A stretch of DNA of 64,000 nt from Streptomyces mirabilis (GTDB lineage: Bacteria; Actinomycetota; Actinomycetes; Streptomycetales; Streptomycetaceae): positions 8,308,001 to 8,372,000 of the forward strand of contig NZ_JBCJKP010000001.1 in NCBI RefSeq assembly GCF_039503195.1, given 5' to 3'. The position numbers and the translations under genes were made by a program. Shown piece after piece: positions 1 through 64,000 of this stretch (position 1 is its first letter; every line of letters begins with the position of its first letter). Below the pieces are notes generated by a model. That model did no database searches and was not told the DNA's origin. It was given only the letters and a program-made list of their open reading frames with translations.

Positions 1-179
1 CCGTCGATGTCCCACACGTGGGCACCGCGGCCGTGGCTGATGACCGGGGCCAGGTCCTCGGGGTACTGGTCGTCGCCCTTGGCGTAGGTGTGCGCGCCCC
101 CGGGGATCAGGGCGTGCAGTCGCTCGTTGGCCAGCCGCGAGCGGGGCAGGAGGAACTCTTCGGTGTCTTCGGTGTGCAC
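1..179 (-). CDS. class III aminotransferase (GSA aminomutase-like), 3' end outside window
   Basis: Only the first 59 codons of a PLP-dependent class III aminotransferase are present; the gene continues past the left edge. I start it at GTG 179, 7 bases after the stop of the epimerase gene, because GGTTGAGG lies 5 bases upstream. Residues 26-42 (PGGAHTYAKGDDQYPED), followed by a HGRGAHVWDIDG stretch, are the N-terminal substrate-mouth signature of glutamate-1-semialdehyde aminomutase-like enzymes. In polysaccharide clusters such enzymes usually transaminate a keto sugar or a small side-chain acid rather than make tetrapyrrole precursors; that role is inferred from position. The PLP lysine region is not visible. 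Confidence 0.75.
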   Translation of the reverse strand, partial: MHTEDTEEFLLPRSRLANERLHALIPGGAHTYAKGDDQYPEDLAPVISHGRGAHVWDID

Positions 180-186
180 GCCGACC

Positions 187-738
187 TCAACCTTCTTGGC
201 GCTTGAGGACCTCGGCGAGGCTCGGCGCCTCCCGGTCCCGCTGGGACATCGATGCGACCGGCAGCGGCCAGGGGATGGCGAGCTCGGGGTCGTCGAAGGC
301 GATCGTCACGTCCTCGGCCGGATCGTGCGGGCGGTCGATCCGGTACGAGGTGTCGGCGGTCTCGGTCAGCGCCTGGAAGCCGTGCGCGCACCCCGCCGGG
401 ATGTACAAGGTCACCTGTGTCTCGCCGGACAGCTCGAAGAAGGCCCTGTTCCGGTACGTCGGCGAGTCCGGCCGCAGGTCCACGACGACGTCGAAGATCA
501 TCCCGTACGAGCACCGCACCAGCTTGGCCTCGCCTGCGCCGGAGCGCAGGTGCAGGCCGCGCAGCACGCCCCGGACCGAGCGGGACAGGCTGTCCTGGAC
601 GAAGGCGTTTGGGTCGAGGCCCACCGAGTGGACCACGTCGGCGTCGAAGGTGCGGCAGAAGAAGCCGCGTTCGTCGGCGTACGGCGTCGGCTCGAAGAGG
701 TACGCGCCGGTGATCTCCGGGACTTCGGTCGCTTTCAT
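187..738 (-). CDS. RmlC/RfbC-family nucleotide-sugar 3,5-epimerase
   Basis: A cupin-fold epimerase for an NDP-4-keto-6-deoxyhexose. The 183-residue protein is full length for the family. The catalytic region RGLHLR (His63), the IPAGCAHGF motif (His119) and Tyr132 in SYRID are all present. ATG 738 overlaps the stop of the pyruvyl transferase gene in an ATGA junction, so the two are translationally coupled. The cluster lacks RmlA, RmlB and RmlD in this window and instead has a cytidylyltransferase-like NTase and a C-methyltransferase, so the substrate is more likely a CDP-linked or C-methylated hexose than dTDP-rhamnose (inference). A longer in-frame reading to 1176 overlaps the next gene and is rejected. 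Confidence 0.88.
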   Translation of the reverse strand: MKATEVPEITGAYLFEPTPYADERGFFCRTFDADVVHSVGLDPNAFVQDSLSRSVRGVLRGLHLRSGAGEAKLVRCSYGMIFDVVVDLRPDSPTYRNRAFFELSGETQVTLYIPAGCAHGFQALTETADTSYRIDRPHDPAEDVTIAFDDPELAIPWPLPVASMSQRDREAPSLAEVLKRQEG

Positions 739-1982
739 GGAGACTCCTGCCGAGCGTGAGCGTGGGTGTGGTCGGTCGCGGGGAACACGGCCGCGGTCAA
801 GGAGGTGAACTGGTCCTCCAGTCGCCGGGCCGCGGCCAGGTTCCGCTCGGTGAGGGTCTGTCGCAGCTCGGCCGAACGCTTCTCCAGCGCACGGAACTGC
901 TCGAGCAGGCGGTCGGCGTCGACCTCGCGCGCCGGGTGGCAGTACGCGCCGAGGCCCATCTCCGCCATGAGCGAGTCGCTCTTCGCCGCATAGCAGAGAG
1001 CGAGCACCGGTGTACCGGTCTTCAGCGCGCAGATCAGGTTGTGGTACCGGATCGCCACCACGGTGTCGGCAGCCGCCATCTCGTTCATCAGGTCGGCCAG
1101 CGAGGACGGTTCGGCAGCGGTGACCAGCGGCGAGTCCACCGCGTCGAGGATCGCGGCGACCACCGACGCGTCGCACTCGTCACCGGTGAGCAGCCGGACA
1201 GCCCTGCCCTCCTCGACCAGCGCGCGGACGAACCCGATCGTCCCGTCGAGGTAGCGCCGGTATATCTCCTCGGCCCGGGCGCGATCGTCGTTGCCGCCGT
1301 GGAAGTCCATGACGCCGACGCAGACCGGGCCCGGCGGAGCCGACGGGTCCGAGGGCGCGCTCGCCCGCGGCGTCGGCAGGGCGAACGCGAGGTCCGGGTA
1401 GACCTCGTCGCGCGCGGTGTCCACGCCCATCGCCCGCATGGCGTCACGGGACTGCGCGTCCCGGTACGACCGGTACGCGGCCAGCCGCCCCGACCAGCGC
1501 ACCAGGGCCCGGGTCGGCCGGTTGCCGATCGTCGCGGCGCCGACGCCGACCAGCGCCACCCGGGTGCGCAGCAGCCGGCCACTCGCGCAGAGCAGGAACA
1601 GCGAGTACGGGAAGCCCCACGGCCGCAGCGGCAGCGTGGCCTCCAGGACGCCCATGCCCGGCACGATCACCACGTCGTGCCGGCGCACCCAGGCAGCCGT
1701 GCGGAAGACGTCGACGAGTTTGCCCAGCCCCTTCGCCGCGATCGCGCCCGCACGCGACGCGGTCCGGTACTCCCCGCGGTACCAGTGCAGCCGCGTCGCG
1801 GGGATCCCGAACCGGGTCGTCACGGCCTCGGGTCCGCCGCACAGCGCGTCCACGACCGCCTCCGGGTGTTCGGCGCGGAGGTACCCGAGCACGGCCTCGA
1901 GCGACCCGTCGTTGCCGAGGTTGCCGGAGCCGAGCAGGCCGAACACCCCGACGCGCACCGGAGTCCGGTTCGCGGGCGTCAT
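735..1982 (-). CDS. polysaccharide pyruvyl transferase family protein
   Basis: A 415-residue member of the polysaccharide pyruvyl transferase family, which places a ketal-linked pyruvate (from phosphoenolpyruvate) on a sugar of a surface polymer, adding negative charge. The N-terminal GSGNLGNDGS motif (residues 18-27) and the C-terminal IRYHNLICALKTGTPVL block are characteristic of the family. A Pro-Ser linker around residue 210 separates two Rossmann-like halves. It overlaps the genes on both sides by 4 bases, so it is inside the operon. The last 40 residues are rich in Arg and Glu and probably helical. The acceptor sugar cannot be read from sequence. Confidence 0.87.
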   Translation of the reverse strand: MTPANRTPVRVGVFGLLGSGNLGNDGSLEAVLGYLRAEHPEAVVDALCGGPEAVTTRFGIPATRLHWYRGEYRTASRAGAIAAKGLGKLVDVFRTAAWVRRHDVVIVPGMGVLEATLPLRPWGFPYSLFLLCASGRLLRTRVALVGVGAATIGNRPTRALVRWSGRLAAYRSYRDAQSRDAMRAMGVDTARDEVYPDLAFALPTPRASAPSDPSAPPGPVCVGVMDFHGGNDDRARAEEIYRRYLDGTIGFVRALVEEGRAVRLLTGDECDASVVAAILDAVDSPLVTAAEPSSLADLMNEMAAADTVVAIRYHNLICALKTGTPVLALCYAAKSDSLMAEMGLGAYCHPAREVDADRLLEQFRALEKRSAELRQTLTERNLAAARRLEDQFTSLTAAVFPATDHTHAHARQESP

Positions 1983-2926
1983 GCCTGCCTCCCCTCGCGG
2001 CCGGCGACAAGGGCGTCGACGGAGACGGTGAGCAGGGCCGGGTCGACCGGGGCGCGGTCCTCGACCCGCTCACCGGCGCCCGGCCGGACCCGGCTGGTCA
2101 TCCACGCGACCAGGTGGCGATAGCACGCGCGCCGGTCGGCCGGGGACAACGGCGCCCGCCGGATCGCCGCGACGAAGCCCCACATGTACTCGGCGAGCAG
2201 CCGGGGCGTCGGGTGCAGCGGGCCCGCCCGGCGCGGGTCCAGGTTGACGCACCGGGAGCGCTTGGAAGGGTTCGCCCGCTCGGCGCGCGTGGGGTGGTCG
2301 CGGCGGAAGTACAGCAGCTCCGGCACCTGGTGGAAGGGCCCGTGCAGGGTGATCTCGGCGACGAACGTGCGGTCCGCGTGGTGGTAGCTGTCGAGCGGCT
2401 TCACCCGGCGCAGCATGTCGGCCCGCATCACCCCGTAGAAGTCGTCGCCACCCGGCTCGAACAACAGACTGCGGAAGCGCTCCGGCGCGTGCGGGGAGTC
2501 GGTGGCGAGCGTGTACTCGTAGGGGACCTTCACCTGGCCGTCGCCGTCGATGACCGCCTGGCCGGTGTGCGCGAGGATCATGTCAGGCCGCTCGTCCAGC
2601 GCCTGAACGCAGCGCCGCAGCAGGTCCCGGCCGTACAGGTCGTCGTGCGAGGCCCACTTGAACAGTTCGCCGCGGGACTCGGTGAACACATGGTTGTGGT
2701 TCGGAGTGGCGCCGATGTTCCGGGGCAGCCGGAGATACCGGATGCGCGAGTCCCGCGCGGCGTACTTGCGGCAGATCTCCTGGGTCCCGTCGGTCGAGGC
2801 GTTGTCGGAGATGACCAGCTCGAAGTCCTCGTAGGTCTGACCGAGCAGGGCGTCGAGCGACTCGGCCAGGTACTCCTCGCCGTTGTACACGGGCAGGCCG
2901 ATGCTCAGCCTGGGTCGGTCGGTCAT
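1979..2926 (-). CDS. glycosyltransferase family 2
   Basis: A cytoplasmic GT-A fold inverting glycosyltransferase of 315 residues. The N-terminus begins with LSIGLPVYNGEEYLAESL, followed by ISDNASTDGT and the NIGATPNHN segment; WASHDD supplies the metal-binding DxD-like acidic pair at about residue 98. The C-terminal third is Arg rich and lacks membrane helices, so the protein probably works at the inner face on lipid-linked repeat units. ATG 2926 forms an ATGA overlap with the flippase gene stop. A much longer frame to 3880 is an antisense-like extension through the flippase gene and is not used. Donor and acceptor are unknown. Confidence 0.9.
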   Translation of the reverse strand: MTDRPRLSIGLPVYNGEEYLAESLDALLGQTYEDFELVISDNASTDGTQEICRKYAARDSRIRYLRLPRNIGATPNHNHVFTESRGELFKWASHDDLYGRDLLRRCVQALDERPDMILAHTGQAVIDGDGQVKVPYEYTLATDSPHAPERFRSLLFEPGGDDFYGVMRADMLRRVKPLDSYHHADRTFVAEITLHGPFHQVPELLYFRRDHPTRAERANPSKRSRCVNLDPRRAGPLHPTPRLLAEYMWGFVAAIRRAPLSPADRRACYRHLVAWMTSRVRPGAGERVEDRAPVDPALLTVSVDALVAGREGRQA

Positions 2927-4242
2927 GAGGTCCTCACTTCGGGGAGGGGATCGCGGTGGCGCTCGTGCAGGGCGGACCGCAGGTGCAGCCACCACACGGC
3001 CGAGCCGCTGATGGTCGCGGCGGCGACGCCCCAGGCCGAGCCGACCGTGCCGGCCGCGGCCGCCCCGCCGAGCCCGCCGCTGACGTAGCAGGCGGAGGCG
3101 AACAGCTGGCAGCGCAGGCTGCGCCGGGCCGCGCCGAGCGCGCGCAGCCCGGCCGCCGCGCCGGTGCCGAGGCCCGCGCCCGCGACGCCGAGGGTGATCG
3201 GCACGATGAGCTCCGAGGCGGAGTGCCAGACGCCGCCGAGCACCAGCTCGCCGAACCGGCCGGGCATCAGCAGCAGCGCCGCGCCCCAGAGCAGCGCGCC
3301 GACGGCCTGCCCCCCGCCAAGGAGGAGGCAGAACCTGCCCAGTTGATGCGGGGCCTGCCGCAGCACCCGTGCCGCCTCCGGGACGGTGACCAGCGAAAGC
3401 CCCATGAGCACCGCCAGGAACGGGCCGAGCAGGAGCTCGGCGCCCCGCACCGCACCCACCGCGCCGACCCCGACGATCGCGCCGAGCCCGTACGCCCGCA
3501 GCTGGCTCGCGCCACTGAGGCTGACGTTCTCGACCAGGTACCGGTAGCCGAGATCGCGCTGCTCGCGAAGCCACCCGCGTGCCTCCGTCGTCCGGGGCCG
3601 GATGCCGGACTGGAGGTAGCCGTACCCCGCCGCCACCGTGGCGGACGCGCCCCAGGCGAGCACGAAGGCGGCCACGCTGCCCGCACGGGCCGCCACCACC
3701 ATGGCCGGGACGAGTGCGACACCCCACACGACGTCGTTGACGAACGCCTTCCGCCCTGCGCCGGCGGCGAAGAACGAGAACCGCCAGGCGTCCTGGAGCA
3801 GCAGCCCCGGCATCATGACACCAAGGGCGGCGAACGCGGGCCCCACGCGGCCGCCTAGGCCGAGCCCGGCCATCAGACACACCGCGCCGAGGGCGGCACC
3901 GACAACGAGTGCGGTACCCGTCGACCGGCTCACCGCCCCGCGCCAGGAGGCGCCCGGCACGCCGCTGAAGCGCACCACGAGCGGATCGGTGGCCAGCCCG
4001 CGGGAGACGTTGAGCACCACGCCGTACGTCACCCAGGCGAGGCTGAACACACCGAACGCGGTCACCCCCAGCGAGCGGGCCACGTAGATGCCCACCACGA
4101 AGTTGCTCACGCTGGAGGCCGCCTGGTCGGCCAGTCCCCAGGACAGTCGGCCGACCATGGCCCGCTTGGCGGTTTGCCGGGCGGGTCCGGCCGGTGCCGC
4201 CGGCGCCGTCGTCTTCTCCCCCTCGGTGGTCATCGGCGTCAT
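2923..4242 (-). CDS. Wzx-like polysaccharide flippase (MATE/MOP-type membrane protein)
   Basis: A 439-residue integral membrane protein with about 12 hydrophobic segments and a short charged N-terminus. The first helices (LSWGLADQAASSVSNFVVGI, then VTAFGVFSLAWVTYGVV) match the MOP exporter family that includes Wzx, which flips undecaprenyl-diphosphate-linked repeat units across the membrane. I start at ATG 4242, which overlaps the stop of the DUF4910 gene in an ATGA junction; an ATG 9 bases further in is also possible. Its presence alongside an initiating transferase, a polymerase and Wzz-like proteins defines the pathway as Wzx/Wzy type. Confidence 0.85.
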   Translation of the reverse strand: MTPMTTEGEKTTAPAAPAGPARQTAKRAMVGRLSWGLADQAASSVSNFVVGIYVARSLGVTAFGVFSLAWVTYGVVLNVSRGLATDPLVVRFSGVPGASWRGAVSRSTGTALVVGAALGAVCLMAGLGLGGRVGPAFAALGVMMPGLLLQDAWRFSFFAAGAGRKAFVNDVVWGVALVPAMVVAARAGSVAAFVLAWGASATVAAGYGYLQSGIRPRTTEARGWLREQRDLGYRYLVENVSLSGASQLRAYGLGAIVGVGAVGAVRGAELLLGPFLAVLMGLSLVTVPEAARVLRQAPHQLGRFCLLLGGGQAVGALLWGAALLLMPGRFGELVLGGVWHSASELIVPITLGVAGAGLGTGAAAGLRALGAARRSLRCQLFASACYVSGGLGGAAAAGTVGSAWGVAAATISGSAVWWLHLRSALHERHRDPLPEVRTS

Positions 4243-5513
4243 GCCTTGATCAGTTCGGCGCCGCACAGGGCGTCGGCCGCGGCGACGACGGTGTCGAACG
4301 GCAGCCCGGACCGCTCGGCGACGTCCAGCAGACTGTGCTCGCCGTCGGAGAGGCTGAGCACCCAGAGCATGGCCATCTGGGCCTGCTTCGTGTCGCTGCG
4401 GCCGCCGAGCGAGTCGTACAACCCACGCCGGCCCAGCTGTGGTTCGCCGTAGGGGCTGAGGTTGACGTACCGCCGGTTGCGGTCGAGGACGGCGAACGCC
4501 TCGCGGCAGACGGCGAGAGTGTCCGCCATCGCCTCCGGGGAGACGAAGTCCAGGTTGTCCGCCGAGGTGTGGTACTCGGGGTAGCCGGCGTACGGGGTCC
4601 GGCTGAGCGAGCCCACGCCGAGATCGAACCCGGGCGAGCAGAACTGCCGCTCGTCGTAGCCGTACGGAGTGAACTCGGCGACGTGGTGCGGGCGTTCGGA
4701 GGCGGACAGCACATGACGCATCACCCGGTCGATCTCCGCGTCACCGCGTCTGCTCTGTTTGTACGTCAGCCGGCCCGAGTCGCCGGCGCAGGCCAGCACC
4801 AGCCCGTGCTTGACCCGTTCGATCCGCTCCGCGTTGCGGGCCAGCCAGGTGATCGCCCCGATGGTGCCGGGGGCGAACAGGAACCGGTAGGTGTAGTACG
4901 GCTTCTGCTCCGCCAGCGCTCGGGCCAGGAAGGTGGCCACCGCGATGCCGGCCAGGTTGTCGTTGGCCAGCGACGGGTGGCAGACGTGGCAGGAGACGAT
5001 CACCTCGTCGGCGACCTGCCCGGGGACCACGTGCTCGGCGTAGGTGAGGTGGCCATCGGCGAGTGTGGAGTCGATGCGCACCTCGTACTCGCCGTCCGGC
5101 AGCGCGTCCAAGGTCTCCTGGGCCAGGCAGAACCCCCATTCCGGCCGGTAGTAGCTGGTGCGGTACGGCACCCAGGACGGGTGGTCCGGCAGGGTGTGCA
5201 GGTGTCCGCGCAGCTCGGCCAGTGGCATGGTCGCCGACACCGGCACGCTGTAGCCGAGCACGTGCAGGCTGGACGCGGCGAAGTCGACGACCCGGTTGCC
5301 GGCGGGATCGGCTACGTACGCGTCCCGGATGTTCCACTCCTGCGGCACCGTCCAGTCGAGGACCTGAGTCCCGGTCGGCACCTCGTGCACCTGCAGCGGG
5401 AGGTACGCGCCGACGATCTCCAGGGTGGCGCGCACCCCGTCGCCGGTGATGCTCCGGCACAGCGGGTACAACCGCTCCACCAGCGCGTGCATCTCCTCGC
5501 CGGCCGTGGTCAT
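4239..5513 (-). CDS. DUF4910 family M28-like aminopeptidase-fold protein
   Basis: A 424-residue DUF4910 protein, related to M28 zinc aminopeptidases but found in sugar clusters. Metal-site candidates are visible: CHVCHPSLANDNLAGI around residue 180 and YHTSADN around residue 325. The N-terminal part (LYPLCRSITGDGVRATL) is the family signature, and the last 80 residues look like a winged-helix domain. In such clusters these proteins are thought to process an amide or amino-acyl group on a sugar or its precursor; that is inference. ATG 5513 overlaps the upstream SDR gene stop by 4 bases. Longer readings to 5666 run into that gene and are not used. Confidence 0.82.
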   Translation of the reverse strand: MTTAGEEMHALVERLYPLCRSITGDGVRATLEIVGAYLPLQVHEVPTGTQVLDWTVPQEWNIRDAYVADPAGNRVVDFAASSLHVLGYSVPVSATMPLAELRGHLHTLPDHPSWVPYRTSYYRPEWGFCLAQETLDALPDGEYEVRIDSTLADGHLTYAEHVVPGQVADEVIVSCHVCHPSLANDNLAGIAVATFLARALAEQKPYYTYRFLFAPGTIGAITWLARNAERIERVKHGLVLACAGDSGRLTYKQSRRGDAEIDRVMRHVLSASERPHHVAEFTPYGYDERQFCSPGFDLGVGSLSRTPYAGYPEYHTSADNLDFVSPEAMADTLAVCREAFAVLDRNRRYVNLSPYGEPQLGRRGLYDSLGGRSDTKQAQMAMLWVLSLSDGEHSLLDVAERSGLPFDTVVAAADALCGAELIKA

Positions 5514-6535
5514 CGGCGCCACCGCAGGGTGTCGTCGACGGCGCCGGCGTCGGTCGCCGCGCGCAGCACGGCAAGGCGGGTGAAGCGCCGCTCGAAGTCC
5601 TCCCGGGTCAGCCCGTGTTCGCGGTAGGCGTCGGCGAGTTCGAGCGCGCCCTGCTTCACCGTCCACTCGCAGTCGAAGCCGGGTATCGCGGCGCGGAACC
5701 GGGAGAAGTCCACCCGGTACGACCGCGGATCGGCGCCGTTCTCCCCGGTGATCACCACCTTCGCGCCGGACACCGCCTCGGCGACCTGCTCGGCGATCTC
5801 GGCGACCGTGACGTTGTTGATCTCGCTGCCGATGTTGAAGGCCAGGTCGTGCACCGACTCCCGCGGCGCCACCAGCGCGGCCGTGAAGGCCCGAGCGATG
5901 TCGGCGGCGTGCACCAGCGGCCGCCAGGGGGTGCCGTCGGAGAGCACAAGGACTTCACCGGACAACAGGGCGTGCCCCACCAGGTTGTTCAGCACGATGT
6001 CGGCGCGCAGCCGGGGCGAGAAGCCGAAGGCGGTGGCGTTGCGCATGAACACCGGGCTGAAGTCGTCGTCGGCCAGCGCGTGCAGGTCGTCCTCCACCCG
6101 CACCTTGGACTCCGCGTAGGGCGTCACCGGCCGCAACGGGGCGTCCTCGGCCACCAGCTCGTCCCCGCCGGCGGCGCCGTAGACCGAACACGTCGACGCG
6201 TACAGGAAGCGCCGCACCCCGGCGTCGCGGGCCAGCCGGGCCAGCCGTACGGACGCGTGGTGGTTGATGTCGTAGGTGAGTTCCGGCGCCAGCGATCCCA
6301 GCGGGTCGTTGGACAGCGCGGCCAGGTGGATCACGGCGTCCACCCCGGCCACGTGCTCGGCCGTGACGTCGCGCAGGTCCACTCGCACCCCTGGCGGGTC
6401 CGCGGGCGTCGGGCCAAGGACGCAGTCGGCGAACAGGCCGGCGTCAAGACCGACGACCTCGTGCCCGGCGGCCGTGAGAACCGGGGCCATGACGGTGCCC
6501 AGATAGCCCTGGTGCCCGGTCAACAGTACGCGCAA
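5510..6535 (-). CDS. NAD-dependent nucleotide-sugar epimerase/dehydratase (extended SDR)
   Basis: A 341-residue extended short-chain dehydrogenase/reductase acting on a nucleotide sugar. The NAD-binding motif GHQGYLG (residues 8-14), the STCSVYG serine motif and the YAESK catalytic pair (Tyr and Lys) are intact, and HAADIARAF in the second half is typical of sugar epimerases. It starts at ATG 6535, three bases after the end of the deacetylase gene. Between the C-methyltransferase/NTase pair and the RmlC-like epimerase, it most likely reduces or epimerises a keto-sugar intermediate; the exact reaction cannot be assigned from sequence. Confidence 0.87.
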   Translation of the reverse strand: MRVLLTGHQGYLGTVMAPVLTAAGHEVVGLDAGLFADCVLGPTPADPPGVRVDLRDVTAEHVAGVDAVIHLAALSNDPLGSLAPELTYDINHHASVRLARLARDAGVRRFLYASTCSVYGAAGGDELVAEDAPLRPVTPYAESKVRVEDDLHALADDDFSPVFMRNATAFGFSPRLRADIVLNNLVGHALLSGEVLVLSDGTPWRPLVHAADIARAFTAALVAPRESVHDLAFNIGSEINNVTVAEIAEQVAEAVSGAKVVITGENGADPRSYRVDFSRFRAAIPGFDCEWTVKQGALELADAYREHGLTREDFERRFTRLAVLRAATDAGAVDDTLRWRR

Positions 6536-6538
6536 GGT

Positions 6539-7186
6539 TCATTCCCCCAGGTCGAGAGTGAGTTTGGTGACGGCGAACGCCTCGGCGTAGCGCGCGTGGC
6601 TTTCGATACCGCGGATCCGGGCCAGCCCGAGGAAGGCCTCCCGGTCGTACCAGGGCCGGTGCCGCTGCGAGGGGTAGTGCTCCTGCAGCAGCCGCACCTT
6701 TTGTTCGGCGATCTCCGGCGACAGCGGCTGGTACGCCGCCGGACGGCCGAGATCGCCGTCCCACTTGACGATCTCGTAGCCGAGCACCAGGTGGTCGCGG
6801 AACGCGGTTGTCATCAGCTTCGCCAGACCGCGGTGATCCTGGTGCGCGTCATCGGTGCGCGGGGCAAGGACGAGATCCGGCTCCGTCCCCGCGCGCAGCT
6901 CCTCGACGGCGGCCTTGGCCTCGTCCCAGTGCGCGGGCAGCCGGCCGTCCGGCAGCTTGTGCACGGTCAGCCGCAGGTCGGCGCCCGGGCAGAAGGCGGT
7001 GAGCGCGGCCTGCTCCTCCTCCTCCCGCTCGCTGCCACCGCCGGAGAGCACCAGCACGTCGATGCGGACACCCGGCCGTGCGTGGCACAGCGTCAGCAGC
7101 GTGCCGCCGGCGCCGATGGCGATGTCGTCGCAGTGCGCGCCCACCGCGACGATCCGGTCCAGCCGCCCGGCTCCGAGCCGGATCAC
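6539..7186 (-). CDS. PIG-L family N-deacetylase
   Basis: A 215-residue zinc-dependent deacetylase of the PIG-L/LmbE family, likely removing an acetyl group from an N-acetylated sugar. The zinc motif reads GAHCDD (the usual AHPDD with Cys in place of Pro) near residue 16, and the distal HQDH motif is present near residue 105. I prefer GTG 7186 because GAGG lies 5 bases upstream and its GTGA overlaps a TGA in the third frame; GTG 7237 is a longer alternative with an Arg-rich extension. This start also matters for the neighbouring nucleotidyltransferase, whose frame runs through this gene. Confidence 0.83.
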   Translation of the reverse strand: MIRLGAGRLDRIVAVGAHCDDIAIGAGGTLLTLCHARPGVRIDVLVLSGGGSEREEEEQAALTAFCPGADLRLTVHKLPDGRLPAHWDEAKAAVEELRAGTEPDLVLAPRTDDAHQDHRGLAKLMTTAFRDHLVLGYEIVKWDGDLGRPAAYQPLSPEIAEQKVRLLQEHYPSQRHRPWYDREAFLGLARIRGIESHARYAEAFAVTKLTLDLGE

Positions 7187-8012
7187 GAGGTCCTCGCCGC
7201 GGCGCCGGCCCGGCTTCCGGTCGCGCCCGCCCCGCACCGTCGTGATCCCACACGGCCCACGGACGGTCGCCCCGGGCGTAGGCGTCGTCGAGCGCGGCCC
7301 GCTCCTTCACGGTGTCGGTCGGCTTCCAGAAGCCACGGTGCTGGTGCGCCACCAGCCGGCCGCGCTTGGCCAGTTGGGCGCAGCCGTCGGCGACCAGGTC
7401 CCCGTTCTCCGGGATGTGGTCGAAGACCTCCTGGCGGAGCACGAAGTAGCCGCCGTTCTCCCACAGCGGCATGTCACTCACCGCGGTGATGCCTCCCACC
7501 AGGCCGTCCTCGCCCAGTTCCACGCAGTGGAACGAGGACTGCGGCGGCACCACCATCATCGACGCTCCGGCGTCGCGCCGGGCGAACCGGTCGATCATCT
7601 CGGGCAGCGGGGCGTCGGTGAGCACGTCGGCGTAGTTGGCGAGGAACATCTCGTCGCCGTCCAGGTGGTGGCGCACCCGGCGCAGCCGCTCCCCGATCGG
7701 TGACTCGATGCCGGTCTGCGCGAACGTGATCGTCCAGTTGGCGATGTCGGTGGACAGCAGCTCGGTCTGTCCGCCCCGCAGCACGAAGTCGTTGGACGTC
7801 GTCTCCTCGTAGTTGAGGAAGAAGTCCTTGATGTGGTGGGCCCCGTACCCGAGGCACAGGATGAACTCGGTGTGCCCGAAGTGCGCGTAGTAGCGCATGA
7901 CGTGCCAGATCAGCGGGCGCGGGCCGACCATGGCCATCGGCTTGGGCACGTCGTCGGAAGCTCCGCTGCGCATACGCAGCCCATAACCGCCGCAGAACAG
8001 TACGACCTTCAC
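6849..8012 (-). CDS. glucose-1-phosphate cytidylyltransferase-like NTase; run-on or frameshifted 3' end
   Basis: Residues 1-256 are a complete sugar-1-phosphate nucleotidyltransferase resembling RfbF, which makes CDP-glucose. The signature FCGGYGLRM, the VPKPM motif, ICLGY-like ILCLGYGAHHIKDFF and the ending DRPWAVW are all in family order. GTG 8012 overlaps the methyltransferase stop (GTGA). After about position 7245 the frame does not stop but runs 390 bases into the PIG-L gene, with irregular third positions, giving a spurious Arg-rich tail. A single-base insertion near 7190-7250 would instead end it at TGA 7183, exactly on the PIG-L GTG start like the other junctions here. It is therefore either a sequencing error or a recent frameshift. 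Confidence 0.8.
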   Translation of the reverse strand: MKVVLFCGGYGLRMRSGASDDVPKPMAMVGPRPLIWHVMRYYAHFGHTEFILCLGYGAHHIKDFFLNYEETTSNDFVLRGGQTELLSTDIANWTITFAQTGIESPIGERLRRVRHHLDGDEMFLANYADVLTDAPLPEMIDRFARRDAGASMMVVPPQSSFHCVELGEDGLVGGITAVSDMPLWENGGYFVLRQEVFDHIPENGDLVADGCAQLAKRGRLVAHQHRGFWKPTDTVKERAALDDAYARGDRPWAVWDHDGAGRARPEAGPAPRRGPRDPARSRAAGPDRRGGRALRRHRHRRRRHAADAVPRTAGCPHRRAGALRRWQRAGGGGAGRAHRLLPGRRPAADRAQAAGRPAARALGRGQGRRRGAARGDGAGSRPCPAHR

Positions 8013-9244
8013 GGCTTGACCTCGACAATGCTCAGTTCCGGGATGGGAAAGACCAGTCGGCCGCCCCAGTCGTGGACGAAGGACAGCTGCTCGACCAGCT
8101 CGGCCCGCAGGTTCCACGGCAGGACGAGGACGTAGTCCGGTCTGTCGGCGGCTATCTGCTCGGGCGGCAGGATCGGGATGCGGGTGCCCGGGGTGAACCT
8201 GCCGTGCTTGTAGGGGTTGCGGTCGACCGTGTAGGGGAGCAGGTCGGGCCGGATGCCGCAGTGGTTGAGCAGGGTGTTGCCCTTGCCCGGGGCGCCGTAG
8301 CCGACGACCGTCTCGCCGCGTTCGGCCGCCTCGATGAGGAACCGCAGCAGGTCCCGGCGCACCTTGGCCACCCGGGCGGAGAACTCGGTGTACCCGGAGA
8401 GCTCCTGCAGTCCGGCGGCCTTCTCCCGGTCCAGCACGTCGGCCACCTGCCGGGTCGGCTCGCCGGCCACCTCGGCCGGCCGGGCCCACAGCCGGATGGA
8501 GCCGCCGTGCGTGGGCAGCAGCTCGACGTCCACGAGCGCGAGTCCGCCGCTCGCCAGCGCTCGGGTCGCGGACGCGACCGTGTAGTACTGGAAGTGCTCG
8601 TGGTAGATCGTGTCGTACTGGTTCTCCTCGATCAGGGTCAGCAGGTGCTGTACCTCGATGGAGACCCAGCCGTCGTCGGCGACCAGGGCGCGCAGCCCTC
8701 GGGTGAACCCGACCACGTCGGGGATGTGCGCGTACACGTTGTTGGCCACGACCAGGTCCGCCGGGCCGTGCTCGGCGCGGACGGCCGAGCCGGTGTCCGG
8801 GGACAGGAACTCCGTGAGCGTGGGCACCCCCGCGTCCCGTGCGGCGGCGCCGACGTTCACGGAGGGCTCGATGCCGAGGCAGCGGATCCCGCGGTCCACC
8901 ACGTGCCTCAGCAGGTACCCGTCGTTGCTCGCGACCTCGACCACGAAGGCGTCGGGGCGGAGCCCCACCCGCTGTACGGCGTCGGCGACGAACGTGCGGG
9001 CGTGCTCCACCCAGGAGGTCGAGAAGGAGGAGAAGTACGCGTACTCGCTGAACGTCTCCTCCGGCGTGATCAGCGGAGGGATCTGCGCGAGCCAGCAGTC
9101 GGTGCAGACTCGCAGGTGCAGTGGGTACGTCGGCTCCGGCTGGTCCAGTCGGTCCGCGGCGAGAAAGCTCTCGCACGGCGGGGTCGCCCCCAGATCGACG
9201 ACGCTCGTGAGCGTCGCCGAGCCGCAGAGTCGGCATCGTGTCAT
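8009..9244 (-). CDS. SAM-dependent C-methyltransferase for a nucleotide sugar
   Basis: A 411-residue three-part sugar C-methyltransferase. An N-terminal zinc domain shows CRLCG and CTDC cysteines (residues 4-7 and 47-50), the central Rossmann domain carries VVEVASNDGYLL, and the C-terminal part has GYGAPGKGNTLLNHCGI and a final HDWGGRLVFPIP. This is the architecture of TylC3/NovU-like enzymes, which methylate C3 or C5 of 4-keto-deoxysugars. ATG 9244 overlaps the GT4 stop. It implies that the polymer contains a branched-chain sugar. The NTase that starts on its stop codon probably makes the activated precursor. Confidence 0.88.
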   Translation of the reverse strand: MTRCRLCGSATLTSVVDLGATPPCESFLAADRLDQPEPTYPLHLRVCTDCWLAQIPPLITPEETFSEYAYFSSFSTSWVEHARTFVADAVQRVGLRPDAFVVEVASNDGYLLRHVVDRGIRCLGIEPSVNVGAAARDAGVPTLTEFLSPDTGSAVRAEHGPADLVVANNVYAHIPDVVGFTRGLRALVADDGWVSIEVQHLLTLIEENQYDTIYHEHFQYYTVASATRALASGGLALVDVELLPTHGGSIRLWARPAEVAGEPTRQVADVLDREKAAGLQELSGYTEFSARVAKVRRDLLRFLIEAAERGETVVGYGAPGKGNTLLNHCGIRPDLLPYTVDRNPYKHGRFTPGTRIPILPPEQIAADRPDYVLVLPWNLRAELVEQLSFVHDWGGRLVFPIPELSIVEVKP

Positions 9245-10515
9245 CTACTGCCCCCATCCCTGCTCGCGCGGGTCCCCCACCGCGAGCCAGCGTTTCCGTT
9301 CCCCATCGGCGACGGGCTGTCCCCGCCGCCGGACCGACCCGCGATCGCGGTGCGGTACCCCTCCACCAGGCGCTCAAGGCCGACGGCCGGGCTGAACCCC
9401 TGCTCGTAACGGCGTCGGGCCGCCTGGCCCATCTCCCGGTTCCGGTCCTGTTCGGACGCGATCCGGCGTATACGGGACGCGAGCGACGCGGACTCGCCCG
9501 GTCGGTGCAGCAGCCCGGTCACCCCGTCCTCGACGAGTTCGACGAAGGCGCCGTGACCGGCGGCGACGACCGGGACCCCCGCCGCCATCGCCTCCACGAC
9601 CACCAGGCCGAACGCCTCCAGCCACGTCGAGGGAGCCACCACGGCGACCGACCGCGCGATGGCCTGCCGGCACTCCGCCGTGTCATAGAGGCCGACGTAC
9701 CGGACGTCGTCCCGGCCCGCCGCCCAGGCGGTCACCTCCGGTTCCAGCGGCCCCGTACCGGCGATCACGAGCGGGACGCCCACACCGCCGCCGGCGGCGA
9801 TCTCGTCCCACGCGGCCATGAGAAGCCGCACGCCCTTGGCCTCCGCGAGCCGGCCGAGATAGAGCAGATGCTCGCCGGCGCCCGCTCGGTGAGCGCCCGG
9901 TTCGGGCACGAAGTTGTGCTTCACCGCCAGTCGCTCGGCCGGCATGCCGGCCCGCACCAGCACGTCGCGCTGCGCCGCGGAGATGCAGAAGAACCGCTCC
10001 ACGCCGGACCACCACCGCCGTCGGTTGGCCGACATGCTGACCGCGAGCGGCACCGTCGCAAGGCGGGAGCTGCGGTAGCAGCCGTGCCGGACGGCGGGCA
10101 GCGGCGCGGACCCGACGCACTCGGTGCACGGCCGACCGTCCCGCTGCAGCGTGCCGGGCGGGCAGATCTGCGTGTAGTTGTGCAACGTGGCGACGGCGGG
10201 CACGCCGGCGTCGGCGCAGGCGGCCAGCACCGCCGGCGACAGGAGCGGGAAGACGTTGTGGACGTGCACCACGTCCGGCCGCTCGGTGCGCAGCCGGGCG
10301 GCGAGCTCCGCGCGCACCGCCGGGTTCCACGGCACAAGGAGCGGCACCGCGGCCTTGCCCAGGAGGGAGCGGGCGGCGATGTCGTCGCTGCGCCGCTCGA
10401 ACACCTCGACCCGGTGGCCGGCCGCCCGCAGCAGCTCCACCTCCTGGTCGACGACCTTGTTCTCCCCGCTCGGCTGCGCCGAGGCGTAGCGGTTGTGCAC
10501 CACGAGGACGTGCAT
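9241..10515 (-). CDS. glycosyltransferase family 4
   Basis: A retaining GT-B glycosyltransferase of 424 residues. The N-terminal domain has VHNRYASAQPSGENKVVDQE, then HVHNVFPLLSP; the C-terminal domain has YLGRLAEAKGV and the EAFGLVVVEAMAAGVPVVA block with the ExxxxxxxE pair that holds the donor phosphate. The C-terminal 30 residues are Gly/Ser rich and look dispensable. A CTEC cysteine pair at about residue 130 is seen in a subset of capsule GT4 enzymes. I start at ATG 10515; the longer frame upstream is a shadow of the polymerase gene. Donor sugar unknown. Confidence 0.9.
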   Translation of the reverse strand: MHVLVVHNRYASAQPSGENKVVDQEVELLRAAGHRVEVFERRSDDIAARSLLGKAAVPLLVPWNPAVRAELAARLRTERPDVVHVHNVFPLLSPAVLAACADAGVPAVATLHNYTQICPPGTLQRDGRPCTECVGSAPLPAVRHGCYRSSRLATVPLAVSMSANRRRWWSGVERFFCISAAQRDVLVRAGMPAERLAVKHNFVPEPGAHRAGAGEHLLYLGRLAEAKGVRLLMAAWDEIAAGGGVGVPLVIAGTGPLEPEVTAWAAGRDDVRYVGLYDTAECRQAIARSVAVVAPSTWLEAFGLVVVEAMAAGVPVVAAGHGAFVELVEDGVTGLLHRPGESASLASRIRRIASEQDRNREMGQAARRRYEQGFSPAVGLERLVEGYRTAIAGRSGGGDSPSPMGNGNAGSRWGTRASRDGGSR

Positions 10516-10517
10516 GC

Positions 10518-11750
10518 TCAGGTCACCTCCGATCTCTGGGCCCAGCGCGGGATGTGTCGCCGAGGGACTTCGGGCGTCGAGAGGGGAGCGGCCTGGGCGC
10601 GTGCCGCCAACAGCGAGGCGGCCAGGGCCAGATGCAGCAGATACGGCGAGGCGTCGCCAAGACCGGCCTCGGTGTACGACGCGATCGCGCAGTAGCTGAT
10701 CAGGAAGATCGCGCAGGCCCTCTGCAGCGACGGTGGCCGCAGCAACGCGACGCCGCCCAACACGATGATGACCGCCGCGACGAGGGTGACGCCGATCAGA
10801 CCCTGCTCGTTGTAGACGGCCAGCCAGCTGTTGTCGATCGGCAGCCCGCCGAACGACTTGTCGCCCAGGCCCACGCCGAACAACTTCTCCGAGGTCGACC
10901 GGGGCGCAGCCAGCAGGGCGTCCCAGACCTTGGCCCGACCGGTGAGGTTGGAGAAGTTCTCCTTGCTCTGTCCGCGCAGGAACCACGCCTGCAGCGCGGA
11001 GGCGAACCCCACCGCGGCCACCACGGCGCACAGCACCGCCCAGGTGAAGAACCGGCGGGCTGCGGCGCTGGTCAGGATGAGCGAGCCGATCGCCAACGCC
11101 AGCCCGATGAACAGGCCGAGCGTGGCCGTCCGCGTATGGGTCAGCGCGAGCAGCACGAAGGACGGCACGATGACCACCACGGCGCTGGCCCTGTCGGTCC
11201 GGCGGCCCAGGACGAGCAGCACGGTGAGCCCGATGATCACCGCTGCGTACTGCCCGATCTGCGGCGGGGTGAGCGGCCACAACGCGCCGACGAGGCGTCC
11301 GCCGTAGAGGTCGGGCAGGGCCGCGCCCGGTGAGACGACCAGGCCGGTGGCCACCGATCCGAGCACCGCGAAGTACATCCGGATGTGGTACCGGACGAAC
11401 GTCAGGCCGCCGTTCCACCAGCGGCTGAGCAGCCACAGCGTGCCGACGAAGAGAGCCAGCCGGAAGCAGCGGAACAGCGCGCCGAACCCGGACTCCAGGT
11501 TCGCGCTGGAGATCACGCTCTCCACCAGCAGCAGGGTGAGCAGGAACACGAAGGCGCCGGCTCGGATGCGCAGCCGGAGATTGACCGTGAGCGCCAGCGC
11601 GAACGCGGCGACCAGCGCGCCCATGGTGACCATCTGGATGAGGGAGCGGGGCAGCGGGATGATGGTCTTCGCCCCGGCGGAACCGAGCGTGTTGAGGACC
11701 AGCAGCCCCCAGACTGTCCCGACGATCTTCGGCGTGTGGTCCGCGCTCAT
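10518..11750 (-). CDS. O-antigen polymerase/ligase-like (Wzy) membrane protein
   Basis: A 410-residue polytopic membrane protein with 10 to 11 predicted helices and one larger extracytoplasmic loop near residues 265-315 (ENFSNLTGRAKVWDALLAAP), the layout of Wzy polymerases and WaaL ligases. It is the only such protein in the cluster, so it is the best candidate for joining repeat units outside the membrane. ATG 11750 begins one base after the beta-helix gene ends and has GGTTGAG upstream; GTG 11759 is an alternative. These proteins share little sequence, so the call rests on topology, loop position and context. Confidence 0.78.
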   Translation of the reverse strand: MSADHTPKIVGTVWGLLVLNTLGSAGAKTIIPLPRSLIQMVTMGALVAAFALALTVNLRLRIRAGAFVFLLTLLLVESVISSANLESGFGALFRCFRLALFVGTLWLLSRWWNGGLTFVRYHIRMYFAVLGSVATGLVVSPGAALPDLYGGRLVGALWPLTPPQIGQYAAVIIGLTVLLVLGRRTDRASAVVVIVPSFVLLALTHTRTATLGLFIGLALAIGSLILTSAAARRFFTWAVLCAVVAAVGFASALQAWFLRGQSKENFSNLTGRAKVWDALLAAPRSTSEKLFGVGLGDKSFGGLPIDNSWLAVYNEQGLIGVTLVAAVIIVLGGVALLRPPSLQRACAIFLISYCAIASYTEAGLGDASPYLLHLALAASLLAARAQAAPLSTPEVPRRHIPRWAQRSEVT

Positions 11751-11751
11751 C

Positions 11752-13272
11752 TCAACCACCGTCCTGTGCGCGGAAGGTGCTGCCCGCGTCCTGCTGGTAC
11801 GGCGTGCTTTGCCACTGCCCGAAGTCGAGGATTCGGCTCGGGTCGTGGGCGACGAATTTCCATGGTCCGACGTAGACGTTGTCGTGCCAGCGGTTGTGCT
11901 GCTTGCCGGTGATGGCCTCGGCCACCCGCTCGCCCTGGTACGGCGACCAGTCCGGATAGGTGCCGTAGTTGGCGAGCACCGCCATGCGGTCGCACTTCAC
12001 CGTGCAGTCGACGACGGACTTGTCCAGCACGAAGCGGTTGCCGTGGATGTCCACCCGTTGGGTCTTCCATCGGCAGTCGGCGTAGAGCGGCGCGGTGGCG
12101 ATCGCCGGCTGTGCGCAGCGGTGGGTGTTCTTCACCAGCAACGTGCAGTCACCGGACGAGGTGTTGGCCGGGCTGTTGCAGAACCGGTCGGCGTTTTCCC
12201 ACAGGGTGATCCCGGACCAGTTGTTCTCCAGCATGTTCCGATAGATCTCGATCTTGTCCGTGCGGGCTCGGATCCGTGGTTCGCCGCCGGACTCGGACAG
12301 GTAGATGGTCGCGAACGGGAAGGTGTCGCCGCGGTCGGCGTACCTGCGGCCCTCGACCCAGTTGTTCCGCCGGATCGTGTTCCCCCGGATGACCGCGTTG
12401 TAGCTGGTCTCGTAGATCAGCGCGGCACCGTCGTTGGCCTCGAGCACGTTGTCCTCGATGCGGAAGTCGTTGTTGTTGGTGTCCGCCCACAACCCGGCTC
12501 CGCGGTTGTCGTGCACCCAGTTGCCGCGTACGTCGGCGCCGTTGACGGCCCAGAACTTGATGCCTCCGGTGCAGCCGCAGCCCTCTTGCCGTCGTTCCCA
12601 GTCGTCGGTGTTGTTGCCCACGATCTCGTTGCCCTCGACCACCAGGCCGCTGATACGGCCGGTGGCCTTGTACGCGTTCATGCCGTACTGGCCGTTGTCG
12701 CGCAGGCAACTGGCGCGGACCCGCTGGCGGGCACCGGCCATCAGCCCGGCGCCGGAGTTGTTCTGGATCGTCGCGTGCTCGATCACCCACCCGTCGGCCG
12801 AGTCATGGTTGACCACGCCCTCGTCGCGTGGCGCGACGAAACCCTGCACGGTCAGGTAACGGATGGTGACGTCGCTGGCGGTGCCGCCGAACGCGTACTG
12901 GTTCTTCTTCCGGCCGTCGAGCACCGCGCCCGGCGCACCGAGGTAGCTGTCCCCCTTCTTGGGGATGACCTGGGCGTAGCGGTCCGGATCGAGCCTGTGC
13001 TTGCCCGGCCGAAGCCAGAACGTGGTGTTCGGGGGGCTGTTCTTGGTCTTCGCCGCCAGATCACCGACCACCGCGGGGTCGACGCTCACCGCGCCCGCCG
13101 GCGCCTTCGCCGGCCCGGCCGCGGGCTTGGCGCACACCCCGGCCACGGGCGTGGATGGCGCAGCGGCCGGCTTTGCCCGGGCGTGCGGCGTGCTCTCACA
13201 GCCGGTCGTCGCCAGCAGGGCCAGCGCCAGCGGTGCCGCCGCCAACGCCCAGTGCCGCCTCTTGATCCCCAC
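11752..13272 (-). CDS. secreted right-handed parallel beta-helix protein, probable lipoprotein
   Basis: A 506-residue exported protein. Residues 1-26 are a signal peptide with a KRRH basic head, an Ala/Leu core and ATTGC at the lipobox position, so it is probably anchored as a lipoprotein. After an Ala/Pro linker come repeated coils such as GLVVEGNEIVGNNT, DFRIEDNVLEANDG and AVIRGNTIRRNN, the pattern of right-handed beta-helix (pectate-lyase-like) folds. Several Cys residues may form disulfides. In export clusters these proteins bind or cut the polymer (lyase or epimerase). GTG 13272 has a G-rich Shine-Dalgarno and starts 8 bases after the heparinase stop. Confidence 0.8.
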   Translation of the reverse strand: MGIKRRHWALAAAPLALALLATTGCESTPHARAKPAAAPSTPVAGVCAKPAAGPAKAPAGAVSVDPAVVGDLAAKTKNSPPNTTFWLRPGKHRLDPDRYAQVIPKKGDSYLGAPGAVLDGRKKNQYAFGGTASDVTIRYLTVQGFVAPRDEGVVNHDSADGWVIEHATIQNNSGAGLMAGARQRVRASCLRDNGQYGMNAYKATGRISGLVVEGNEIVGNNTDDWERRQEGCGCTGGIKFWAVNGADVRGNWVHDNRGAGLWADTNNNDFRIEDNVLEANDGAALIYETSYNAVIRGNTIRRNNWVEGRRYADRGDTFPFATIYLSESGGEPRIRARTDKIEIYRNMLENNWSGITLWENADRFCNSPANTSSGDCTLLVKNTHRCAQPAIATAPLYADCRWKTQRVDIHGNRFVLDKSVVDCTVKCDRMAVLANYGTYPDWSPYQGERVAEAITGKQHNRWHDNVYVGPWKFVAHDPSRILDFGQWQSTPYQQDAGSTFRAQDGG

Positions 13273-13280
13273 GCGCCCCC

Positions 13281-15239
13281 CTAGCCGCGGAACCTGAGTA
13301 CGGTGGTGAAGCCCTCCGCGCCGTCGGCGAAGCCGGTGCCGACCAGGGTTGTGGTGGGTTCCTTGCGCCCGAAGCCGGCGGAGTACCAGCCCAGCGGCGG
13401 GTCGCTCTCGCCGCGATGCGCCCGCCAGCTCAGCTGCCCGGGCAGGTCGAGCACCGCGGAGCGGTCCTCGCCGTCCCGGGTCCAGGTGAGTACGGCCCGG
13501 TTGCCCGCCAGGTCCGCGGCGATCGCCGGGCCGAGGTGGAACGCCAGCTGCACGGTCCGGCGCGGGCCGCGCACCTCGTCGACCACTCTCAGCTCCTGGC
13601 TCGCGGCCGTCAGCTCCACCCGACGGCGGTGCACGGAGCCCTGGTACCCGTCGTGCTCGGCACACCAGCGAGCCACGCCCTCGCCGGCTGTGTCCGCGGC
13701 CAGGACGCGGGTGCGGGCATGCCGGGTCCACAGGAACGGGCCGCCGGAGACGGACTGGTCACCGCCGTCCAGTTGCAGGGTGTTGTGGCCGAGGGTCGAC
13801 CGGAAGTACTGCCGCCACTCGGGCTGGCCGTGGTAGCAGAACGTCCCCGGGTCGGCGAGCACGTCGACCCCGTCGTGCCGGACCTCCACGGACAGCGCGT
13901 CCGCGTGGGCATGCGCGGCGATGGACAGGAACCCGTGCGGACCACCGTCGCAGCGGCACCAGACCTCCGCCGGACCGCGCAGGATGGTCATGCCCGCGTC
14001 GGCGAAATGGGCCGGCCGGCTTGCCGGGCGGGTCACGGCCGGCGCCGTTCCGTTCTTCGCGTACGGCCGGATGAGCGCGGCCAGCAGCGGGGTGCGCACA
14101 TCGGTGCCGGTCACCGGCGGCCACCAGGCGAGCCGGCCGAACACGGCGTCCCCGGTGGCCAGCAGCGAGGCCCAGCGGTCGCTGCCCGCGCCGTCCACGA
14201 TCAGACCGTGCCCGTCGTCCGCGTCCCCCTGGCGCGGCGGCCGCAGCCGGCCGTCCACGATGGCCGCGAGCGCGTCGGTCATCCGCAGCAGCACCAGCCG
14301 GATCGACGCGGGGACCGGCCTGCCCGCGGCATCCGCCTCGGCCACCGCGGCCAGGCCGAGCTCCAGCACGAGTCCGTGATACTCGGTGGCCAGCTCGCGG
14401 TTGAGGCCGGAGTCGAAGGTGTTGCCGTGCAGCTGCCGCTCCAGCGACCTCAGCGCGTCGGCTCGCCAACGCTCCGAGGAGGGGAACCATCCGAACGCGC
14501 AGGCTGCGGCGAACTGCCCGGCGGCCTCGGCGATGACGTGGTTGTTCGCCGAGGACCCCCGGCTGGGGAAGGCGGCCAGCCAGCGCTGGTGGTGCCAGAT
14601 CTGGTTCAGCGCCACCGGGTTGCCCTCGAACAGCTCGGCCGCGCCCGGCCAGCCGTCGAGCAGCCTGCGGATCCACACCCAGGACAGCAGCCGGATGCCC
14701 AGCTCGATGCCGCTGATCCAGTGCACGCCGCGCAGCGGTGGGTTGGCCGCCCACCACGACCGCAGGTGCTCGGCCACTCGCTCGGCGTACCGCTCGTTCC
14801 CGGTGATCGCGTAGGCGGCGGCGAGCACGGTGAGGTACTGATGCCGGGACAGCTCCCAGATCTGCTTGATGTCCCCGACCGCGTCCTCGTTCCGGTACGG
14901 CACGTCGAAGGCGTAGCCCCAGGGAGCCCGGCGTCCGGTCTTCGGGTCGTACCACCAGTCCGGGTCGGTCAGGTCGTCGCGGACCACCCCGAAATACTCG
15001 ACGTGCCCGTACATCAGCCGGTCCGCCTCGGCGATGAGACGTTTCGCGGCGTCCGGAGGTATGGCGGCGATCGTCCCGGCGGGCAGCACCGCGGTGAAGC
15101 GGGCGCCGGTCACGCTCGGGCAGTCGGGCCGCGCCGACCGCCACCGTCGCCTGCGCACCGCGTCGCCCGCCCGGCCGCCGACCTCCCGCGGTCCCATCCG
15201 GGACAGCCGCCGCAGGTACCAGCCCGCGCTCATGGTCAT
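13281..15239 (-). CDS. heparinase II/III family protein (polysaccharide lyase-like)
   Basis: A 652-residue protein with the alpha-toroid plus beta-sandwich layout of heparinase II/III family lyases. The toroid region carries WISGIELGIRLLSWVW and SSANNHVIAEAAGQFAA (Asn-His pair), and the sandwich begins near residue 430 with FLSIAAHAHADALSVEV. Such lyases cleave uronic-acid-containing polymers, which agrees with the AlgD-like dehydrogenase of the operon. There is no obvious signal peptide, so it may act in the cytoplasm or be exported by another route. ATG 15239 overlaps the upstream stop (ATGA); an ATG two codons later is equally usable. Confidence 0.83.
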   Translation of the reverse strand: MTMSAGWYLRRLSRMGPREVGGRAGDAVRRRRWRSARPDCPSVTGARFTAVLPAGTIAAIPPDAAKRLIAEADRLMYGHVEYFGVVRDDLTDPDWWYDPKTGRRAPWGYAFDVPYRNEDAVGDIKQIWELSRHQYLTVLAAAYAITGNERYAERVAEHLRSWWAANPPLRGVHWISGIELGIRLLSWVWIRRLLDGWPGAAELFEGNPVALNQIWHHQRWLAAFPSRGSSANNHVIAEAAGQFAAACAFGWFPSSERWRADALRSLERQLHGNTFDSGLNRELATEYHGLVLELGLAAVAEADAAGRPVPASIRLVLLRMTDALAAIVDGRLRPPRQGDADDGHGLIVDGAGSDRWASLLATGDAVFGRLAWWPPVTGTDVRTPLLAALIRPYAKNGTAPAVTRPASRPAHFADAGMTILRGPAEVWCRCDGGPHGFLSIAAHAHADALSVEVRHDGVDVLADPGTFCYHGQPEWRQYFRSTLGHNTLQLDGGDQSVSGGPFLWTRHARTRVLAADTAGEGVARWCAEHDGYQGSVHRRRVELTAASQELRVVDEVRGPRRTVQLAFHLGPAIAADLAGNRAVLTWTRDGEDRSAVLDLPGQLSWRAHRGESDPPLGWYSAGFGRKEPTTTLVGTGFADGAEGFTTVLRFRG

Positions 15240-17443
15240 CGCGCCCTCGCCAGCGTCACCGGCGCGCCGCCGACCAGGCCGGCCTGCACGGCGAGGGTGG
15301 CCGACGTGGTGGCGACCAGCGACTCCAGCGGCACCGGCATCGGCCCACCGGTCCGCACGGCCTTGACGAACGCGGCCAGCTCGGCGGACTGGCCCTTGTC
15401 CCGGGCCTTGGGCAGCCGCGAACTGGCCCACCGCTTACGGCCGACCCCTCCGTCCACAAACACCGAGGCACGGACGAAGTCGTCGAGCCGCAGCACCTTG
15501 CCGTCCGCGATGAGGTCCAGCGTCTCCTTGGGGAAGGCGGCCGCACCGGTGGTGACGTAGCTGATGGTGGCGGTGGACCCGTCCGGGTAGCGCAGCACGA
15601 CCTGAAGGTCCTCGTTGCCGGACGTGGCGACCGCGTACACCGAGACCGGGTCGGCCTCGAGCAGCCAGCTCGCCGTGTCGATGAAGTGTCCGCCCTCGCC
15701 GGCGAACCGCGAGCCCTCGGTGCCCTGTTGGAGGTACCAGCTGCCGTGTCCAAGCCGGCCCGCGTTGACCAGGTAGCGGAGGCTCGCCGGACCGGTCCGG
15801 GCGCCGAACCGCTTCCTGGCCTCCCGCAGCAGTGGCGCGAACCGGCGGTTGAAGCCCACCTGCAGCCGGTCGTTGCCGGACTCCTCCACCGCCGCGAGCA
15901 CGCCGGCCAGCTCGTCCTCGGTGAGCGCCAACGGCTTCTCCACGAACACCGTCTTGCCGGCCAGCAGCGCCTTCCGGGTCAGTTCGGCGTGCGAGCTGTG
16001 CCGGGTGACGACGAACACCGCGTCGATGGACTTGTCGCCGAGCACGGCGTCGAGATCGGTGGTCGCCTCGGCGAAGCCGAACTTGCGCTGCGCGTTGGCC
16101 GCGGACAGCGCCGTCGTGGTGACGACCGTGGACAACTCGACGCCGTCGCGCTGTGCCAGGTGCGGCAGCAGCATCGACGTCGCGTAGTTTCCCGCGCCGA
16201 GGAACGCGAGGCGCACCGGCCCCTTGGCGGACCGGGCCGGGGTGGGCGCTCCGCCGGTGGGTCGCTTCACCGCGGGCACGGCAACGGCCGGGGCCTGCGC
16301 TTCCCCCGCTTCCTCTTTCTGCTCGGGGTACCGGAACAGCACGGCCACGGCCTTGAGCTCGCCGTCCTTCAGGCGCTGGTACGTCTCGACGGCGTCATCG
16401 AAGTCGGCGATGTGGGAGACCAGGGGCTCCACGTCGACGCTGCCGCGGGCCACGAGGTCGAGGAAGCACGCCAGGTTGCGGCGCTCGGTCCAGCGCACGT
16501 AACCGATCGGGTAGTCCCGCCCCTCGAGCTCGTACTCCGGGTCGTAGCGCCCGGGGCCGTACGAGCGCGAGAAGCGGACGTCGAGCTCCTTCTCGTAGTA
16601 CGCGTTCCACGGCAGGTCCAGGCGGCACTTGCCGATGTCGACGACCCGGCCGCGGTCCCGGCAGAGCCGGGCGGCGAGCTCGACGGGCTGGTTGCTGCCG
16701 CCGCCGGCGGCCAGGTACACCTGGTCCACGCCGTGACCGTCGGTGAGTTCGGCGACGGCGGCTTCCACGGCCGCGGACGCCGGATCGCCGCAGGCCGCGG
16801 CGCCCAGGCGCTCGGCGAGCTCGCAGCGCACCGGGTCGGGGTCTGCTCCGACCACGCGGACTCCCGCGGCGGCGAGCAGCTGTACCACCAGCTGCCCGAT
16901 CAGCCCGAGGCCGATGACCAGCGCCACCTCGCCGAGCTGCGGCTCGCCCTGGCGGACGCCCTGCATCGCGATCGACCCGACGGTACCGAAGGCCGCGTGG
17001 CGCGGCGCGAGGCCGTCCGGCACCGGGGTGTAGAGGTTCTTCGGCACCCAGTTCAGCTCGGCGTGCAGCGCGTGCTCATTGCCGGCGCAGGCCACGAGGT
17101 CGCCGACCTTCACGTCGTCGATCCCGGTGCCGACCTGCTCGACCACCCCGCACAGTGAGTAGCCCAGCGGCGTGTAGGAGTCCAGCTTGCCCATCACCTT
17201 GCGGTAGGTGGCGGGCACCCCGTTGGTGGCCACGCTCTGCATGACCTTGGCCACCTGGTCCGGCCGGGAGCGGGCCTTGCCCAGCATCGACATGCCGGCC
17301 TCGGACACCTTCATGAGCTCGGTTCCGGTGGATATCAGCGAGTAGGCGCTGCGGACCAGCACACCGCCCGCCTTGCACCCCGGCACCGGCACGTCGAGCA
17401 CCGCCAGCTCGCCGCTCTTGTAGTTCTGAACAACCTGTTTCAC
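15236..17443 (-). CDS. bi-domain oxidoreductase: zinc-type alcohol dehydrogenase fused to Gfo/Idh/MocA
   Basis: A 735-residue fusion. Residues 1-365 are a medium-chain dehydrogenase (VIGLGLIGQLVVQLLAAAGV as nucleotide-binding motif); residues 410-735 are a Gfo/Idh/MocA oxidoreductase with AFLGAGNYA and the EKPLALTEDEL motif containing the catalytic-type Lys. An Ala/Pro linker joins them. This fusion recurs beside heparinase II/III and asparagine-synthase-like genes in many bacterial polysaccharide clusters; its substrate is unknown, but both halves act on sugar or polyol carbons. GTG 17443 follows AGGAGCTCGG. It lies 25 bases downstream of the AsnB-like gene. Confidence 0.87.
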   Translation of the reverse strand: MKQVVQNYKSGELAVLDVPVPGCKAGGVLVRSAYSLISTGTELMKVSEAGMSMLGKARSRPDQVAKVMQSVATNGVPATYRKVMGKLDSYTPLGYSLCGVVEQVGTGIDDVKVGDLVACAGNEHALHAELNWVPKNLYTPVPDGLAPRHAAFGTVGSIAMQGVRQGEPQLGEVALVIGLGLIGQLVVQLLAAAGVRVVGADPDPVRCELAERLGAAACGDPASAAVEAAVAELTDGHGVDQVYLAAGGGSNQPVELAARLCRDRGRVVDIGKCRLDLPWNAYYEKELDVRFSRSYGPGRYDPEYELEGRDYPIGYVRWTERRNLACFLDLVARGSVDVEPLVSHIADFDDAVETYQRLKDGELKAVAVLFRYPEQKEEAGEAQAPAVAVPAVKRPTGGAPTPARSAKGPVRLAFLGAGNYATSMLLPHLAQRDGVELSTVVTTTALSAANAQRKFGFAEATTDLDAVLGDKSIDAVFVVTRHSSHAELTRKALLAGKTVFVEKPLALTEDELAGVLAAVEESGNDRLQVGFNRRFAPLLREARKRFGARTGPASLRYLVNAGRLGHGSWYLQQGTEGSRFAGEGGHFIDTASWLLEADPVSVYAVATSGNEDLQVVLRYPDGSTATISYVTTGAAAFPKETLDLIADGKVLRLDDFVRASVFVDGGVGRKRWASSRLPKARDKGQSAELAAFVKAVRTGGPMPVPLESLVATTSATLAVQAGLVGGAPVTLARAR

Positions 17444-17468
17444 CCGAGCTCCTCATGTTTCAACGCCG

Positions 17469-19397
17469 TCAAGCCGCTTGGCTCTGGCCGGAGCCAGAGG
17501 TCGCGCCGCGATACCAGTACTCGAGGGTCAGCACATGCCACAGATGCTTGGAGAAGTCCCGCTGCCCGGCGGCGTCCTCGGCGACCATGCGCGCCAGGGC
17601 GTCGCGGCGCAGGAGCCCTGAACTGACGAGCACGCCGTCGTTGACCACCTCGCGCACCAGCGGTGCCAGATCCCGGCTCATCCAGGCGCGCAGCGGGGCG
17701 CTGAACAGGCCCTTCGGCCGGTACACGATCTCCCGGGGCAGGACCGAGGTGGCCGCTTCCTTGAGAACGGCCTTGCCCTGTCGTCCGACGATCTTGCGAT
17801 CGCCGGGCACGGCGAACGCCGCCTTGACCACCTCGACGTCCACGTACGGCACCCGCACCTCGGTCGAGGCGGCCATGCTCGACCGGTCCGTGTAGGCGAG
17901 GTTCAGGCCAGGCAGGAACATCCGGGCGTCGCCCAGGCACATGCGGTTGACGAAGTCGTCGAGGTCGTTGTCCTCGTAGATGTCCGCATGCTCGGTCAGC
18001 ACGTCCTCGACCGTCCCGGCCAGGTCCGGATCGACCAGGGCGAGCAGCTCGTCCTGGTCGTACATGGTGTAGCTGCGCCGGAACGCGGTCTCCTCCGGCA
18101 GATCGGCGAAGGAGAGGAACCGCTTCGCGAACCGCACCGACCGGTACCCCCGGCGGGCCGTGGCGACCGGCAGCCGGTCCACGGCGCTGGACAGGCCGCG
18201 CCGCAGAGGCCGCGGGATGCGCTGGTAGCGCAGCGCGATCAGGTTGGCCAGGTGCTTGCGGTAACCGGCGAACAGCTCGTCGGCACCCATCCCCGAGAGC
18301 ATCACCTTGACCCCGGCCTCCCGGGCGGCCGAGCAGATCAGGAACGTGTTGATCGCGGCCGGGTCGCCGATCGGCTCGTCCAGGGCGTACGTCATCTGCG
18401 GCAGCAGGTCGAGCACGTTCGGAGCGATCTCGATCTCGTGCAGGTCGACGCCGAACTGCTCGGCCACCTGCCGGGCGTAGCGCAGGTCGTCCGGCATCGC
18501 CTCGAACCGGGCGTCCTCGGCCCGGAACCCGATCGTGTAGGCGGAGATCCCGGGTCGGTCGCGGGCCGCCAGCGCGGTCAGGTAGCTGGAGTCCAGCCCG
18601 CCGGAGAGGAAGGTCGCCACGGGTACGTCGGAGAGCAGGTGGCGCCGGGTCGACTCCTCGACGACGGCGGCGATGTCCGGCTGCTCGCCGTCCCGGGCCC
18701 GCTCCCGGCCCTCGGCGGCGACGTCCCTCAGGTTCCAGTACCGGCCGCGTTCCACCCGGCCGTCGGGCCGGCACCGGAGCCAGCTCCCCGGCGGCAGCTT
18801 CTCCGCCTCGCGGAACGCGCACCGCGAGTCCGGCACCCAGTAGTACAGCAGTGAGGCCACCAGCGCCGCGTGGTCCACCTGCAGCGACCCACCGGTCACG
18901 GCGGCGAGCGCCTTGAGCTCGGAGGCGAACACCAGACCCTCGCCGCGCCGGAGCAGGAACAGCGGCTTGATGCCGAGCTGGTCGCGGGCGAGCACCAGTT
19001 CACCGGTTCGCTCGTCGAAGATCCCGAACGCGAACATGCCGCGCAGCCGGGGCAGGCAGTCCGTACCCCAGCGCCGCCAGGCTTCCAGCAGCACCTCGGT
19101 GTCGGAGGTACCGCGGAAGCGCACCCCGGTGGCCGCCAGTTCGGCACGCAGCTCGGGCGCGTTGTACAGCTCGCCGTTGTACGTCAGGGCGAGGCCGCCC
19201 GAGACCATCGGCTGGGCGCCGGTCTCGGACAGGTCGATGATGGCCAGTCGGCGGTGTCCGAGGTGCACTTCGCCGTCACCGACGGGGTGGCTGTAACGGC
19301 CCGCCCCGTCCGGACCGCGGTGGGCGAGGACATCGGTGAGCCGGTCGGCCACGACCTTCCCGTCCGGCCATCGGTAAGTGCCTGCGACGCCACACAT
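17469..19397 (-). CDS. asparagine synthase (glutamine-hydrolysing)-like amidotransferase
   Basis: A 642-residue class II glutamine amidotransferase. Met-Cys2 provides the nucleophile, HRGPDGAG and YNGELYN define the glutaminase domain, and FLSGGLDSSYL near residue 258 is the PP-loop of the ATP-dependent synthetase domain. Length is normal for AsnB. Its place in a polysaccharide operon next to the bi-domain oxidoreductase suggests it amidates a uronic acid or an aminoacyl group on the polymer precursor rather than making asparagine (inference). The reading that begins at 19535 would lose the Cys2 N-terminus and is rejected. Confidence 0.88.
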   Translation of the reverse strand: MCGVAGTYRWPDGKVVADRLTDVLAHRGPDGAGRYSHPVGDGEVHLGHRRLAIIDLSETGAQPMVSGGLALTYNGELYNAPELRAELAATGVRFRGTSDTEVLLEAWRRWGTDCLPRLRGMFAFGIFDERTGELVLARDQLGIKPLFLLRRGEGLVFASELKALAAVTGGSLQVDHAALVASLLYYWVPDSRCAFREAEKLPPGSWLRCRPDGRVERGRYWNLRDVAAEGRERARDGEQPDIAAVVEESTRRHLLSDVPVATFLSGGLDSSYLTALAARDRPGISAYTIGFRAEDARFEAMPDDLRYARQVAEQFGVDLHEIEIAPNVLDLLPQMTYALDEPIGDPAAINTFLICSAAREAGVKVMLSGMGADELFAGYRKHLANLIALRYQRIPRPLRRGLSSAVDRLPVATARRGYRSVRFAKRFLSFADLPEETAFRRSYTMYDQDELLALVDPDLAGTVEDVLTEHADIYEDNDLDDFVNRMCLGDARMFLPGLNLAYTDRSSMAASTEVRVPYVDVEVVKAAFAVPGDRKIVGRQGKAVLKEAATSVLPREIVYRPKGLFSAPLRAWMSRDLAPLVREVVNDGVLVSSGLLRRDALARMVAEDAAGQRDFSKHLWHVLTLEYWYRGATSGSGQSQAA

Positions 19398-19399
19398 GT

Positions 19400-20920
19400 C
19401 TACTGCGCCTCCTGGTCGCTGTCCGGGACCCGTCCCGCCCACATCGGCAGCCGCTCGGCCCGCCGCCGGCCCGTCCCGTTCTGTCGGGCCAGCCGTTCGC
19501 TCTGGCCGCGCAGCGCGGTGTGCAGCCCGTCCCACAGCGTGCCGTCGGTCCGGTCACGCGGATCGGGGTCGATCAGCACCACACCGATCACCGGAATGCG
19601 CTGGTCCGCGAGCTGCCGCGCCACGGTGTGCAGCCATGCGGCGCTGCCGTGCCCGGCCCGCACGACGAGCACGGTCTGTGTGCCGAGGTACTGGAGGTCG
19701 GTCCACGCCGTGCCGGGCGCCACCGAGCCGACGCCGAGCCGGCGCTCCTGAGGTGACACGTCCGCGGCACGCTCGCCGCTGACCACGGTCGGGTCTCCCG
19801 GTTTCGGGCGGTACTTGGCGAGCTGCGGGCCGGGCAGAGCGTCGATGACGACCACCGGCCCGTCCGCCGCCAGTGCCCTGGCCACGTCCAGGGCGATCAG
19901 GCTCGCGCTGCGCGCACAGCCCAGTTCCAGCAGCGAGACCGGGTCCGCGGAGCCGCGCACGGTGCGGGCCAGTGACGTGGTGAGCCGTTCGCGTGCCGCC
20001 CGGACCCGTCGGCGCCGCCACAGCCTGGCCGACCGGCGGGGCAGCTCCGTGATGACCGAGGCGCCGAGGTTCGCCGCGATGTCCCGGCGCAGCACGGGGC
20101 GGTCCGCCACCACCGTGCCGACCGCGGCCACCGCGAGCCCGAGGACGAGCCCGAGGACGAGTCCTATCGCGGCGTTGGTGGCAGCGGCCCTGGGCAGGGA
20201 GTGCCGCACCGCGCGCGGGGCGTCCACGACCTGCGTGCCGGCGATGAGCTTGGGCGTGCCGATGCGCGCCTCCGCCGCGCGCTGACTGAAATCGGTGATC
20301 CGCGAGGTGAGTTCGGCCCGGCTGGCGAAGAGCGACTCCAGGTTCGCCGAAGCCTTCGGCCCGCCCTGCGACGATCCGTCTCCGATCGCCTTGTTGACCT
20401 GGGCGAGTTCGCCCTGCATCCGGTCACGCTGGTCGAGGAGGGCCTTGGCCTCGGAGTCGGCGGCGTCCTTGATCCGCCGCACATGGTCCGCGACGAACGC
20501 GTCGGCCAGCGCCTTGGCGCGGGCCACCGCCTCCGCGTCGCTGTCAGCCGTCACAGTGATCTGCAGCAGGTTGTTGGTCAGGCCGACAGCCCCGTAGTTC
20601 TTCATGAAGTCCTCCGGTTTCTCCGAGGACCCGAGGGACTGCAGGGCTTTGCCGGCGATCCGCGTGGTCTGCAGCAGTCCGACGTCGGTGCGGATCAGCG
20701 TTCCGGGGTCGTTCGGCTGGTCCTCCTGATGGGCGACCAGCACCTTGGTCACCGCGGTCGGCGGCGGTGGCATCAGGACCGACACCGCCGCGCCGACGAG
20801 CAGCCCCAGCAGCGCCATGGAGCACCAGAGGCGGCGCCGCCTCCGCACCGCCACCACCAGCGCCTGCAGGTCCAGCAGCGGAGCGGCGGCCGGCGACTCC
20901 GAAGTCGTACTCGTCGTCAC
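19400..20920 (-). CDS. Wzz-like chain-length regulator with degenerate BY-kinase-like domain
   Basis: A 506-residue polysaccharide copolymerase. A membrane helix lies at residues 34-52 (LWCSMALLGLLVGAAVSVL), an extracytoplasmic helical region spans to about 245, and a second membrane helix follows (IGLVLGLVLGLAVAAVGTVV). The cytoplasmic C-terminal half resembles a bacterial tyrosine kinase, but the expected Walker A is replaced by ELGCARSASLIALDVARAL, so no GK[ST] is present. It probably tunes chain length without phosphorylation. GTG 20920 overlaps the stop of the second Wzz-like gene (GTGA). The Arg/Gly-rich tail has no Tyr cluster. Confidence 0.82.
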   Translation of the reverse strand: MTTSTTSESPAAAPLLDLQALVVAVRRRRRLWCSMALLGLLVGAAVSVLMPPPPTAVTKVLVAHQEDQPNDPGTLIRTDVGLLQTTRIAGKALQSLGSSEKPEDFMKNYGAVGLTNNLLQITVTADSDAEAVARAKALADAFVADHVRRIKDAADSEAKALLDQRDRMQGELAQVNKAIGDGSSQGGPKASANLESLFASRAELTSRITDFSQRAAEARIGTPKLIAGTQVVDAPRAVRHSLPRAAATNAAIGLVLGLVLGLAVAAVGTVVADRPVLRRDIAANLGASVITELPRRSARLWRRRRVRAARERLTTSLARTVRGSADPVSLLELGCARSASLIALDVARALAADGPVVVIDALPGPQLAKYRPKPGDPTVVSGERAADVSPQERRLGVGSVAPGTAWTDLQYLGTQTVLVVRAGHGSAAWLHTVARQLADQRIPVIGVVLIDPDPRDRTDGTLWDGLHTALRGQSERLARQNGTGRRRAERLPMWAGRVPDSDQEAQ

Positions 20921-22284
20921 CCTGAACTTCCCTTCGCGTTGTCGCCCACCGCGAGCACCGGCGTGACGGCATCCCGAGCACGGCCGGCGGACCGCGTCGA
21001 ACGGACCCGGACCGTGCCGGCGAGGACGATGCCGACGACCTCGTGCTTGGCGTCCGCACACGCCTCGGCGATGCCGGCGAGCTCAACTGCGGTCCAGACG
21101 CCCGCGCTGAGCACGACCAGGGCACCGGACTCGTTGTCCCGGTCCGGCACCAGTGGCTGGGACACCGAGACCCCCACCACCCGTAGCAGCGGATCGCTCT
21201 CGGCCTCGGCGACGAGCTGCCCGGCGGCCCGGCGGGCGATCTCGTCGCCGTCCGGGACGACGACCAGCAGCCGCCGGGGGGCCGGCAGTTGGTCCCGGAG
21301 GCGGGCGCACACCCGCCGGAAGCGGATCTGTCTGCCGGCCTCGTCGCCCGACGTCTGCGGGGTGGGCAGGTCCCACCGGATGTCGACGCCCAGCAGCCGG
21401 CGGATCCGGGCCCGCGGGCCACGGCCTTCCGGCCGGTGCGTGGACCGTTGACCAGGTACGTCGACGGTGCCCAGCAGCGTCGAGCCCAGCGCCGCGATGA
21501 TCTCCGGTTGGGTGCGCAGTCGGCGGCTCATCCGTGCGGCGGTGAGATGGCCGATGACCGCGAGCAGGAAGAACAGCAGTGCTCCGGCGACGATGAGTTG
21601 CATCCTCGTCGGCGGTGTCTCGCCGACCGGCCGGGCCGCCGGCCCCATGACGACCATGTTGGCCTTTTTGGCGGCCGGGTCGGCCTGGTCCAGCTTGTTG
21701 ATGGCCTCCTGCAGCGTGGTGCGCAGCTTCTCGAGCTCGGTGCGGGACTGCACGCTCTCCACGGTCCGCCCCGGATCGGCCGCGTCGGCCAGGTCGGTGA
21801 TGCGGCGGTTGGTCTGCACCACCATCTGCCGCAGTGCCTCGAGCTGCGCCGTCGCTTCGGGGTCGGTGTTGTCGTCCACGACCCGCGCGGCGAAGGTGAC
21901 GAACTGCTGGGCCACCTGGTCGGAGAGTTGCTGTGCGCGTTTCGGGGTGTCGGCCGTGCCCGAGATCTTGATGATGTTCCCGTTGGCGGCCGTGGCGCTC
22001 ACCTGATCCCGCAGCTCGTTGCCGCTGACCCCGGGCCAGTTGAGCGTGGCGGCCGCGCGGTCGACCACCACCGAACTGGTCGCGACTTCCTGCTGAGTCA
22101 GCAGCTCGCGCTCCTCCCACGCCCCCGGCAGCAGCACCGATGCCGACGTCGTGTAGCGCGGCGGGAACAGCAAAGAGGTGCCGTAGCCGACGAGCGCACC
22201 CACCACGGCGAGGATGGTGAGAAGCCGCCAGCGCCGACGGATGATCCGCCCGATCGTGACCAGGCGTATCGTGTCATCGTTCAA
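20917..22284 (-). CDS. Wzz-like chain-length regulator, second copy
   Basis: A 455-residue copolymerase with the same layout as its neighbour: membrane helix near residues 20-40 (LLTILAVVGALVGYGTSLLF), periplasmic-type helical region, and a second helix (LIVAGALLFFLLAVIGHL) near 235. The cytoplasmic part again lacks a P-loop (LLVVVPDGDEIARRAAGQL). The start is uncertain: I use TTG 22284 because GGAGG lies 8 bases upstream; GTG 22308 is the alternative and would overlap the GT4 gene by 35 bases. The two adjacent divergent copies may form a hetero-oligomer controlling polymer length. Confidence 0.82.
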   Translation of the reverse strand: MNDDTIRLVTIGRIIRRRWRLLTILAVVGALVGYGTSLLFPPRYTTSASVLLPGAWEERELLTQQEVATSSVVVDRAAATLNWPGVSGNELRDQVSATAANGNIIKISGTADTPKRAQQLSDQVAQQFVTFAARVVDDNTDPEATAQLEALRQMVVQTNRRITDLADAADPGRTVESVQSRTELEKLRTTLQEAINKLDQADPAAKKANMVVMGPAARPVGETPPTRMQLIVAGALLFFLLAVIGHLTAARMSRRLRTQPEIIAALGSTLLGTVDVPGQRSTHRPEGRGPRARIRRLLGVDIRWDLPTPQTSGDEAGRQIRFRRVCARLRDQLPAPRRLLVVVPDGDEIARRAAGQLVAEAESDPLLRVVGVSVSQPLVPDRDNESGALVVLSAGVWTAVELAGIAEACADAKHEVVGIVLAGTVRVRSTRSAGRARDAVTPVLAVGDNAKGSSG

Positions 22285-23537
22285 CGGTGCGGCCTCCGCC
22301 CTGTGCACGGTCCGGGTCGCCTGCCGACGCCGGAGTGTGGTCGCGGCAGGCGGCGGCGTAGGCGGCGAGCAGCGATCGCTGGGAGTTCCGCCAGGAGAGC
22401 GACCCGCTGATCCGCTCCTGGCCGATCTCGCCCATCCGGGCCCGCTTCTCCGGATCGTCCAGCAACAGTGCGATGAGCTTGGCGAACTGGGCCTCGTCGT
22501 TGGCGGGCGCGTAGACGGCGGCGTCGCCGGCGGAGACTCGCGCCTCCCGGAGGTCGAACGAGACGATCGGCCGGCCCATCACCATGTACTCCAGGACCTT
22601 GTTCATGGTCGACACGTCGTTGAGCGGGTTGTGCGGGTCGGGGGAGAGGCACACGTCCGCGGTGGACAGGTAGCGCACCAGGTCCTCGTCCGGAATGCGC
22701 CCGGTGAACTGCACCTGCTCCGAGAGCCCGAGCTGCCGGGACAGCTCCACCATCGCGTCGAAGGTGTCGCCGGCGCCGACGAACACCGCGTGCCAGTCGG
22801 TGCGCCCGAGTTCGTCGCGCAGCTTCGCGAGGGCCCGCAAGGCGTAGTCGACGCCGTCCTGCGGGCCCATGACGCCGAGGTAGCAGAGCAGATGAGGCTT
22901 GCCGCGCTTGAGCTCCGGCTCGGGCGGTACGGGGTGGAACCGGTCGATGTCGGGCGCGCTGCGTACCACGAAGACGTCCTCCGGCCGCCGGCCGCCACGG
23001 CGCACCGCGACGTCCCGGTAGCTCTCGTTCGTGGCGAGCACGACGTCCGCGGCCCGGTAGGTCAGCCGTTCCAGCGCGCACACGGCGCGGTAGAGCAGAT
23101 CCTCGCCGCGGTCGAACCGGGAGAGGTACAGCTCGGGTACCAGGTCGTGCTGGTCGAAGACGAACCGCGCTCCGCGCCGCTTCATCCATCGTGCCGGCAG
23201 GAACAGCAGGTCGGGCGGGTTGCAGGCGTGGACCACGTCGACCGGGCCGACCCTCCGGGCCAGCCGGATCGTATGCCACAACGCCGATCCGTACTCCCGC
23301 AGGTAGCCGGCCGGTCCTCCGGTGGCCGCGCGCAACGGGTAGCGGTGGATCCGCACCCCGTCGATCTCCGCCTCCGGCTCCGTGTCCCGCTTGCTCCCCT
23401 GCGGACAGATGACGTGCACTTCCCAGCCCGCGTCGCGCAGTGTCGTGCACTCCTGCCACACCCGCCGGTCGAACGGCACCGACAGGTTCTCCACCAGGAT
23501 CAGCGCGCGCCGGTCCGGCCGGTCGCCACTGGTCGAA

Positions 23538-23548
<11 letters not shown>
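22274..23548 (-). CDS. glycosyltransferase family 4
   Basis: A GT-B glycosyltransferase of about 424 residues. The N-terminal domain opens with ILVENLSVPFDRRVWQEC and has HACNPPDLLFLPA; the C-terminal donor domain has CYLGVMGPQDGVDYALRAL and KVLEYMVMGRPIVSFDL. This subfamily (WcaI/ExpE7-like) often adds the first or second sugar after the initiating phosphosugar. The start is unclear: TTG 23548 gives a 10-base overlap with the dehydrogenase stop, while ATG 23587 would give a longer overlap but a better start codon. The gene sits immediately after the dehydrogenase and before the two Wzz-like genes. Confidence 0.87.
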
Positions 23549-24857
<1,309 letters not shown>

Positions 24858-24939
24858 GACCCGTTCCTCCCCCCAGGCAGGCCTTCCCGGCCTGCGGTCC
24901 GAGCGCCGGCGGGACCGTTGAGCCGCAGCCCCCCGCGCA

Positions 24940-26418
24940 TCAGTAGGCCCCCTGCCCATAGAGCACCGCACGCAGCGTCTTCCACAAGATCACTGTGTCC
25001 AGGGCGAGCGACCAGTCCTCCACGTACCGCAGGTCCAGCCGAACCGCCTCCTCCCACGACAGGTCACTGCGTCCGCTGATCTGCCACAGGCCGGTGAGTC
25101 CGGGTTTGACCAGCAGTCGCCGCCGGATGTCCGGGTCGTACGCAGCGGACTCCTCCGGCAACGGAGGCCGCGGACCGACGAGCGACATCGATCCGGTGAG
25201 CACGTTGAAGAGCTGCGGGAGCTCGTCGATCGAGTACCGGCGCAGCACCGCTCCCACCCGGGTCACCCGCGGATCCCGGCGGAGCTTGAACAGCAGGCCG
25301 GCGCCCTCGTTGCGGTCGGCCAGCTCGGCACGTGCCCCTTCAGCCCCGGCGACCATGGTGCGGAACTTGAGAATGGTGAACTCGCGGCCGTCCTTGCCGA
25401 CCCTGCGCTGGCGGTAGAACGCCCCACCCCGACTGTCCACCAGCACGAGCAGCCCGACGAACACCATCAGCGGCGCGAACAGCATCAGCAGGAGCGCCGC
25501 GCCCATCCGGTCGACGACCCCTTTGATCGCCCGGCGGCCCCCGGTGAAGGTAGGCATGCTGACCCGCAGCAGCGGGATCCCGAGCACCGCGTCGATGTGC
25601 AGCCGCGGGCCGGCCACCTCCATCAGCACGGGGGCCACGACCATCTCGGCGTCGCTGCCTTCGAGGTTCCAGGCCAGCCGCTGGAGCCGGTCCGGTGACC
25701 AGTGCGGGTCCGGTGTGACCGCGACGACACGGTAGCCGTCGTGGCGGACGTGCTTGGCGACGTCCGCCAGTCGGCCGACGACGGGCACTCCGTCCAGTTC
25801 GTCACCGTCGAGCCCGCGGCCGTCCGTCGTGCACACCGCCTCCACTCGCCAGCCGATGTGCGGGAACTTGCGGGTTCGGGTGATCAGGTCGCGCACGGTG
25901 GCCGGACTTCCGGCAGCGAGCACCGGTCTCAGGCAGCGCCCTTCCTTCCGCTGTTTGTGCAGCCAGAGGCGCAGCAGATACCGCGCGGGCATGGTGACGA
26001 GCGCGATCGCGGGGATCGCGACGAAGATCCAGAGCTTGATGTTGCGCGAGGTGAGGGCGATCCCGCCGAGCGCCAGTACGACGGTCGCCGTGAACAGTGA
26101 GCGTCCGAGCCGGCGGAATTCCTCCGCGCCCTGGCCGAGCACGGCCGGAGCCCACGACCGGCTCAGCGCAAGCGTCCCCAGCACCAGCAGCTCGGTGCCG
26201 AATGCGAGAATCCCCCACTTCTCGTGCCAGTTGGCCGCGTCCCGGGCCCCGAAGAAGTTGCCGATCGCCGCCACCACGAAGGCGGTCGCCACGGTATCGC
26301 TGGTGATCACGGCACGGCGGTACCGCTGCTCCCATTCGATCGTGGGCTGTCTGATTGCGTCGTTCGCCAGACGCTCGCGCGCCGACGGAAACAGGCCGAC
26401 TAGTCCCCCTTGCCGCAC
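24940..26418 (-). CDS. initiating undecaprenyl-phosphate sugar-1-phosphate transferase (WbaP/WcaJ-like)
   Basis: A 492-residue polyprenyl-phosphate hexose-1-phosphate transferase that starts repeat-unit synthesis on the lipid carrier. Four to five membrane helices lie in the first 180 residues, a Rossmann-like region follows (VLAAGSPATVRDLI), and the C-terminal catalytic domain carries QRRVGKDGREF, ILKFRTM, RRYSIDELPQLFNVL, MSLVGPRP and the PGLTGLWQISGR block. It is the first gene of the operon; GTG 26418 follows a GGGGGGTTCT Shine-Dalgarno. The upstream 26419-26880 interval should hold the promoter. Confidence 0.9.
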   Translation of the reverse strand: MRQGGLVGLFPSARERLANDAIRQPTIEWEQRYRRAVITSDTVATAFVVAAIGNFFGARDAANWHEKWGILAFGTELLVLGTLALSRSWAPAVLGQGAEEFRRLGRSLFTATVVLALGGIALTSRNIKLWIFVAIPAIALVTMPARYLLRLWLHKQRKEGRCLRPVLAAGSPATVRDLITRTRKFPHIGWRVEAVCTTDGRGLDGDELDGVPVVGRLADVAKHVRHDGYRVVAVTPDPHWSPDRLQRLAWNLEGSDAEMVVAPVLMEVAGPRLHIDAVLGIPLLRVSMPTFTGGRRAIKGVVDRMGAALLLMLFAPLMVFVGLLVLVDSRGGAFYRQRRVGKDGREFTILKFRTMVAGAEGARAELADRNEGAGLLFKLRRDPRVTRVGAVLRRYSIDELPQLFNVLTGSMSLVGPRPPLPEESAAYDPDIRRRLLVKPGLTGLWQISGRSDLSWEEAVRLDLRYVEDWSLALDTVILWKTLRAVLYGQGAY

Positions 26419-26880
26419 AGAACCCCCCAGGTTCCCAGTGGTTCGACGTGTTCGCCTAGCACTGTTGCTCCCCGCAGGAGGCCCCCGCCCCCTGCACCGC
26501 GACGCACCGTTCCTCCGCACGGGAAGTCTTGCCCTGAGCATGACATCCCGGTTATTCGGGAGCTACGTGAACAACCCACCCTGCCGACAGCGGACTTGTA
26601 TGTCCTGCCGGCCTCTCGAGGCGTGGGACCCGTCGAAACCTCTGGTGCTCCCCGCACCCAAGGTCCCGGTCGGGCTCCAAGAATTGATCACCCCCACGTC
26701 TGGCGCCGGGGACGAGACTGCCGTCCTTCCGTAGCGCCGGACCTATAGATCATTATTGGTCGCCTCGTGTCCGAACAGCTGAAGCATGGTCAATCTAGAC
26801 CATCGAGGCCAGTATGAAGAGAGGGATGTATGTAATTTGTGCTCGAGCTGTGAGGACGGATTCACCGATGGATGACCGCC
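26419..26880. promoter_or_regulatory. upstream region of the polysaccharide operon with an inverted repeat
   Basis: This 460-base stretch has no convincing gene on either strand and is clearly AT-richer than its surroundings from about 26735 to 26870. It contains the perfect inverted repeat ATGGTC-aatcta-GACCAT at 26786-26803, a plausible operator. A minus-strand TTGACC hexamer overlaps the repeat, but I found no good -10 partner at 16-18 bases, so I do not place a promoter. Being the only intergenic gap in front of a 26 kb one-direction operon, it is the likely control region. Confidence 0.5.
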
Positions 26881-26959
26881 TACGGGTGCTACGGGTGCCT
26901 TGAGGTCACCGCGCGCTCCAGCAGCTCGCCCGGCCCCCGGGCGCGGCTCCTGCGCGGTA

Positions 26960-27187
26960 GTGATCGGCGAGCTGCGGCGGGCCTTCTACGGCGCCCGGTT
27001 CGGCAACGGCTTCCCGCCGCTCGTGCACTGCGGCGTGCCGCTGTGGGCGCCCGAGGGGGGTGGGGCGATCGACCCGGACTTGGACATGCCGCCGAACACC
27101 GACACGATCAAGTCGTGCGCCTCGTTGCTCGACGCGCGTTCTGATTGGTTGTCAGGCGCGGGAAGGGGACTGCCCATCCGGGTCTGA
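26960..27187 (+). pseudogene. unidentified coding relic
   Basis: From GTG 26960 the frame has almost exclusively G or C at third positions until about 27140 (reading IGELRRAFYGARFGNGF and PLVHCGVPLWAPE), then codon usage decays before the stop at 27187. The segment behaves like a fragment of a former protein-coding gene. I do not recognise the family. It has no convincing ribosome binding site and no partner gene, so I treat it as a relic in the scar between the polysaccharide operon and the next conserved genes. Confidence 0.35.
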
Positions 27188-27212
27188 GCGGGCCGGCAGC
27201 ACCCCTTCTCGA

Positions 27213-27563
27213 TCACCGCGGTGCCAGATCGAGGGCCGGTCCTGCGGTCGTATGTGGCGCCGATCTGCCGGCGGAACTCTTGGACTCGCTTGGTCGTCCG
27301 GGCATCACCCCGAGGCGCATCAGGCGGTTGCGCATCACGAGGATGTCCCGGCAGGCCCGGTCCACTCCCGCGCCCGGCTCGGGCCCGACCGGCACCGCCG
27401 CGTCGTCCACCAGCAGCACGAGGCAGGGGGAGAACCGGCGGAGCGCGTGGTGGGACCACCCCGGGCCGAGAACGAGCCCCTGACCGACTTCCCGGCCCAG
27501 CTCGTCGGCCTCGGCGACTCTGGGGTCCTCGATGAACTCGGCAGTCGCGGCGAGCCGGACTGG
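27213..27563 (-). pseudogene. unidentified coding relic, start lost
   Basis: On the minus strand a frame opens directly after a TGA (27566-27564) and shows strong G/C third-position bias from 27563 to about 27300 (IEDPRVAEADELGREVGQGL, then CRDILVMRNRLMRLG). No usable start codon lies in the first 30 codons, and the bias fades before the stop at 27213. It is best explained as the inner part of a broken gene. I cannot name the family. A competing frame from GTG 27567 shows no coding bias. Confidence 0.35.
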
Positions 27564-27584
27564 TCACGGTGCGCCATCGACTCC

Positions 27585-27618
27585 GTCAGCGTCCGGGCGG
27601 TCAGCGTCCGGGCGGTCA
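27585..27618. repeat. 15-base tandem duplication
   Basis: The 15-mer GTCAGCGTCCGGGCG occurs twice in a row (27585-27599 and 27600-27614), followed by the first four bases of a third copy. It lies in the relic region between two broken reading frames and probably arose by slippage. Confidence 0.7.
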
Positions 27619-27703
27619 AAGGGGGCTACTGACCGGACCGAATCCGGCCGATCGCGGCAAGAGCGCATCGAAAATCCACCTCCCCGTCGACCGCCGCCGT
27701 CCG

Positions 27704-27934
27704 GTCGAACTCCTCGCCTCCTGCTGCCGGAGGTCGGTGAAGGTGGCCGACGAACTCGGCGCCCGCACGGTCGCCTTCCCGGCCGTCTCCGCCGGTGTCT
27801 ACGGATGGCCGATGGACGACGCCGCCCGGATCGCGGTGGAGACGGTACGGGCCACGCCGACGGCCGTCGAGGAGGTCACGTTCGTCCTCTTCGACGGGCC
27901 GGCGTACGAGGCGTTCGCCGCGCAGGTCCGCTGA
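27704..27934 (+). pseudogene. macro domain protein, N-terminally truncated
   Basis: The 76 codons before the stop at 27934 match the C-terminal half of a bacterial macro domain (ADP-ribose-binding O-acetyl-ADP-ribose deacetylase type): VADELGARTVAFPAVSAGVY, GWPMDDAARIA, then FVLFDGPAYEAF. The N-terminal half, including the ADP-ribose-binding Asp and Asn, is missing; the in-frame sequence before 27704 is unrelated and Arg rich. With the two unidentified relics upstream, this suggests a deletion or insertion that cut the gene, perhaps at the boundary of the polysaccharide island. Confidence 0.65.
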
Positions 27935-27979
27935 ATCCCCCTTTCTCGTGGGCGGGTCCGGCTCGGTTAGGGTGCGGGG

Positions 27980-28498
27980 ATGCGGCGGATCTTGGTGGTG
28001 GGCAGTACCGGTGCGGGCAAGTCCACGCTCGCCCGGGGCCTGGGCGGTCGCCTCGGCCTGCCGTACCACGAGATGGACGCGCTGTACTTCACCGGCGCCG
28101 GGTGGGCCGTGAACGAGAAGCTGCGCGAGGACGTACTGCGGATCACCGCCGAACCCCGCTGGGTCATCGACTCCCTCGGCTACCCCGAGGTCCGTGACCT
28201 GATGTGGGACCGGGCCGACACGGTGATATGGCTGGACTATCCCAAACGGGTCGTCCTGCCCCGCGTCCTGCGCCGTTCCGTCCGCCGCACCGTCACACGC
28301 GAGCCGCTGTTCGGCGGCAACAGGGAGACCTGGACCGGCTGGCTGAGCCGGGAGCACCCCCTCTGGTGGGCCTGGTCCCAGCACGCGGACCGGCGCCGCG
28401 AGATCACCCGCCGCACCGGCGACCCGCGCTTCGCGCACCTCGACACCCTTCGCTTCGGCCGCCCCGGCGACACCGCGGCCTGGGTGAAGTCCCTGTAG
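27980..28498 (+). CDS. P-loop nucleoside/shikimate-kinase-like protein (topology modulation/FlaR type)
   Basis: A 172-residue cytoplasmic P-loop NTPase. Walker A GSTGAGKST is at residues 9-17, a substrate motif MDALYFTGAGW follows, and WVIDSLGY and VIWLDYP mark the base-binding and Walker B region. This is the small family annotated as adenylate-kinase-related or DNA topology modulation protein; its substrate is not established. ATG 27980 is clear, with GGGG just upstream. The gene converges with the NTF2-like gene 26 bases away, without an obvious hairpin between them. Confidence 0.82.
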   Translation: MRRILVVGSTGAGKSTLARGLGGRLGLPYHEMDALYFTGAGWAVNEKLREDVLRITAEPRWVIDSLGYPEVRDLMWDRADTVIWLDYPKRVVLPRVLRRSVRRTVTREPLFGGNRETWTGWLSREHPLWWAWSQHADRRREITRRTGDPRFAHLDTLRFGRPGDTAAWVKSL

Positions 28499-28523
28499 GC
28501 GAAGTCCCGGTAAGGGGGCCGGA

Positions 28524-28901
28524 CTACTCGAGCCGTGACACCTGGTAGTGGCTGATGAACCAGGCCTCCCCCACGCGTCGCACCAGTACGCCGAGTTTGA
28601 CGTTGAGCGTGGGGCGGTCGACGAAGGAGAAGTCGACGCTCAGATAACCGAGTACGAGGTCGTCGGTGAGGCGTCTGGTCTCGAGAATCCGGTACGCGGC
28701 GGCCATGCCGACGGGCTGGGAGGCGTAGTAGGCCGCGACGCCCGGCCTTCCGACGCTGTAGGGGTGCAGCCCCTGGAAGATCGCGTCCTCGGTGAACCGG
28801 GCGGCGACCTGCTCCGGCTCGTGCCCGTCGACGGCGGCCTTCCACTGGTCGAGGACGCCGCGCAGGATCGCTTCCGTGTCGTCGGCCGTCGTGCTGTTCA
28901 T
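28524..28901 (-). CDS. SgcJ/EcaC-type NTF2-like protein
   Basis: A 125-residue single-domain protein of the SgcJ/EcaC (DUF4440-related, NTF2-like) family: alpha-beta cone with AILRGVLDQWKAAVDGHEP at the N-terminus, VAARFTEDAIFQG in the middle and a C-terminal sheet ending WFISHYQVSRL. The fold binds small hydrophobic ligands or acts as an isomerase, and the ligand is unknown. It lies 26 bases after the SDR gene in the same direction and is probably cotranscribed with it under the TetR-type operator at 29719. Confidence 0.82.
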   Translation of the reverse strand: MNSTTADDTEAILRGVLDQWKAAVDGHEPEQVAARFTEDAIFQGLHPYSVGRPGVAAYYASQPVGMAAAYRILETRRLTDDLVLGYLSVDFSFVDRPTLNVKLGVLVRRVGEAWFISHYQVSRLE

Positions 28902-28927
28902 CAGGATTCTCCCCTTGTCGTGTTCCG

Positions 28928-29641
28928 TCAGTGACCGGCGCTCATGCCGCCGTCGACGTGGAGGATCTCGCCGGTGACGAACGGGGCGTTCTCCAGGTAG
29001 ATCACGGCGTCGACGATGTCGCTCGTCTCGCCCATCCGGCCGACCGGGTGCAGGCCGGCGAGGATCTCGTGGGTCTCCTCGGCGTGCATCGGGGTCTTTA
29101 TGGTGCCCGGCGAAACGGCGTTGGCGCGGATGCCGCGCGTGGCGTACTCGATGGCGAGGGACTTGGTGGCGGACTGGAGGCCGCCCTTGGTCAACGAGGC
29201 GAGTACGGAGGGCACGTTGGAGTCGGCGTTGTCGACCAGGCTGGTGGTGATGTTGACGATGTGGCCGCCGCCCTGGGCGAGCATGTGCTCCACGGCCAGT
29301 TGAGTGATGCGGAAGAAGCCGGTGAGGTTCACACCGGTCGCCGCGGCGTAGTCGTCCTGGGTGTACTCGTGGAAGGGCTTGGCGAGGAAGATGCCCGCGT
29401 TGTTGACCAGGGTGTCGACACGGCCGAACCGCTCGACCGCGGCGGCGATGACGCGTTCGGCGGTGGCGGGGTCGGCGATGTCACCCTGGACGGTCACGAC
29501 GCCCGCGTCGTCGGCGGGGGCGATCGTGCGCGAGGTGGCGACGACGGCGTACCCGAGCTTGCGGTAGGCCTCGGCAATGCCCGCGCCGAGGCCCTGCGAG
29601 GCTCCGGTGACGACGGCGACCTTCTGGTTCTGAGAGCTCAT
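28928..29641 (-). CDS. SDR family oxidoreductase lacking the catalytic Tyr
   Basis: A 237-residue classical short-chain dehydrogenase by length and fold. The cofactor motif TGASQGLGAG, NNAG and the terminal GGMSAGH are intact. The active-site segment reads SVLASLTKGG: the Lys is present, but the position four residues before it, normally Tyr, is Ala. The Ser motif NITTS is kept. It may therefore use another residue or act as a non-canonical reductase. ATG 29641 is used. Its upstream region contains a CGACCGGTCGACTAT site identical to the one before the TetR gene at 35073. Confidence 0.87.
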   Translation of the reverse strand: MSSQNQKVAVVTGASQGLGAGIAEAYRKLGYAVVATSRTIAPADDAGVVTVQGDIADPATAERVIAAAVERFGRVDTLVNNAGIFLAKPFHEYTQDDYAAATGVNLTGFFRITQLAVEHMLAQGGGHIVNITTSLVDNADSNVPSVLASLTKGGLQSATKSLAIEYATRGIRANAVSPGTIKTPMHAEETHEILAGLHPVGRMGETSDIVDAVIYLENAPFVTGEILHVDGGMSAGH

Positions 29642-29718
29642 GCTGATCTTCTCCGGGTTCCGTGATTCCGCGATGAAGCGGGGGCTTCTTGACTGGTCGC
29701 CGATCTCGCTGCACTAGC

Positions 29719-29733
29719 CGACCGGTCGACTAT
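29719..29733. promoter_or_regulatory. TetR-type operator upstream of the SDR gene
   Basis: CGACCGGTCGACTAT, centred on the palindrome CGACCGGTCG and extended to TAGTCGACC/GGTCGGCTA on the minus strand with one mismatch. The same 15 bases occur at 35086-35100 just upstream of the TetR-family gene. It lies 78 bases before the SDR start codon, a typical promoter-proximal position. Confidence 0.65.
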
Positions 29734-29850
29734 TGGGAAGCTAGGCGGAGTGGTGTGCAGAAGTCAAAGGTCGACAGGGTCCTGGCCAGGACCGAATTCC
29801 TCCCTGCTGGTAGGCACAGCCTCCCAGTCCAGGTCAGTGGGCCGGTTCCC

Positions 29851-30771
29851 CTACCGGTACGGATCCCCGTCCGGCAGCCAGGCGCCCGGGGCGCGGATGC
29901 CGAGGTCGCCCACCCCGTCGCAGAGGGCGTCGACGACGGCGAGGACGGCCGGGCGGTCCTCGTTCTCGCGCCAGACCAGCGACCAGGTCCAGTAGATCTC
30001 CGGTGCGGTGACCGGGCGCTGGACCAGATCGGGCGGCAGCGGGGTGGTCTGACCCTTGGGGGAGTTGACCACCGGGCGACTGCAGCGACGGACGTGATCG
30101 AAGAACGCCGGTCCGGTGATGCCGCCGTTGGAGATGCGTACCGCGCGGGCACCGGTGTCCTCGGCCAGCTCTTCGGCGTAGACGTTCCAGGACGACCAGG
30201 AGGTGGTGTCGTCGTCGAGGAGGACGGCGGTGTCCCGGGCGGCCACGTCGCTCGTGTCGTCACCGCCGGCGACGGCGTAGAGCCGGTCGGCGCCGATGAG
30301 TCGGGCGCGCAGACCGCGTTCTTCCAGGTCCTCGGTCCGCACCCAGCACACCGCGAGGTCCAGACCGCCCGCGGCGACCCGGGCGGCCTGGGTGTGCGAG
30401 GGCGCGACCCATGCGTCGAGGTGGAGTTGGGCCACAGTGGCGGTGCGGGCGGTGAGGTCCGACGGGAGCCAGTTGACGTAGCCGAGTCGTACCGGTTCCG
30501 ATCCGGACAGCCGACCGGCCCGCCGCTGGAGGTCGTCGGCCCGCTCGAGCAGGGCGCGGGTGTGGGGGAGCAGGGCCGAACCGGCCGCGGTGAGGGACAC
30601 CGAGCGACGATCGCGATCGAACAAGCGCACGCCCAGGTCGCGTTCGAGCGCCTTGATCTGCTGCGACAGAGAGGGGCCCGCGATCAGCAGGCGCTCGGCG
30701 GCCCGGCCGAAGTTCAGCTCCTCGGCGACAGCGACGAAATACCGCAGTTGGCGCAACTCCACGCTGGTCAT
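29851..30771 (-). CDS. LysR family transcriptional regulator
   Basis: A 306-residue LysR-type regulator. Residues 1-65 form the winged helix (ELRQLRYFVAVAEELNFGRA, then LSQQIKALERDLGVRLFDR), and residues 90-290 the periplasmic-binding-like effector domain. The family binds a small aromatic or organic ligand and often controls the divergent gene. Here it is divergent from the muconolactone-isomerase-like gene at 30988 across a 216-base gap, which is its likely target (inference). I use ATG 30771; the frame upstream to 30825 has no better start. Confidence 0.88.
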   Translation of the reverse strand: MTSVELRQLRYFVAVAEELNFGRAAERLLIAGPSLSQQIKALERDLGVRLFDRDRRSVSLTAAGSALLPHTRALLERADDLQRRAGRLSGSEPVRLGYVNWLPSDLTARTATVAQLHLDAWVAPSHTQAARVAAGGLDLAVCWVRTEDLEERGLRARLIGADRLYAVAGGDDTSDVAARDTAVLLDDDTTSWSSWNVYAEELAEDTGARAVRISNGGITGPAFFDHVRRCSRPVVNSPKGQTTPLPPDLVQRPVTAPEIYWTWSLVWRENEDRPAVLAVVDALCDGVGDLGIRAPGAWLPDGDPYR

Positions 30772-30987
30772 GCTACGTCGGTGCGAGGCCGTGCCTCTCA
30801 GCAGGGAGGAAGCCTGTCGTGGCATCGCCCCGGTGGCGGGCGGACGATGGAGCCCAGGGAAGCCCGACCGAGGGCGGCCCGGCGGGACACCTGACGGCGG
30901 ACGAGCTCAGCGGTCCTCCGGGCGGCCACCATCACCCCACGCGGCGTTCCGGCGCCTGCCGGACGTCCCATCGAGCGGAGCAGGACC

Positions 30988-31290
30988 ATGCGAGAGTTCC
31001 TGGTCGAGATCACCACCACGATCCCCGAGGGCACCACTCAGGACGAGGTCGACCGACGGCGCGCCGCCGAGGCCGTCCGTGCCCGGGAACTGGCCGCCAC
31101 CGGCAACCTGGCACGGCTGTGGCGCCCGGTCGGCGAGCTGCGCAGCATCGGCATCTGGTGTGCCGGTGACGAGGACGAACTCCACGAGAAGGTGCTCGGC
31201 ACGCTGCCGCTGCGCCCGTGGATGAGCCTCACCGTCACCGCGCTCGAGTCCCATCCCAACGACCCGGGCCGGACCGACGCCGCGCGGTGA
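30988..31290 (+). CDS. muconolactone delta-isomerase-like protein
   Basis: A 100-residue ferredoxin-like (dimeric alpha-beta barrel) protein similar to CatC: MREFLVEITTTIPEGT at the start, GNLARLWRPVGELRSIGIWC in the middle and LGTLPLRPWMSLTVTAL near the end. Length equals that of CatC, but no other beta-ketoadipate gene is nearby, so it probably isomerises or shields a different lactone. It is divergent from the LysR gene and followed 19 bases later by an MFS gene, with which it may form an operon. Confidence 0.85.
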   Translation: MREFLVEITTTIPEGTTQDEVDRRRAAEAVRARELAATGNLARLWRPVGELRSIGIWCAGDEDELHEKVLGTLPLRPWMSLTVTALESHPNDPGRTDAAR

Positions 31291-31309
31291 CGGCGGGGAC
31301 CGGTGCGCC

Positions 31310-32635
31310 ATGGACTTCGTCATGAGCGTACGACCCCTGCACGCCTCCCCGGCCGGAAGTGCCGGCGTGCCGCCCTCGCCCTGGCGCCACGTGGCCCAGG
31401 CCGCCGCGGCACTCGCCGCGGGCATGGGGGTCGGCCGGTTCGTCTACACCCCGATCCTCCCGCTGATGCACACCGGGGCGGGGCTGTCCGCGGGTGCCGG
31501 CGCGAACCTGGCCACCGCCAACTACATCGGCTATCTCCTCGGGGCGCTCGTCGGCATTCTGGCCCCCGCGCTGGTCCGCTCGCGGGCCCTGCTGCGCATC
31601 TCCCTCGTCGTGCTGACCGGCACCCTGGCCGCGATGCCCGCCACCCACGACACCGCCGTCTGGTTCGCGCTGCGGCTGCTGGCCGGGGTTGCCAGCGCCC
31701 TGATCTTCGTCATCGCGGTCAGCTCGCTCCTCAGCCACCTTCGGGAGTACCCGGCTCATCTGCCCGGATGGGCGTTCGGCGGGGTCGGCGCCGGCATCGC
31801 CCTCTCGGGTCTGCTCGTCCTGGTACTGCGCCCCGTCGCCGACTGGCGGGCCGCCTGGTGGTCCTCGGCCGCACTCGCCGCGGTCCTCGCCGTCGCCTCG
31901 TGGAACCTCCGCCCCGAAGCGCGTCCCACGACAACGCAGGCCACGCAGGCCATCCAGGCGATCCAGGCCAATGAGGCCACCACGGTCAATGCCGCCGCGG
32001 ACTCCAGCCGCGCGCCGCGCACGCACCGCTGGTTCACCGCCCTGTTCGCTTCCTACACGCTGGAAGGCGTCGGCTACATCATCGCGGGCACGTTCCTGGT
32101 CGCCGCGATCGAGCAGAGCTCCCCGGGACCGCTCGGCGGCGGCGCCTGGGTGCTGGTCGGTCTGGCCGCCGTGCCCTCCTCCGCGCTGTGGGCCCGGCTC
32201 GGGCGCCGTTGGTCCCGCCCCGACCTGCTGCTCGCCGCGCTCGTCGTCCAGGCGGTGGGTATCGCCCTGCCCGCGCTGATCGGCGGAGCACCGGCCGCCC
32301 TGGTCTCCGCGGTGCTGTTCGGCGCGACGTTCATCGGGGTCAGCACCCTCGCCCTCGCCACCGGGGCCCACCTGGAGTTCCCCCGCTCCGTCGCGCTCCT
32401 GACCGCCGGATACTCCGTCGGCCAGATCCTCGGTCCGCTGGTGGTCGCGCCCCTGCTTCACCACGGCTATCAGCGGGCCCTGGTCCTGGCCGCCTCCGTG
32501 GTTCTCGTGGCGGCCGTGGCCGCCGCCGTGCTGCGCATCGGCTTCCCGCACCACATGGTGGTAGTGCGAGCCACCGCCCCGGTAGGACAGCCCGCACCGA
32601 CGGAATCCGCCGCGGACGCGGGCAGCCACCGATGA
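31310..32635 (+). CDS. MFS transporter, YbfB/YjiJ family
   Basis: A 12-helix major facilitator of about 441 residues. The first helices (AALAAGMGVGRFVYTPILPL) and the ANYIGYLLGALVG motif match the YbfB/YjiJ group, whose substrates are mostly unknown. A hydrophilic linker of about 35 residues rich in Thr/Gln/Ala (ATQAIQAIQANEATT region) separates the two six-helix halves. ATG 31310 or ATG 31322 could be the start; neither has a strong ribosome site. The position after the CatC-like gene suggests transport of the same organic compound. Confidence 0.85.
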   Translation: MDFVMSVRPLHASPAGSAGVPPSPWRHVAQAAAALAAGMGVGRFVYTPILPLMHTGAGLSAGAGANLATANYIGYLLGALVGILAPALVRSRALLRISLVVLTGTLAAMPATHDTAVWFALRLLAGVASALIFVIAVSSLLSHLREYPAHLPGWAFGGVGAGIALSGLLVLVLRPVADWRAAWWSSAALAAVLAVASWNLRPEARPTTTQATQAIQAIQANEATTVNAAADSSRAPRTHRWFTALFASYTLEGVGYIIAGTFLVAAIEQSSPGPLGGGAWVLVGLAAVPSSALWARLGRRWSRPDLLLAALVVQAVGIALPALIGGAPAALVSAVLFGATFIGVSTLALATGAHLEFPRSVALLTAGYSVGQILGPLVVAPLLHHGYQRALVLAASVVLVAAVAAAVLRIGFPHHMVVVRATAPVGQPAPTESAADAGSHR

Positions 32636-32654
32636 CTCAGACGTGGAGTCCGTC

Positions 32655-33269
32655 ATGACCACACCGCGGGACCTGTTGATGATCGCCATGGACGTCCCGT
32701 CCAGCCGGCCCGTCGAGCAGGGCGACCTGTCGCTGGCCCTCGCGGGAGCCGAACTGGTCGACCTCATCGAGGCCCAGGCCATCACGCTGGAGGACGACCG
32801 CATCGTGCCCGGCGCGCAGTGGACCATGGGCGACCGTCTGTTGGACGGGGCCGTGGCGTCGCTGGTCCGGCAGAGACCGTACGAGTCCGTGGACGACTGG
32901 CTGTGGCGCCGCGGCCGTGGGCTGTCCGCGGCCTATCGCGCGGACCTGGAGGCGGAGGGACGGCTCGCCCGGCCACGCCATCGCTGGATTCCCTTCGGTG
33001 GCGGCCGTACGGAAGCGGCCGACTCGCCGGACCGCAGCCACGCGGACGAACGCTGGACCTCGGGCGAGCCCATCCTCACCGTCCTCGCGGCCGCCGTGGG
33101 CATCCACGACGAGCCGACGGAGGAGGCCGCGGGTCTCGTCGACGACTCGGTCCTGGCCGTACTGGCCGCCGTCAACGGCGCGGTGACGGAACTGGAGGCG
33201 GTACGGCAACGGCGAAGCATCGAAGACGCGGCCTTCGACAACATCTGGCGAGGCGGCGACGGCACCTGA
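32655..33269 (+). CDS. GPP34 family phosphoprotein
   Basis: A 204-residue protein of the Golgi phosphoprotein 3 (GPP34) family, which is widespread in actinomycetes with unknown function. The N-terminal LLMIAMDVPSSRP, then LALAGAELVDLIEAQAITL, and the C-terminal LAVLAAVNGAVTELEAVRQR are typical. Eukaryotic GOLPH3 binds phosphatidylinositol-4-phosphate; whether this one binds lipid is not known. I choose ATG 32655 because GGAG lies 6 bases upstream; GTG 32643 is in frame. It is 19 bases after the MFS gene. Confidence 0.82.
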   Translation: MTTPRDLLMIAMDVPSSRPVEQGDLSLALAGAELVDLIEAQAITLEDDRIVPGAQWTMGDRLLDGAVASLVRQRPYESVDDWLWRRGRGLSAAYRADLEAEGRLARPRHRWIPFGGGRTEAADSPDRSHADERWTSGEPILTVLAAAVGIHDEPTEEAAGLVDDSVLAVLAAVNGAVTELEAVRQRRSIEDAAFDNIWRGGDGT

Positions 33270-33270
33270 C

Positions 33271-33318
33271 GTCATGCATCACGTCATTCATGACTTGATT
33301 CACGAAGTCATCCATGAC
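33271..33318. repeat. four tandem 12-mers with palindromic core GTCATnnATGAC
   Basis: Four consecutive 12-base units occupy 33271-33318: GTCATGCATCAC, GTCATTCATGAC, TTGATTCACGAA and GTCATCCATGAC. Units 2 and 4 are perfect palindromes GTCAT-NN-ATGAC, 24 bases apart centre to centre, and units 1 and 3 are weaker versions. They lie between the GPP34 stop and the hydrolase start, so they look like a multi-site operator. Read as codons they would give a VIHD-type tetrapeptide repeat if the hydrolase began at ATG 33274. Confidence 0.7.
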
Positions 33319-33366
33319 GTGTCGGCCTCGTCGATTCCCCCACTCTCCACGCACCGGTCAAGGAAG

Positions 33367-34404
33367 GTGAATGTCATAGACAGGCGCACGTTTTCCCGGA
33401 TTCTCGGCATCGGAACAGCCGGAGTCTCGCTGCCGACGCTCCCGACGATATCGGCCTCCGCCTCGGCTTCTCCGTCGCCCGGCGCGTCCGGGCCCGGAAC
33501 GCACACCTCTTTCGGCCCGCTGAAGCAGATCCGTGCCGGCGAGCTGAACATGGGATACGCGGAGGCCGGCCCAGCGCACGGCCCCGCGGTCGTCCTGCTG
33601 CACGGCTGGCCCTACGACATTCACAGCTATGTCGACGTGGCTCCCAGGCTCGCCGCGGCGGGCTACCGGGTGATCGTGCCGTACCTGCGCGGTCACGGCA
33701 CCACACGGTTCCGGTCGGACAAGACGTTCCGCAACGCCCAGCAGTCGGTGATCGCGCTCGACATCATCGCGCTCATGGACGCCCTGAAGATCGAGAGGGC
33801 GATCCTCGCCGGCTTCGACTGGGGAGCGCGGACGGCCGACATCATCGCGGTGCTCTGGCCGGAGCGCTGCAAGGCCCTGGTCTCCGTGAGCGGTTATCTC
33901 ATCACCAACCGTGAAAGCCAAAAGGCGCCGCTGCCGCCAAAGGCCGAATGGGCGTGGTGGTACCAATACTATTTCGCCACCGAAAGGGGGCGACTCGGCC
34001 TCGCACAGTACAAGCACGATTTCGCGAAACTCATCTGGAAGAACGTCTCCCCGACATGGCACTTCAATGACGCCACATTCGACCGGACCGCGACCGCCTT
34101 CGACAATCCGGACTGGGTTCCCATCGTGATCCACAACTACCGGTGGCGACTGAGTCTGGCCAAGGGCGACCCGCGATTCGATCGCCTGGAAAAGCGACTT
34201 GCCCAGAGTCCCGCCATCTCGCAGCCCACGATCACCCTTGACGGCGAACTGGATCCCTTCACGCCGCCGGGGAAGGGCGCCTCCTATCGCAGTCATTTCA
34301 CGGGCGCGTACGACCACCGGACGCTGAAGGGCATCGGTCACAACGTGCCGCAGGAAGCACCCGAGGCATTCGCTGCGGCGGTCGTCGACGTCAACGCCCT
34401 CTGA
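33367..34404 (+). CDS. exported alpha/beta hydrolase (epoxide hydrolase/haloalkane dehalogenase-like)
   Basis: An alpha/beta hydrolase whose nucleophile elbow is GFDWG (Asp nucleophile, as in epoxide hydrolases and haloalkane dehalogenases), with an oxyanion motif LLHGWPYD, an acid in DGELDPF and a catalytic His in GIGHNVPQEAP. The N-terminus RRTFSRILGIGTAGVSLP followed by an Ala/Ser stretch is a twin-arginine signal, so export by Tat is likely. I start at GTG 33367 (AAGGAAG directly upstream, Tat signal at the right distance); ATG 33274 would add a His-rich repeat. 345 residues. Confidence 0.83.
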   Translation: MNVIDRRTFSRILGIGTAGVSLPTLPTISASASASPSPGASGPGTHTSFGPLKQIRAGELNMGYAEAGPAHGPAVVLLHGWPYDIHSYVDVAPRLAAAGYRVIVPYLRGHGTTRFRSDKTFRNAQQSVIALDIIALMDALKIERAILAGFDWGARTADIIAVLWPERCKALVSVSGYLITNRESQKAPLPPKAEWAWWYQYYFATERGRLGLAQYKHDFAKLIWKNVSPTWHFNDATFDRTATAFDNPDWVPIVIHNYRWRLSLAKGDPRFDRLEKRLAQSPAISQPTITLDGELDPFTPPGKGASYRSHFTGAYDHRTLKGIGHNVPQEAPEAFAAAVVDVNAL

Positions 34405-34434
34405 AACCCTCTGAAACCCTCTGAGCCCTCTGAA
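34397..34434. repeat. 9-10 base tandem repeat across the hydrolase stop codon
   Basis: Units CCCTCTGAAA, CCCTCTGAAA, CCCTCTGAG and CCCTCTGAA follow one another from 34397 to 34434, so the stop codon TGA of the hydrolase (34402-34404) is repeated four times. The array probably arose by slippage. Confidence 0.7.
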
Positions 34435-34443
34435 CGATGTCGC

Positions 34444-34465
34444 GGTGGGCGTTCAGGCGCCCACC
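34444..34465. terminator. hairpin between convergent hydrolase and TetR genes
   Basis: GGTGGGCG (34444-34451), loop TTCAGG, CGCCCACC (34458-34465): a perfect 8-base stem that contains the TetR stop codon at its loop. Placed between two convergent genes it can serve both directions. There is no U-tract, as is common in Streptomyces. Confidence 0.5.
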
Positions 34466-35073
34466 ACGGCCTCCTGCGGGGCGCGGGCACCGAGCAGGGC
34501 CAGGCAGTTCGCCCACAGGGGGCTGAGCCGACGGGTGTTGTTGTAGAGCTTGGCGAACAGCACCTGGCCCTCCAGCTGAGCGACCACCGCCCGTGCCGCT
34601 TCCCGGGTGTCGGGGGTGGTGACCTCCTCGCGCTCACGAGCCTCGGTGATGACCGACTCGACCATCTCGACCTGCGCGTCGAAGATCTCCTGCAGACGGG
34701 TGCGGACGGGCTCGGTGTGGTTGCTCATCTCCAGACTGAGGTTCCCGAACAGGCAGCCGGACACGGTGCCGCAGCTCTGCTGGCCGGCGCGCTGGCCGGC
34801 CTCCGTCTCCTCGAACAGCCGGTGCAGCCGCCGCAGGGGTTCCTCGTCGCTGTTCAGGACGCGTGCCCAGGCGCTCTTCTGGGCGTCCCACTGTTCGTCG
34901 AGCACCGCCAGGGCGAGGGCTTCCTTGGACTCGAAGAAGTAGTAGAAGCTGCCCTTGGGCACGCCGGCCGCCTTGCAGATCTCGGCCACCCCCAGCGCCG
35001 AGTAACCGCGCAGCTCGATGAGCGACTGCGCGGTGCTGAGGATCTTTTCCCTGGCGTCGCTGGTTCGTCCCAT
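34453..35073 (-). CDS. TetR/AcrR family repressor
   Basis: A 206-residue TetR-family regulator. The helix-turn-helix lies in residues 5-50 (ILSTAQSLIELRGYSALGVA, then VPKGSFYYFFESKE); the C-terminal ligand domain contains GCLFGNLSLEMSN, seen in the LmrA/YxaF-like subgroup. CGACCGGTCGACTAT lies 13 bases upstream of ATG 35073, suggesting autoregulation, and the same site precedes the SDR gene at 29641, suggesting a second target. It converges with the hydrolase gene. Confidence 0.88.
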   Translation of the reverse strand: MGRTSDAREKILSTAQSLIELRGYSALGVAEICKAAGVPKGSFYYFFESKEALALAVLDEQWDAQKSAWARVLNSDEEPLRRLHRLFEETEAGQRAGQQSCGTVSGCLFGNLSLEMSNHTEPVRTRLQEIFDAQVEMVESVITEAREREEVTTPDTREAARAVVAQLEGQVLFAKLYNNTRRLSPLWANCLALLGARAPQEAVVGA

Positions 35074-35085
35074 GACGCAATTGTA

Positions 35086-35100
35086 CGACCGGTCGACTAT
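35086..35100. promoter_or_regulatory. TetR-type operator upstream of the TetR gene
   Basis: CGACCGGTCGACTAT with a perfect CGACCGGTCG palindrome, 13 bases before the TetR start codon. It is identical over 15 bases to 29719-29733. Such spacing suits autorepression. Confidence 0.65.
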
Positions 35101-35282
35101 CTCTGACTGTGGTCGCGTCCGTGCGGTGAAACCGTCTGGTCGGGCGGTGTGGGAGCACGAGCTCCGGCAGCGGGGCGAGGGCGTGCCACCACGGGGCGCG
35201 CGCGAGCCGTTCCGGTGGGGTGGCGGGCCTGTTGGGGTGGGTGCATCGCCACGCTACGCAAGCGGGTGACGGGGGAGCCTCC

Positions 35283-36400
35283 ATGACCGAACAGCCCAAC
35301 GAGGACACCTCACCCGCCGCCGGACCCCGGCCCGAGACGCGTCCCGAGGGCCGGCCCCATACCCGGCGCGGACCCCAGCGTCATGCCAAGCCTCAACCCT
35401 TCGGATCCCCACCCGATCCCCCCTCGCCCCGCGTCGAGTTCGCGGAGCTTGTGGAGGCGGAGTTTGTTCGGCGGTGGCCGGGGCGTTCGGTGGGGCTGGA
35501 TGCCGTGCACCGGTACGCGATGATTCCGCCGGGCAAGCTCCTGCGGCCCTCGCTGGTGCTGCACGCGGCGCTCGCGGTGGGTGGGGAACCGGGCGCGGTA
35601 CTGCCCGCCGCCGTCGGTGTCGAGAGGGGCGCACATCGGCAGCCTCCTGCATGACGACATCATCGACCGCGACACCCAGTGGACGGACGCGCGGCCGTCC
35701 ACACGGAGTTCGGACCCGCCCAGGCCGTCGTCGCGGGCAACGCCCTGTTCTTCTCCTGGTTCGCGGCGCTCTCCGAGTACCGTCGCCTGGGGGTGCCCGC
35801 CGACCGTGTCGAACGCGCCATGGCCGTGCAGGCCGAGGCCGGGGTGGCGATCTGCCGGGGCGCCTTCGACGAACTCGCGACGCGCGGCGACCAGGAACTG
35901 GGTGTGGGCGCGTACGTGGCGATGGCCCGGGCGAAGACCGCCGTGCTGCTGGCGGCCGCCTGCCGCGTGGGCGCCGTTCTCGGCGGTGGTGACGCCCCGG
36001 CGACGGAACTGCTCGGCGACTTCGGCGACCACCTCGGCATCTGCTTCCAGATCCGCGACGACGTGCTGCCGTACGGCCCGATCGCCGCACGCACCATGGG
36101 CAAGCCCTCCGACAGCGACGTCGCAACCGCCGCCCCACCCTGCCCGTGCTGATCGCCCACCGTCGTGCGGGCCCCAAGAGCCGCGCGGCGCTGCGCCATG
36201 CCCTGCTGGACGAGACCGAACCGGACCTCGCCCTGTGCCGGATCCGCGCCGTGCTGGAGCGGACCGGAGCCCTGGACACCGCGCACGCGATGGCCGACGG
36301 GTACGCCCGCAGGGCCCGCGCACTCCTCACCCGTCTGCCCGCCACCGCCCAGGTCGCCCACGTCCGCGCCCTGGCGCGCCTCACCCGGCCGGCGCACTGA
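35283..36400 (+). pseudogene. polyprenyl (isoprenyl) diphosphate synthase with three frameshifts
   Basis: Joined across frames, this region encodes a nearly complete trans-isoprenyl diphosphate synthase. Frame 1 (35283-35630) has IPPGKLLRPSLVLHAALAVG; a shift near 35625 leads to HIGSLLHDDIIDRD, the first Asp-rich motif; another near 35680 leads to GRAAVHTEFGPAQAVVAGNA and FQIRDDVL, the second Asp motif; a third near 36128 leads to NRRPTLPVLIAHRRAG and the C-terminal helices to 36400. Each shift fits one missing or extra base. The motifs themselves are intact, so decay is recent, or the assembly has errors. A Pro/Arg-rich N-terminal extension of about 45 residues precedes the domain. No other terpene genes are adjacent. 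Confidence 0.78.
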
Positions 36401-36611
36401 GCCGTAACGGATCACCCAGGAGCCTGAGAAGGGTGCCTGTGCGGGACGACCTCCCGCAAGCATGAGCGCGCGTTCAGGATGCGTTCAGGCTGTGACCCGC
36501 CACGCTGATCGGCCTGGCTCGCAGGCATGCGCAACACTGAGCCAATGGACACGCGCCCTCCTTCGGCCCGTGGCCCTGGGGGGACGTCGATGCACCCCCC
36601 AGGAGTGAACG

Positions 36612-37463
36612 TTGGACAAGACGGAACTCGCCGCCGACCACCGAGTCGCCGACCCCGGCGCCTCCGGGATGAAGAAGCTGCCAGAGGTGACCCTGGCCTT
36701 CTGGATCATGAAGATCGCCGCGACGACCCTCGGCGAGACCGCGGGCGACCTCTTCGCGCAGACCCTCAAACTGGGCTACTTCCTCACCACGATCCTGCTG
36801 TTCCTGATCTTCGTGGTCACGCTGGTCGTGCAGCTCAGGTCGCGCCGGTACAACCCCTTCTTCTACTGGACGGTGATCCTTTCCACCAGCATGGCGGGCA
36901 CCACGATGTCCGACTTCATGAACCGTGACGCCAGCTCCAAGTACCTCTCCGACGGGGCCACCTCGCTGGGTTGGGGTCCGCAGGGCCTGGGACTCGGGTA
37001 CCCCGCGGGCGCCGCGATCCTGATCTCGCTGCTGGTCGTGATCTTCACCGTCTGGAAGTTCACCGGGATGACGTTCGTCATCCGCGACATCGTGACCTTC
37101 CGGGCCGAGGTCCTCTTCTGGTCGGCGATCCTCGTGTCGAACACCCTCGGCACCTCGATGGGCGACTTCCTGTCGGACAGCTCCGGGCTCGGTTACGCGG
37201 GCGGCGCGCTGCTCGTCACCGGGCTGCTCGCGGTCCTCGTCGCGCTGATGCGCGTCCCCGCGGTGCCGAACGTGGTGCTGTTCTGGATCGCCTTCGTCCT
37301 CACCCGTCCGCTCGGCGCGACCGCGGGCGACTTCCTCACCAAGCCGACCGCCAAGGGCGGGCTCGACCTCGGTACGGCGGGTTCGTCGGCCGTGCTGTTC
37401 GCGGTGCTCCTCGGACTCATGGGCTATGCCCACCTGCGGGAGCGCAGGACACTCGCCACCTGA
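36612..37463 (+). CDS. COG4705 family multi-repeat membrane protein
   Basis: A 283-residue membrane protein made of repeated two-helix units, each with a Thr/Gly-Asp signature: TTLGETAGDLF, STSMAGTTMSDFM, SNTLGTSMGDFL and TRPLGATAGDFL. Eight helices are visible. COG4705 proteins are uncharacterised; the repeated Gly-Asp pairs suggest ion or small-molecule passage (inference). TTG 36612 is chosen because AGGAG lies 6 bases upstream. The 211 bases before it hold no gene. A further fragment of this family survives at 41716-41847. Confidence 0.82.
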   Translation: MDKTELAADHRVADPGASGMKKLPEVTLAFWIMKIAATTLGETAGDLFAQTLKLGYFLTTILLFLIFVVTLVVQLRSRRYNPFFYWTVILSTSMAGTTMSDFMNRDASSKYLSDGATSLGWGPQGLGLGYPAGAAILISLLVVIFTVWKFTGMTFVIRDIVTFRAEVLFWSAILVSNTLGTSMGDFLSDSSGLGYAGGALLVTGLLAVLVALMRVPAVPNVVLFWIAFVLTRPLGATAGDFLTKPTAKGGLDLGTAGSSAVLFAVLLGLMGYAHLRERRTLAT

Positions 37464-37508
37464 GACCGGCGAGCCGGGCCCGATCCGAAAAGCAGGCCCC
37501 GACAGCCC

Positions 37509-38405
37509 CTACCCCGGCAGGCTCTCGCCGAGCAGGCGCAGCAGATCGCCGGTGGCGTCCAGCGCGCCGAAAGCGGGCAGGGCGCCGAGGGCGAGGACGG
37601 CCACGCCGATGGACCACAGGTTCGGCGGCGGGGCCGTCTGCAGGGCGGCGATCCGGCGGGTGACCGCGTGTTCGGAGAAGCTCAGGGCGCAGCCCGGCCG
37701 GGCGCGTTGGGCCACAAGGGCGGCCCGGGCGAGGGCGCGGGCGGTGGTACGGCGGTCCCCGACGCGTCGCGCGGCCTCCTCGTCGGCCCAGCGCTCCACC
37801 AGGAAGGCGACGGTGGTACGCACGGGTGCGAGCACCGGGTTGGCGGCGGCGGCCAGGGTCACCGCGGTCGACAGCACCGAGTGGCGGTGGGTGAGATGGG
37901 CGCGCTCATGGGCCAGCAGTACGCGCCGCTCCGCCGGTTCCAGCGCGGCCAGCATGGCGGCCGTGACCAGGATCCGGCCCGGCGAGCCGGGGATCGCGAA
38001 GGCCCGGGGCGTCGAGGAGGCGGCGACGATGAGTTCACTGTCGGGAGGATGTCCCTCGCACAGCCGCTCGAGGACGCGGCGGGTCGCGTAGTGGGCGCGC
38101 AGGGCGCGAACGAGCCGGAAGCCGATCAGCCACAGGAGCATGATCGCGACGACGGCGATCGCCACCGGGACCGGTTCGGGCAGCCGCCGCCCGTCATCGC
38201 CGGCCTCCGTGACCACGTGCGGCGCCTCGTTGACCAGGGTGGCGGCGAGCAGGAGCAGCGCCCAGGTGGAGGCGGTGGCGGCCAGTACGGCGGCGATGGT
38301 GAGGACCCGGGCGGCCAGCGCGGGGGAGACCCTGAGGCCCACGTGCGGGGCGACTGCCGTCAGCAGCAGTGGCAGGACAAGGGGGATGTAGACGTCGATC
38401 CTCAC
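37509..38405 (-). CDS. M56 family membrane metallopeptidase (BlaR1/MecR1-like, no sensor domain)
   Basis: A 298-residue M56 zinc protease with three to four membrane helices. The zinc motif HERAH is near residue 165 and the third ligand region FLVERWADEEAARR near 203. There is no penicillin-binding sensor domain as in BlaR1. ATG 38405 overlaps the BlaI gene by 4 bases, the usual pairing in which the protease cleaves the BlaI repressor on a signal. The signal is unknown. Confidence 0.85.
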   Translation of the reverse strand: MRIDVYIPLVLPLLLTAVAPHVGLRVSPALAARVLTIAAVLAATASTWALLLLAATLVNEAPHVVTEAGDDGRRLPEPVPVAIAVVAIMLLWLIGFRLVRALRAHYATRRVLERLCEGHPPDSELIVAASSTPRAFAIPGSPGRILVTAAMLAALEPAERRVLLAHERAHLTHRHSVLSTAVTLAAAANPVLAPVRTTVAFLVERWADEEAARRVGDRRTTARALARAALVAQRARPGCALSFSEHAVTRRIAALQTAPPPNLWSIGVAVLALGALPAFGALDATGDLLRLLGESLPG

Positions 38406-38785
38406 ATCCCGCTCCCCCCGAGGAGAACCCGCAGGGCCTCTTCCTCCTGGGGGCTCAGGCCGGTGACGAACTGCTGGAGGGCCGCGATCGGGTCGGGTCC
38501 CCGGTCGAGCGCCTCGTGCATGGCCTCGGCGGTCAGTTCGGCGGCGTTCTTCGCGGGCCGGTACGCGCCGCGCCGGCCGTCGACGTCACGCAGGACCAGA
38601 CCCTTGTCGTACAGGCGTTTGAGGATGGTGTGAACGGTGTTGTAGGCGAGGTTGCCGCCGATCTCGCCCTGGATGTCGGCGGGGGTGAGGGCCTCGTCGG
38701 TGGCCCAGAGGGTGGCGAGGACCTCGCTCTCCAGCTCACCGGCGCTGCGTCGTTCCGCTCTGCCATGGGGGCCTGTGCGAGCCAT
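38402..38785 (-). CDS. BlaI/MecI/CopY family repressor
   Basis: A 127-residue winged-helix repressor: ELESEVLATLWATDEALTPA then LAYNTVHTILKRLYDKGLVL at the recognition helix, and a C-terminal dimerisation helix with EEEALRVLL. It forms a pair with the M56 protease downstream. ATG 38785 lies 8 bases from a CCTTACAGCGTGTAGGG operator, and two further operators of the same sequence class lie upstream of the divergent gene at 38982, so it likely represses both itself and the membrane glycosyltransferase operon. Confidence 0.87.
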   Translation of the reverse strand: MARTGPHGRAERRSAGELESEVLATLWATDEALTPADIQGEIGGNLAYNTVHTILKRLYDKGLVLRDVDGRRGAYRPAKNAAELTAEAMHEALDRGPDPIAALQQFVTGLSPQEEEALRVLLGGSGM

Positions 38786-38793
38786 GTCCGTCA

Positions 38794-38810
38794 CCTTACA
38801 GCGTGTAGGG
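38794..38810. promoter_or_regulatory. BlaI-type operator, autoregulatory copy
   Basis: CCTTACAGCGTGTAGGG, a 17-base dyad with TACA-gcg-TGTA core, 8 bases upstream of the BlaI start. It differs from the operator at 38955-38971 by four of 17 bases, three of them in the spacer or in one arm. Confidence 0.65.
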
Positions 38811-38930
38811 GTGCGGGGGGTGGTGAGGGCGTACGACTGCGCCCAGGGGCGGTCCGAGAATGCGCGCCCGGACTGCGTCCCCGCTCGATCCACGGTAATT
38901 TGGCCGTGTTTTGCGCAACTTCCTCCTTCA

Positions 38931-38971
38931 CCCTACGTCTTGTAGGGTGAAGGACCCTACAGAATGTAGGG
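38931..38971. promoter_or_regulatory. two BlaI-type operators upstream of the membrane glycosyltransferase gene
   Basis: Two 17-base dyads, CCCTACGTCTTGTAGGG (38931-38947) and CCCTACAGAATGTAGGG (38955-38971), are spaced 24 bases centre to centre, so bound dimers would sit on nearly the same helix face. They lie 11 bases before ATG 38982. Both share the CCCTAC/GTAGGG arms with the autoregulatory site at 38794. Confidence 0.75.
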
Positions 38972-38981
38972 CGAAGGGTGG

Positions 38982-40490
38982 ATGATGGCCAAGACTGTGA
39001 ACCTTCCGTCCGTCGGCGCCGATCGCCACAACCCGCCCTCGACGGGGCGCATCTCCAGACGTCGGCACGGTCAGCAGTGGCTGGCCCTGGTCGCCGGCGC
39101 CTTCACCCTGGCCCAACTGCTCCTCGTACGGCCCGGCATGGGGCTCGGCTGGGACGAGACCGTCTACGTCAGCCAGGTCGGCTCACACGCCCCCGCCGCC
39201 TTCTTCAGCGCCCCGCGCGCCCGCGGAGTGTCCCTGCTGGTGGCACCGATCGCGTCCTGGTCCTCGTCCACCGCCCTGCTGCGCGTCTATCTCGCGGTGC
39301 TCTCCGGACTCGGCCTGTTCGTGGCGCTGCGCGTCTGGCGCGGACTGTTCCCCATGCGGGTACTGGCGGTGGCGGGCGCCCTGTTCGCCACGCTCTGGGT
39401 GACCCTCTTCTACGGCCCGCAGGCCATGCCCAACTACTGGGTCGCGATCGGCGCCCTGGCCTGCGCCGGATGCTTCCTGCGCGCCCAGGCCGACCGCTTC
39501 GACCGGGCGGCGCTGTGGGGCGTGGGCCTGAGCGCCGCGCTGATGGCGTGGATGCGGCCCACCGACGCGGTCTACGTGACCCTGCCGCTGCTCTTCCTTG
39601 TCGTGTGCGTACGCCGCTGGAGGCGCCCGAGGCTGCTGGTGGCGCTCGTCGCGGGCCTGGTCGCCGGTGCCGGCGAGTGGGTCGTCGAGGCGTACGTCAG
39701 TTACGGCGGTCTCGCCCAGCGGCTCTCCGACGGTTCCAAGATCCAGGGCGGCCTGGGCTGGAACATCGCCGTCGGCGACCAGATGCGCAGCCTCGGCGGG
39801 CGCGTCCTGTGCCGCCCCTGTACCGGGGCCATGCCCGCCCCGCCGGTGATGCTGTGGTGGTTCGCGCTGCCCGTCGTGGCCGTTCTCGGAGCGGTGATCG
39901 CCGTCAAGGCCCGGCGCGGGGTGAACAGCCTGCTGCTCCTGGCCTGCGCCGCGACGGCGGCCTTCCCGTACCTCTTCATGATCGGATACGCGGCACCGCG
40001 CTTCCTGCTGCCCGTGTACATCCTGTTGGCCATCCCGGTCGCCGACGGCCTGATCCACCTGGTGACCGTGCCCCGCGGCGCCTGGCGACCGGTGGCCGTC
40101 ACCCTGGTGACGCTCGGCCTGGCCGGGCATCTCGCGGTGCAGTTCGTGGTGCTGGAGCGCACCGTGCACGGCAACACGGTCTCCCACCAGGACTGGGCCG
40201 ACACCGCGACGGAGCTGCACCGGCTGGGGGTGAAACCGCCCTGCATGCTGACCGGCTACGACGGCGTCCCGATCGCCTTCTACGCCGGCTGCTCCTCCGT
40301 CGACACCGGCGGCCACAACGCCAACACCACCGCCGGCGCCATAGTGCGGGCCGGACAGCGGATCCCGGTCGGCGTGCTCACCGCACCGGGCGAGAAGCCA
40401 CCCGCGTACGCCCGCACGTGGGAAACGCACCGCGTCGGTCATCTGATGGTGTACGTCGCCCCCGCCGTCCAGAGAGGCGGGGCCACATGA
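38982..40490 (+). CDS. polytopic membrane glycosyltransferase-like protein (GT-C/mannosyltransferase type)
   Basis: A 502-residue membrane protein with about 10 helices. After the first helix, GMGLGWDETVYVSQVG places an Asp-Glu pair in the first external loop, the hallmark of GT-C enzymes using lipid-linked sugar donors. The C-terminal extracytoplasmic part (TGYDGVPIAFYAGCSSVD) resembles that of actinobacterial ArnT/PMT-like proteins. It is under BlaI-type operators and is coupled to an LPG-synthase-like gene by an ATGA overlap, so it probably modifies an envelope polymer in response to stress (inference). ATG 38982 or 38985. Confidence 0.77.
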   Translation: MMAKTVNLPSVGADRHNPPSTGRISRRRHGQQWLALVAGAFTLAQLLLVRPGMGLGWDETVYVSQVGSHAPAAFFSAPRARGVSLLVAPIASWSSSTALLRVYLAVLSGLGLFVALRVWRGLFPMRVLAVAGALFATLWVTLFYGPQAMPNYWVAIGALACAGCFLRAQADRFDRAALWGVGLSAALMAWMRPTDAVYVTLPLLFLVVCVRRWRRPRLLVALVAGLVAGAGEWVVEAYVSYGGLAQRLSDGSKIQGGLGWNIAVGDQMRSLGGRVLCRPCTGAMPAPPVMLWWFALPVVAVLGAVIAVKARRGVNSLLLLACAATAAFPYLFMIGYAAPRFLLPVYILLAIPVADGLIHLVTVPRGAWRPVAVTLVTLGLAGHLAVQFVVLERTVHGNTVSHQDWADTATELHRLGVKPPCMLTGYDGVPIAFYAGCSSVDTGGHNANTTAGAIVRAGQRIPVGVLTAPGEKPPAYARTWETHRVGHLMVYVAPAVQRGGAT

Positions 40491-41434
40491 CCCTCCTTCC
40501 GCCCGGCACCTCGACGACAGCCGTGACAGCCGTGAGGAGGCGGGTCTCCCTGCATGCCGCGGTGACCCTCGCCGTGGTGGTGGGCGCGGTCTGTCTGGGC
40601 CGGCGTCACTGGCCGGTGATCGCGACCGGCGCCGGTCGGCTGGCCGTCGCCGACCGCGGCTGGCTGCTCGTGGCGGCCGTCGCCACCGTGGCGACCTGGG
40701 TGTGCTCGGCGCTCGCCCAACAAGGGGCGGTGACCCGGCCGTTGCCCGCCGGGCAGCTGGTGGCCGTCCAGTTCGCTGCCTCCGCCGCCAACCATGTGCT
40801 GCCCGCGGGCCTCGGCGCGGGCGCGGTCAACCTCCGCTTCCTGACCCGGTGCGGTCTGCCGGTCGTCCGGTCGGCGACCGCGCTCGGTGTGAAGGCCACC
40901 GCCGGGGCCGTCTCGCGCGGCTTCCTGATCGCCGTGCTCGCGCTGACCTGCCCCGGTCTGCTCCGTCTGCCGCACATCTCGGCGACGGCGGTCGCGATCG
41001 CGCTCGCCGTGGTGGTCACCGCCGTCCTCCTGCTGCGCGGGCCGTTGCGGCGCGCGCTGCGGGCCGTGCTGGCCGACGTCCGTGCCGTGCACGAGGTCCC
41101 GGCGCGCGCGGCCGCGCTGTGGGGCGGCTCGCTGGCCTTCGCCGCGCTGCACGCCACCGTGGTCGTCGCCGTGGCCCAGGCCCTCGAACTGCCGCTGCCC
41201 CCGGCCCAGGTGGCGCTGGCCTACCTCGCCGCGAGCAGCGCCGCCGTACTCCTGCCGACCCCCGGTGGGATCGGTTCCCTGGACGCGGCGCTCGCCGTGG
41301 CCCTCACGCTGGCCGGAGTCCCGGGCAGCGCGGCGGCGTCGGTGGTCCTCGGCTACCGGCTGCTGACGGTGTGGCTGCCCCTGATCCCCGGGCTGCTGGC
41401 ACTGGCCGTACTGGCCCGCCGCAAGGTCCTCTGA
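40487..41434 (+). CDS. lysylphosphatidylglycerol synthase transmembrane/flippase-domain protein
   Basis: A 315-residue protein with about eight helices matching the flippase domain of MprF (LPG_synthase_TM family), without the cytoplasmic aminoacyltransferase domain. Visible family blocks are FAASAANHVLPAGLGAGAVNLRFL and LAYLAASSAAVLLPTPGG. Proteins of this type move lipids or help glycolipid export. ATG 40487 overlaps the glycosyltransferase stop (ATGA), so the pair likely works together as donor synthesis or transfer and flipping. The 818-codon frame that begins at 38978 is a shadow of the first gene before 40487. Confidence 0.82.
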   Translation: MTLLPPGTSTTAVTAVRRRVSLHAAVTLAVVVGAVCLGRRHWPVIATGAGRLAVADRGWLLVAAVATVATWVCSALAQQGAVTRPLPAGQLVAVQFAASAANHVLPAGLGAGAVNLRFLTRCGLPVVRSATALGVKATAGAVSRGFLIAVLALTCPGLLRLPHISATAVAIALAVVVTAVLLLRGPLRRALRAVLADVRAVHEVPARAAALWGGSLAFAALHATVVVAVAQALELPLPPAQVALAYLAASSAAVLLPTPGGIGSLDAALAVALTLAGVPGSAAASVVLGYRLLTVWLPLIPGLLALAVLARRKVL

Positions 41435-41715
41435 GCCCGCCGCGGTCCCTCCGGCCCTTCGGTGCCGTCCCGCTGTCGGCGCCCGCCGAACGCCGTGGCA
41501 CCTCAGGGCGGTTCAAGCCGGTAACCGTGCCCCCGCAGGGTCGTGCTGCGCGGTGTCCGGGACGGACGGGACGGCGTGTCCGTCAGCGCTCGTCCCCGTA
41601 GCCCCTGGCCGCCCCCGCCACTCGGTAGTCAGGACGTGTTCAGGGCCCCGCTGGCACGGTCGGGCCTCATGGCTGAGACTTCTGAGACGCCCGGGGCTTG
41701 TGTCCGCAGCGGGGC

Positions 41716-41847
41716 GGCGACCACCTCACCGACCACCTGGGTCTGTCGCTGACGACCTGCACCACCGTGTTCGCCGTTGCCGTCGCCCTCGCCGTCGTCT
41801 TCGTCGTCTGGTACCGCCGCCAGGGGACGCTGTCCATCCACACGGGA
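41716..41847 (+). pseudogene. COG4705 membrane protein fragment
   Basis: Forty-four codons read DHLTDHLGLSLTTCTTVFAV and end WYRRQGTLSIHT, which corresponds to one internal two-helix repeat of COG4705 membrane proteins (TDxLGxSLxT then WYxxxGTLSIH). Sequence on both sides is unrelated, and the fragment abuts the histidine kinase stop at 41856. It is probably the last remnant of a second COG4705 gene. The preceding 41435-41715 contains no gene that I can support. Confidence 0.45.
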
Positions 41848-41855
41848 CGACGCGC

Positions 41856-43220
41856 TCAACCCGCGGGAAGCGTGACCACGAACGTCGCGCCGCGGGTGTG
41901 CCGCCCGTCGTGGTCCACCTCCCCGCCGGCGGAGCGCGCCAGGCGCCGCGCCAGTGGCAGCCCGAGGCCCGCTCCGCCGTGCCCGTCCTCGGGGTCGGCG
42001 CGCCGGCCGGGCTGGAAGAGCTGCGCCGCGAACGACGCCGGTACGCCGGGACCGTCGTCCCCGACCTCGACACGTACGCTGCCGGGCCGGGCGCGGGCCT
42101 GGATCTCGACCCGGGTGCGCGCGTGCCGTAGGGCGTTGTCGAGCAGCGGGCTGACGATGCGCTCCAGAAGGGCGTCCGGCACCCCGGCCGACAACCGTGC
42201 GTCGCATGCGGTGACGACGACCTCCACGCCCACCTCCGTGGGGCCGAGGCGGTCCACCAGGCGGTGCAGCACCGGCAGCACGTCGGCCGTACCGGGCGCG
42301 GTGGCGGCGCTGTCGCGGGCCTCGTCGAGCAGGGTGTCGCAGATCGTGCGCATGGACTGGGCCGCGTCGGCGATCGCCGCGTGGGTGGCCTTGGTGTCCG
42401 CGTCGGAGCGGGGGCGGGCTCCCCACCAGTCGAGCTCGGCGATGATCCGGGCGAGCGGGTTGCGCAGCTCGTGCGACAGCTCCCGGGTGAGCTGCTGCTC
42501 GTGCCGCAGCAGCGCGCGGATACGGTCGAGGAGAGCGTCCAGCGAACCGCCCAGCTGGGCGAGTTCGGTGGGACGGGTCACGGCGCCGAAGCGCTCCTGG
42601 GAGGCTATCGCGCTCCACTGGGTGGCGTGCTCGGTCATCGAACGCACGGGACGCAGGGCACGGCCCACCGCCAGTCGCGTCAGCGCGTAGGTGCAGGCGA
42701 GCATCGCGGCGTCGAGGGCGAGGGACGCGAAGAGCATCGTGTCGGCCGAGCCGCGGTACGGGGAGAGATCCAGTGCGGTGACGACGGCGGCGGCGCCCTT
42801 GCCACCGGGCACCGGGCGCGAGCACAGCCGTACCTCGTCGTGACTGTGCACGGTGACGCACGTCCGGGCGCCGCGCGCCACGAGTCGGCCGGCGGCGCGG
42901 GTCAGCGGGCTGGTGGCGGTGGCGGACGAGGGCTTCTCGAGCAGCCGGCCGCCCGAGTAGATCCACACGTTCGTGTCGAGGAGCTCCTCGCCCGGGGTCT
43001 CCAGGACCCGCACCCGGGAGCCGTCGGTGACGACGGTCGCGGCGACGGCGGCGGCCCGGGTGCGCAGCTCGTCGTCCGCCTGGTGCTGAAGGTGGCGGCG
43101 CACGACCGTGTTGAACGCGACCGTGAGGATCACCATCAGGATCGTCGCCGTGGTGAGCGCGACAAGGGAGAGCCGGCCTCGCAGCGTGCGCGGCCACCAG
43201 CGGGAGGCGAACGCCCTCAT
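41856..43220 (-). CDS. sensor histidine kinase
   Basis: A 454-residue two-helix sensor kinase: membrane helices near residues 19-40 and 165-185, an extracytoplasmic loop between them, a HAMP-like linker, HisKA with LTRELSHELRNPLARI (phospho-acceptor His in SHELRNPL) and HATPase with PLLDNALRHA, VGDDGPGVP and GHGGAGLGLPLA. ATG 43220 overlaps the response regulator stop. It senses an envelope or external signal and phosphorylates its partner. Two Cys in the outer loop may form a disulfide. Confidence 0.88.
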   Translation of the reverse strand: MRAFASRWWPRTLRGRLSLVALTTATILMVILTVAFNTVVRRHLQHQADDELRTRAAAVAATVVTDGSRVRVLETPGEELLDTNVWIYSGGRLLEKPSSATATSPLTRAAGRLVARGARTCVTVHSHDEVRLCSRPVPGGKGAAAVVTALDLSPYRGSADTMLFASLALDAAMLACTYALTRLAVGRALRPVRSMTEHATQWSAIASQERFGAVTRPTELAQLGGSLDALLDRIRALLRHEQQLTRELSHELRNPLARIIAELDWWGARPRSDADTKATHAAIADAAQSMRTICDTLLDEARDSAATAPGTADVLPVLHRLVDRLGPTEVGVEVVVTACDARLSAGVPDALLERIVSPLLDNALRHARTRVEIQARARPGSVRVEVGDDGPGVPASFAAQLFQPGRRADPEDGHGGAGLGLPLARRLARSAGGEVDHDGRHTRGATFVVTLPAG

Positions 43221-43879
43221 GACAGCCGGTGGCCGATGCCGCGCGCCGTGGTGATGGTCAGCGCGCTGCCGCCGTCCCGGAGCTTGCGGCGCAGCCGGGT
43301 CAGATACTGGTCCAGCGTGTTGTCGCTCACCTGGGCGCCTTCCGGCCAGCCGGCCCTGATCAGCTCCCGCCTGCGGACGATGTCCCCGGACCCGGAAATC
43401 AGCGCCGCCAGCAGCCGGAACTCCGTCGGGGTGAGGTCGACCCGGGTGCCGTCGACGCTGAGGCTGTGCCCGACCGGGTCCAGGACCAGGTCCCCGGCCG
43501 TGGTGGCCGGGAGCGGTCCGCTGCGCTTGAGCGCCGCCCGCAGCCGGGCGGCCAGCTCCGTCAGGTGGAACGGCTTGGGCAGATAGTCGTCGCCGCCGGC
43601 CGAGAAGCCCGCCAGCCGGTCCGTGAGGTGGTGATGGGCGGTCAGGAAGATGACGGGCGAGAGGAAGCCATTGGCTCTGATCGCCTGGCACACGTCCCGC
43701 CCGTCCGCGTCGGGCAGCCCGACGTCCAGCACGGCAGCGTCGACGTCGTCCCCGGCCAGCCGCAGCGCGGTCGCCCCGTCCGGGGCGGGCACGGTGTCGA
43801 AGCCCTCGTCGCGCAGCCCGCGCAGCAGGACGTCACGCAGGGCGTGATCGTCCTCGACGACCAGGATCGTGTGCCGCAT
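43217..43879 (-). CDS. OmpR-type response regulator
   Basis: A 220-residue two-domain response regulator. The receiver domain has acidic residues EDDHA, the phospho-acceptor Asp in AVLDVGLPDADG (near residue 53), and the conserved Lys in YLPKPFHLTELAARL. The C-terminal winged helix ends LDQYLTRLRRKL. It is the first gene of the HK/RR pair and reads in the same direction as the DedA-PAP2 genes upstream, 92 bases away, so cotranscription is possible. Confidence 0.9.
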   Translation of the reverse strand: MRHTILVVEDDHALRDVLLRGLRDEGFDTVPAPDGATALRLAGDDVDAAVLDVGLPDADGRDVCQAIRANGFLSPVIFLTAHHHLTDRLAGFSAGGDDYLPKPFHLTELAARLRAALKRSGPLPATTAGDLVLDPVGHSLSVDGTRVDLTPTEFRLLAALISGSGDIVRRRELIRAGWPEGAQVSDNTLDQYLTRLRRKLRDGGSALTITTARGIGHRLS

Positions 43880-43920
43880 GGTCCTCCTTCAGCCGCTCCG
43901 GAAGCGCGCTTGCCTGTTCC

Positions 43921-43968
43921 CTGTGGCTGTGGCTGTGGCTGTGGCTGTGGCCGTAGCCGTGGCCGTGG
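43921..43968. repeat. hexanucleotide microsatellite CTGTGG/CCGTGG
   Basis: Eight 6-base units: five exact CTGTGG copies (43921-43950) then CCGTAG, CCGTGG and CCGTGG. The array lies between the PAP2 stop (43971) and the response regulator start (43879), so its length could change spacing or transcript structure between the two operons. Confidence 0.85.
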
Positions 43969-43970
43969 GC

Positions 43971-44579
43971 TTACGCCGCGACCAGCAACGGCCGGAGCAG
44001 CCGCGAGTCCGTCAGCCGGCCCGCGAGAGAGTCGGAGAGTCTGCGCAGGAGGGTCGTCAGCAGCATCGCGATCAGCGTGCCGACCAGGACACCCGCGATC
44101 ACGTCGTGCGGGTAGTGCGCGCCGACCCAGACCCGGGAGACGGCCATCAGACAGGCGCCCAGCAGGGCGATGGTGCCGAGCCGGCGGGAGACGTAGAGCA
44201 GGGCCACGGCGGCCGCGGCGGCGATGACCGTGTGATTGCTGGGGAAGGACCAGTCGCCCGGCGCGGGACACGCCTCCAGCGTCTTCACATGCAGGCTCTG
44301 ACAGGGGCGGTCCTCGCGGACGACCATCTTGAGCAGGGAGTTCACCCCGAACGCCACGACGACGATCACCGGCACCGCAAGCGCGACCATCGCCGCCTGG
44401 GCGCTGCTGCGACGGGCCTGCCACCAGCCCACGAGCATGAGAACGGCGAACAGCGCCAGCCCGTACGTCGACCAGGCGGACACCAGGCTGTCCAGCCAGG
44501 ACGGGGAGTCATGGGCGAGATTCACCACGTAGGTGTAGGTGGAGCCGTCGATCGACGACCCGTTGAACGCGAGGATCAT
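43971..44579 (-). CDS. PAP2 family phosphatase (undecaprenyl-diphosphate phosphatase type)
   Basis: A 202-residue membrane phosphatase. The three PAP2 motifs are present: KMVVREDRP, PSNH in place of PSGH, and SRVWVGAHYPHD. Five to six helices are visible. Such enzymes dephosphorylate undecaprenyl diphosphate or related lipids on the outer face. ATG 44579 overlaps the DedA stop, so the two are coupled, and together they fit lipid-carrier recycling. Confidence 0.85.
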   Translation of the reverse strand: MILAFNGSSIDGSTYTYVVNLAHDSPSWLDSLVSAWSTYGLALFAVLMLVGWWQARRSSAQAAMVALAVPVIVVVAFGVNSLLKMVVREDRPCQSLHVKTLEACPAPGDWSFPSNHTVIAAAAAVALLYVSRRLGTIALLGACLMAVSRVWVGAHYPHDVIAGVLVGTLIAMLLTTLLRRLSDSLAGRLTDSRLLRPLLVAA

Positions 44580-45295
44580 CCCTCGGCACCCTTCTGCGCT
44601 GTCGTGGCCGCGGCCTTGCGGGAGCGGCGGAACTCGGCGGCCAGCGGGATCAGCGACACGATGACGATCACGGCGATGATCGGGAGCAGATAGCGGTCGA
44701 CGTTCGGAATCGACGAGCCCAGTGCGTAGCCCGCGAGGGTGAGGCCGATGCTCCAGACGAGACCGCCGACGACCTGCCACACGGTGAACGTGCGGGCGGG
44801 GACCTGGAGGGCGCCCGCCATCGGATTCAGCACCGTGCGCACGACCGGGACGAAGCGGGCCAGCACGATCGCCTTCGCGTGGCCGTACCGCTCCAGCAGC
44901 TCCTCGGCGCGCTTGGCCCCCTCGTGCAGCCGGGGCGAGCCGCTGCGGGCGAGCAGCGCGCCGCCCGCCTTGCGTCCGATGAGATAGCCGCACTGGGAGC
45001 CGGCCAGCGCGCCCACGGCGGCGCAGACCAGGAGCGGCCCCAGGGAGAGCTTCAGCCCGCTGTGACCCGACCCCGTGCACAGCAGGCCCGCCGTGAACAG
45101 CAGCGAGTCACCGGGCAGGAAGAAGCCGATCAGCAGCCCTGTCTCCGCGAACATCACCACGCCGACACCCAGCACACCGAAGGCGGCGAGCAGGGACTGG
45201 GCACTGAGGATGTTCACCGCCAGCTCCGACCCGAGCTGTGATCCGAGCTGTGACGCTGCGAACAAAGGTGCGGCCATCGCCGGGAGCCCTCTCAT
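44576..45295 (-). CDS. DedA family membrane protein
   Basis: A 239-residue DedA/SNARE-associated family protein. The re-entrant loop motif FAETGLLIGFFLPGDSLLF and the ARFVPVVRTVLNPMAGAL block with the functional Arg pair are intact. DedA proteins have been shown to translocate undecaprenyl phosphate in several bacteria. ATG 45295 is used; ATG 45277 is possible. BlaI-type operators at 45335-45369 lie just upstream, suggesting repression by the divergent BlaI gene. Confidence 0.87.
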   Translation of the reverse strand: MRGLPAMAAPLFAASQLGSQLGSELAVNILSAQSLLAAFGVLGVGVVMFAETGLLIGFFLPGDSLLFTAGLLCTGSGHSGLKLSLGPLLVCAAVGALAGSQCGYLIGRKAGGALLARSGSPRLHEGAKRAEELLERYGHAKAIVLARFVPVVRTVLNPMAGALQVPARTFTVWQVVGGLVWSIGLTLAGYALGSSIPNVDRYLLPIIAVIVIVSLIPLAAEFRRSRKAAATTAQKGAEG

Positions 45296-45334
45296 ACTGG
45301 ACGGGCGGGCGCAGTCGTGACGGCACCCGAGTGA

Positions 45335-45369
45335 CTACAATGCTGTAGACGGTCTACTGAACTGTAGAC
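45335..45369. promoter_or_regulatory. overlapping BlaI-type operators between DedA and the second BlaI gene
   Basis: CTACAATGCTGTAG (45335-45348), GTAGACGGTCTAC (45345-45357) and GTCTAC-tgaact-GTAGAC (45352-45369) overlap in a divergent promoter gap of about 100 bases. The arms GTCTAC/GTAGAC differ from the CCCTAC/GTAGGG arms of the first BlaI system, so the two repressors should discriminate. Confidence 0.7.
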
Positions 45370-45393
45370 GATACCGGGGTGAGGATCGTTCCC

Positions 45394-45780
45394 ATGGCCA
45401 GCGCGAAGGACGAACGCCGACCGGCGGGTGAGCTCGAGGCCTCTGTCATGGCCGCCCTCTGGGCCGCCGGCGCCCCGCTGACTCCGGGCCGCGTCCAGAC
45501 GGAGCTCGGCTCGGGGCTGGCCCGTACGACGGTCACGACGATCCTGTCGAGGCTGCACGAGAAGGGGTTCGTCGGCCGGGAGCGGCAGGGGCGCGGCTTC
45601 GCCTACTTCCCCGTCCAGGACCCGCACGGCCTCACCGCCCGCCGCATGCACACCGAGCTGGACCGGGACGAGGACCGGGAGACGGCGCTGGCCCGGTTCG
45701 TCGCCCAGCTCAGCCCCGACGACGAGCGCCTCCTGCGTGATCTTCTGGAATCGGGTGAGCAGCTAGAATCGGGTGAGTAA
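45394..45780 (+). CDS. BlaI/MecI/CopY family repressor, second system
   Basis: A 128-residue winged-helix repressor: ELEASVMAALWAAGAPLTPG, then LARTTVTTILSRLHEKGFVG as recognition helix. I use ATG 45394 because GAGGA lies 8 bases upstream; GTG 45379 is in frame. The last codons contain a short duplication (LESGEQLESGE). The stop overlaps the start of the M56 gene by one base. Operators immediately upstream suggest control of itself and of the divergent DedA-PAP2 operon. Confidence 0.87.
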   Translation: MASAKDERRPAGELEASVMAALWAAGAPLTPGRVQTELGSGLARTTVTTILSRLHEKGFVGRERQGRGFAYFPVQDPHGLTARRMHTELDRDEDRETALARFVAQLSPDDERLLRDLLESGEQLESGE

Positions 45781-46721
45781 TGACCACTCTGCTGATCATT
45801 CCGCTGCTCGTCCCGCTTCTGCTGCCTTTCGCGCTGCCGAGGCTGGCCCGCCGCTGTCTCGACCGCCTCGCGCCGGTCGCCGCCCTGTGGGCACTGACCC
45901 TCACGGTCCTCGTGCTGGCCGGCGCCTCCGTGGCCGCGCTCGGCGCGCTGCTCCTCACCGGCCTGCTCAAGCTGCCGGTCCTGGCGGGCCTGGGTGACCT
46001 CGTCCACCCCCTGCGCACCCCGTCGAACCTGATCGTCCTGCCGCTGGCCGCGGCGGCCACCGGCCTCCTGACCGTCGGCGCCGCGACCCTCGTACGCTCC
46101 GCCCTGCGCCAGTTGCGCGCCTTCCGCACCGCCCGCAGCCAGGCGGACCGCCGACCCGCCGCGGGCGACCTGTGCGTGATCGAATCACCCCACCCGGACG
46201 CGTACGCGCTGCCGGGCCGTCCGCACCGCATCGTCGTGACCACCGGGATGCTCCGCAGCCTCTGTCCCGAAGAGCGCGAAGTTCTCTTCGCCCACGAGCG
46301 GGCCCACAACGCGGGCAACCACCACCGCTTCCTCGTCGCGGCCGAGTTCGCCGCGCACTGCCATCCCGGGCTGCGCGCGGTCCGCGACAGCATCGCGCTC
46401 GCCGCCGAGCGCGCCGCGGACGAGGCCGCCGCCACGGCGGTGGGGGACCGGCGCCTGACCGCGCGCGCCATCGCCCGCGCCGCCCTCGCCACCACGGCCG
46501 CCCGCTCCACCCGCCCCGACTTCGCCGCCGCCGCGACCACCGGACCCGTACCCCAGCGGGTCGCGGCCCTTCTCGCGGCTCCCGGGCGCCGCCCCCGCGC
46601 CGCCTCCTGGATCGCCCTCCTCCTCGTCGCCTGCGCGACCGTCTCGGCCTCCGCGGCGGCGACCGGCGTCCTCACCTTCCACCACGAGGTGGAGATCGCC
46701 CAGGGTGAGGAGACCCACTGA
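45780..46721 (+). CDS. M56 family membrane metallopeptidase, second system
   Basis: A 313-residue M56 protease with three N-terminal helices, the zinc motif HERAH near residue 177 (FAHERAHNAGNHHRF) and the ERAADEAAA third-ligand region. As with the first system no sensor domain is fused, and a final membrane helix precedes a short acidic tail. It overlaps the BlaI stop (TAATG), so both are made together; proteolysis of BlaI on an envelope signal is the expected mode. Confidence 0.85.
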   Translation: MTTLLIIPLLVPLLLPFALPRLARRCLDRLAPVAALWALTLTVLVLAGASVAALGALLLTGLLKLPVLAGLGDLVHPLRTPSNLIVLPLAAAATGLLTVGAATLVRSALRQLRAFRTARSQADRRPAAGDLCVIESPHPDAYALPGRPHRIVVTTGMLRSLCPEEREVLFAHERAHNAGNHHRFLVAAEFAAHCHPGLRAVRDSIALAAERAADEAAATAVGDRRLTARAIARAALATTAARSTRPDFAAAATTGPVPQRVAALLAAPGRRPRAASWIALLLVACATVSASAAATGVLTFHHEVEIAQGEETH

Positions 46722-46797
46722 CCCTTCCGGGTCGGGTCGCCCGGGCGGGGCCGTGACGTCCCCTGTTTCCCCGACGCCCCTCTGTTGGAATCTTCAT

Positions 46798-47016
46798 TTA
46801 CGCTCAGCGAGAGGGGCCCTGGTGGTCCAGAACCTCCTTGTCGCGGGTACGTTCATCACGGTCCTCGTCCTGTGGGACCTGCTTGGACACCTCCCGCTGC
46901 CGCTCGGCGTCGCGGGCCACGAGGGCTCCACGGTGCTGGTCGGGCTGAACGGGCTGCGGCTGCTGCGGGAGTCCGCATGGCGTCGGCCGGACGGAGGCCG
47001 ACCTCGGGCGCTGTGA
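46798..47016 (+). pseudogene. heavy-metal P-type ATPase, C-terminal relic
   Basis: The last 72 codons before the stop at 47016 read VVQNLLVAGTFITVLVLWDL, then GHLPLPLGVAGHEGSTVLVG and LNGLRLLRESAWRR, which is the final two-helix segment of metal-translocating P-type ATPases. The catalytic and nucleotide-binding domains are absent and no start codon suits. It is a deletion remnant between the second M56 gene and the AlkA gene. Confidence 0.6.
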
Positions 47017-47083
47017 GGTTGATGTCGGATTCTCGCCAGCCCCGGCCTCGCCGGTGCCCGATGCTTGAGGCATGCGCAATGGG

Positions 47084-48553
47084 ATGCACACCGACATGGA
47101 GCGCTGTGTGCGCGCCGTCCAGTCGAAGGACGCGCGCTTCGACGGATGGTTCTTCACAGCGGTCCTGACCACGCGAATCTACTGCCGGCCGAGCTGCCCC
47201 GTGGTTCCGCCGAAACCCGAGAACATGACGTTCTACCCGAGCGCGGCGGCCTGCCAGCAGGCCGGGTTCCGGGCCTGCAAGCGCTGCCGTCCGGACACCA
47301 GTCCCGGCTCGCCCGAGTGGAACCTGCGAGCCGACCTCGTCGCCCGCGCGATGCGGCTGATCGGCGACGGGGTCGTGGACCGCGAGGGCGTTCCGGGTCT
47401 GGCCGGCCGGCTCGGCTACAGCATCCGCCAGGTCGAGCGGCAGCTGCTGGCCGAGCTGGGCGCGGGACCGCTCGCGCTCGCCCGGGCGCAGCGTGCCCAG
47501 ACCGCCCGGCTGCTCATCGAGACCACCACGCTCCCGATGGCGGAGATCGCCTTCGCGGCCGGCTTCTCCTCCATCCGCACCTTCAACGACACCGTGCGCG
47601 AGGTCTTCGCCCTCGCCCCGAGCGAGCTGCGCGACCGGGTGCCGAAGAAGCGCGCCCCTGCGACACCGGGCGTCCTGAGCCTGCGGCTCCCCTTCCGCGC
47701 CCCGCTCAACCCCGACAACCTCTTCGGCCACCTCGCGGCGACCGCCGTACCCGGTGTCGAGGAGTGGCGCGACGGCGCCTACCGGCGCACCCTGCGCCTG
47801 CCCTACGGCCACGGGATCGTCGGGCTCACCCCGCACGTCGACCACATCGCCTGCCGCCTCACCCTCAGCGACCTGCGCGACCTGCCCGTCGCGATCAGCC
47901 GCTGCCGCCGCATGCTCGACCTGGACGCCGACCCGGTCGCCGTCGACGACCAACTGCGGACGGATCCGGTGCTGGCGCCCCTGGTGGCGAAGGCTCCCGG
48001 CCGCCGGGTGCCGCGCACGGTCGACGAGGCCGAGTTCGCCGTACGGGCCGTCCTGGGCCAGCAGGTCTCCACCGCCGCCGCCCGTACCCACGCGGCCCGC
48101 CTGGTCACCGCGCACGGCGAACCCGTCGAGGACCCCGAGGGCGGCCTCACCCACCTCTTCCCCTCGCCTCAGGCGCTCGCGGCCCTGGACCCGTCGTCGC
48201 TCGCGATGCCGAGCACCCGCCGCACCACGTTCACCACGCTCGTACGCCAACTCGCCGACGGCTCCCTCCACTTGGGAGTGGAGAGCGACTGGGTCGAGGC
48301 CCGCGCCCGCCTCCTCGCCCTCCCCGGCTTCGGCCCCTGGACGGTCGACGTCATCGGCATGCGCGCCCTCGGCGACCCGGATGCCTTCCTCCCCACCGAC
48401 CTCGGAATCCGGCGCGCGGCCCAGGAGCTGGGCCTGCCGTCGACCCCCGCCGCCCTGACGGCGCGCGCGGCGGCGTGGCGCCCGTGGCGGGCGTACGCGG
48501 TCCAGTACCTGTGGGCGACGGACAGCCACCCGATCAACTTCCTCCCCGTATAA
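47084..48553 (+). CDS. alkA: Ada-type AraC activator fused to AlkA 3-methyladenine DNA glycosylase
   Basis: A 489-residue DNA alkylation-repair protein. Residues 1-75 are the Ada zinc/methyl-acceptor domain with cysteines at 34, 38, 65 and 68 (IYCRPSCP and ACKRCRPD); residues 80-190 are an AraC helix-turn-helix; residues 200-489 are AlkA with AVLGQQVSTAAAR, the helix-hairpin-helix LPGFGPWTVDVIG and the catalytic Asp in LPTDLGIRRAA. Methylation of Cys34 should turn it into an activator of this operon. ATG 47084 gives the usual MHTDxERC start; ATG 47072 is possible. Confidence 0.88.
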   Translation: MHTDMERCVRAVQSKDARFDGWFFTAVLTTRIYCRPSCPVVPPKPENMTFYPSAAACQQAGFRACKRCRPDTSPGSPEWNLRADLVARAMRLIGDGVVDREGVPGLAGRLGYSIRQVERQLLAELGAGPLALARAQRAQTARLLIETTTLPMAEIAFAAGFSSIRTFNDTVREVFALAPSELRDRVPKKRAPATPGVLSLRLPFRAPLNPDNLFGHLAATAVPGVEEWRDGAYRRTLRLPYGHGIVGLTPHVDHIACRLTLSDLRDLPVAISRCRRMLDLDADPVAVDDQLRTDPVLAPLVAKAPGRRVPRTVDEAEFAVRAVLGQQVSTAAARTHAARLVTAHGEPVEDPEGGLTHLFPSPQALAALDPSSLAMPSTRRTTFTTLVRQLADGSLHLGVESDWVEARARLLALPGFGPWTVDVIGMRALGDPDAFLPTDLGIRRAAQELGLPSTPAALTARAAAWRPWRAYAVQYLWATDSHPINFLPV

Positions 48554-48603
48554 GCGACTTCAGGCACATGCAGATGGCTTCAAACGACTCGAAGGTACGA
48601 ACT

Positions 48604-49086
48604 GTGAAACAGCACACGGTCATCGACAGCCCGTACGGCCCCCTCACCCTCGTCGCCGACGACGGTGTCCTGTGCGGCCTCTACATGGTCGGCCAACGCC
48701 ACCGCCCGCCGGAGGAGACCTTCGGCGAACGCGACGACACGCCCTTCGGCGAAGTCACCGACCAGCTGAAGGCGTATTTCGAGGGCGAGTTGAAGGAGTT
48801 CACCCTCGAACTGCGGATGTCCGGCACCCTCTTCCAGCGCAGCGTCTGGGATCAGCTGCGCCGGATCCCCTACGGCGAGACCCGCTCGTACGGCGAACTG
48901 GCCGAAGCCCTGGGCAACGCGGGCGCCTCCCGCGCGGTCGGCCTCGCCAACGGCAAGAACCCCATCGGCATCATCGTGCCCTGCCACCGCGTGGTCGGCG
49001 CGAACGGAAGCCTCACCGGATACGGCGGCGGCCTGGACCGCAAGCAGCGCCTGCTCGACTTCGAGAGCGGCACGGCACTCTTCTAG
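48604..49086 (+). CDS. ogt: methylated-DNA-protein cysteine methyltransferase (Ogt)
   Basis: A 160-residue suicide repair protein that removes methyl groups from O6-methylguanine. The acceptor motif IVPCHRVVG, the ASRAVGLANGKNPIGI DNA-binding block and the helix RSVWDQLRRIPYGETRSYGE are intact. GTG 48604 gives the typical VKQHTVIDSPYGPLTL start, with GAAGG 8 bases upstream; ATG 48568 is a longer in-frame option. It lies 50 bases after the AlkA gene and is most likely in the same adaptive-response operon. Confidence 0.9.
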   Translation: MKQHTVIDSPYGPLTLVADDGVLCGLYMVGQRHRPPEETFGERDDTPFGEVTDQLKAYFEGELKEFTLELRMSGTLFQRSVWDQLRRIPYGETRSYGELAEALGNAGASRAVGLANGKNPIGIIVPCHRVVGANGSLTGYGGGLDRKQRLLDFESGTALF

Positions 49087-49143
49087 CCCACTTCTCCAGC
49101 TCTGTTCGCCGCTGGCTCTCTGTGCCTCCAGCTCTCTGCGCCT

Positions 49144-49463
49144 CTAACTCTCTTCGCCCAGGGCGTGCAGCAGCTTCGGCAGGGCGATCCCGATCGGCTC
49201 CCGTACGACCTCGTCGGCCCGGTCGTCGTACGGCGTCGGCTCGGCGTTGTCGATGATCAGCCGGGCTCCGCGATCGGCGGCGACACCGGCGAGCCCGGCG
49301 GCGGGCTGCACCTGCAGACTGCTCCCGACGGCGATGAACACCTGGCACGCTTGGTGATGGCGACCGCCTCGCTGAGGACCACAGGGTCGAGCCGCTCGCC
49401 GAACATCACGGTCGCCGGCTTGAGGATGCCACCGCACTCCAGGCACAGCGGATCGTCCTCGCC
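49144..49463 (-). pseudogene. SIR2 family deacylase fragment with a frameshift
   Basis: The C-terminal 105 residues of a SIR2 protein remain. From 49463 the frame reads CLECGGILKPATVMFGERLD, then shifts by one base near 49355 into CQVFIAVGSSLQVQPAAGLA and ends at TAG 49146-49144. It closely matches the same part of the intact SIR2 gene at 50587-51324 (for example EPTPYDDRADEV versus EPTPYDEIADEV). The N-terminal domain is missing. It looks like a decayed paralogue or a partial duplication around the two genes that lie between the copies. Confidence 0.75.
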
Positions 49464-49503
49464 GCCATATGGGGAGGTGGACGCAGCGATGGCGCCAGAT
49501 GGC

Positions 49504-49815
49504 CTAACCGCCCGTCACCCATCGGATCGCTGCGATCACACCCAACAGCACGGCGGGGCCCACCCACCACCAGCCCATGATCCGTCGTACCGACGGCAGC
49601 AGCCACAGCACTGCCGCCGCACCGGCAGCCCCGATGGTGAGGACGCACGAGAGAACGATGCCGGCATACGCGTCGTCGTCCCAGGGCCCGGACGGACGGA
49701 CGGTCAGTGCCGTCCAGCAGAAGTACGCGGCGACAAGGGTGAGCAGGATCAGTGGAACGCCGAGGACCAGGCGCAGGCAGCCGCGGTCGTCGTCCACGGG
49801 GGAAGGGCTGGTCAT
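49504..49815 (-). CDS. small membrane protein of unknown function
   Basis: A 103-residue protein with three predicted helices: LVLGVPLILLTLVAAYFCW, then IVLSCVLTIGAAGAAAVLWL, then GWWWVGPAVLLGVIAAI, after an acidic N-terminus. I do not recognise the family. ATG 49815 overlaps the stop of the lysozyme-like gene (TGATG), so the two are probably coupled; a helper or immunity role for the neighbour is possible but unsupported. Confidence 0.6.
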   Translation of the reverse strand: MTSPSPVDDDRGCLRLVLGVPLILLTLVAAYFCWTALTVRPSGPWDDDAYAGIVLSCVLTIGAAGAAAVLWLLPSVRRIMGWWWVGPAVLLGVIAAIRWVTGG

Positions 49816-50498
49816 CAGCGCAGTGCGTTCCTTGCCTCGTCCAGATGGTTCGTAAAGCCACGCCCGTAGGCCTGGGCGTCGTCGGTCTGCCAGTACGGGC
49901 CACCGTTGTAACGCGCGGCGAGCTCCTGATACTGGGCCGGCGTCATCTCCTCCGCAGGCACGGTGGCGAACTCGCTCTCCGCCTTGAGTTGGGCCAGGTA
50001 CTCCGAGGCGATGAAGATGTTCTGCGCAGGGTCCTGGAGAGAATCCTCCACCATGCTGCGCTGCTGGTCGGTGAGGTGGTCGGGGTCGTAGCCGAGGACC
50101 TCGGCGCCGCGTCGCACCTGGATGGCAATGGGCCCCATGGACGTGTTGTCGGGATCGCCGCCGAGACGCCAGGGGAGGCTCTCGGGGGCGATCGGACTGA
50201 GTGGGGAGTCGGCCTGTTCGCGGAGGGTGTCGGTGATGTCGTCCAGGATGCCTGGCTGTCCGCCGATCTCCTGCCAGGCGATACCGGCGACCATGTCCGG
50301 CGGGAGCCCCGAGTTCTGTGCCGCCGCCTTGATGATGTCCTTGTTCGCCGCGATCCAGTCGGCGCGCTCCTGGGCGTTGGCGGCGCGGTTGCCGGAGCGG
50401 ATTCTTGAGCGCCGGGGTCCGCCGCCCCTACGCCGAAGCACCCGGCCGAGCAAGCGGTGCGGCTGGGTCCGGTGGTCGGTTTGGACTGACTTCCCCAC
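49815..50498 (-). CDS. lysozyme/transglycosylase-like domain protein, N-terminus uncertain
   Basis: The C-terminal 185 residues show a lysozyme-like (SLT/transglycosylase) pattern: IKAAAQNSGLPPDMVAGIAW then QEIGG with a candidate catalytic Glu, SMGPIAIQVRRGAEVLGY in place of GLMQI, DPAQNIFIASEYLAQL, and YQELAARYNGGPYW in place of AAYNAG. The N-terminal 40 residues are Arg rich and lack a signal peptide. GTG 50498 is only the best available start; the gene may be truncated where it meets the SIR2 duplication. Such domains occur at the ends of larger secreted or polymorphic-toxin-type proteins. Confidence 0.55.
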   Translation of the reverse strand: MGKSVQTDHRTQPHRLLGRVLRRRGGGPRRSRIRSGNRAANAQERADWIAANKDIIKAAAQNSGLPPDMVAGIAWQEIGGQPGILDDITDTLREQADSPLSPIAPESLPWRLGGDPDNTSMGPIAIQVRRGAEVLGYDPDHLTDQQRSMVEDSLQDPAQNIFIASEYLAQLKAESEFATVPAEEMTPAQYQELAARYNGGPYWQTDDAQAYGRGFTNHLDEARNALR

Positions 50499-50586
50499 CT
50501 GCCGCCTGCCTGCGGCCGAACTGTGCCCCTCGCGTCGATACCTTGGGACCGGTGCCCTGGCTGGGCTTCCCACTCTATTTCCTAGC

Positions 50587-51324
50587 CTAGTGGGTGTCTT
50601 CGGTTCGAAGCTTGTGCAAGAGCCCGGGCAGGGCGGTGCCGATCGGTTCGCGGATGACCTCGTCGGCGATCTCGTCGTACGGGGTCGGTTCGGCGTTGAC
50701 GATGACGAGCCGGGCTCCGTGGTCGGCGGCGACGCCTGCGAGGCCGGCGGCGGGCTGGACCTGAAGGCTGCTGCCGACGGCGATGAAGACCTGGGAGGCC
50801 TTGGCGATGGCGGCGGCCTCGCCGAGGACGACGGGGTCGAGGCGTTCACCGAAGAGCACGGTCGCCGATTTCAGGATGCCGCCGCACTTCAGGCACGGCG
50901 GGTCCTCCTCGCCGGCTTCGACGCGGGCGAGGGCGTCCCGCATGGGTGTCTTGTCGTGGCATGCGGTGCACACGACGGTCCGCGCGGTGCCGTGGACTTC
51001 GAGGACCTTGCGGGCGGGCATTCCGGCGAGCTGGTGCAGGCCGTCGACGTTTTGGGTGATCACGCGCACGGGCACTCCGGACTTCTCGAGCTCGGCCACG
51101 GCCAGGTGTGCGGCGTTGGGCTCGGCCTGGAGTGTCCGGTTCTTCCGCCGCATCTGCCACGCCCGGCGTCTGATCTCGGGATCGCCCATGTAGTACTCGT
51201 ACGTCACGAGCTTCTCGGCCTCGGGATCCCGCCGCCACAGCCCGTTCGGACCGCGATAATCAGGGATTCCTGAATCGGTCGAGATCCCTGCCCCACTGAG
51301 GATGGCGACGAGTGGCCTGTTCAT
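50587..51324 (-). CDS. SIR2 family NAD-dependent protein deacylase
   Basis: A 245-residue bacterial sirtuin. The NAD motif GAGISTDSGIPDYRG, the ITQNVDGLHQLAG block, the catalytic His in EVHGTA, two CxxC zinc pairs (CTAC and CLKC) and FGERLD are present. It removes acyl groups from lysines using NAD. ATG 51324 is clear. A broken copy of the C-terminal half lies at 49144-49463. Confidence 0.92.
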   Translation of the reverse strand: MNRPLVAILSGAGISTDSGIPDYRGPNGLWRRDPEAEKLVTYEYYMGDPEIRRRAWQMRRKNRTLQAEPNAAHLAVAELEKSGVPVRVITQNVDGLHQLAGMPARKVLEVHGTARTVVCTACHDKTPMRDALARVEAGEEDPPCLKCGGILKSATVLFGERLDPVVLGEAAAIAKASQVFIAVGSSLQVQPAAGLAGVAADHGARLVIVNAEPTPYDEIADEVIREPIGTALPGLLHKLRTEDTH

Positions 51325-51568
51325 GGGCCGAGAGTAGGACGCTTGCCTGCTCGGAGCGAGCGGATATCGGGGCGTGGTCCTCGCCGACCCGTTGTGTTGG
51401 TTGGCCGACATCCCCATCGGCTTGCCTGCCACCCGGAGGAGGCGTTCCCTACCGCGGGGACGCGGGACCGAATGACGGGGATCACCAAGCCGCCTTCACA
51501 GCCTTTTCCCTGGAGTGGCCCCCGCTGAGCCGCAGGGGCGCTGCTCCAGTGTTCGAGGCAGGATCGGA

Positions 51569-51589
51569 GGCCCGGCGCGATGCCGGGCC
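51569..51589. terminator. hairpin downstream of the haloperoxidase-like gene
   Basis: GGCCCGGC (51569-51576), loop GCGAT, GCCGGGCC (51582-51589), a perfect 8-base GC-rich stem 17 bases past the end of the minus-strand gene at 51607. Rho-independent terminators in Streptomyces often lack a U-tract, as here. The rest of 51325-51606 contains no gene that I can support. Confidence 0.55.
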
Positions 51590-51606
51590 CTCTTCGGCTC
51601 TGTGGT

Positions 51607-52998
51607 TCAGTCGCTGTCGTCGCACCTGGGCTCGGCGCGCCTGTCCTGCTCAGCCGTTCGTGTCGGCAGGGACGGCTGGGTGCCGTCCTCGGCGACCGGC
51701 TGGAAGTAGTGGTCCAGCGCCCAGGCGGCCACATGGGTGCCGGCCCGACAGCCGGCTACGTCCGCGGTGCGGGAGTGGACGCCGCCCCACACACGGGCGT
51801 CGGCGACGTCCCGGTTGAGGACGTCGGCGGACCCGTAGAACCGCGTGGTGCCGGTGACCTCGGAGGGGACGTAGAGGTCGATGTGGGAGGTGCCGAGGAC
51901 GCCGGTCAAGGCGCGTGCCACGGCAGCGGCGACGGTCGTATGGCCGGCGACGTAGTCCGGGTGCGGTGGGGTGGGGAGCAGCGGCTCCCAGGCCGGGTCA
52001 GCCGTCGTCGCGGGGTTGCCGTCGGTGTCCGCGAGGCGGATGGCGGTGATCGGCCGCCAGGTGCCGTAGTGGAGCTTGGCGTCCCATGCCGTGACGACGG
52101 CATCGGTCGCCGACGCGTTCACCGCGGCGAACAGCCGGGCCGTCTCGGCGATGCCGAGCCGGTGCCGGGCGGCGTGGTCTCGTACGGCTGTCTGGACCTG
52201 TTCGACCAGGTTGCCGCTGAAGAAGAGGGCGGTCTCGGTCTGCTGCGCGCTCCTGCCCGAGCCGGTCTTCGCGCCCATGGTCTTCACCTCCTGGACATCC
52301 TCGGCGTAGCGGGCCGAGGAGAGGGCGGGTGGTCCCTCGGGGCGGAACTGCTGCGGGGAGGCGAGCAGGAGGGGGCGGAGCCTGGCGAGCCAGGTGTCGA
52401 TGAAGGGCTGGAACGCGGGCGGGGTGGGCCGCCAGACCCCCGGTGCCGGGGAAGCGGTGAAAGGAACGTCCGCGAACCTTCCGTCCCCTTCACGGAGTTC
52501 GATGATGCGAGCGGCGGCGCGCTTTCCGTAGTCGACGCCCCGGTCTCTGGCCTGACCGGCCTGAAGAGCGGCGAGCGAGTCCGCGTAGGCGGTGTCGAGC
52601 CGCACCTTGAAGGCGGGGAAGTAGGTGAGCAGCACGTCGTGGGCCGCAGTGGCGGCGGCCGCCGCGGAGGATGCCTTGGCCGGACCGCGCTCGCGCCATT
52701 TGTACAGGGCGTAGCGGCCTTCGATCCCCACCACGGCGTTGTACACGGCGACGGAGACGAACCCCTCCCAGATCACCGCCTGCCCGGAGGGACGTGGGCC
52801 AAGGCTGGTCTTGATCGTGTCGGTGGCGATGGCGTTCCACTCGCGGACCACGGCTGCCGGGTCCGCCGCGGTCCGGGTGTCCGCGTCGGGGGGACTTGTC
52901 GCGGCGGTGAGCGTCACGAGGGCGATGGCCGCGACGGCGCAGATGAATCCCCGGACACGTGAACGCGGAGGAACGGGAAGAGGGGGCTCTTGTTGCAC
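51607..52998 (-). CDS. exported vanadium-dependent haloperoxidase/PAP2-fold protein
   Basis: A 463-residue protein of the bacterial vanadium haloperoxidase-like family. A signal peptide precedes AATSPPDAD. Phosphate/vanadate-site motifs are KLHYGTWRPITAIR, HPDYVAGHTT and VWGGVHSRTADVAG, equivalent to the KxxxxxxRP, PSGH and SRxxxxxH motifs. Whether it oxidises halides or hydrolyses phosphate cannot be read from sequence. GTG 52998 is chosen because GGAGG lies 5 bases upstream; a TTG at 53055 would extend it without a ribosome site. Confidence 0.83.
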   Translation of the reverse strand: MQQEPPLPVPPRSRVRGFICAVAAIALVTLTAATSPPDADTRTAADPAAVVREWNAIATDTIKTSLGPRPSGQAVIWEGFVSVAVYNAVVGIEGRYALYKWRERGPAKASSAAAAATAAHDVLLTYFPAFKVRLDTAYADSLAALQAGQARDRGVDYGKRAAARIIELREGDGRFADVPFTASPAPGVWRPTPPAFQPFIDTWLARLRPLLLASPQQFRPEGPPALSSARYAEDVQEVKTMGAKTGSGRSAQQTETALFFSGNLVEQVQTAVRDHAARHRLGIAETARLFAAVNASATDAVVTAWDAKLHYGTWRPITAIRLADTDGNPATTADPAWEPLLPTPPHPDYVAGHTTVAAAVARALTGVLGTSHIDLYVPSEVTGTTRFYGSADVLNRDVADARVWGGVHSRTADVAGCRAGTHVAAWALDHYFQPVAEDGTQPSLPTRTAEQDRRAEPRCDDSD

Positions 52999-53154
52999 AG
53001 CGTCCTCCAGAGAGTTGAGTGCCCAAGGCTTAGCAACGGCCCACTGCGCGAGCAAGACAACTCGCCGCGAACCGGACAGGCCCGGGGCGCCCTCGCGCGC
53101 ACCGGCCCGTGTCCGGTGGGATCCGAGCGTGATCGGCCAACACCCCGCTCGGCC

Positions 53155-53397
53155 TTCAGGTACGTCTCGAGGCCGCCACCGGTCGGACGGCTTGACCTTG
53201 ACGCATGATCACCGAGGTCGCTGTTCCCGATCCCGATCGGGGCAGGTGCTGGTCCGCAACCTGTTCCTGTCGCTTGATCCAGGCATGCTCATGCCTATCG
53301 CGGGCGAGTCCGGTCTGCCGATGCCCCGCCATGAGGTCGGCGAGGTGATGCACGGCGATGCCATCGGCGAAGTGGTCGCCCCGCGCGGCCAGTCCAC
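53155..53397 (+). pseudogene. NADP-dependent medium-chain oxidoreductase, N-terminal relic
   Basis: Fragments in three frames together match the N-terminus of CurA-like NADP-dependent oxidoreductases: FRYVSRPPPVGRL, then ITEVAVPDPD, then GQVLVRNLFLSLDPGMLM and EVGEVMHGDAIGEVV. The reading breaks twice by frameshift and ends abruptly near 53400, before the cofactor-binding domain. It is a decayed remnant just downstream of the conflict-system operon. Confidence 0.5.
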
Positions 53398-53427
53398 CGA
53401 TCAGCATGCGCGTGGGGGCCGACCGGG

Positions 53428-56400
53428 TCAGGGGAAGATCGGGCGGGGGCCCAACAGGAGGGCGGCGAGGCGCAGATACGCCTTGTAGGCCTCGGGGGTC
53501 AGCCAGGAGAGTTCGACCGTGCTGCCCATGGTGAGGTGGCCGTCGCGGGGGACCATCACGACGCCGCGGCAGCGGGAGCTCAGGCCGCGGATACTGGCGG
53601 CGTCGAGCGTCCAGCCGGCCGCGGGGCGGCTGTGGTTGAGGACGACGACGGCCTCGCGGACCAGGTCCGGCAGGTCGAGGGTGACAAGCCGGTCCATGGC
53701 CTGCTGCGCCTGGGTCAGACCGGCGGGGTCGGCCCGCGAGACGATGACCACGCGGTCGGCCGCCCTGAGCACCGTGGGCATGAACTTGTCCGAGTCGACC
53801 AGGGTGAGGTCGAAGTAGTCCCGGGTGGTGCGGGTCACCCGGTGGAAGTCGTAGTCCGTGAACTGGCCGACCGACGCGATGCGCGAGACGGAGTCGTTGG
53901 CGAGAACCTGGAGCCCCGAGCGGTGCGGCGACAGAAACAGCTGGAGATCCTCGAAGTGCCGCACCTCGTGCAGCGACTCGGCCAGGTCCGACAGGCTGGC
54001 CAGGGTGTTGCGGAAGACCCGCCCGCCGATCCGGACCTGGCTGCCCGTGTGCCGGTCGGCGTCGATGGCGAGCACCCGCTCCTGCCGCTGGTCGGCCAGT
54101 ACGGCCCCCAGCACCATCGTGGTCGTGGTGCAGCCGACCCCGTCCTTGACGCCCACGAGCGCGATCCGCAGGGGCTCGGGCAAGGGGGTGCGGATGGTGC
54201 GCATCCACTGCTCGTGGTCGTCCTCCTCGTCGCTCGACGTCTCCGGCTCGGCGACGGGGCCGTCGTCGTCCCCGCCCGTGCCGCCCTCCACGTCCTCCCA
54301 CTCCACCCCGCCCGGCAGCAGCGCCCCGAAGGCGTCCGCCACCTCGCGGGCGGTCGGCCGCCCCGCGGGTTCGGGCTCGACACAGCGCAGCAGCAACTCC
54401 GCGATGGTTTCGTCGAGTTGCGCGAGCTGTGGACTTCTGCGCAGCGTGTCGTTCTCGTACCAGCGCCACGCCCGGCCGGTCGCGGCCTGCAACAGGATGG
54501 AACCGAGGGCGTACACGTCGCCCGCCGTGATCCGGGACTCGCCCCAGTACGTCACCTCGGGCGCCCGGTAGGGGGAGTTGGCCGGCGTGGACGGCGTCGA
54601 CGCGCTCCACGCGCCGTCGATGCGCGCCGACGTCCAGCCGATGAGGTGCAGCGTCGACTCGGTGACCAGCACGGTGCCCGGGGTCAGCGCGCCGTGCACG
54701 ATGCCCTTGTGGTGGCAGCGGGTCAGCGCCCGCGCCAGGTTCCAGCCCAGCCAGGTGAACAGCGGGGTCCCGGGCAGCGCCCCGGCCGCGTCGAGCACGG
54801 CACGCAGGGTGGGCGCGGGCGGACCACCGCTCAGCGTGTCCAGACGCAGCGCCAGCCACGGCGTGGGGCCCTCCAGGTCGCTGCGCACCACGGCGGGCGC
54901 GTACATCCCGTCCATTCGGCGCAGCGCCCGGCGTTCCACGTCGAGCAACTCCCGCGCCACGGGAGAGTCGAAGGAGTGCGACACCCGTAGCAGCACCCGC
55001 TGCCCGTCCTCGTCCTCCCCGATGTACGCGGTGGGCTTGCCGCCCGTGCCGTCGCGTTGCAGCAGCGAGTACGGGCCCAGGGTGTGCAGGTCCTGCAGCC
55101 GCAGCGGCAGCCACGACGGGGCCGCCTCCAGGCCCGACGGCAGCCGCACCTCCTCGTACTCGGTGGTGCGCGGCGGCGTCGGCGCCATCGGTTTGGCACC
55201 CAGGTGGGTGAGGAGACGGTCCTCCAGCCAGGCGAACGGCCGGGTCCCGGGCAGGAGTTCACCCGTCCCGGCGGGATGGGCGAGCCAGGCGGGGAAGTCG
55301 GGGGAGCGGCCCACCAGGGTGCGCAGCCGCGCGGTGACCGCCCGGGTGGTGCGCAGCAGATCGATCGGGGACGCGGTGTCGAGCAGGATCTCCTGGGCCT
55401 CCCCGGCGAAACCGAACCGGCGGTGCTGGGGCGGCAGCCGCTCGTCGACCGGCTCCACCTGACGCATCAGACCGCCCAGGAACACCTCGGCCAGATGCGC
55501 GGTGTCGGCCCGCCACGGCACGGCCGCCTGCACCAGCCGCATCACGGGCACCGTGAGCGGGGACACCGCCGCGAGATGAGCGGCCAGCCGGTAGGCCCCC
55601 GGGGACGCGGCGTCCCGGAACCTGAGCACGGCGTCCGCCGCGCCACCGCCCCGGGTGTCGGCCCCGGCCCGTGGCGCCTTTGCCTGCAGCGGCGCCAGCA
55701 GGGGCAGCTCCGCGCTGCCGCCCGGCGAGGCCACCAGCCGCGCCCACGCGGCGACCGCCGGGGGATACGGCTCCAGTACGGGGACGGGGACCCCGGGGAA
55801 CTCGTCACCGAGCCCCGGCGGCAGCAACGGGTCGGCGACCTCCCAGGTGTCGTTCGCCGCGCCGCGCCGCCGGGTCGTCACCAGCCACGGCTCCGAGCGG
55901 ATGCCCGACCCGTCCCACATGTGGGAGGGCAGCGCGTGCATGATCGCCGTCGGCCCCTGGTGCGCCCAGCGTTCCAGCGCCGCGTGCAGTCGCCCGTCCC
56001 GCCAGCAGGCGCCGACGCCGTCGCTGATCACCAGCACCAGCGTGCCGCCCGAGGGGTCGGCGACCGACGCGGGGGAGAGCAGCGGCGCGTGTGGGTCGAA
56101 GGGGCGGGAGCGCAGCAGCGGTGCCCCCGCCGACCGGGTGTCCAGGCCGTGCACACGGATGTCGCGGAAGGCGCCGAGGCGTTCCAGCAGGGCGCGCAGT
56201 TCCATCGCCAGCCGCCGCCACAGCAGCATCGAGATGCCGTCGTCGATGAGCAGGGTGAGGTCGAGCCAGCGCTGCCGGGCGGGGCGGGTCACCACATCGG
56301 GCAGTCCCGTCTCGGCCATGGCCGCCGCCGTCGCCTCCTCGTCGAACTCCCGCTTCAACGGCCCCGGCTGGGGCTGTTTCAGCAGCCGGAGCGCACGGCT

Positions 56401-56898
56401 GAGGCGCAGTTCGTCCGACCCGAGCGCCTTCTCCTCGGGGACCCGTACGGGCAGCGCGCCCTCGCCGGGCGCGCCACGCAGCCCCGGCGCGGCGAGGTCC
56501 GCGAACTCGGGTGCGCTGCGCGCCGCCGCCGCCGCGTGCAGCGCGCCCAGCAGCTGGGCGGGAGGCGGCGGCTGGGTCGGCGTGGCGGGCGCGGGGGAGT
56601 CGAGCTCGGCCGGGGCGGGGCCGGCCGTGGAGCGCTCGGCGTCTCCCGCGCCGGCGCCCGGTGGCGGCACGGCGTCCGCGGTCAGCGCGCTCGCGAGCGG
56701 CGCCGTGGCTCCCGGGGGAAGCCGCGTCGCCAGCCACAGGGTGTCGAGCAGTTCATGGATCGACAGCTCGTGACCGGCCAGCCGGCCGAGTTTGCTCAAC
56801 GGGGGCAGGATCGGCGGGGCACCCGTGACGTGCGAGCCGCCGGATTCGCCACCGGCGTCACGCGGGTTCCTCCCGTCGCCCCCGTCGCCCCCGCGCAC
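53428..56898 (-). CDS. SAV_2336-type protein: vWA-like domain + pseudokinase + MinD-like NTPase
   Basis: A 1156-residue three-part protein. Residues 1-200 are Pro/Ala rich; 205-400 form a vWA-like domain (LDLTLLIDDGISM near 213-225 as a MIDAS-like site, LVLVISDGVGACWRDG near 287-302). Residues 608-865 are kinase-like but degenerate: LLRV in place of VAxK, IVHGALTPGTVLV in place of HRDLKPxN, and IGWTSA in place of DFG. Residues 910-1150 are MinD/ParA-like, with VGVKDGVGCTTTT where the P-loop Lys is Cys, and LVDSDKFMP. GTG 56898 lies just after the MoxR stop; longer frames overlap MoxR. It probably senses a signal and works with MoxR through the vWA domain (inference). Confidence 0.83.
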   Translation of the reverse strand: MRGGDGGDGRNPRDAGGESGGSHVTGAPPILPPLSKLGRLAGHELSIHELLDTLWLATRLPPGATAPLASALTADAVPPPGAGAGDAERSTAGPAPAELDSPAPATPTQPPPPAQLLGALHAAAAARSAPEFADLAAPGLRGAPGEGALPVRVPEEKALGSDELRLSRALRLLKQPQPGPLKREFDEEATAAAMAETGLPDVVTRPARQRWLDLTLLIDDGISMLLWRRLAMELRALLERLGAFRDIRVHGLDTRSAGAPLLRSRPFDPHAPLLSPASVADPSGGTLVLVISDGVGACWRDGRLHAALERWAHQGPTAIMHALPSHMWDGSGIRSEPWLVTTRRRGAANDTWEVADPLLPPGLGDEFPGVPVPVLEPYPPAVAAWARLVASPGGSAELPLLAPLQAKAPRAGADTRGGGAADAVLRFRDAASPGAYRLAAHLAAVSPLTVPVMRLVQAAVPWRADTAHLAEVFLGGLMRQVEPVDERLPPQHRRFGFAGEAQEILLDTASPIDLLRTTRAVTARLRTLVGRSPDFPAWLAHPAGTGELLPGTRPFAWLEDRLLTHLGAKPMAPTPPRTTEYEEVRLPSGLEAAPSWLPLRLQDLHTLGPYSLLQRDGTGGKPTAYIGEDEDGQRVLLRVSHSFDSPVARELLDVERRALRRMDGMYAPAVVRSDLEGPTPWLALRLDTLSGGPPAPTLRAVLDAAGALPGTPLFTWLGWNLARALTRCHHKGIVHGALTPGTVLVTESTLHLIGWTSARIDGAWSASTPSTPANSPYRAPEVTYWGESRITAGDVYALGSILLQAATGRAWRWYENDTLRRSPQLAQLDETIAELLLRCVEPEPAGRPTAREVADAFGALLPGGVEWEDVEGGTGGDDDGPVAEPETSSDEEDDHEQWMRTIRTPLPEPLRIALVGVKDGVGCTTTTMVLGAVLADQRQERVLAIDADRHTGSQVRIGGRVFRNTLASLSDLAESLHEVRHFEDLQLFLSPHRSGLQVLANDSVSRIASVGQFTDYDFHRVTRTTRDYFDLTLVDSDKFMPTVLRAADRVVIVSRADPAGLTQAQQAMDRLVTLDLPDLVREAVVVLNHSRPAAGWTLDAASIRGLSSRCRGVVMVPRDGHLTMGSTVELSWLTPEAYKAYLRLAALLLGPRPIFP

Positions 56899-56899
56899 G

Positions 56900-57856
56900 C
56901 TAGACCATCCCGCCCAGGCGGTGGAGTACGGCGTCCAGCAGCCCTTCGGCGTCCAGATCGACTCCGCCCTTGCGCAGGAACACGGCGTTGAGCAGCTGGT
57001 CGGTGGCGAGTTCGCCCGGTGCCCGGCGGTTGAGGAAGGCGTGCAGCAGGTCGTCCACGTCGGACAGCGCGTCCTCACCGAGATGCGCGGCGACGATGTC
57101 CCGCAGCCGGGCCTCGTCCGGGTCCGGCAGATCGAGCCGTACGCAGCGGCGCATGAAGGCGGGCGGGAAGTCCCGTTCGCCGTTGCTGGTGATCACCACG
57201 ACCGGGAACTCCCGGCAGCGCACCACCCCGCGCGTCACGGTGACCCGCTCGCCGCCCGAGCCATGGGTCAGCACCGGCACCTCGGACTGGGTCTCCGGCA
57301 GCCGGGACAGCTCGGGTATCTCGAACTCGCCCTCCTCGAACACGGTCAGCAGATCGTTCGGGAGGTCGACGTCACCCTTGTCGAGCTCGTCCACGAGCAG
57401 CAGCCGCGGCCGGTCGCGCGGCACCAGGGCGGTACCGAGCGGTCCGAGCCGCACATAGGTGCCGATGTCGGGCTCGGGGTCCCCGCGCTCCTGGCGCAGA
57501 TGCGTCTCACGCAGCCTGCCGATCGCGTCGTAGCCGTACAGGGCGTCCTTGAGGACCGAGCGGCTGTTGACGGGCCACTGGAGCACCGGTCCGAGGGACA
57601 GCTCGTGCGCGACGGCGTGCGCCAGCGAGGACTTGCCGGTGCCGGGGTGCCCGGTGACGAGCAGCGGGCGACGCAGATGGAGGGCGGCGCTGACCACGTC
57701 CGCCTCCGTGCGCCCGATCAGATACGGACGGTGCCGCGGGCGGCCGCCCGGCCCGTCGCCGAACTGCCGCCAGGGCGGCGCCTCGGGGAACTCCACCTCA
57801 CGGGCCACGCGGTCACCGCGGAACAGTCGCCACCCGTCCGGTGTCTGCTGGGTCAT
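56900..57856 (-). CDS. MoxR-type AAA+ ATPase
   Basis: A 318-residue AAA+ ATPase. Walker A GHPGTGKSS is at residues 69-77, Walker B LLLVDELDKGD near 152-162, and sensor/arginine regions VVVITSNGERDFPPAFMRRC near 230-250. MoxR ATPases act as chaperones that remodel vWA-containing partners, and here the vWA-like protein is encoded by the next gene. ATG 57856 overlaps the trypsin-like gene stop (ATGA). A longer frame to 58111 is a shadow. Confidence 0.87.
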   Translation of the reverse strand: MTQQTPDGWRLFRGDRVAREVEFPEAPPWRQFGDGPGGRPRHRPYLIGRTEADVVSAALHLRRPLLVTGHPGTGKSSLAHAVAHELSLGPVLQWPVNSRSVLKDALYGYDAIGRLRETHLRQERGDPEPDIGTYVRLGPLGTALVPRDRPRLLLVDELDKGDVDLPNDLLTVFEEGEFEIPELSRLPETQSEVPVLTHGSGGERVTVTRGVVRCREFPVVVITSNGERDFPPAFMRRCVRLDLPDPDEARLRDIVAAHLGEDALSDVDDLLHAFLNRRAPGELATDQLLNAVFLRKGGVDLDAEGLLDAVLHRLGGMV

Positions 57857-60072
57857 CCTGTCCGCTCCGTTCCTTCCGAGGGGTCGGCGAGCTGGAGTTC
57901 GTCGGGCAGCGGCAGCTCGATGTCCTCCCACACCAGGGCGGGACGCGCGGGCACCACCCGGTCCGCGTAGGCGCGGACCCTGAAGTGCCGTACGCGCTCC
58001 GGGAGTCCGTCCACGGGACCGTGCGGTGCCAGGGCGTCGAGCGGGGCGCAGTCGTCCGGACCGGGAGCTGCCCGGTCCCAGAGCACGACCGGCACCCCCA
58101 TCACCAGGCACACGGGCAGCAACTCGCCGCGGTGCTCGGTGCTTCCGTGCACAAGGACGCGCGCGGTGTCCCGATGGGTTGTCTTCAGCAGCCCGATGAG
58201 TCCCGCCCTGCCGCCGATCCTGTGGTCCGCGAGGAGGATGTCGCTCTGGTGACGGGAGTTCCAGCGTCGCTTGAGATCGGCGGGTCCGGTGCGCGAGCGC
58301 CGCCGGATCTTCGGGCAGCGCAGCACGAGGTGGAAGTCCTCACCGAGTCGCGCGGAGATGTACTCCTCGGCGCCCGCCCCGTCCCACTCGTCGAGCGCGA
58401 GCTCCAGCGCGTCCGGCGGCACCGACACGGCGACCAGCGCGACCCCGTCCCCGGCGCCCTCCGCGCCCCAGGCCACCTCCCGGATCAGCCGGGCGATCTC
58501 CCGTCCGGTGCGCGGCCGGTCGGACTCCGAGGCGGCACGCGCCGGGGTGCCGTCGGGGCGCAGCCGCCACACCGAGCAGCGGTAGTGGTCCGCCGGGTCC
58601 TTGGTGTACCGGTCCAGTTCCACCAGGACCCGTACACCGGCCGGCGCGGACCGCCGGGACCAGCGGTCCGCGTCACCGCGCCGCTCCTGCAGCGCCGAGG
58701 GGTGAATGCCCAGGCGGGCGGCGACCCGGGCGCTCCACTCCCGCAGCGCCTGCCGGGCCAGATCGCCGGACGTCTCCGCCGCCACGTACTCGACGACCCG
58801 CAGCAGCGCGGGCAGCCGGGGCGACTCGTCGGGCACGGGCGACCCGTCCCCGTACCAGCCCTCCAGTTCGTGGACGACCGCGGGCACGGCCGACGGTGCC
58901 AGGCGGGCCGCCTGCAGCGAGCGCGGCAGGTCCACGTAGGGCAGCGCGGCGGTCGCGGCCCGCGGCAGCAGGCCCGGATCGTGCTCGGTGAGATGCTCCA
59001 GCTTGACCACCAGCGCCCGGTGTTCGGCCACCGACAGCAGCCGCGCGGCCTCCGTCAGCCGGCCCAGCGCGAGCAGCCGGTCGAGCTCGGCACGTCCGCG
59101 CGGATCGTCCGCCACCTTGGGCGCGAGCGACTCGGCGAGCGTGGGCAGCGCCCGCTCCGTGCCGCTGAGCAGATGGGCGAGCTCCTCCACGGTCGGCGCG
59201 CTCCCGTCGCCCGGGGCCCGCAGCGTGAGCTGGGCGGCGAGCACGGTGGCGTGGTCGGCGCGCGCCCGCGGGTCGCCCAGTAGGCTGTGCAGCGGGCCGA
59301 CCATCATGTCGCGCACCGACTCGGCCTCGGCGAGGGTCGCGGCCGACCGCTCCCGGCCGCCGTTCACATGCTCGGGTGCCGCCCCGACCCGGGCCAGCTC
59401 CCGCAGGACCGACTGCCAGCCGAGCCCCCAGCTGCGCCGCAGCGTGTGCTGGGCCGAGAACGCCCCGTCGGGCGCGGTGATCCGTCCCACGACCAGGCCG
59501 ACGGCCGCCCGGTCGGTCACCGACCAGAGGGGCCCGCCGCTGTAGCCCTCGTCGACCGCCGCGCCGGACAACTGTCCGTCGAGATAGCAGATCCGGCCGT
59601 CGTACGCCCCCACCCGCGCGTCGGCGTACGAGAACGGCTGCCCGCCGCCGTACCAGGCCCGTACCTGCTGGCCGCGCTCCATCTCCAGCCAGCGCAGCGG
59701 GCTCACGGGCGGGGGAGGCGCCTCGTCGAGTTCGAGGACGGCCAGATCGCCGTCCCACTCCAGGGAGCCGTCGGCGACCGGGCCGTACTGCGGGGACCGC
59801 GGCGGTATCCAGGCGACCAGCCGGGCCTGGTGCAGATCCGCGGCGGACAGCACCGGGAAGGACACGTCGAGGGTGACCTCCCCCGGGTTGTGCGGGCTGA
59901 GGCTGCGCAGCCCGAGCGCCAGGTTGATGACATGTGCGCAGGTCAGCAGCCTGCGGCCGGAGAGGTAGACACCCGCCCCGGCGGTCCGGCCGCGATCGCT
60001 GGACAGGACGCGCACCAGCGCGCCGCGGGCGTCGCCGGACGACGGGTCGTCCGGCGATCCGAACCAGGTCAC
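57853..60072 (-). CDS. trypsin-like serine protease with VMAP-type C-terminal region
   Basis: A 739-residue protein. Residues 1-205 are a trypsin-fold protease with the full triad: His47 in LLTCAHVIN, Asp109 in WDGDLAVLEL and Ser178 in EGYSGGPLW. There is no signal peptide, so it is cytoplasmic. Residues 210-480 are helical; the C-terminal part (RVLVELDRYTKDPADHYRC to WEDIELPLPDELQL) resembles the VMAP-C domain of vWA-MoxR-associated proteins. GTG 60072 overlaps the Trypco1 gene. It is the likely effector, released or activated when the MoxR/vWA partners respond to a trigger (inference from the family). Confidence 0.85.
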   Translation of the reverse strand: MTWFGSPDDPSSGDARGALVRVLSSDRGRTAGAGVYLSGRRLLTCAHVINLALGLRSLSPHNPGEVTLDVSFPVLSAADLHQARLVAWIPPRSPQYGPVADGSLEWDGDLAVLELDEAPPPPVSPLRWLEMERGQQVRAWYGGGQPFSYADARVGAYDGRICYLDGQLSGAAVDEGYSGGPLWSVTDRAAVGLVVGRITAPDGAFSAQHTLRRSWGLGWQSVLRELARVGAAPEHVNGGRERSAATLAEAESVRDMMVGPLHSLLGDPRARADHATVLAAQLTLRAPGDGSAPTVEELAHLLSGTERALPTLAESLAPKVADDPRGRAELDRLLALGRLTEAARLLSVAEHRALVVKLEHLTEHDPGLLPRAATAALPYVDLPRSLQAARLAPSAVPAVVHELEGWYGDGSPVPDESPRLPALLRVVEYVAAETSGDLARQALREWSARVAARLGIHPSALQERRGDADRWSRRSAPAGVRVLVELDRYTKDPADHYRCSVWRLRPDGTPARAASESDRPRTGREIARLIREVAWGAEGAGDGVALVAVSVPPDALELALDEWDGAGAEEYISARLGEDFHLVLRCPKIRRRSRTGPADLKRRWNSRHQSDILLADHRIGGRAGLIGLLKTTHRDTARVLVHGSTEHRGELLPVCLVMGVPVVLWDRAAPGPDDCAPLDALAPHGPVDGLPERVRHFRVRAYADRVVPARPALVWEDIELPLPDELQLADPSEGTERTG

Positions 60073-60455
60073 GGCTCCGTCCGGCGGGGCAGCTGCCAGG
60101 TCGCCGAAATGGTCATGCTGGCCTGGCCGTTGGCCCCGACGATGCCGATCTTCAGGTCCTGTCCGATCTGGATGCCGAAGTCGACGGAGATCTCGTGCGG
60201 TGGGTCGGGTATCCCGCGGATCGCGTCGTGCACCTGCTGCAGTACAGGCCCCAGCGGGCTCAGCACACTGCGCAGACCGTCCGTCGCCAGCGACGCGACC
60301 CGCGCGCCACGCCCGACCGGGACCACCCCGGAAATGCCGCCCGGCAGATCGGCGTCGACGGCCGGGGCCGCCGACGCCTCCCCCGCGGCCGCGAGTTCGA
60401 GCCGGACGTGGGCCCCGTCGTCGAGGGCGAACTCCATGTAGTCGTAGTGCGGCAC
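60069..60455 (-). CDS. Trypco1 (CU044_2847) family protein
   Basis: A 128-residue protein with a beta-rich N-terminus (EFALDDGAHVRLELA) and the typical end EISVDFGIQIGQDLKIGIVG followed by ASMTISATWQL. This matches trypsin-co-occurring domain 1, which is nearly always encoded beside cytoplasmic trypsin-like proteases and may inhibit or guide them. GTG 60455 is used; ATG 60437 is an in-frame alternative, and neither has a clear ribosome site. It is the first gene of the four-gene operon. Confidence 0.82.
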   Translation of the reverse strand: MPHYDYMEFALDDGAHVRLELAAAGEASAAPAVDADLPGGISGVVPVGRGARVASLATDGLRSVLSPLGPVLQQVHDAIRGIPDPPHEISVDFGIQIGQDLKIGIVGANGQASMTISATWQLPRRTEP

Positions 60456-60525
60456 ACGGGCATTGTGCCGATCAATGCCCCGTGAAGGTAGTGAAGTTGA
60501 GGAATCCGCCGTAGCCAATGCGCGA
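60456..60525. promoter_or_regulatory. leader of the conflict-system operon with an inverted repeat
   Basis: The 70 bases between the NUDIX stop and the Trypco1 start contain GGGCAT (60458-60463) and ATGCCC (60475-60480) separated by 11 bases, a possible operator or small hairpin. The gap is short, so the promoter may lie within or before the NUDIX gene. No convincing -10/-35 pair was found. Confidence 0.35.
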
Positions 60526-61017
60526 CTAGCCCACCCGGTGGCCGTTCTCCAGCTCCGCGGTTCCGCCGCCCTCCGTCAGCACGTCCAGCGCGGCGAGGAC
60601 CCGGCGGCCGAGTGCGCCCGGCAGGTACTCGGCCAGCTCCCCCCGCGGCACCAGCCGCCACGACAGCAGCTCCTCCTCCTGCAGCCGGATCGTCTTGAGC
60701 TCCCGCTCGCCGAGGACTCCGCCGTCGTACAGGTAGGCGACCAGCGGGGGTCGCGCCGTCCCGTGCACCCAGTCGACCGCGAGCAGCGGACCGAGTTCGA
60801 GGTCGAGCCCGATCTCCTCGGCTGTCTCGCGGCGCGCGCCCTGGCGCGGAGTCTCCCCGTCGTCCGACTCGACGGTGCCACCCGGAAGGGCCCAGCCCTC
60901 ACGGTAGTTCGGCTCGACGAGCAGCACCCGGCCGTCACCGTCGCGGAAGAGCGCGGCCGCACCGGCGAGGACACGGGGGAGGCCCGCGATGTACGTGGCG
61001 AAGTCTGGAGAGGTCAT
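60526..61017 (-). CDS. NUDIX hydrolase
   Basis: A 163-residue NUDIX hydrolase. The NUDIX box runs from GGTVESDDGETPRQGA to RRETAEEIGLD with all Glu ligands. It hydrolyses a nucleoside diphosphate linked to another group; ADP-ribose is one candidate because an ADP-ribosylglycohydrolase gene lies next to it, but that is inference. ATG 61017 is preceded by GGAGAGG. It reads into the Trypco1 operon 70 bases away and may share its transcript. Confidence 0.87.
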   Translation of the reverse strand: MTSPDFATYIAGLPRVLAGAAALFRDGDGRVLLVEPNYREGWALPGGTVESDDGETPRQGARRETAEEIGLDLELGPLLAVDWVHGTARPPLVAYLYDGGVLGERELKTIRLQEEELLSWRLVPRGELAEYLPGALGRRVLAALDVLTEGGGTAELENGHRVG

Positions 61018-61182
61018 CCCCGAAGCGTAACGAGCCTGCGCGGCCCCTCCTCGGACGTGCTGTCCGCCTCGGCGAAGCACTGCGCGCCCCCTGGGAGGCC
61101 GTCGCCGCGGCGGCGCGAGGCTGGTCCTGCCGACGACGGGGATCACGACGCACGTGTTCGAGACGGCCCCGACATTCGTCGG

Positions 61183-62322
61183 CTAGGACAGGCCCTGGAC
61201 GTCGGTCCCGGCACCGGACGGCCCCTCGGCCTCGGCTTCGGCCTCCGTCTCCGCGTCCGTCACCATCAGCGCGAGCGTCCGCGCGGCCAGCTCACTGATC
61301 CGTACGCCGTCGAAGCCGAACACCGCGCTGCGTACGGTGTCCTCCAGCGGGTCCTTCCACTGCGCGGGAATGGCCTCGGCCCCGCACAGGACCCCGGCCA
61401 CCGAGCCCGCCGTCGCGCCGTTCGAGTCGGTGTCCAGGCCGCCGCGGACGGTCAGCGTGATGGTCCGGGTGAAGTCGCCGTCGCCGTAGAGCAGCCCGGC
61501 CGTGAGGACGGCGGCGTTCGGGATCGTGTGGATCCAGCCGAGCCCGGCGGTCTCCTCGGACACCGTGGTGAGCGTGTCCTCCCAGGTCATCCGGGTCTCG
61601 TGAAGCGTGAGCACCCGGCGTACGGTGCGGGCGAGGCGGCTGCTCGCGGGGATGACGGTCAGCGCCGTGTCCAGTGCGTGGCGGACCGTGGGCGCGGTGA
61701 ACGCGGCCGAGACGAGCGCCGCCGCCCACATCGCCCCGTACACGCCGTTGCCGGTGTGGGACAGCACGGCGTCCCGACGCGCGAGGGAGGCCGCCCGGCG
61801 CGGCGCACCCGGGTTGGTCCAGCCGTGGACATCGGCGCGGATCAGGGCGCCGATCCACTCCTGGTAGGGGTTGTCGTACGTCGCCGTCAGCGGCGGTTTG
61901 ATGCCGTTGGCGAGGTTGCGGTACGCGGCCCGCTCCGCCGTGAACGTCTGCAGATACGGCAGCCGCAGCAGCCACAGGTCGCCGACCTGTTCGGTGCTGA
62001 AACCGAAACCGTGTGTCTCCAGCAGGTGCAGGCCCAGGATCGCGTAGTCGACGTCGTCGTCACGGCAGCTGCCGTGGATACGGCCGCGCACGCATTGCCG
62101 CCACTCGGGCCGCAGCTCGAACTCGCCGGCGTCACCGTCGGTGGCGGGCTCGGGAAGATAGTCGGTGAGCGGCAGGGCGGCGGCCTGTCGCAGATAGCGG
62201 TCGATACGGTCCCGCGTCCAGTGGTCGCCCTGCTCGACCGGCTTGCCGAGCATGTTGCCCGCGATCCGGCCCAGCCAGCCCCCGAGAACGCGGTCCGCGA
62301 GTTCGGTGCCCACAGGGGTCAT
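61183..62322 (-). CDS. ADP-ribosylglycohydrolase family protein
   Basis: A 379-residue member of the ADP-ribosylglycohydrolase (DraG/ARH3) superfamily. N-terminal GGWLGRIAGNMLGKPVEQ, then CRDDDVDYAILGLHLLE, and the metal-binding GGLDTDSNGATAGSVAGVL near residue 300 are intact. The family removes ADP-ribose from proteins or small molecules. The C-terminus carries an acidic tail with repeated Glu-Ala. It is divergent from the glycerate kinase gene, with a 145-base gap, and 165 bases precede the NUDIX gene. Confidence 0.85.
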   Translation of the reverse strand: MTPVGTELADRVLGGWLGRIAGNMLGKPVEQGDHWTRDRIDRYLRQAAALPLTDYLPEPATDGDAGEFELRPEWRQCVRGRIHGSCRDDDVDYAILGLHLLETHGFGFSTEQVGDLWLLRLPYLQTFTAERAAYRNLANGIKPPLTATYDNPYQEWIGALIRADVHGWTNPGAPRRAASLARRDAVLSHTGNGVYGAMWAAALVSAAFTAPTVRHALDTALTVIPASSRLARTVRRVLTLHETRMTWEDTLTTVSEETAGLGWIHTIPNAAVLTAGLLYGDGDFTRTITLTVRGGLDTDSNGATAGSVAGVLCGAEAIPAQWKDPLEDTVRSAVFGFDGVRISELAARTLALMVTDAETEAEAEAEGPSGAGTDVQGLS

Positions 62323-62467
62323 AGCTCCGGTTTACCCAATTCCGGGCATGAGCGTGCGGTGTTCCACGGGCCGGTCGGGGCATGACGGCGGGGGCGTCCT
62401 CCGGTTAAGGTCGCAGCGGCGCGACTGCCTTGACGTGTGCGAGGCCGGAAAGCAAGGGGAATGCAAG

Positions 62468-63640
62468 GTGGCGGACTCTGCTGTGAAGACGACACGTGCG
62501 GGCACCGGGCGTGTTCCGCGGGTGCTGATCGCCGCGGACAAGTTCAAGGGGTCGCTGACCGCCGTGCAGGTCGCGGAGCGCGTCATGGCCGGGCTGCGCC
62601 GCGTCGTGCCGGGTGTCGAGGTCGAGGCGCTGCCCGTGGCCGACGGCGGCGACGGGACCGTGGACGCGGCGGTCGCGGCCGGGTTCGAGCGGCGGGAGGT
62701 GCGGGTCGCCGGCCCGCTGGGCGACGAGCTCACCGCCGCCTTCGCGCTGCGCGACGACACCGCGGTGGTGGAGATGGCGGAGGCGAGCGGATTGCAGCGG
62801 CTGCCCGCCGGGGTGTTCGCGCCGCTGACGTCGTCCACGTACGGGTCCGGGGAGCTGCTGCGGGCCGCGCTGGACGCAGGGGCCCGCACGATCGTGTTCG
62901 GCGTGGGCGGGAGCGCGACGACGGACGGCGGGGCGGGGATGCTGTCCGCGCTCGGGGCGCGGTTCGTGGACGCGGAGGGGGAGCCGGTGGCTCCCGGCGG
63001 TGCGGCGCTCAGTGACGTGGCGACCGCGGACCTCTCCGGCCTGGACCCCCGCCTGTCCTCCGTGGACTTCGTCCTCGCCAGCGACGTGGACAACCCGCTC
63101 ACCGGGCCGAAGGGCGCGCCCGCCGTGTACGGCCCCCAGAAGGGGGCGAGCCCCGACGACGTGGAGATCCTGGACGCGGCCCTCGGACACTTCGCCGCGG
63201 TTCTGGAGAAGTCGATCGGGTCCAGGGCCACGGAGTACGCCGCGGCGCCGGGGGCGGGAGCCGCGGGTGGCATCGGCTACGGTGCGCTGGTCCTGGGCGC
63301 CCGGTTCCGTCCCGGTATCGAGGTGATGCTCGATGTCCTCGGCTTCGCGCCCGCGCTGGAGAGGGCCACCCTGGTGATCACCGGTGAGGGGTCCCTCGAC
63401 GAACAGACCCTCCACGGCAAGGCTCCGGCGGGGGTGGCCGCGGCCGCCCGTGCCGCGGGCAAGGAGGTCGTCGCGGTGTGCGGGCGCCTGGCACTGCGCC
63501 CGGAGGCGCTCGGCAGGGCCGGCTTCCGGCGCGCGTACCCCCTCACGGAGGTCGAGCCCGACATCGCGCGATGCATCTCCGACGCGGGGCCGATCCTGGA
63601 GACGGTGGCGCAGCACATCGCCCGCGACTTCCTGACCTGA
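62468..63640 (+). CDS. glycerate kinase
   Basis: A 390-residue glycerate kinase (GarK/GlxK family) that phosphorylates glycerate. LIAADKFKGSLTAVQVAE at the N-terminus, PVADGGDGTVDA, the FGVGGSATTDGGAGML glycine-rich loop and VITGEGSLDEQTLHGKAP are all conserved. GTG 62468 follows AAGGGG by 8 bases; the upstream open frame to 62243 is not coding. It ends 40 bases before a very strong terminator at 63681-63728. Confidence 0.93.
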   Translation: MADSAVKTTRAGTGRVPRVLIAADKFKGSLTAVQVAERVMAGLRRVVPGVEVEALPVADGGDGTVDAAVAAGFERREVRVAGPLGDELTAAFALRDDTAVVEMAEASGLQRLPAGVFAPLTSSTYGSGELLRAALDAGARTIVFGVGGSATTDGGAGMLSALGARFVDAEGEPVAPGGAALSDVATADLSGLDPRLSSVDFVLASDVDNPLTGPKGAPAVYGPQKGASPDDVEILDAALGHFAAVLEKSIGSRATEYAAAPGAGAAGGIGYGALVLGARFRPGIEVMLDVLGFAPALERATLVITGEGSLDEQTLHGKAPAGVAAAARAAGKEVVAVCGRLALRPEALGRAGFRRAYPLTEVEPDIARCISDAGPILETVAQHIARDFLT

Positions 63641-63680
63641 CCCGTCCCGGGGGACGACGAGGTACGAGGTACGAAGAGGT

Positions 63681-63728
63681 ACGACGAAGGGGCCCGAACC
63701 GGTTGTCCGGTTCGGGCCCCTTCGTCGT
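63681..63728. terminator. strong bidirectional terminator
   Basis: A perfect 22-base stem (63681-63702 with 63707-63728) and a 4-base loop TTGT, containing GGGGCCCGAACCGG on one side. It lies between the convergent glycerate kinase and the small membrane protein gene, so it can stop transcripts from both sides. Short GAGGTACGA-like direct repeats precede it. Confidence 0.9.
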
Positions 63729-63741
63729 GTACGAGGAAAAG

Positions 63742-63990
63742 CTACGGCAGCTGCGCCGCCCGTGCCTCACGCCGGTTGTCGCGGAAGTTGTTCACCCGCC
63801 GAGCCGTCGCGAACAGCGGAATCACCGCGCCCATGACGAGCTGCAGCGCACAGCCGGTCTGGAGCAGGAGCTGACCGCTGGGTGCGTCGAAGGCCCACGC
63901 CGCCAGCAGACCCATGGACAGGACGATCCAGGCGAGCATCGCCACCGCGAGGCGGCCCCGCGGCTTCGGGTACTCCACCCGGCTCACCAT
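63742..63990 (-). CDS. small membrane protein of unknown function, start near window edge
   Basis: An 82-residue protein with two helices (LAVAMLAWIVLSMGLLAAWA and LQLVMGAVIPLFATARRV) and a basic C-terminus (RRVNNFRDNRREARAAQLP). It resembles conserved short Streptomyces membrane proteins of unknown role. ATG 63990 is ten bases from the window edge, so a longer start outside the window cannot be excluded. Confidence 0.6.
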   Translation of the reverse strand: MVSRVEYPKPRGRLAVAMLAWIVLSMGLLAAWAFDAPSGQLLLQTGCALQLVMGAVIPLFATARRVNNFRDNRREARAAQLP

Positions 63991-64000
63991 CAGCCACGCC

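Follow-up and report, generated by a model that had tools for sequence, protein, structure and literature searches.

A predicted trypsin-type VMAP ternary operon in Streptomyces mirabilis encoding a vWA protein with kinase-like and MinD-like domains

VMAP ternary systems, with a predicted role in conflicts with phages or plasmids, were described by Kaur et al. 2020 (PMC7159879), where, in the parts of the text cited here, Trypco1 is found with a trypsin-VMAP-C protein, a MoxR ATPase with two N-terminal motifs and a vWA protein bearing C-terminal kinase and MinD/ParA domains; the fold of VMAP-C could not be assigned. Related loci of Thiohalocapsa PB-PSB1 (PNAS 2024, PMC10907252, also cited from part of its text) likewise combine a trypsin VMAP and MoxR with a vWA protein that has a C-terminal recognition region (DGR 7), and Trypco1 is present at related loci. 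A literature search found no experimental test of a predicted immune-type VMAP system.

We analyzed a four-gene operon in a 64,000 nucleotide stretch of the S. mirabilis genome (hereafter the window). All four genes were confirmed on the minus strand within 53428..60455; none of their frames is interrupted, and the genes lie close together (Table 1). Trypco1 starts at a GTG at 60455 (read from the sequence; stop ending at 60069), MoxR at an ATG at 57856 (checked; stop ending at 56900) and the vWA protein at a GTG at 56898 (checked; stop ending at 53428). A preliminary description had the genes overlapping head to tail; this holds for the Trypco1/protease-VMAP and protease-VMAP/MoxR junctions (4 bp each), but MoxR and the vWA gene are separated by a 1-bp gap.

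Table 1. Features of the operon and its flanks (window coordinates)
Feature	Coordinates	Strand	Evidence
SIR2 gene, conserved row downstream of operon	50587..51432	-	PF02146, synteny
vWA protein, 1156 aa: N-terminal extension, vWA, kinase-like and MinD-like domains	53428..56898	-	NF041121, Pkinase E 3.4e-8, AAA_31 E 2.7e-6
MinD/ParA-like domain, P-loop Lys replaced by Cys	53440..54210	-	PDB ParA/FleN/MinD family matches from 3.9e-8
Pseudokinase domain	54313..55125	-	VAIK Lys = Arg, HRD = HGA, DFG = GWT
SAV_2336 N-terminal/vWA region with metal-site residues	55318..56757	-	SAV_2336_NTERM NF041121 E 8.8e-116
MoxR-type AAA+ ATPase, 318 aa, with WxhapG and PsWRxa N-terminal motifs of VMAP systems	56900..57856	-	AAA_5 E 1.6e-5
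VMAP protein, 739 aa: N-terminal trypsin-like protease, middle region, C-terminal VMAP-C	57853..60072	-	PF13365 and PF20028 above cut-off
VMAP-C domain, predicted CHAT/separase-like without catalytic dyad	57922..58590	-	AlphaFold2 model
Trypsin_2 domain, catalytic triad His47/Asp109/Ser178	59494..59979	-	PF13365 E 8.5e-10
Trypco1, 128 aa, first operon gene, small trypsin-associated protein	60069..60455	-	PF19493 E 1.1e-18; NF041216 CU044_2847 family 1.8e-14
NUDIX gene, conserved chromosomal row upstream of operon	60526..61146	-	PF00293, synteny
ADP-ribosylglycohydrolase gene, conserved row	61183..62322	-	PF03747, synteny

Profile searches of the operon domains matched PF20028, PF19493, NF041121, Pkinase and AAA_31. 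Because VMAP-C, Trypco1, the MoxR motifs, the SAV_2336/vWA region and the gene order are all present, the operon is almost certainly, judged by its sequence, a trypsin-type VMAP ternary system of MoxR-vWA subsystem 1, and its earlier classification as a predicted MoxR-vWA-VMAP ternary conflict system was correct. Gene order, dead kinase and dead MinD domain are all shared with the systems of Kaur et al., and no architectural difference was found from the parts of that description compared. The operon is thus a further member of an already predicted system, and the vWA-pseudokinase-MinD fusion, first taken to be new, had been predicted in the same paper. Matches to two other systems fell short: MADS (mad6 kinase, mad8/MadB ATPase) gave weak kinase and AAA matches well under curated cut-offs (MAD6 64 of 460 bits; MadB 58.7 of 475 bits), and the beta-propeller MoxR ternary system gave a bpMoxR score of 15.2 bits against a cut-off of 27.

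In sequence, the protease triad and the MoxR ATPase site are intact. The proposed active-site Ser178 is the serine of GYSGGP, and the H/D/S triad is preserved in 32/32 aligned rows, in one further locus (L051) by eye, and in all 116 database homologs with a complete N-terminus among the matches listed (window counted). The suspected VMAP-like C-terminus of the protease proved to be a genuine VMAP-C domain (residues 495-717; PF20028 E 2.9e-32, scoring 113 bits where the cut-off is 27). In MoxR, the two motifs read WRLFRG (WxhapG) and PPWRQF (PsWRxa); their W, F, G and P, W, R residues and the Walker A/B residues are kept in 35-36 of 37 rows, with the Walker A lysine in 36 and the remaining row a fragment gapped there.

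No Pfam vWA profile matched the window protein itself, but among 33 relatives of its N-terminal region 15 were matched by VWA_CoxE, at best with 2.3e-4. A vWA domain with metal-site residues, as described by Kaur et al., is nonetheless recognizable, with D183, S187, D257 and G258 (alignment A2) invariant in 33/33 rows. A candidate for the N-terminal extension motif is ELLDxLW with an invariant D, whose spacing differs from the printed [D/E]xxx[D/E]xxxa. Of the S, E and R described as conserved in the C-terminal extension, candidates for two were seen in A2 (E435, invariant, and R401, nearly so); the S was not identified.

The C-terminal domains of the vWA protein form an array of the kind that Kaur et al. 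describe as often inactive enzymes, and both active sites are broken in the window. The label pseudokinase was borne out: among 23 copies, the VAIK lysine and the catalytic-loop lysine are each found in none, the HRD Asp in 9 and the DFG Asp in 7. Across 17 copies of the MinD-like domain the P-loop lysine is kept in one (L056) and the signature lysine in 4, never both together. The window MinD/ParA-like domain is probably inactive; with its P-loop lysine retained, the L056 copy cannot be counted as dead with certainty. Despite the broken sites both domains are maintained: when the window is compared with the close relative L038, pN is much lower than pS (kinase, 0.17 vs 0.37; MinD, 0.13 vs 0.40). 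In more distant comparisons their divergence equals or exceeds that of the rest, a pattern equally compatible with bait, sensor or relaxed constraint. The Thiohalocapsa PB-PSB1 vWA protein, in contrast, carries DGR-diversified hypervariable C-type lectin domains (PMC10907252); no diversity-generating element was found among ten open frames flanking the operon. From sequence, the locus can be summarized as a four-gene cassette with an intact protease triad and MoxR ATPase site and a vWA protein whose kinase is dead and whose MinD-like domain seems to be dead as well.

We examined 37 loci, of which 33 are trypsin-type. As the preliminary description had anticipated, the Trypco, VMAP, MoxR and vWA genes adjoin in 33/33 trypsin-type loci; the order VMAP, MoxR, vWA is that of the window and of all 33 (the vWA gene of L069 is cut by a contig end). 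Trypco1 or Trypco2, mutually exclusive as in Kaur et al. 2020, accompanies the trypsin VMAP at every one (Trypco1 in 32, Trypco2 in 1, with the Trypco2 search confined to L051). The N-terminus of VMAP differs at the other loci, being a caspase in L071, EAD2 in L072 and L073 and without a recognized domain in L059. It is a swappable slot, as expected of an output module or its adaptor. By synteny, the operon is an accessory cassette within an otherwise conserved chromosomal row.

The VMAP-C domain may provide a switch. An AlphaFold2 model resembles CHAT/separase caspase-like proteases across most of the domain; Foldseek E-values are weak, and hhalign gave a probability of 0.2 against 20 Streptomyces CHAT entries (one empty), equal to unrelated controls. 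The His-Cys dyad is absent: the window has H-G at the expected Cys site, Cys occurs in 12 of 46 rows at each of two adjacent columns, and no conserved His was found among the 46. VMAP-C, to which Kaur et al. 2020 could assign no fold and until now an orphan core domain, may have a caspase-like protease fold with its active site lost. Compared with the Craspase TPR-CHAT protein Csx29 (PMC9729208, as described in the part cited), VMAP-C lacks the dyad, has MoxR-vWA rather than Cas7-11 at its side and comes with an appended trypsin as the active protease; no sequence-level match was found.

Taken together, the present data lean towards one of two published proposals (PMC10907252), in which the large protein would sense, MoxR would remodel and the protease would be unleashed. 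We give an even chance to the direction of signalling in which the vWA C-terminus is input and the protease output. The protease is placed at the output because its triad is kept in all aligned rows and the MoxR Walker A lysine in nearly all; this asymmetry, with an intact protease and broken vWA-borne enzymes, provides a concrete argument in the dispute over sensing and killing. In such a chain, the vWA protein would dock on the MoxR ring and keep VMAP off, while the pseudokinase and MinD-like pair, serving as bait or scaffold, would bind either an intruder or a host partner that the intruder has altered. The remodelling that MoxR drives with ATP would then be relayed by VMAP-C, apparently a switch domain of the CHAT/separase-like kind that has lost catalysis, to the trypsin at the N-terminus. 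Once released, this trypsin would cut proteins of the host or the phage inside the cytoplasm. Trypco1, a constant partner of the trypsin, would act as its adaptor or restraint. A broader reading, to which we give slightly less than an even chance, is that VMAP is a TPR-CHAT-like allosteric body built on a CHAT/separase-type caspase fold with its active site lost, akin in design to Csx29 and separase, which fires an appended effector (trypsin, caspase or adaptor) on command of the MoxR-vWA ATPase. The dead kinase and MinD-like domain here would then be integrated decoys for intruders attacking host kinases or ParA/MinD proteins.

The same architecture was read the opposite way by Kaur et al. 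(in the part of PMC7159879 cited), with VMAP sensing the invader through its variable middle region, MoxR-vWA setting a threshold and the VMAP trypsin cutting the vWA protein to free a pseudokinase-MinD piece that would interfere, as a dominant-negative effector, with signalling or cell division. Dominant negatives can indeed arise from dead domains whose living counterparts exist. Moreover, when ten segments were ranked by conservation, the kinase-MinD linker came last in all five comparisons (25-41 percent identity), which would suit a flexible stretch open to cleavage. However, some VMAP-MoxR-vWA loci have no trypsin, so trypsin cleavage cannot be general, although a caspase could do the same job, and a catalytically dead pair has no enzymatic activity needing restraint. 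We consider this order of events doubtful.

Alternatively, filamentous actinobacteria could use the operon outside immunity, as a proteostasis switch in stress or development that employs the MoxR-vWA chaperone pair and a regulated protease. Such pairs elsewhere (RavA-ViaA, NorQ-NorD) reportedly serve maturation and stress. The vWA C-terminal architecture is stably inherited within clades, and in this sample it tracks the MoxR tree with hardly an exception (3 changes where the minimum is 2). The sampled loci thus lack the rapid exchange that a sensor or effector in an arms race should show, which also counts against the reading favoured above; defence-gene matches near the loci were not clearly above those of other regions. 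Against it, presence is patchy: of 150 genomes from the genus, this one counted, 33 gave a match (E 1e-10 or better), and by synteny the site is empty in 10 of 14 relatives. In addition, three VMAP systems occur in this one genome, and VMAP-type systems have been reported near type III CRISPR loci (PMC10910872, in the part cited). We think a proteostasis role improbable. That the cassette has become inert in this strain or is decaying there, as two domains with lost active-site residues might suggest, is hardly credible given the open frames, the intact triad and Walker motifs and the loss of the same kinase and MinD sites in nearly all relatives examined.

The operon adds one more case of a predicted immune-type system. 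If the link between VMAP-C and CHAT/separase is true, an RNA-guided protease that is well studied and the separase of eukaryotes would both become relatives of VMAP systems. It would also hint at the location of the regulatory switch, and point mutations could then test which end does the sensing and which the killing.

The window (C1:8308001-8372000) belongs to an 11.1 Mb genome. The 3' end of Trypco1 reaches 4 bp into the protease gene, which overlaps the MoxR gene by 4 bp (ATGA). The preliminary description had all four genes overlapping head to tail, which holds for these two junctions but not for the third, where the vWA gene starts 1 bp past the MoxR stop. Its domain predictions were borne out by Pfam and NCBIfam profiles, which matched Trypco1, Trypsin_2 with VMAP-C in the protease, AAA_5 in MoxR, and SAV_2336_NTERM, Pkinase and AAA_31 in the vWA protein. 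The latter two matches were weaker and barely above cut-offs, and are backed by PDB profile searches that placed the kinase-like part with StkP and other kinases (from 3.8e-13) and the MinD-like part with ParA/FleN/MinD (from 3.9e-8).

Coordinates of the operon, its genomic surroundings and features of related loci
Feature	Coordinates	Strand	Remarks
Four-gene operon	window 60455 to 53428	minus	
ADP-ribosylglycohydrolase (ADPRH), NUDIX, SIR2, Ada-AlkA row	window 47072-62322		common to Streptomyces relatives; differing inserts in several
NUDIX and ADPRH genes			upstream of operon
SIR2 gene, then Ada-AlkA gene			downstream of operon; Ada-AlkA on opposite strand
Gene with weak VCPO/PAP2 matches	window 51607-53055		between operon and SIR2
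HsdM (type I restriction) gene	L051:3770-5704		directly upstream of trypsin-VMAP operon with Trypco2
VMAP (EAD2) and vWA, own genome	L072:8985-14988		almost adjoining; no MoxR between by window-derived profile
MinD-like domain	L056:7796-8569		sole one of 17 with P-loop lysine
NB-ARC-TPR (STAND-type) protein, 926 residues	L079:7274-10054		in NUDIX-SIR2 gap, position of VMAP operon in window

Gene order was compared across 36 neighbourhoods (34 from other genomes, two from the same genome; three weak places excluded) plus the window, annotated with profiles made from the window proteins. A trypsin-type VMAP was present in 33 of the 37 loci, 32 by the window-derived profile and L051 by Pfam. All 33 had MoxR then vWA downstream and a Trypco gene upstream (Trypco1 in 32; Trypco2 in L051, PF19631, 5.6e-22), so the predicted adjacency of the four genes held in every trypsin-type locus. 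VMAP-C follows a caspase in L071, EAD2 in the two further systems of the same genome (L072, L073) and no recognised domain in L059; the window-derived profile found no Trypco1 in these four loci.

The C-terminus of the vWA protein was surveyed in the 34 loci with a complete gene (the window and L038-L071 minus L069). Kinase and MinD-like domains occurred together in 17, a kinase without MinD in four and neither in 13. Seven proteins were scanned with Pfam. In MinD's place, L041 had TPR and weak similarity to FtsK, L042 had TIR, TPR and weak similarity to an ATPase, and L051 had TPR; the kinase-free proteins of L045 and L060 carried a weak STAND-like NTPase and wHTH-BTAD-NB-ARC-TPR, respectively, and the proteins of L043 and L059 gave no additional Pfam domain. 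In L057 and L058, two tandem pseudokinases precede the MinD-like domain. When the three C-terminus labels were mapped onto a 35-row MoxR tree, they required 3 changes (minimum 2; shuffle mean 14.2), indicating that the kinase-MinD form is stably inherited in this sample without rapid swapping. This differs from the general claim by Kaur et al. (2020, PMC7159879) that these domains often differ even among close relatives. The fusion of vWA, pseudokinase and MinD, initially taken as new, is already in print, and the operon is a further case of a known system type.

Protease His, Asp and Ser were kept in 32 of 32 aligned rows and, by eye, in L051. The matches listed (120 of 126 homologues) and the window protein make 121 sequences, five of which have a missing or incomplete N-terminal domain. 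Each of the remaining 116 retains His and Asp, as judged by alignment, together with the G-x-S-G serine (88 by alignment, 28 by motif). In MoxR, every one of the 37 rows except a single fragment retained the Walker A Lys; the Walker B Asp was kept in 36, its Glu in 35 and the paired Arg in 36. The 23 vWA-borne kinase copies merit the label pseudokinase: the VAIK lysine was absent from all (Arg in 21), as was the catalytic-loop lysine; the HRD Asp remained in nine, the DFG Asp in seven and the alpha-C Glu in all 23. Of the MinD-like domains, 1/17 (L056) kept the P-loop Lys, 4/17 the signature Lys and none both, and two later Asp positions were kept in 16/17 and 17/17. Compared with the window's closest relatives, both domains had fewer non-synonymous than synonymous differences (against L038, pN 0.17 and pS 0.37 for the kinase, 0.13 and 0.40 for the MinD-like domain), so both are retained for some role independent of the lost catalysis. 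In the more distant L044 and L047, identity dropped to 28-36 percent in these domains but remained 67-72 percent in MoxR.

The VMAP-C fold is the one part of the analysis for which the searches made turned up no precedent. A subset in the L060-L070 clade has adjacent cysteines (vmapx alignment columns 152-153) roughly at the expected CHAT nucleophile position; that alignment showed no matching conserved histidine.

The direction of signalling can be read in two ways. In the model of Kaur et al. (PMC7159879), the trypsin releases vWA-borne effectors, which we consider less likely here. The lost activity of the vWA-borne enzymes beside an intact trypsin triad, and the swappable VMAP N-terminus beside a constant Trypco-trypsin link, favour, though none is decisive, the opposite alternative, proposed for DGR loci in PMC10907252. 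Following that alternative, the dead kinase-MinD pair would provide recognition, MoxR and vWA would form an ATP-driven remodelling pair, as known MoxR-vWA pairs do according to Kaur et al., and VMAP-C would relay the change to the trypsin.

Within the genus, 33 of 150 genomes (own included) matched protease-VMAP at E 1e-10 or better, a patchy occurrence; its homologues with an organism name were mostly Streptomyces among the matches listed. In 14 relatives selected for a good ADPRH match, NUDIX adjoined SIR2 without an operon in ten (L075-L078, L080-L082, L085-L087), and L083 and L084 had no NUDIX match. The remaining two carried a different insert there: one of about 13 kb in L074, whose scanned genes included metabolic ones, and one of about 6.6 kb in L079 that encodes an NB-ARC-TPR protein. 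A related VMAP operon occupies the same slot in L039; others lie between ADPRH and NUDIX (L041), immediately past AlkA (L057, L058) or close to the row in a different gene order (L040), and the remaining loci have no row neighbours. The VCPO/PAP2-like gene is absent from the equivalent gap of L039 and is found elsewhere in G016 and G020 at 87 percent identity. Four genomes of the site comparison (G003, G007, G009, G015) have a VMAP protease elsewhere. Together, the empty sites, the related operons in or near the row and the proteases elsewhere show that the cassette is accessory and the row a recurrent place for it. The ADPRH-NUDIX-SIR2-AlkA row, broken by differing inserts in several relatives, is a candidate hotspot for insertions and has an ADP-ribose/NAD theme.
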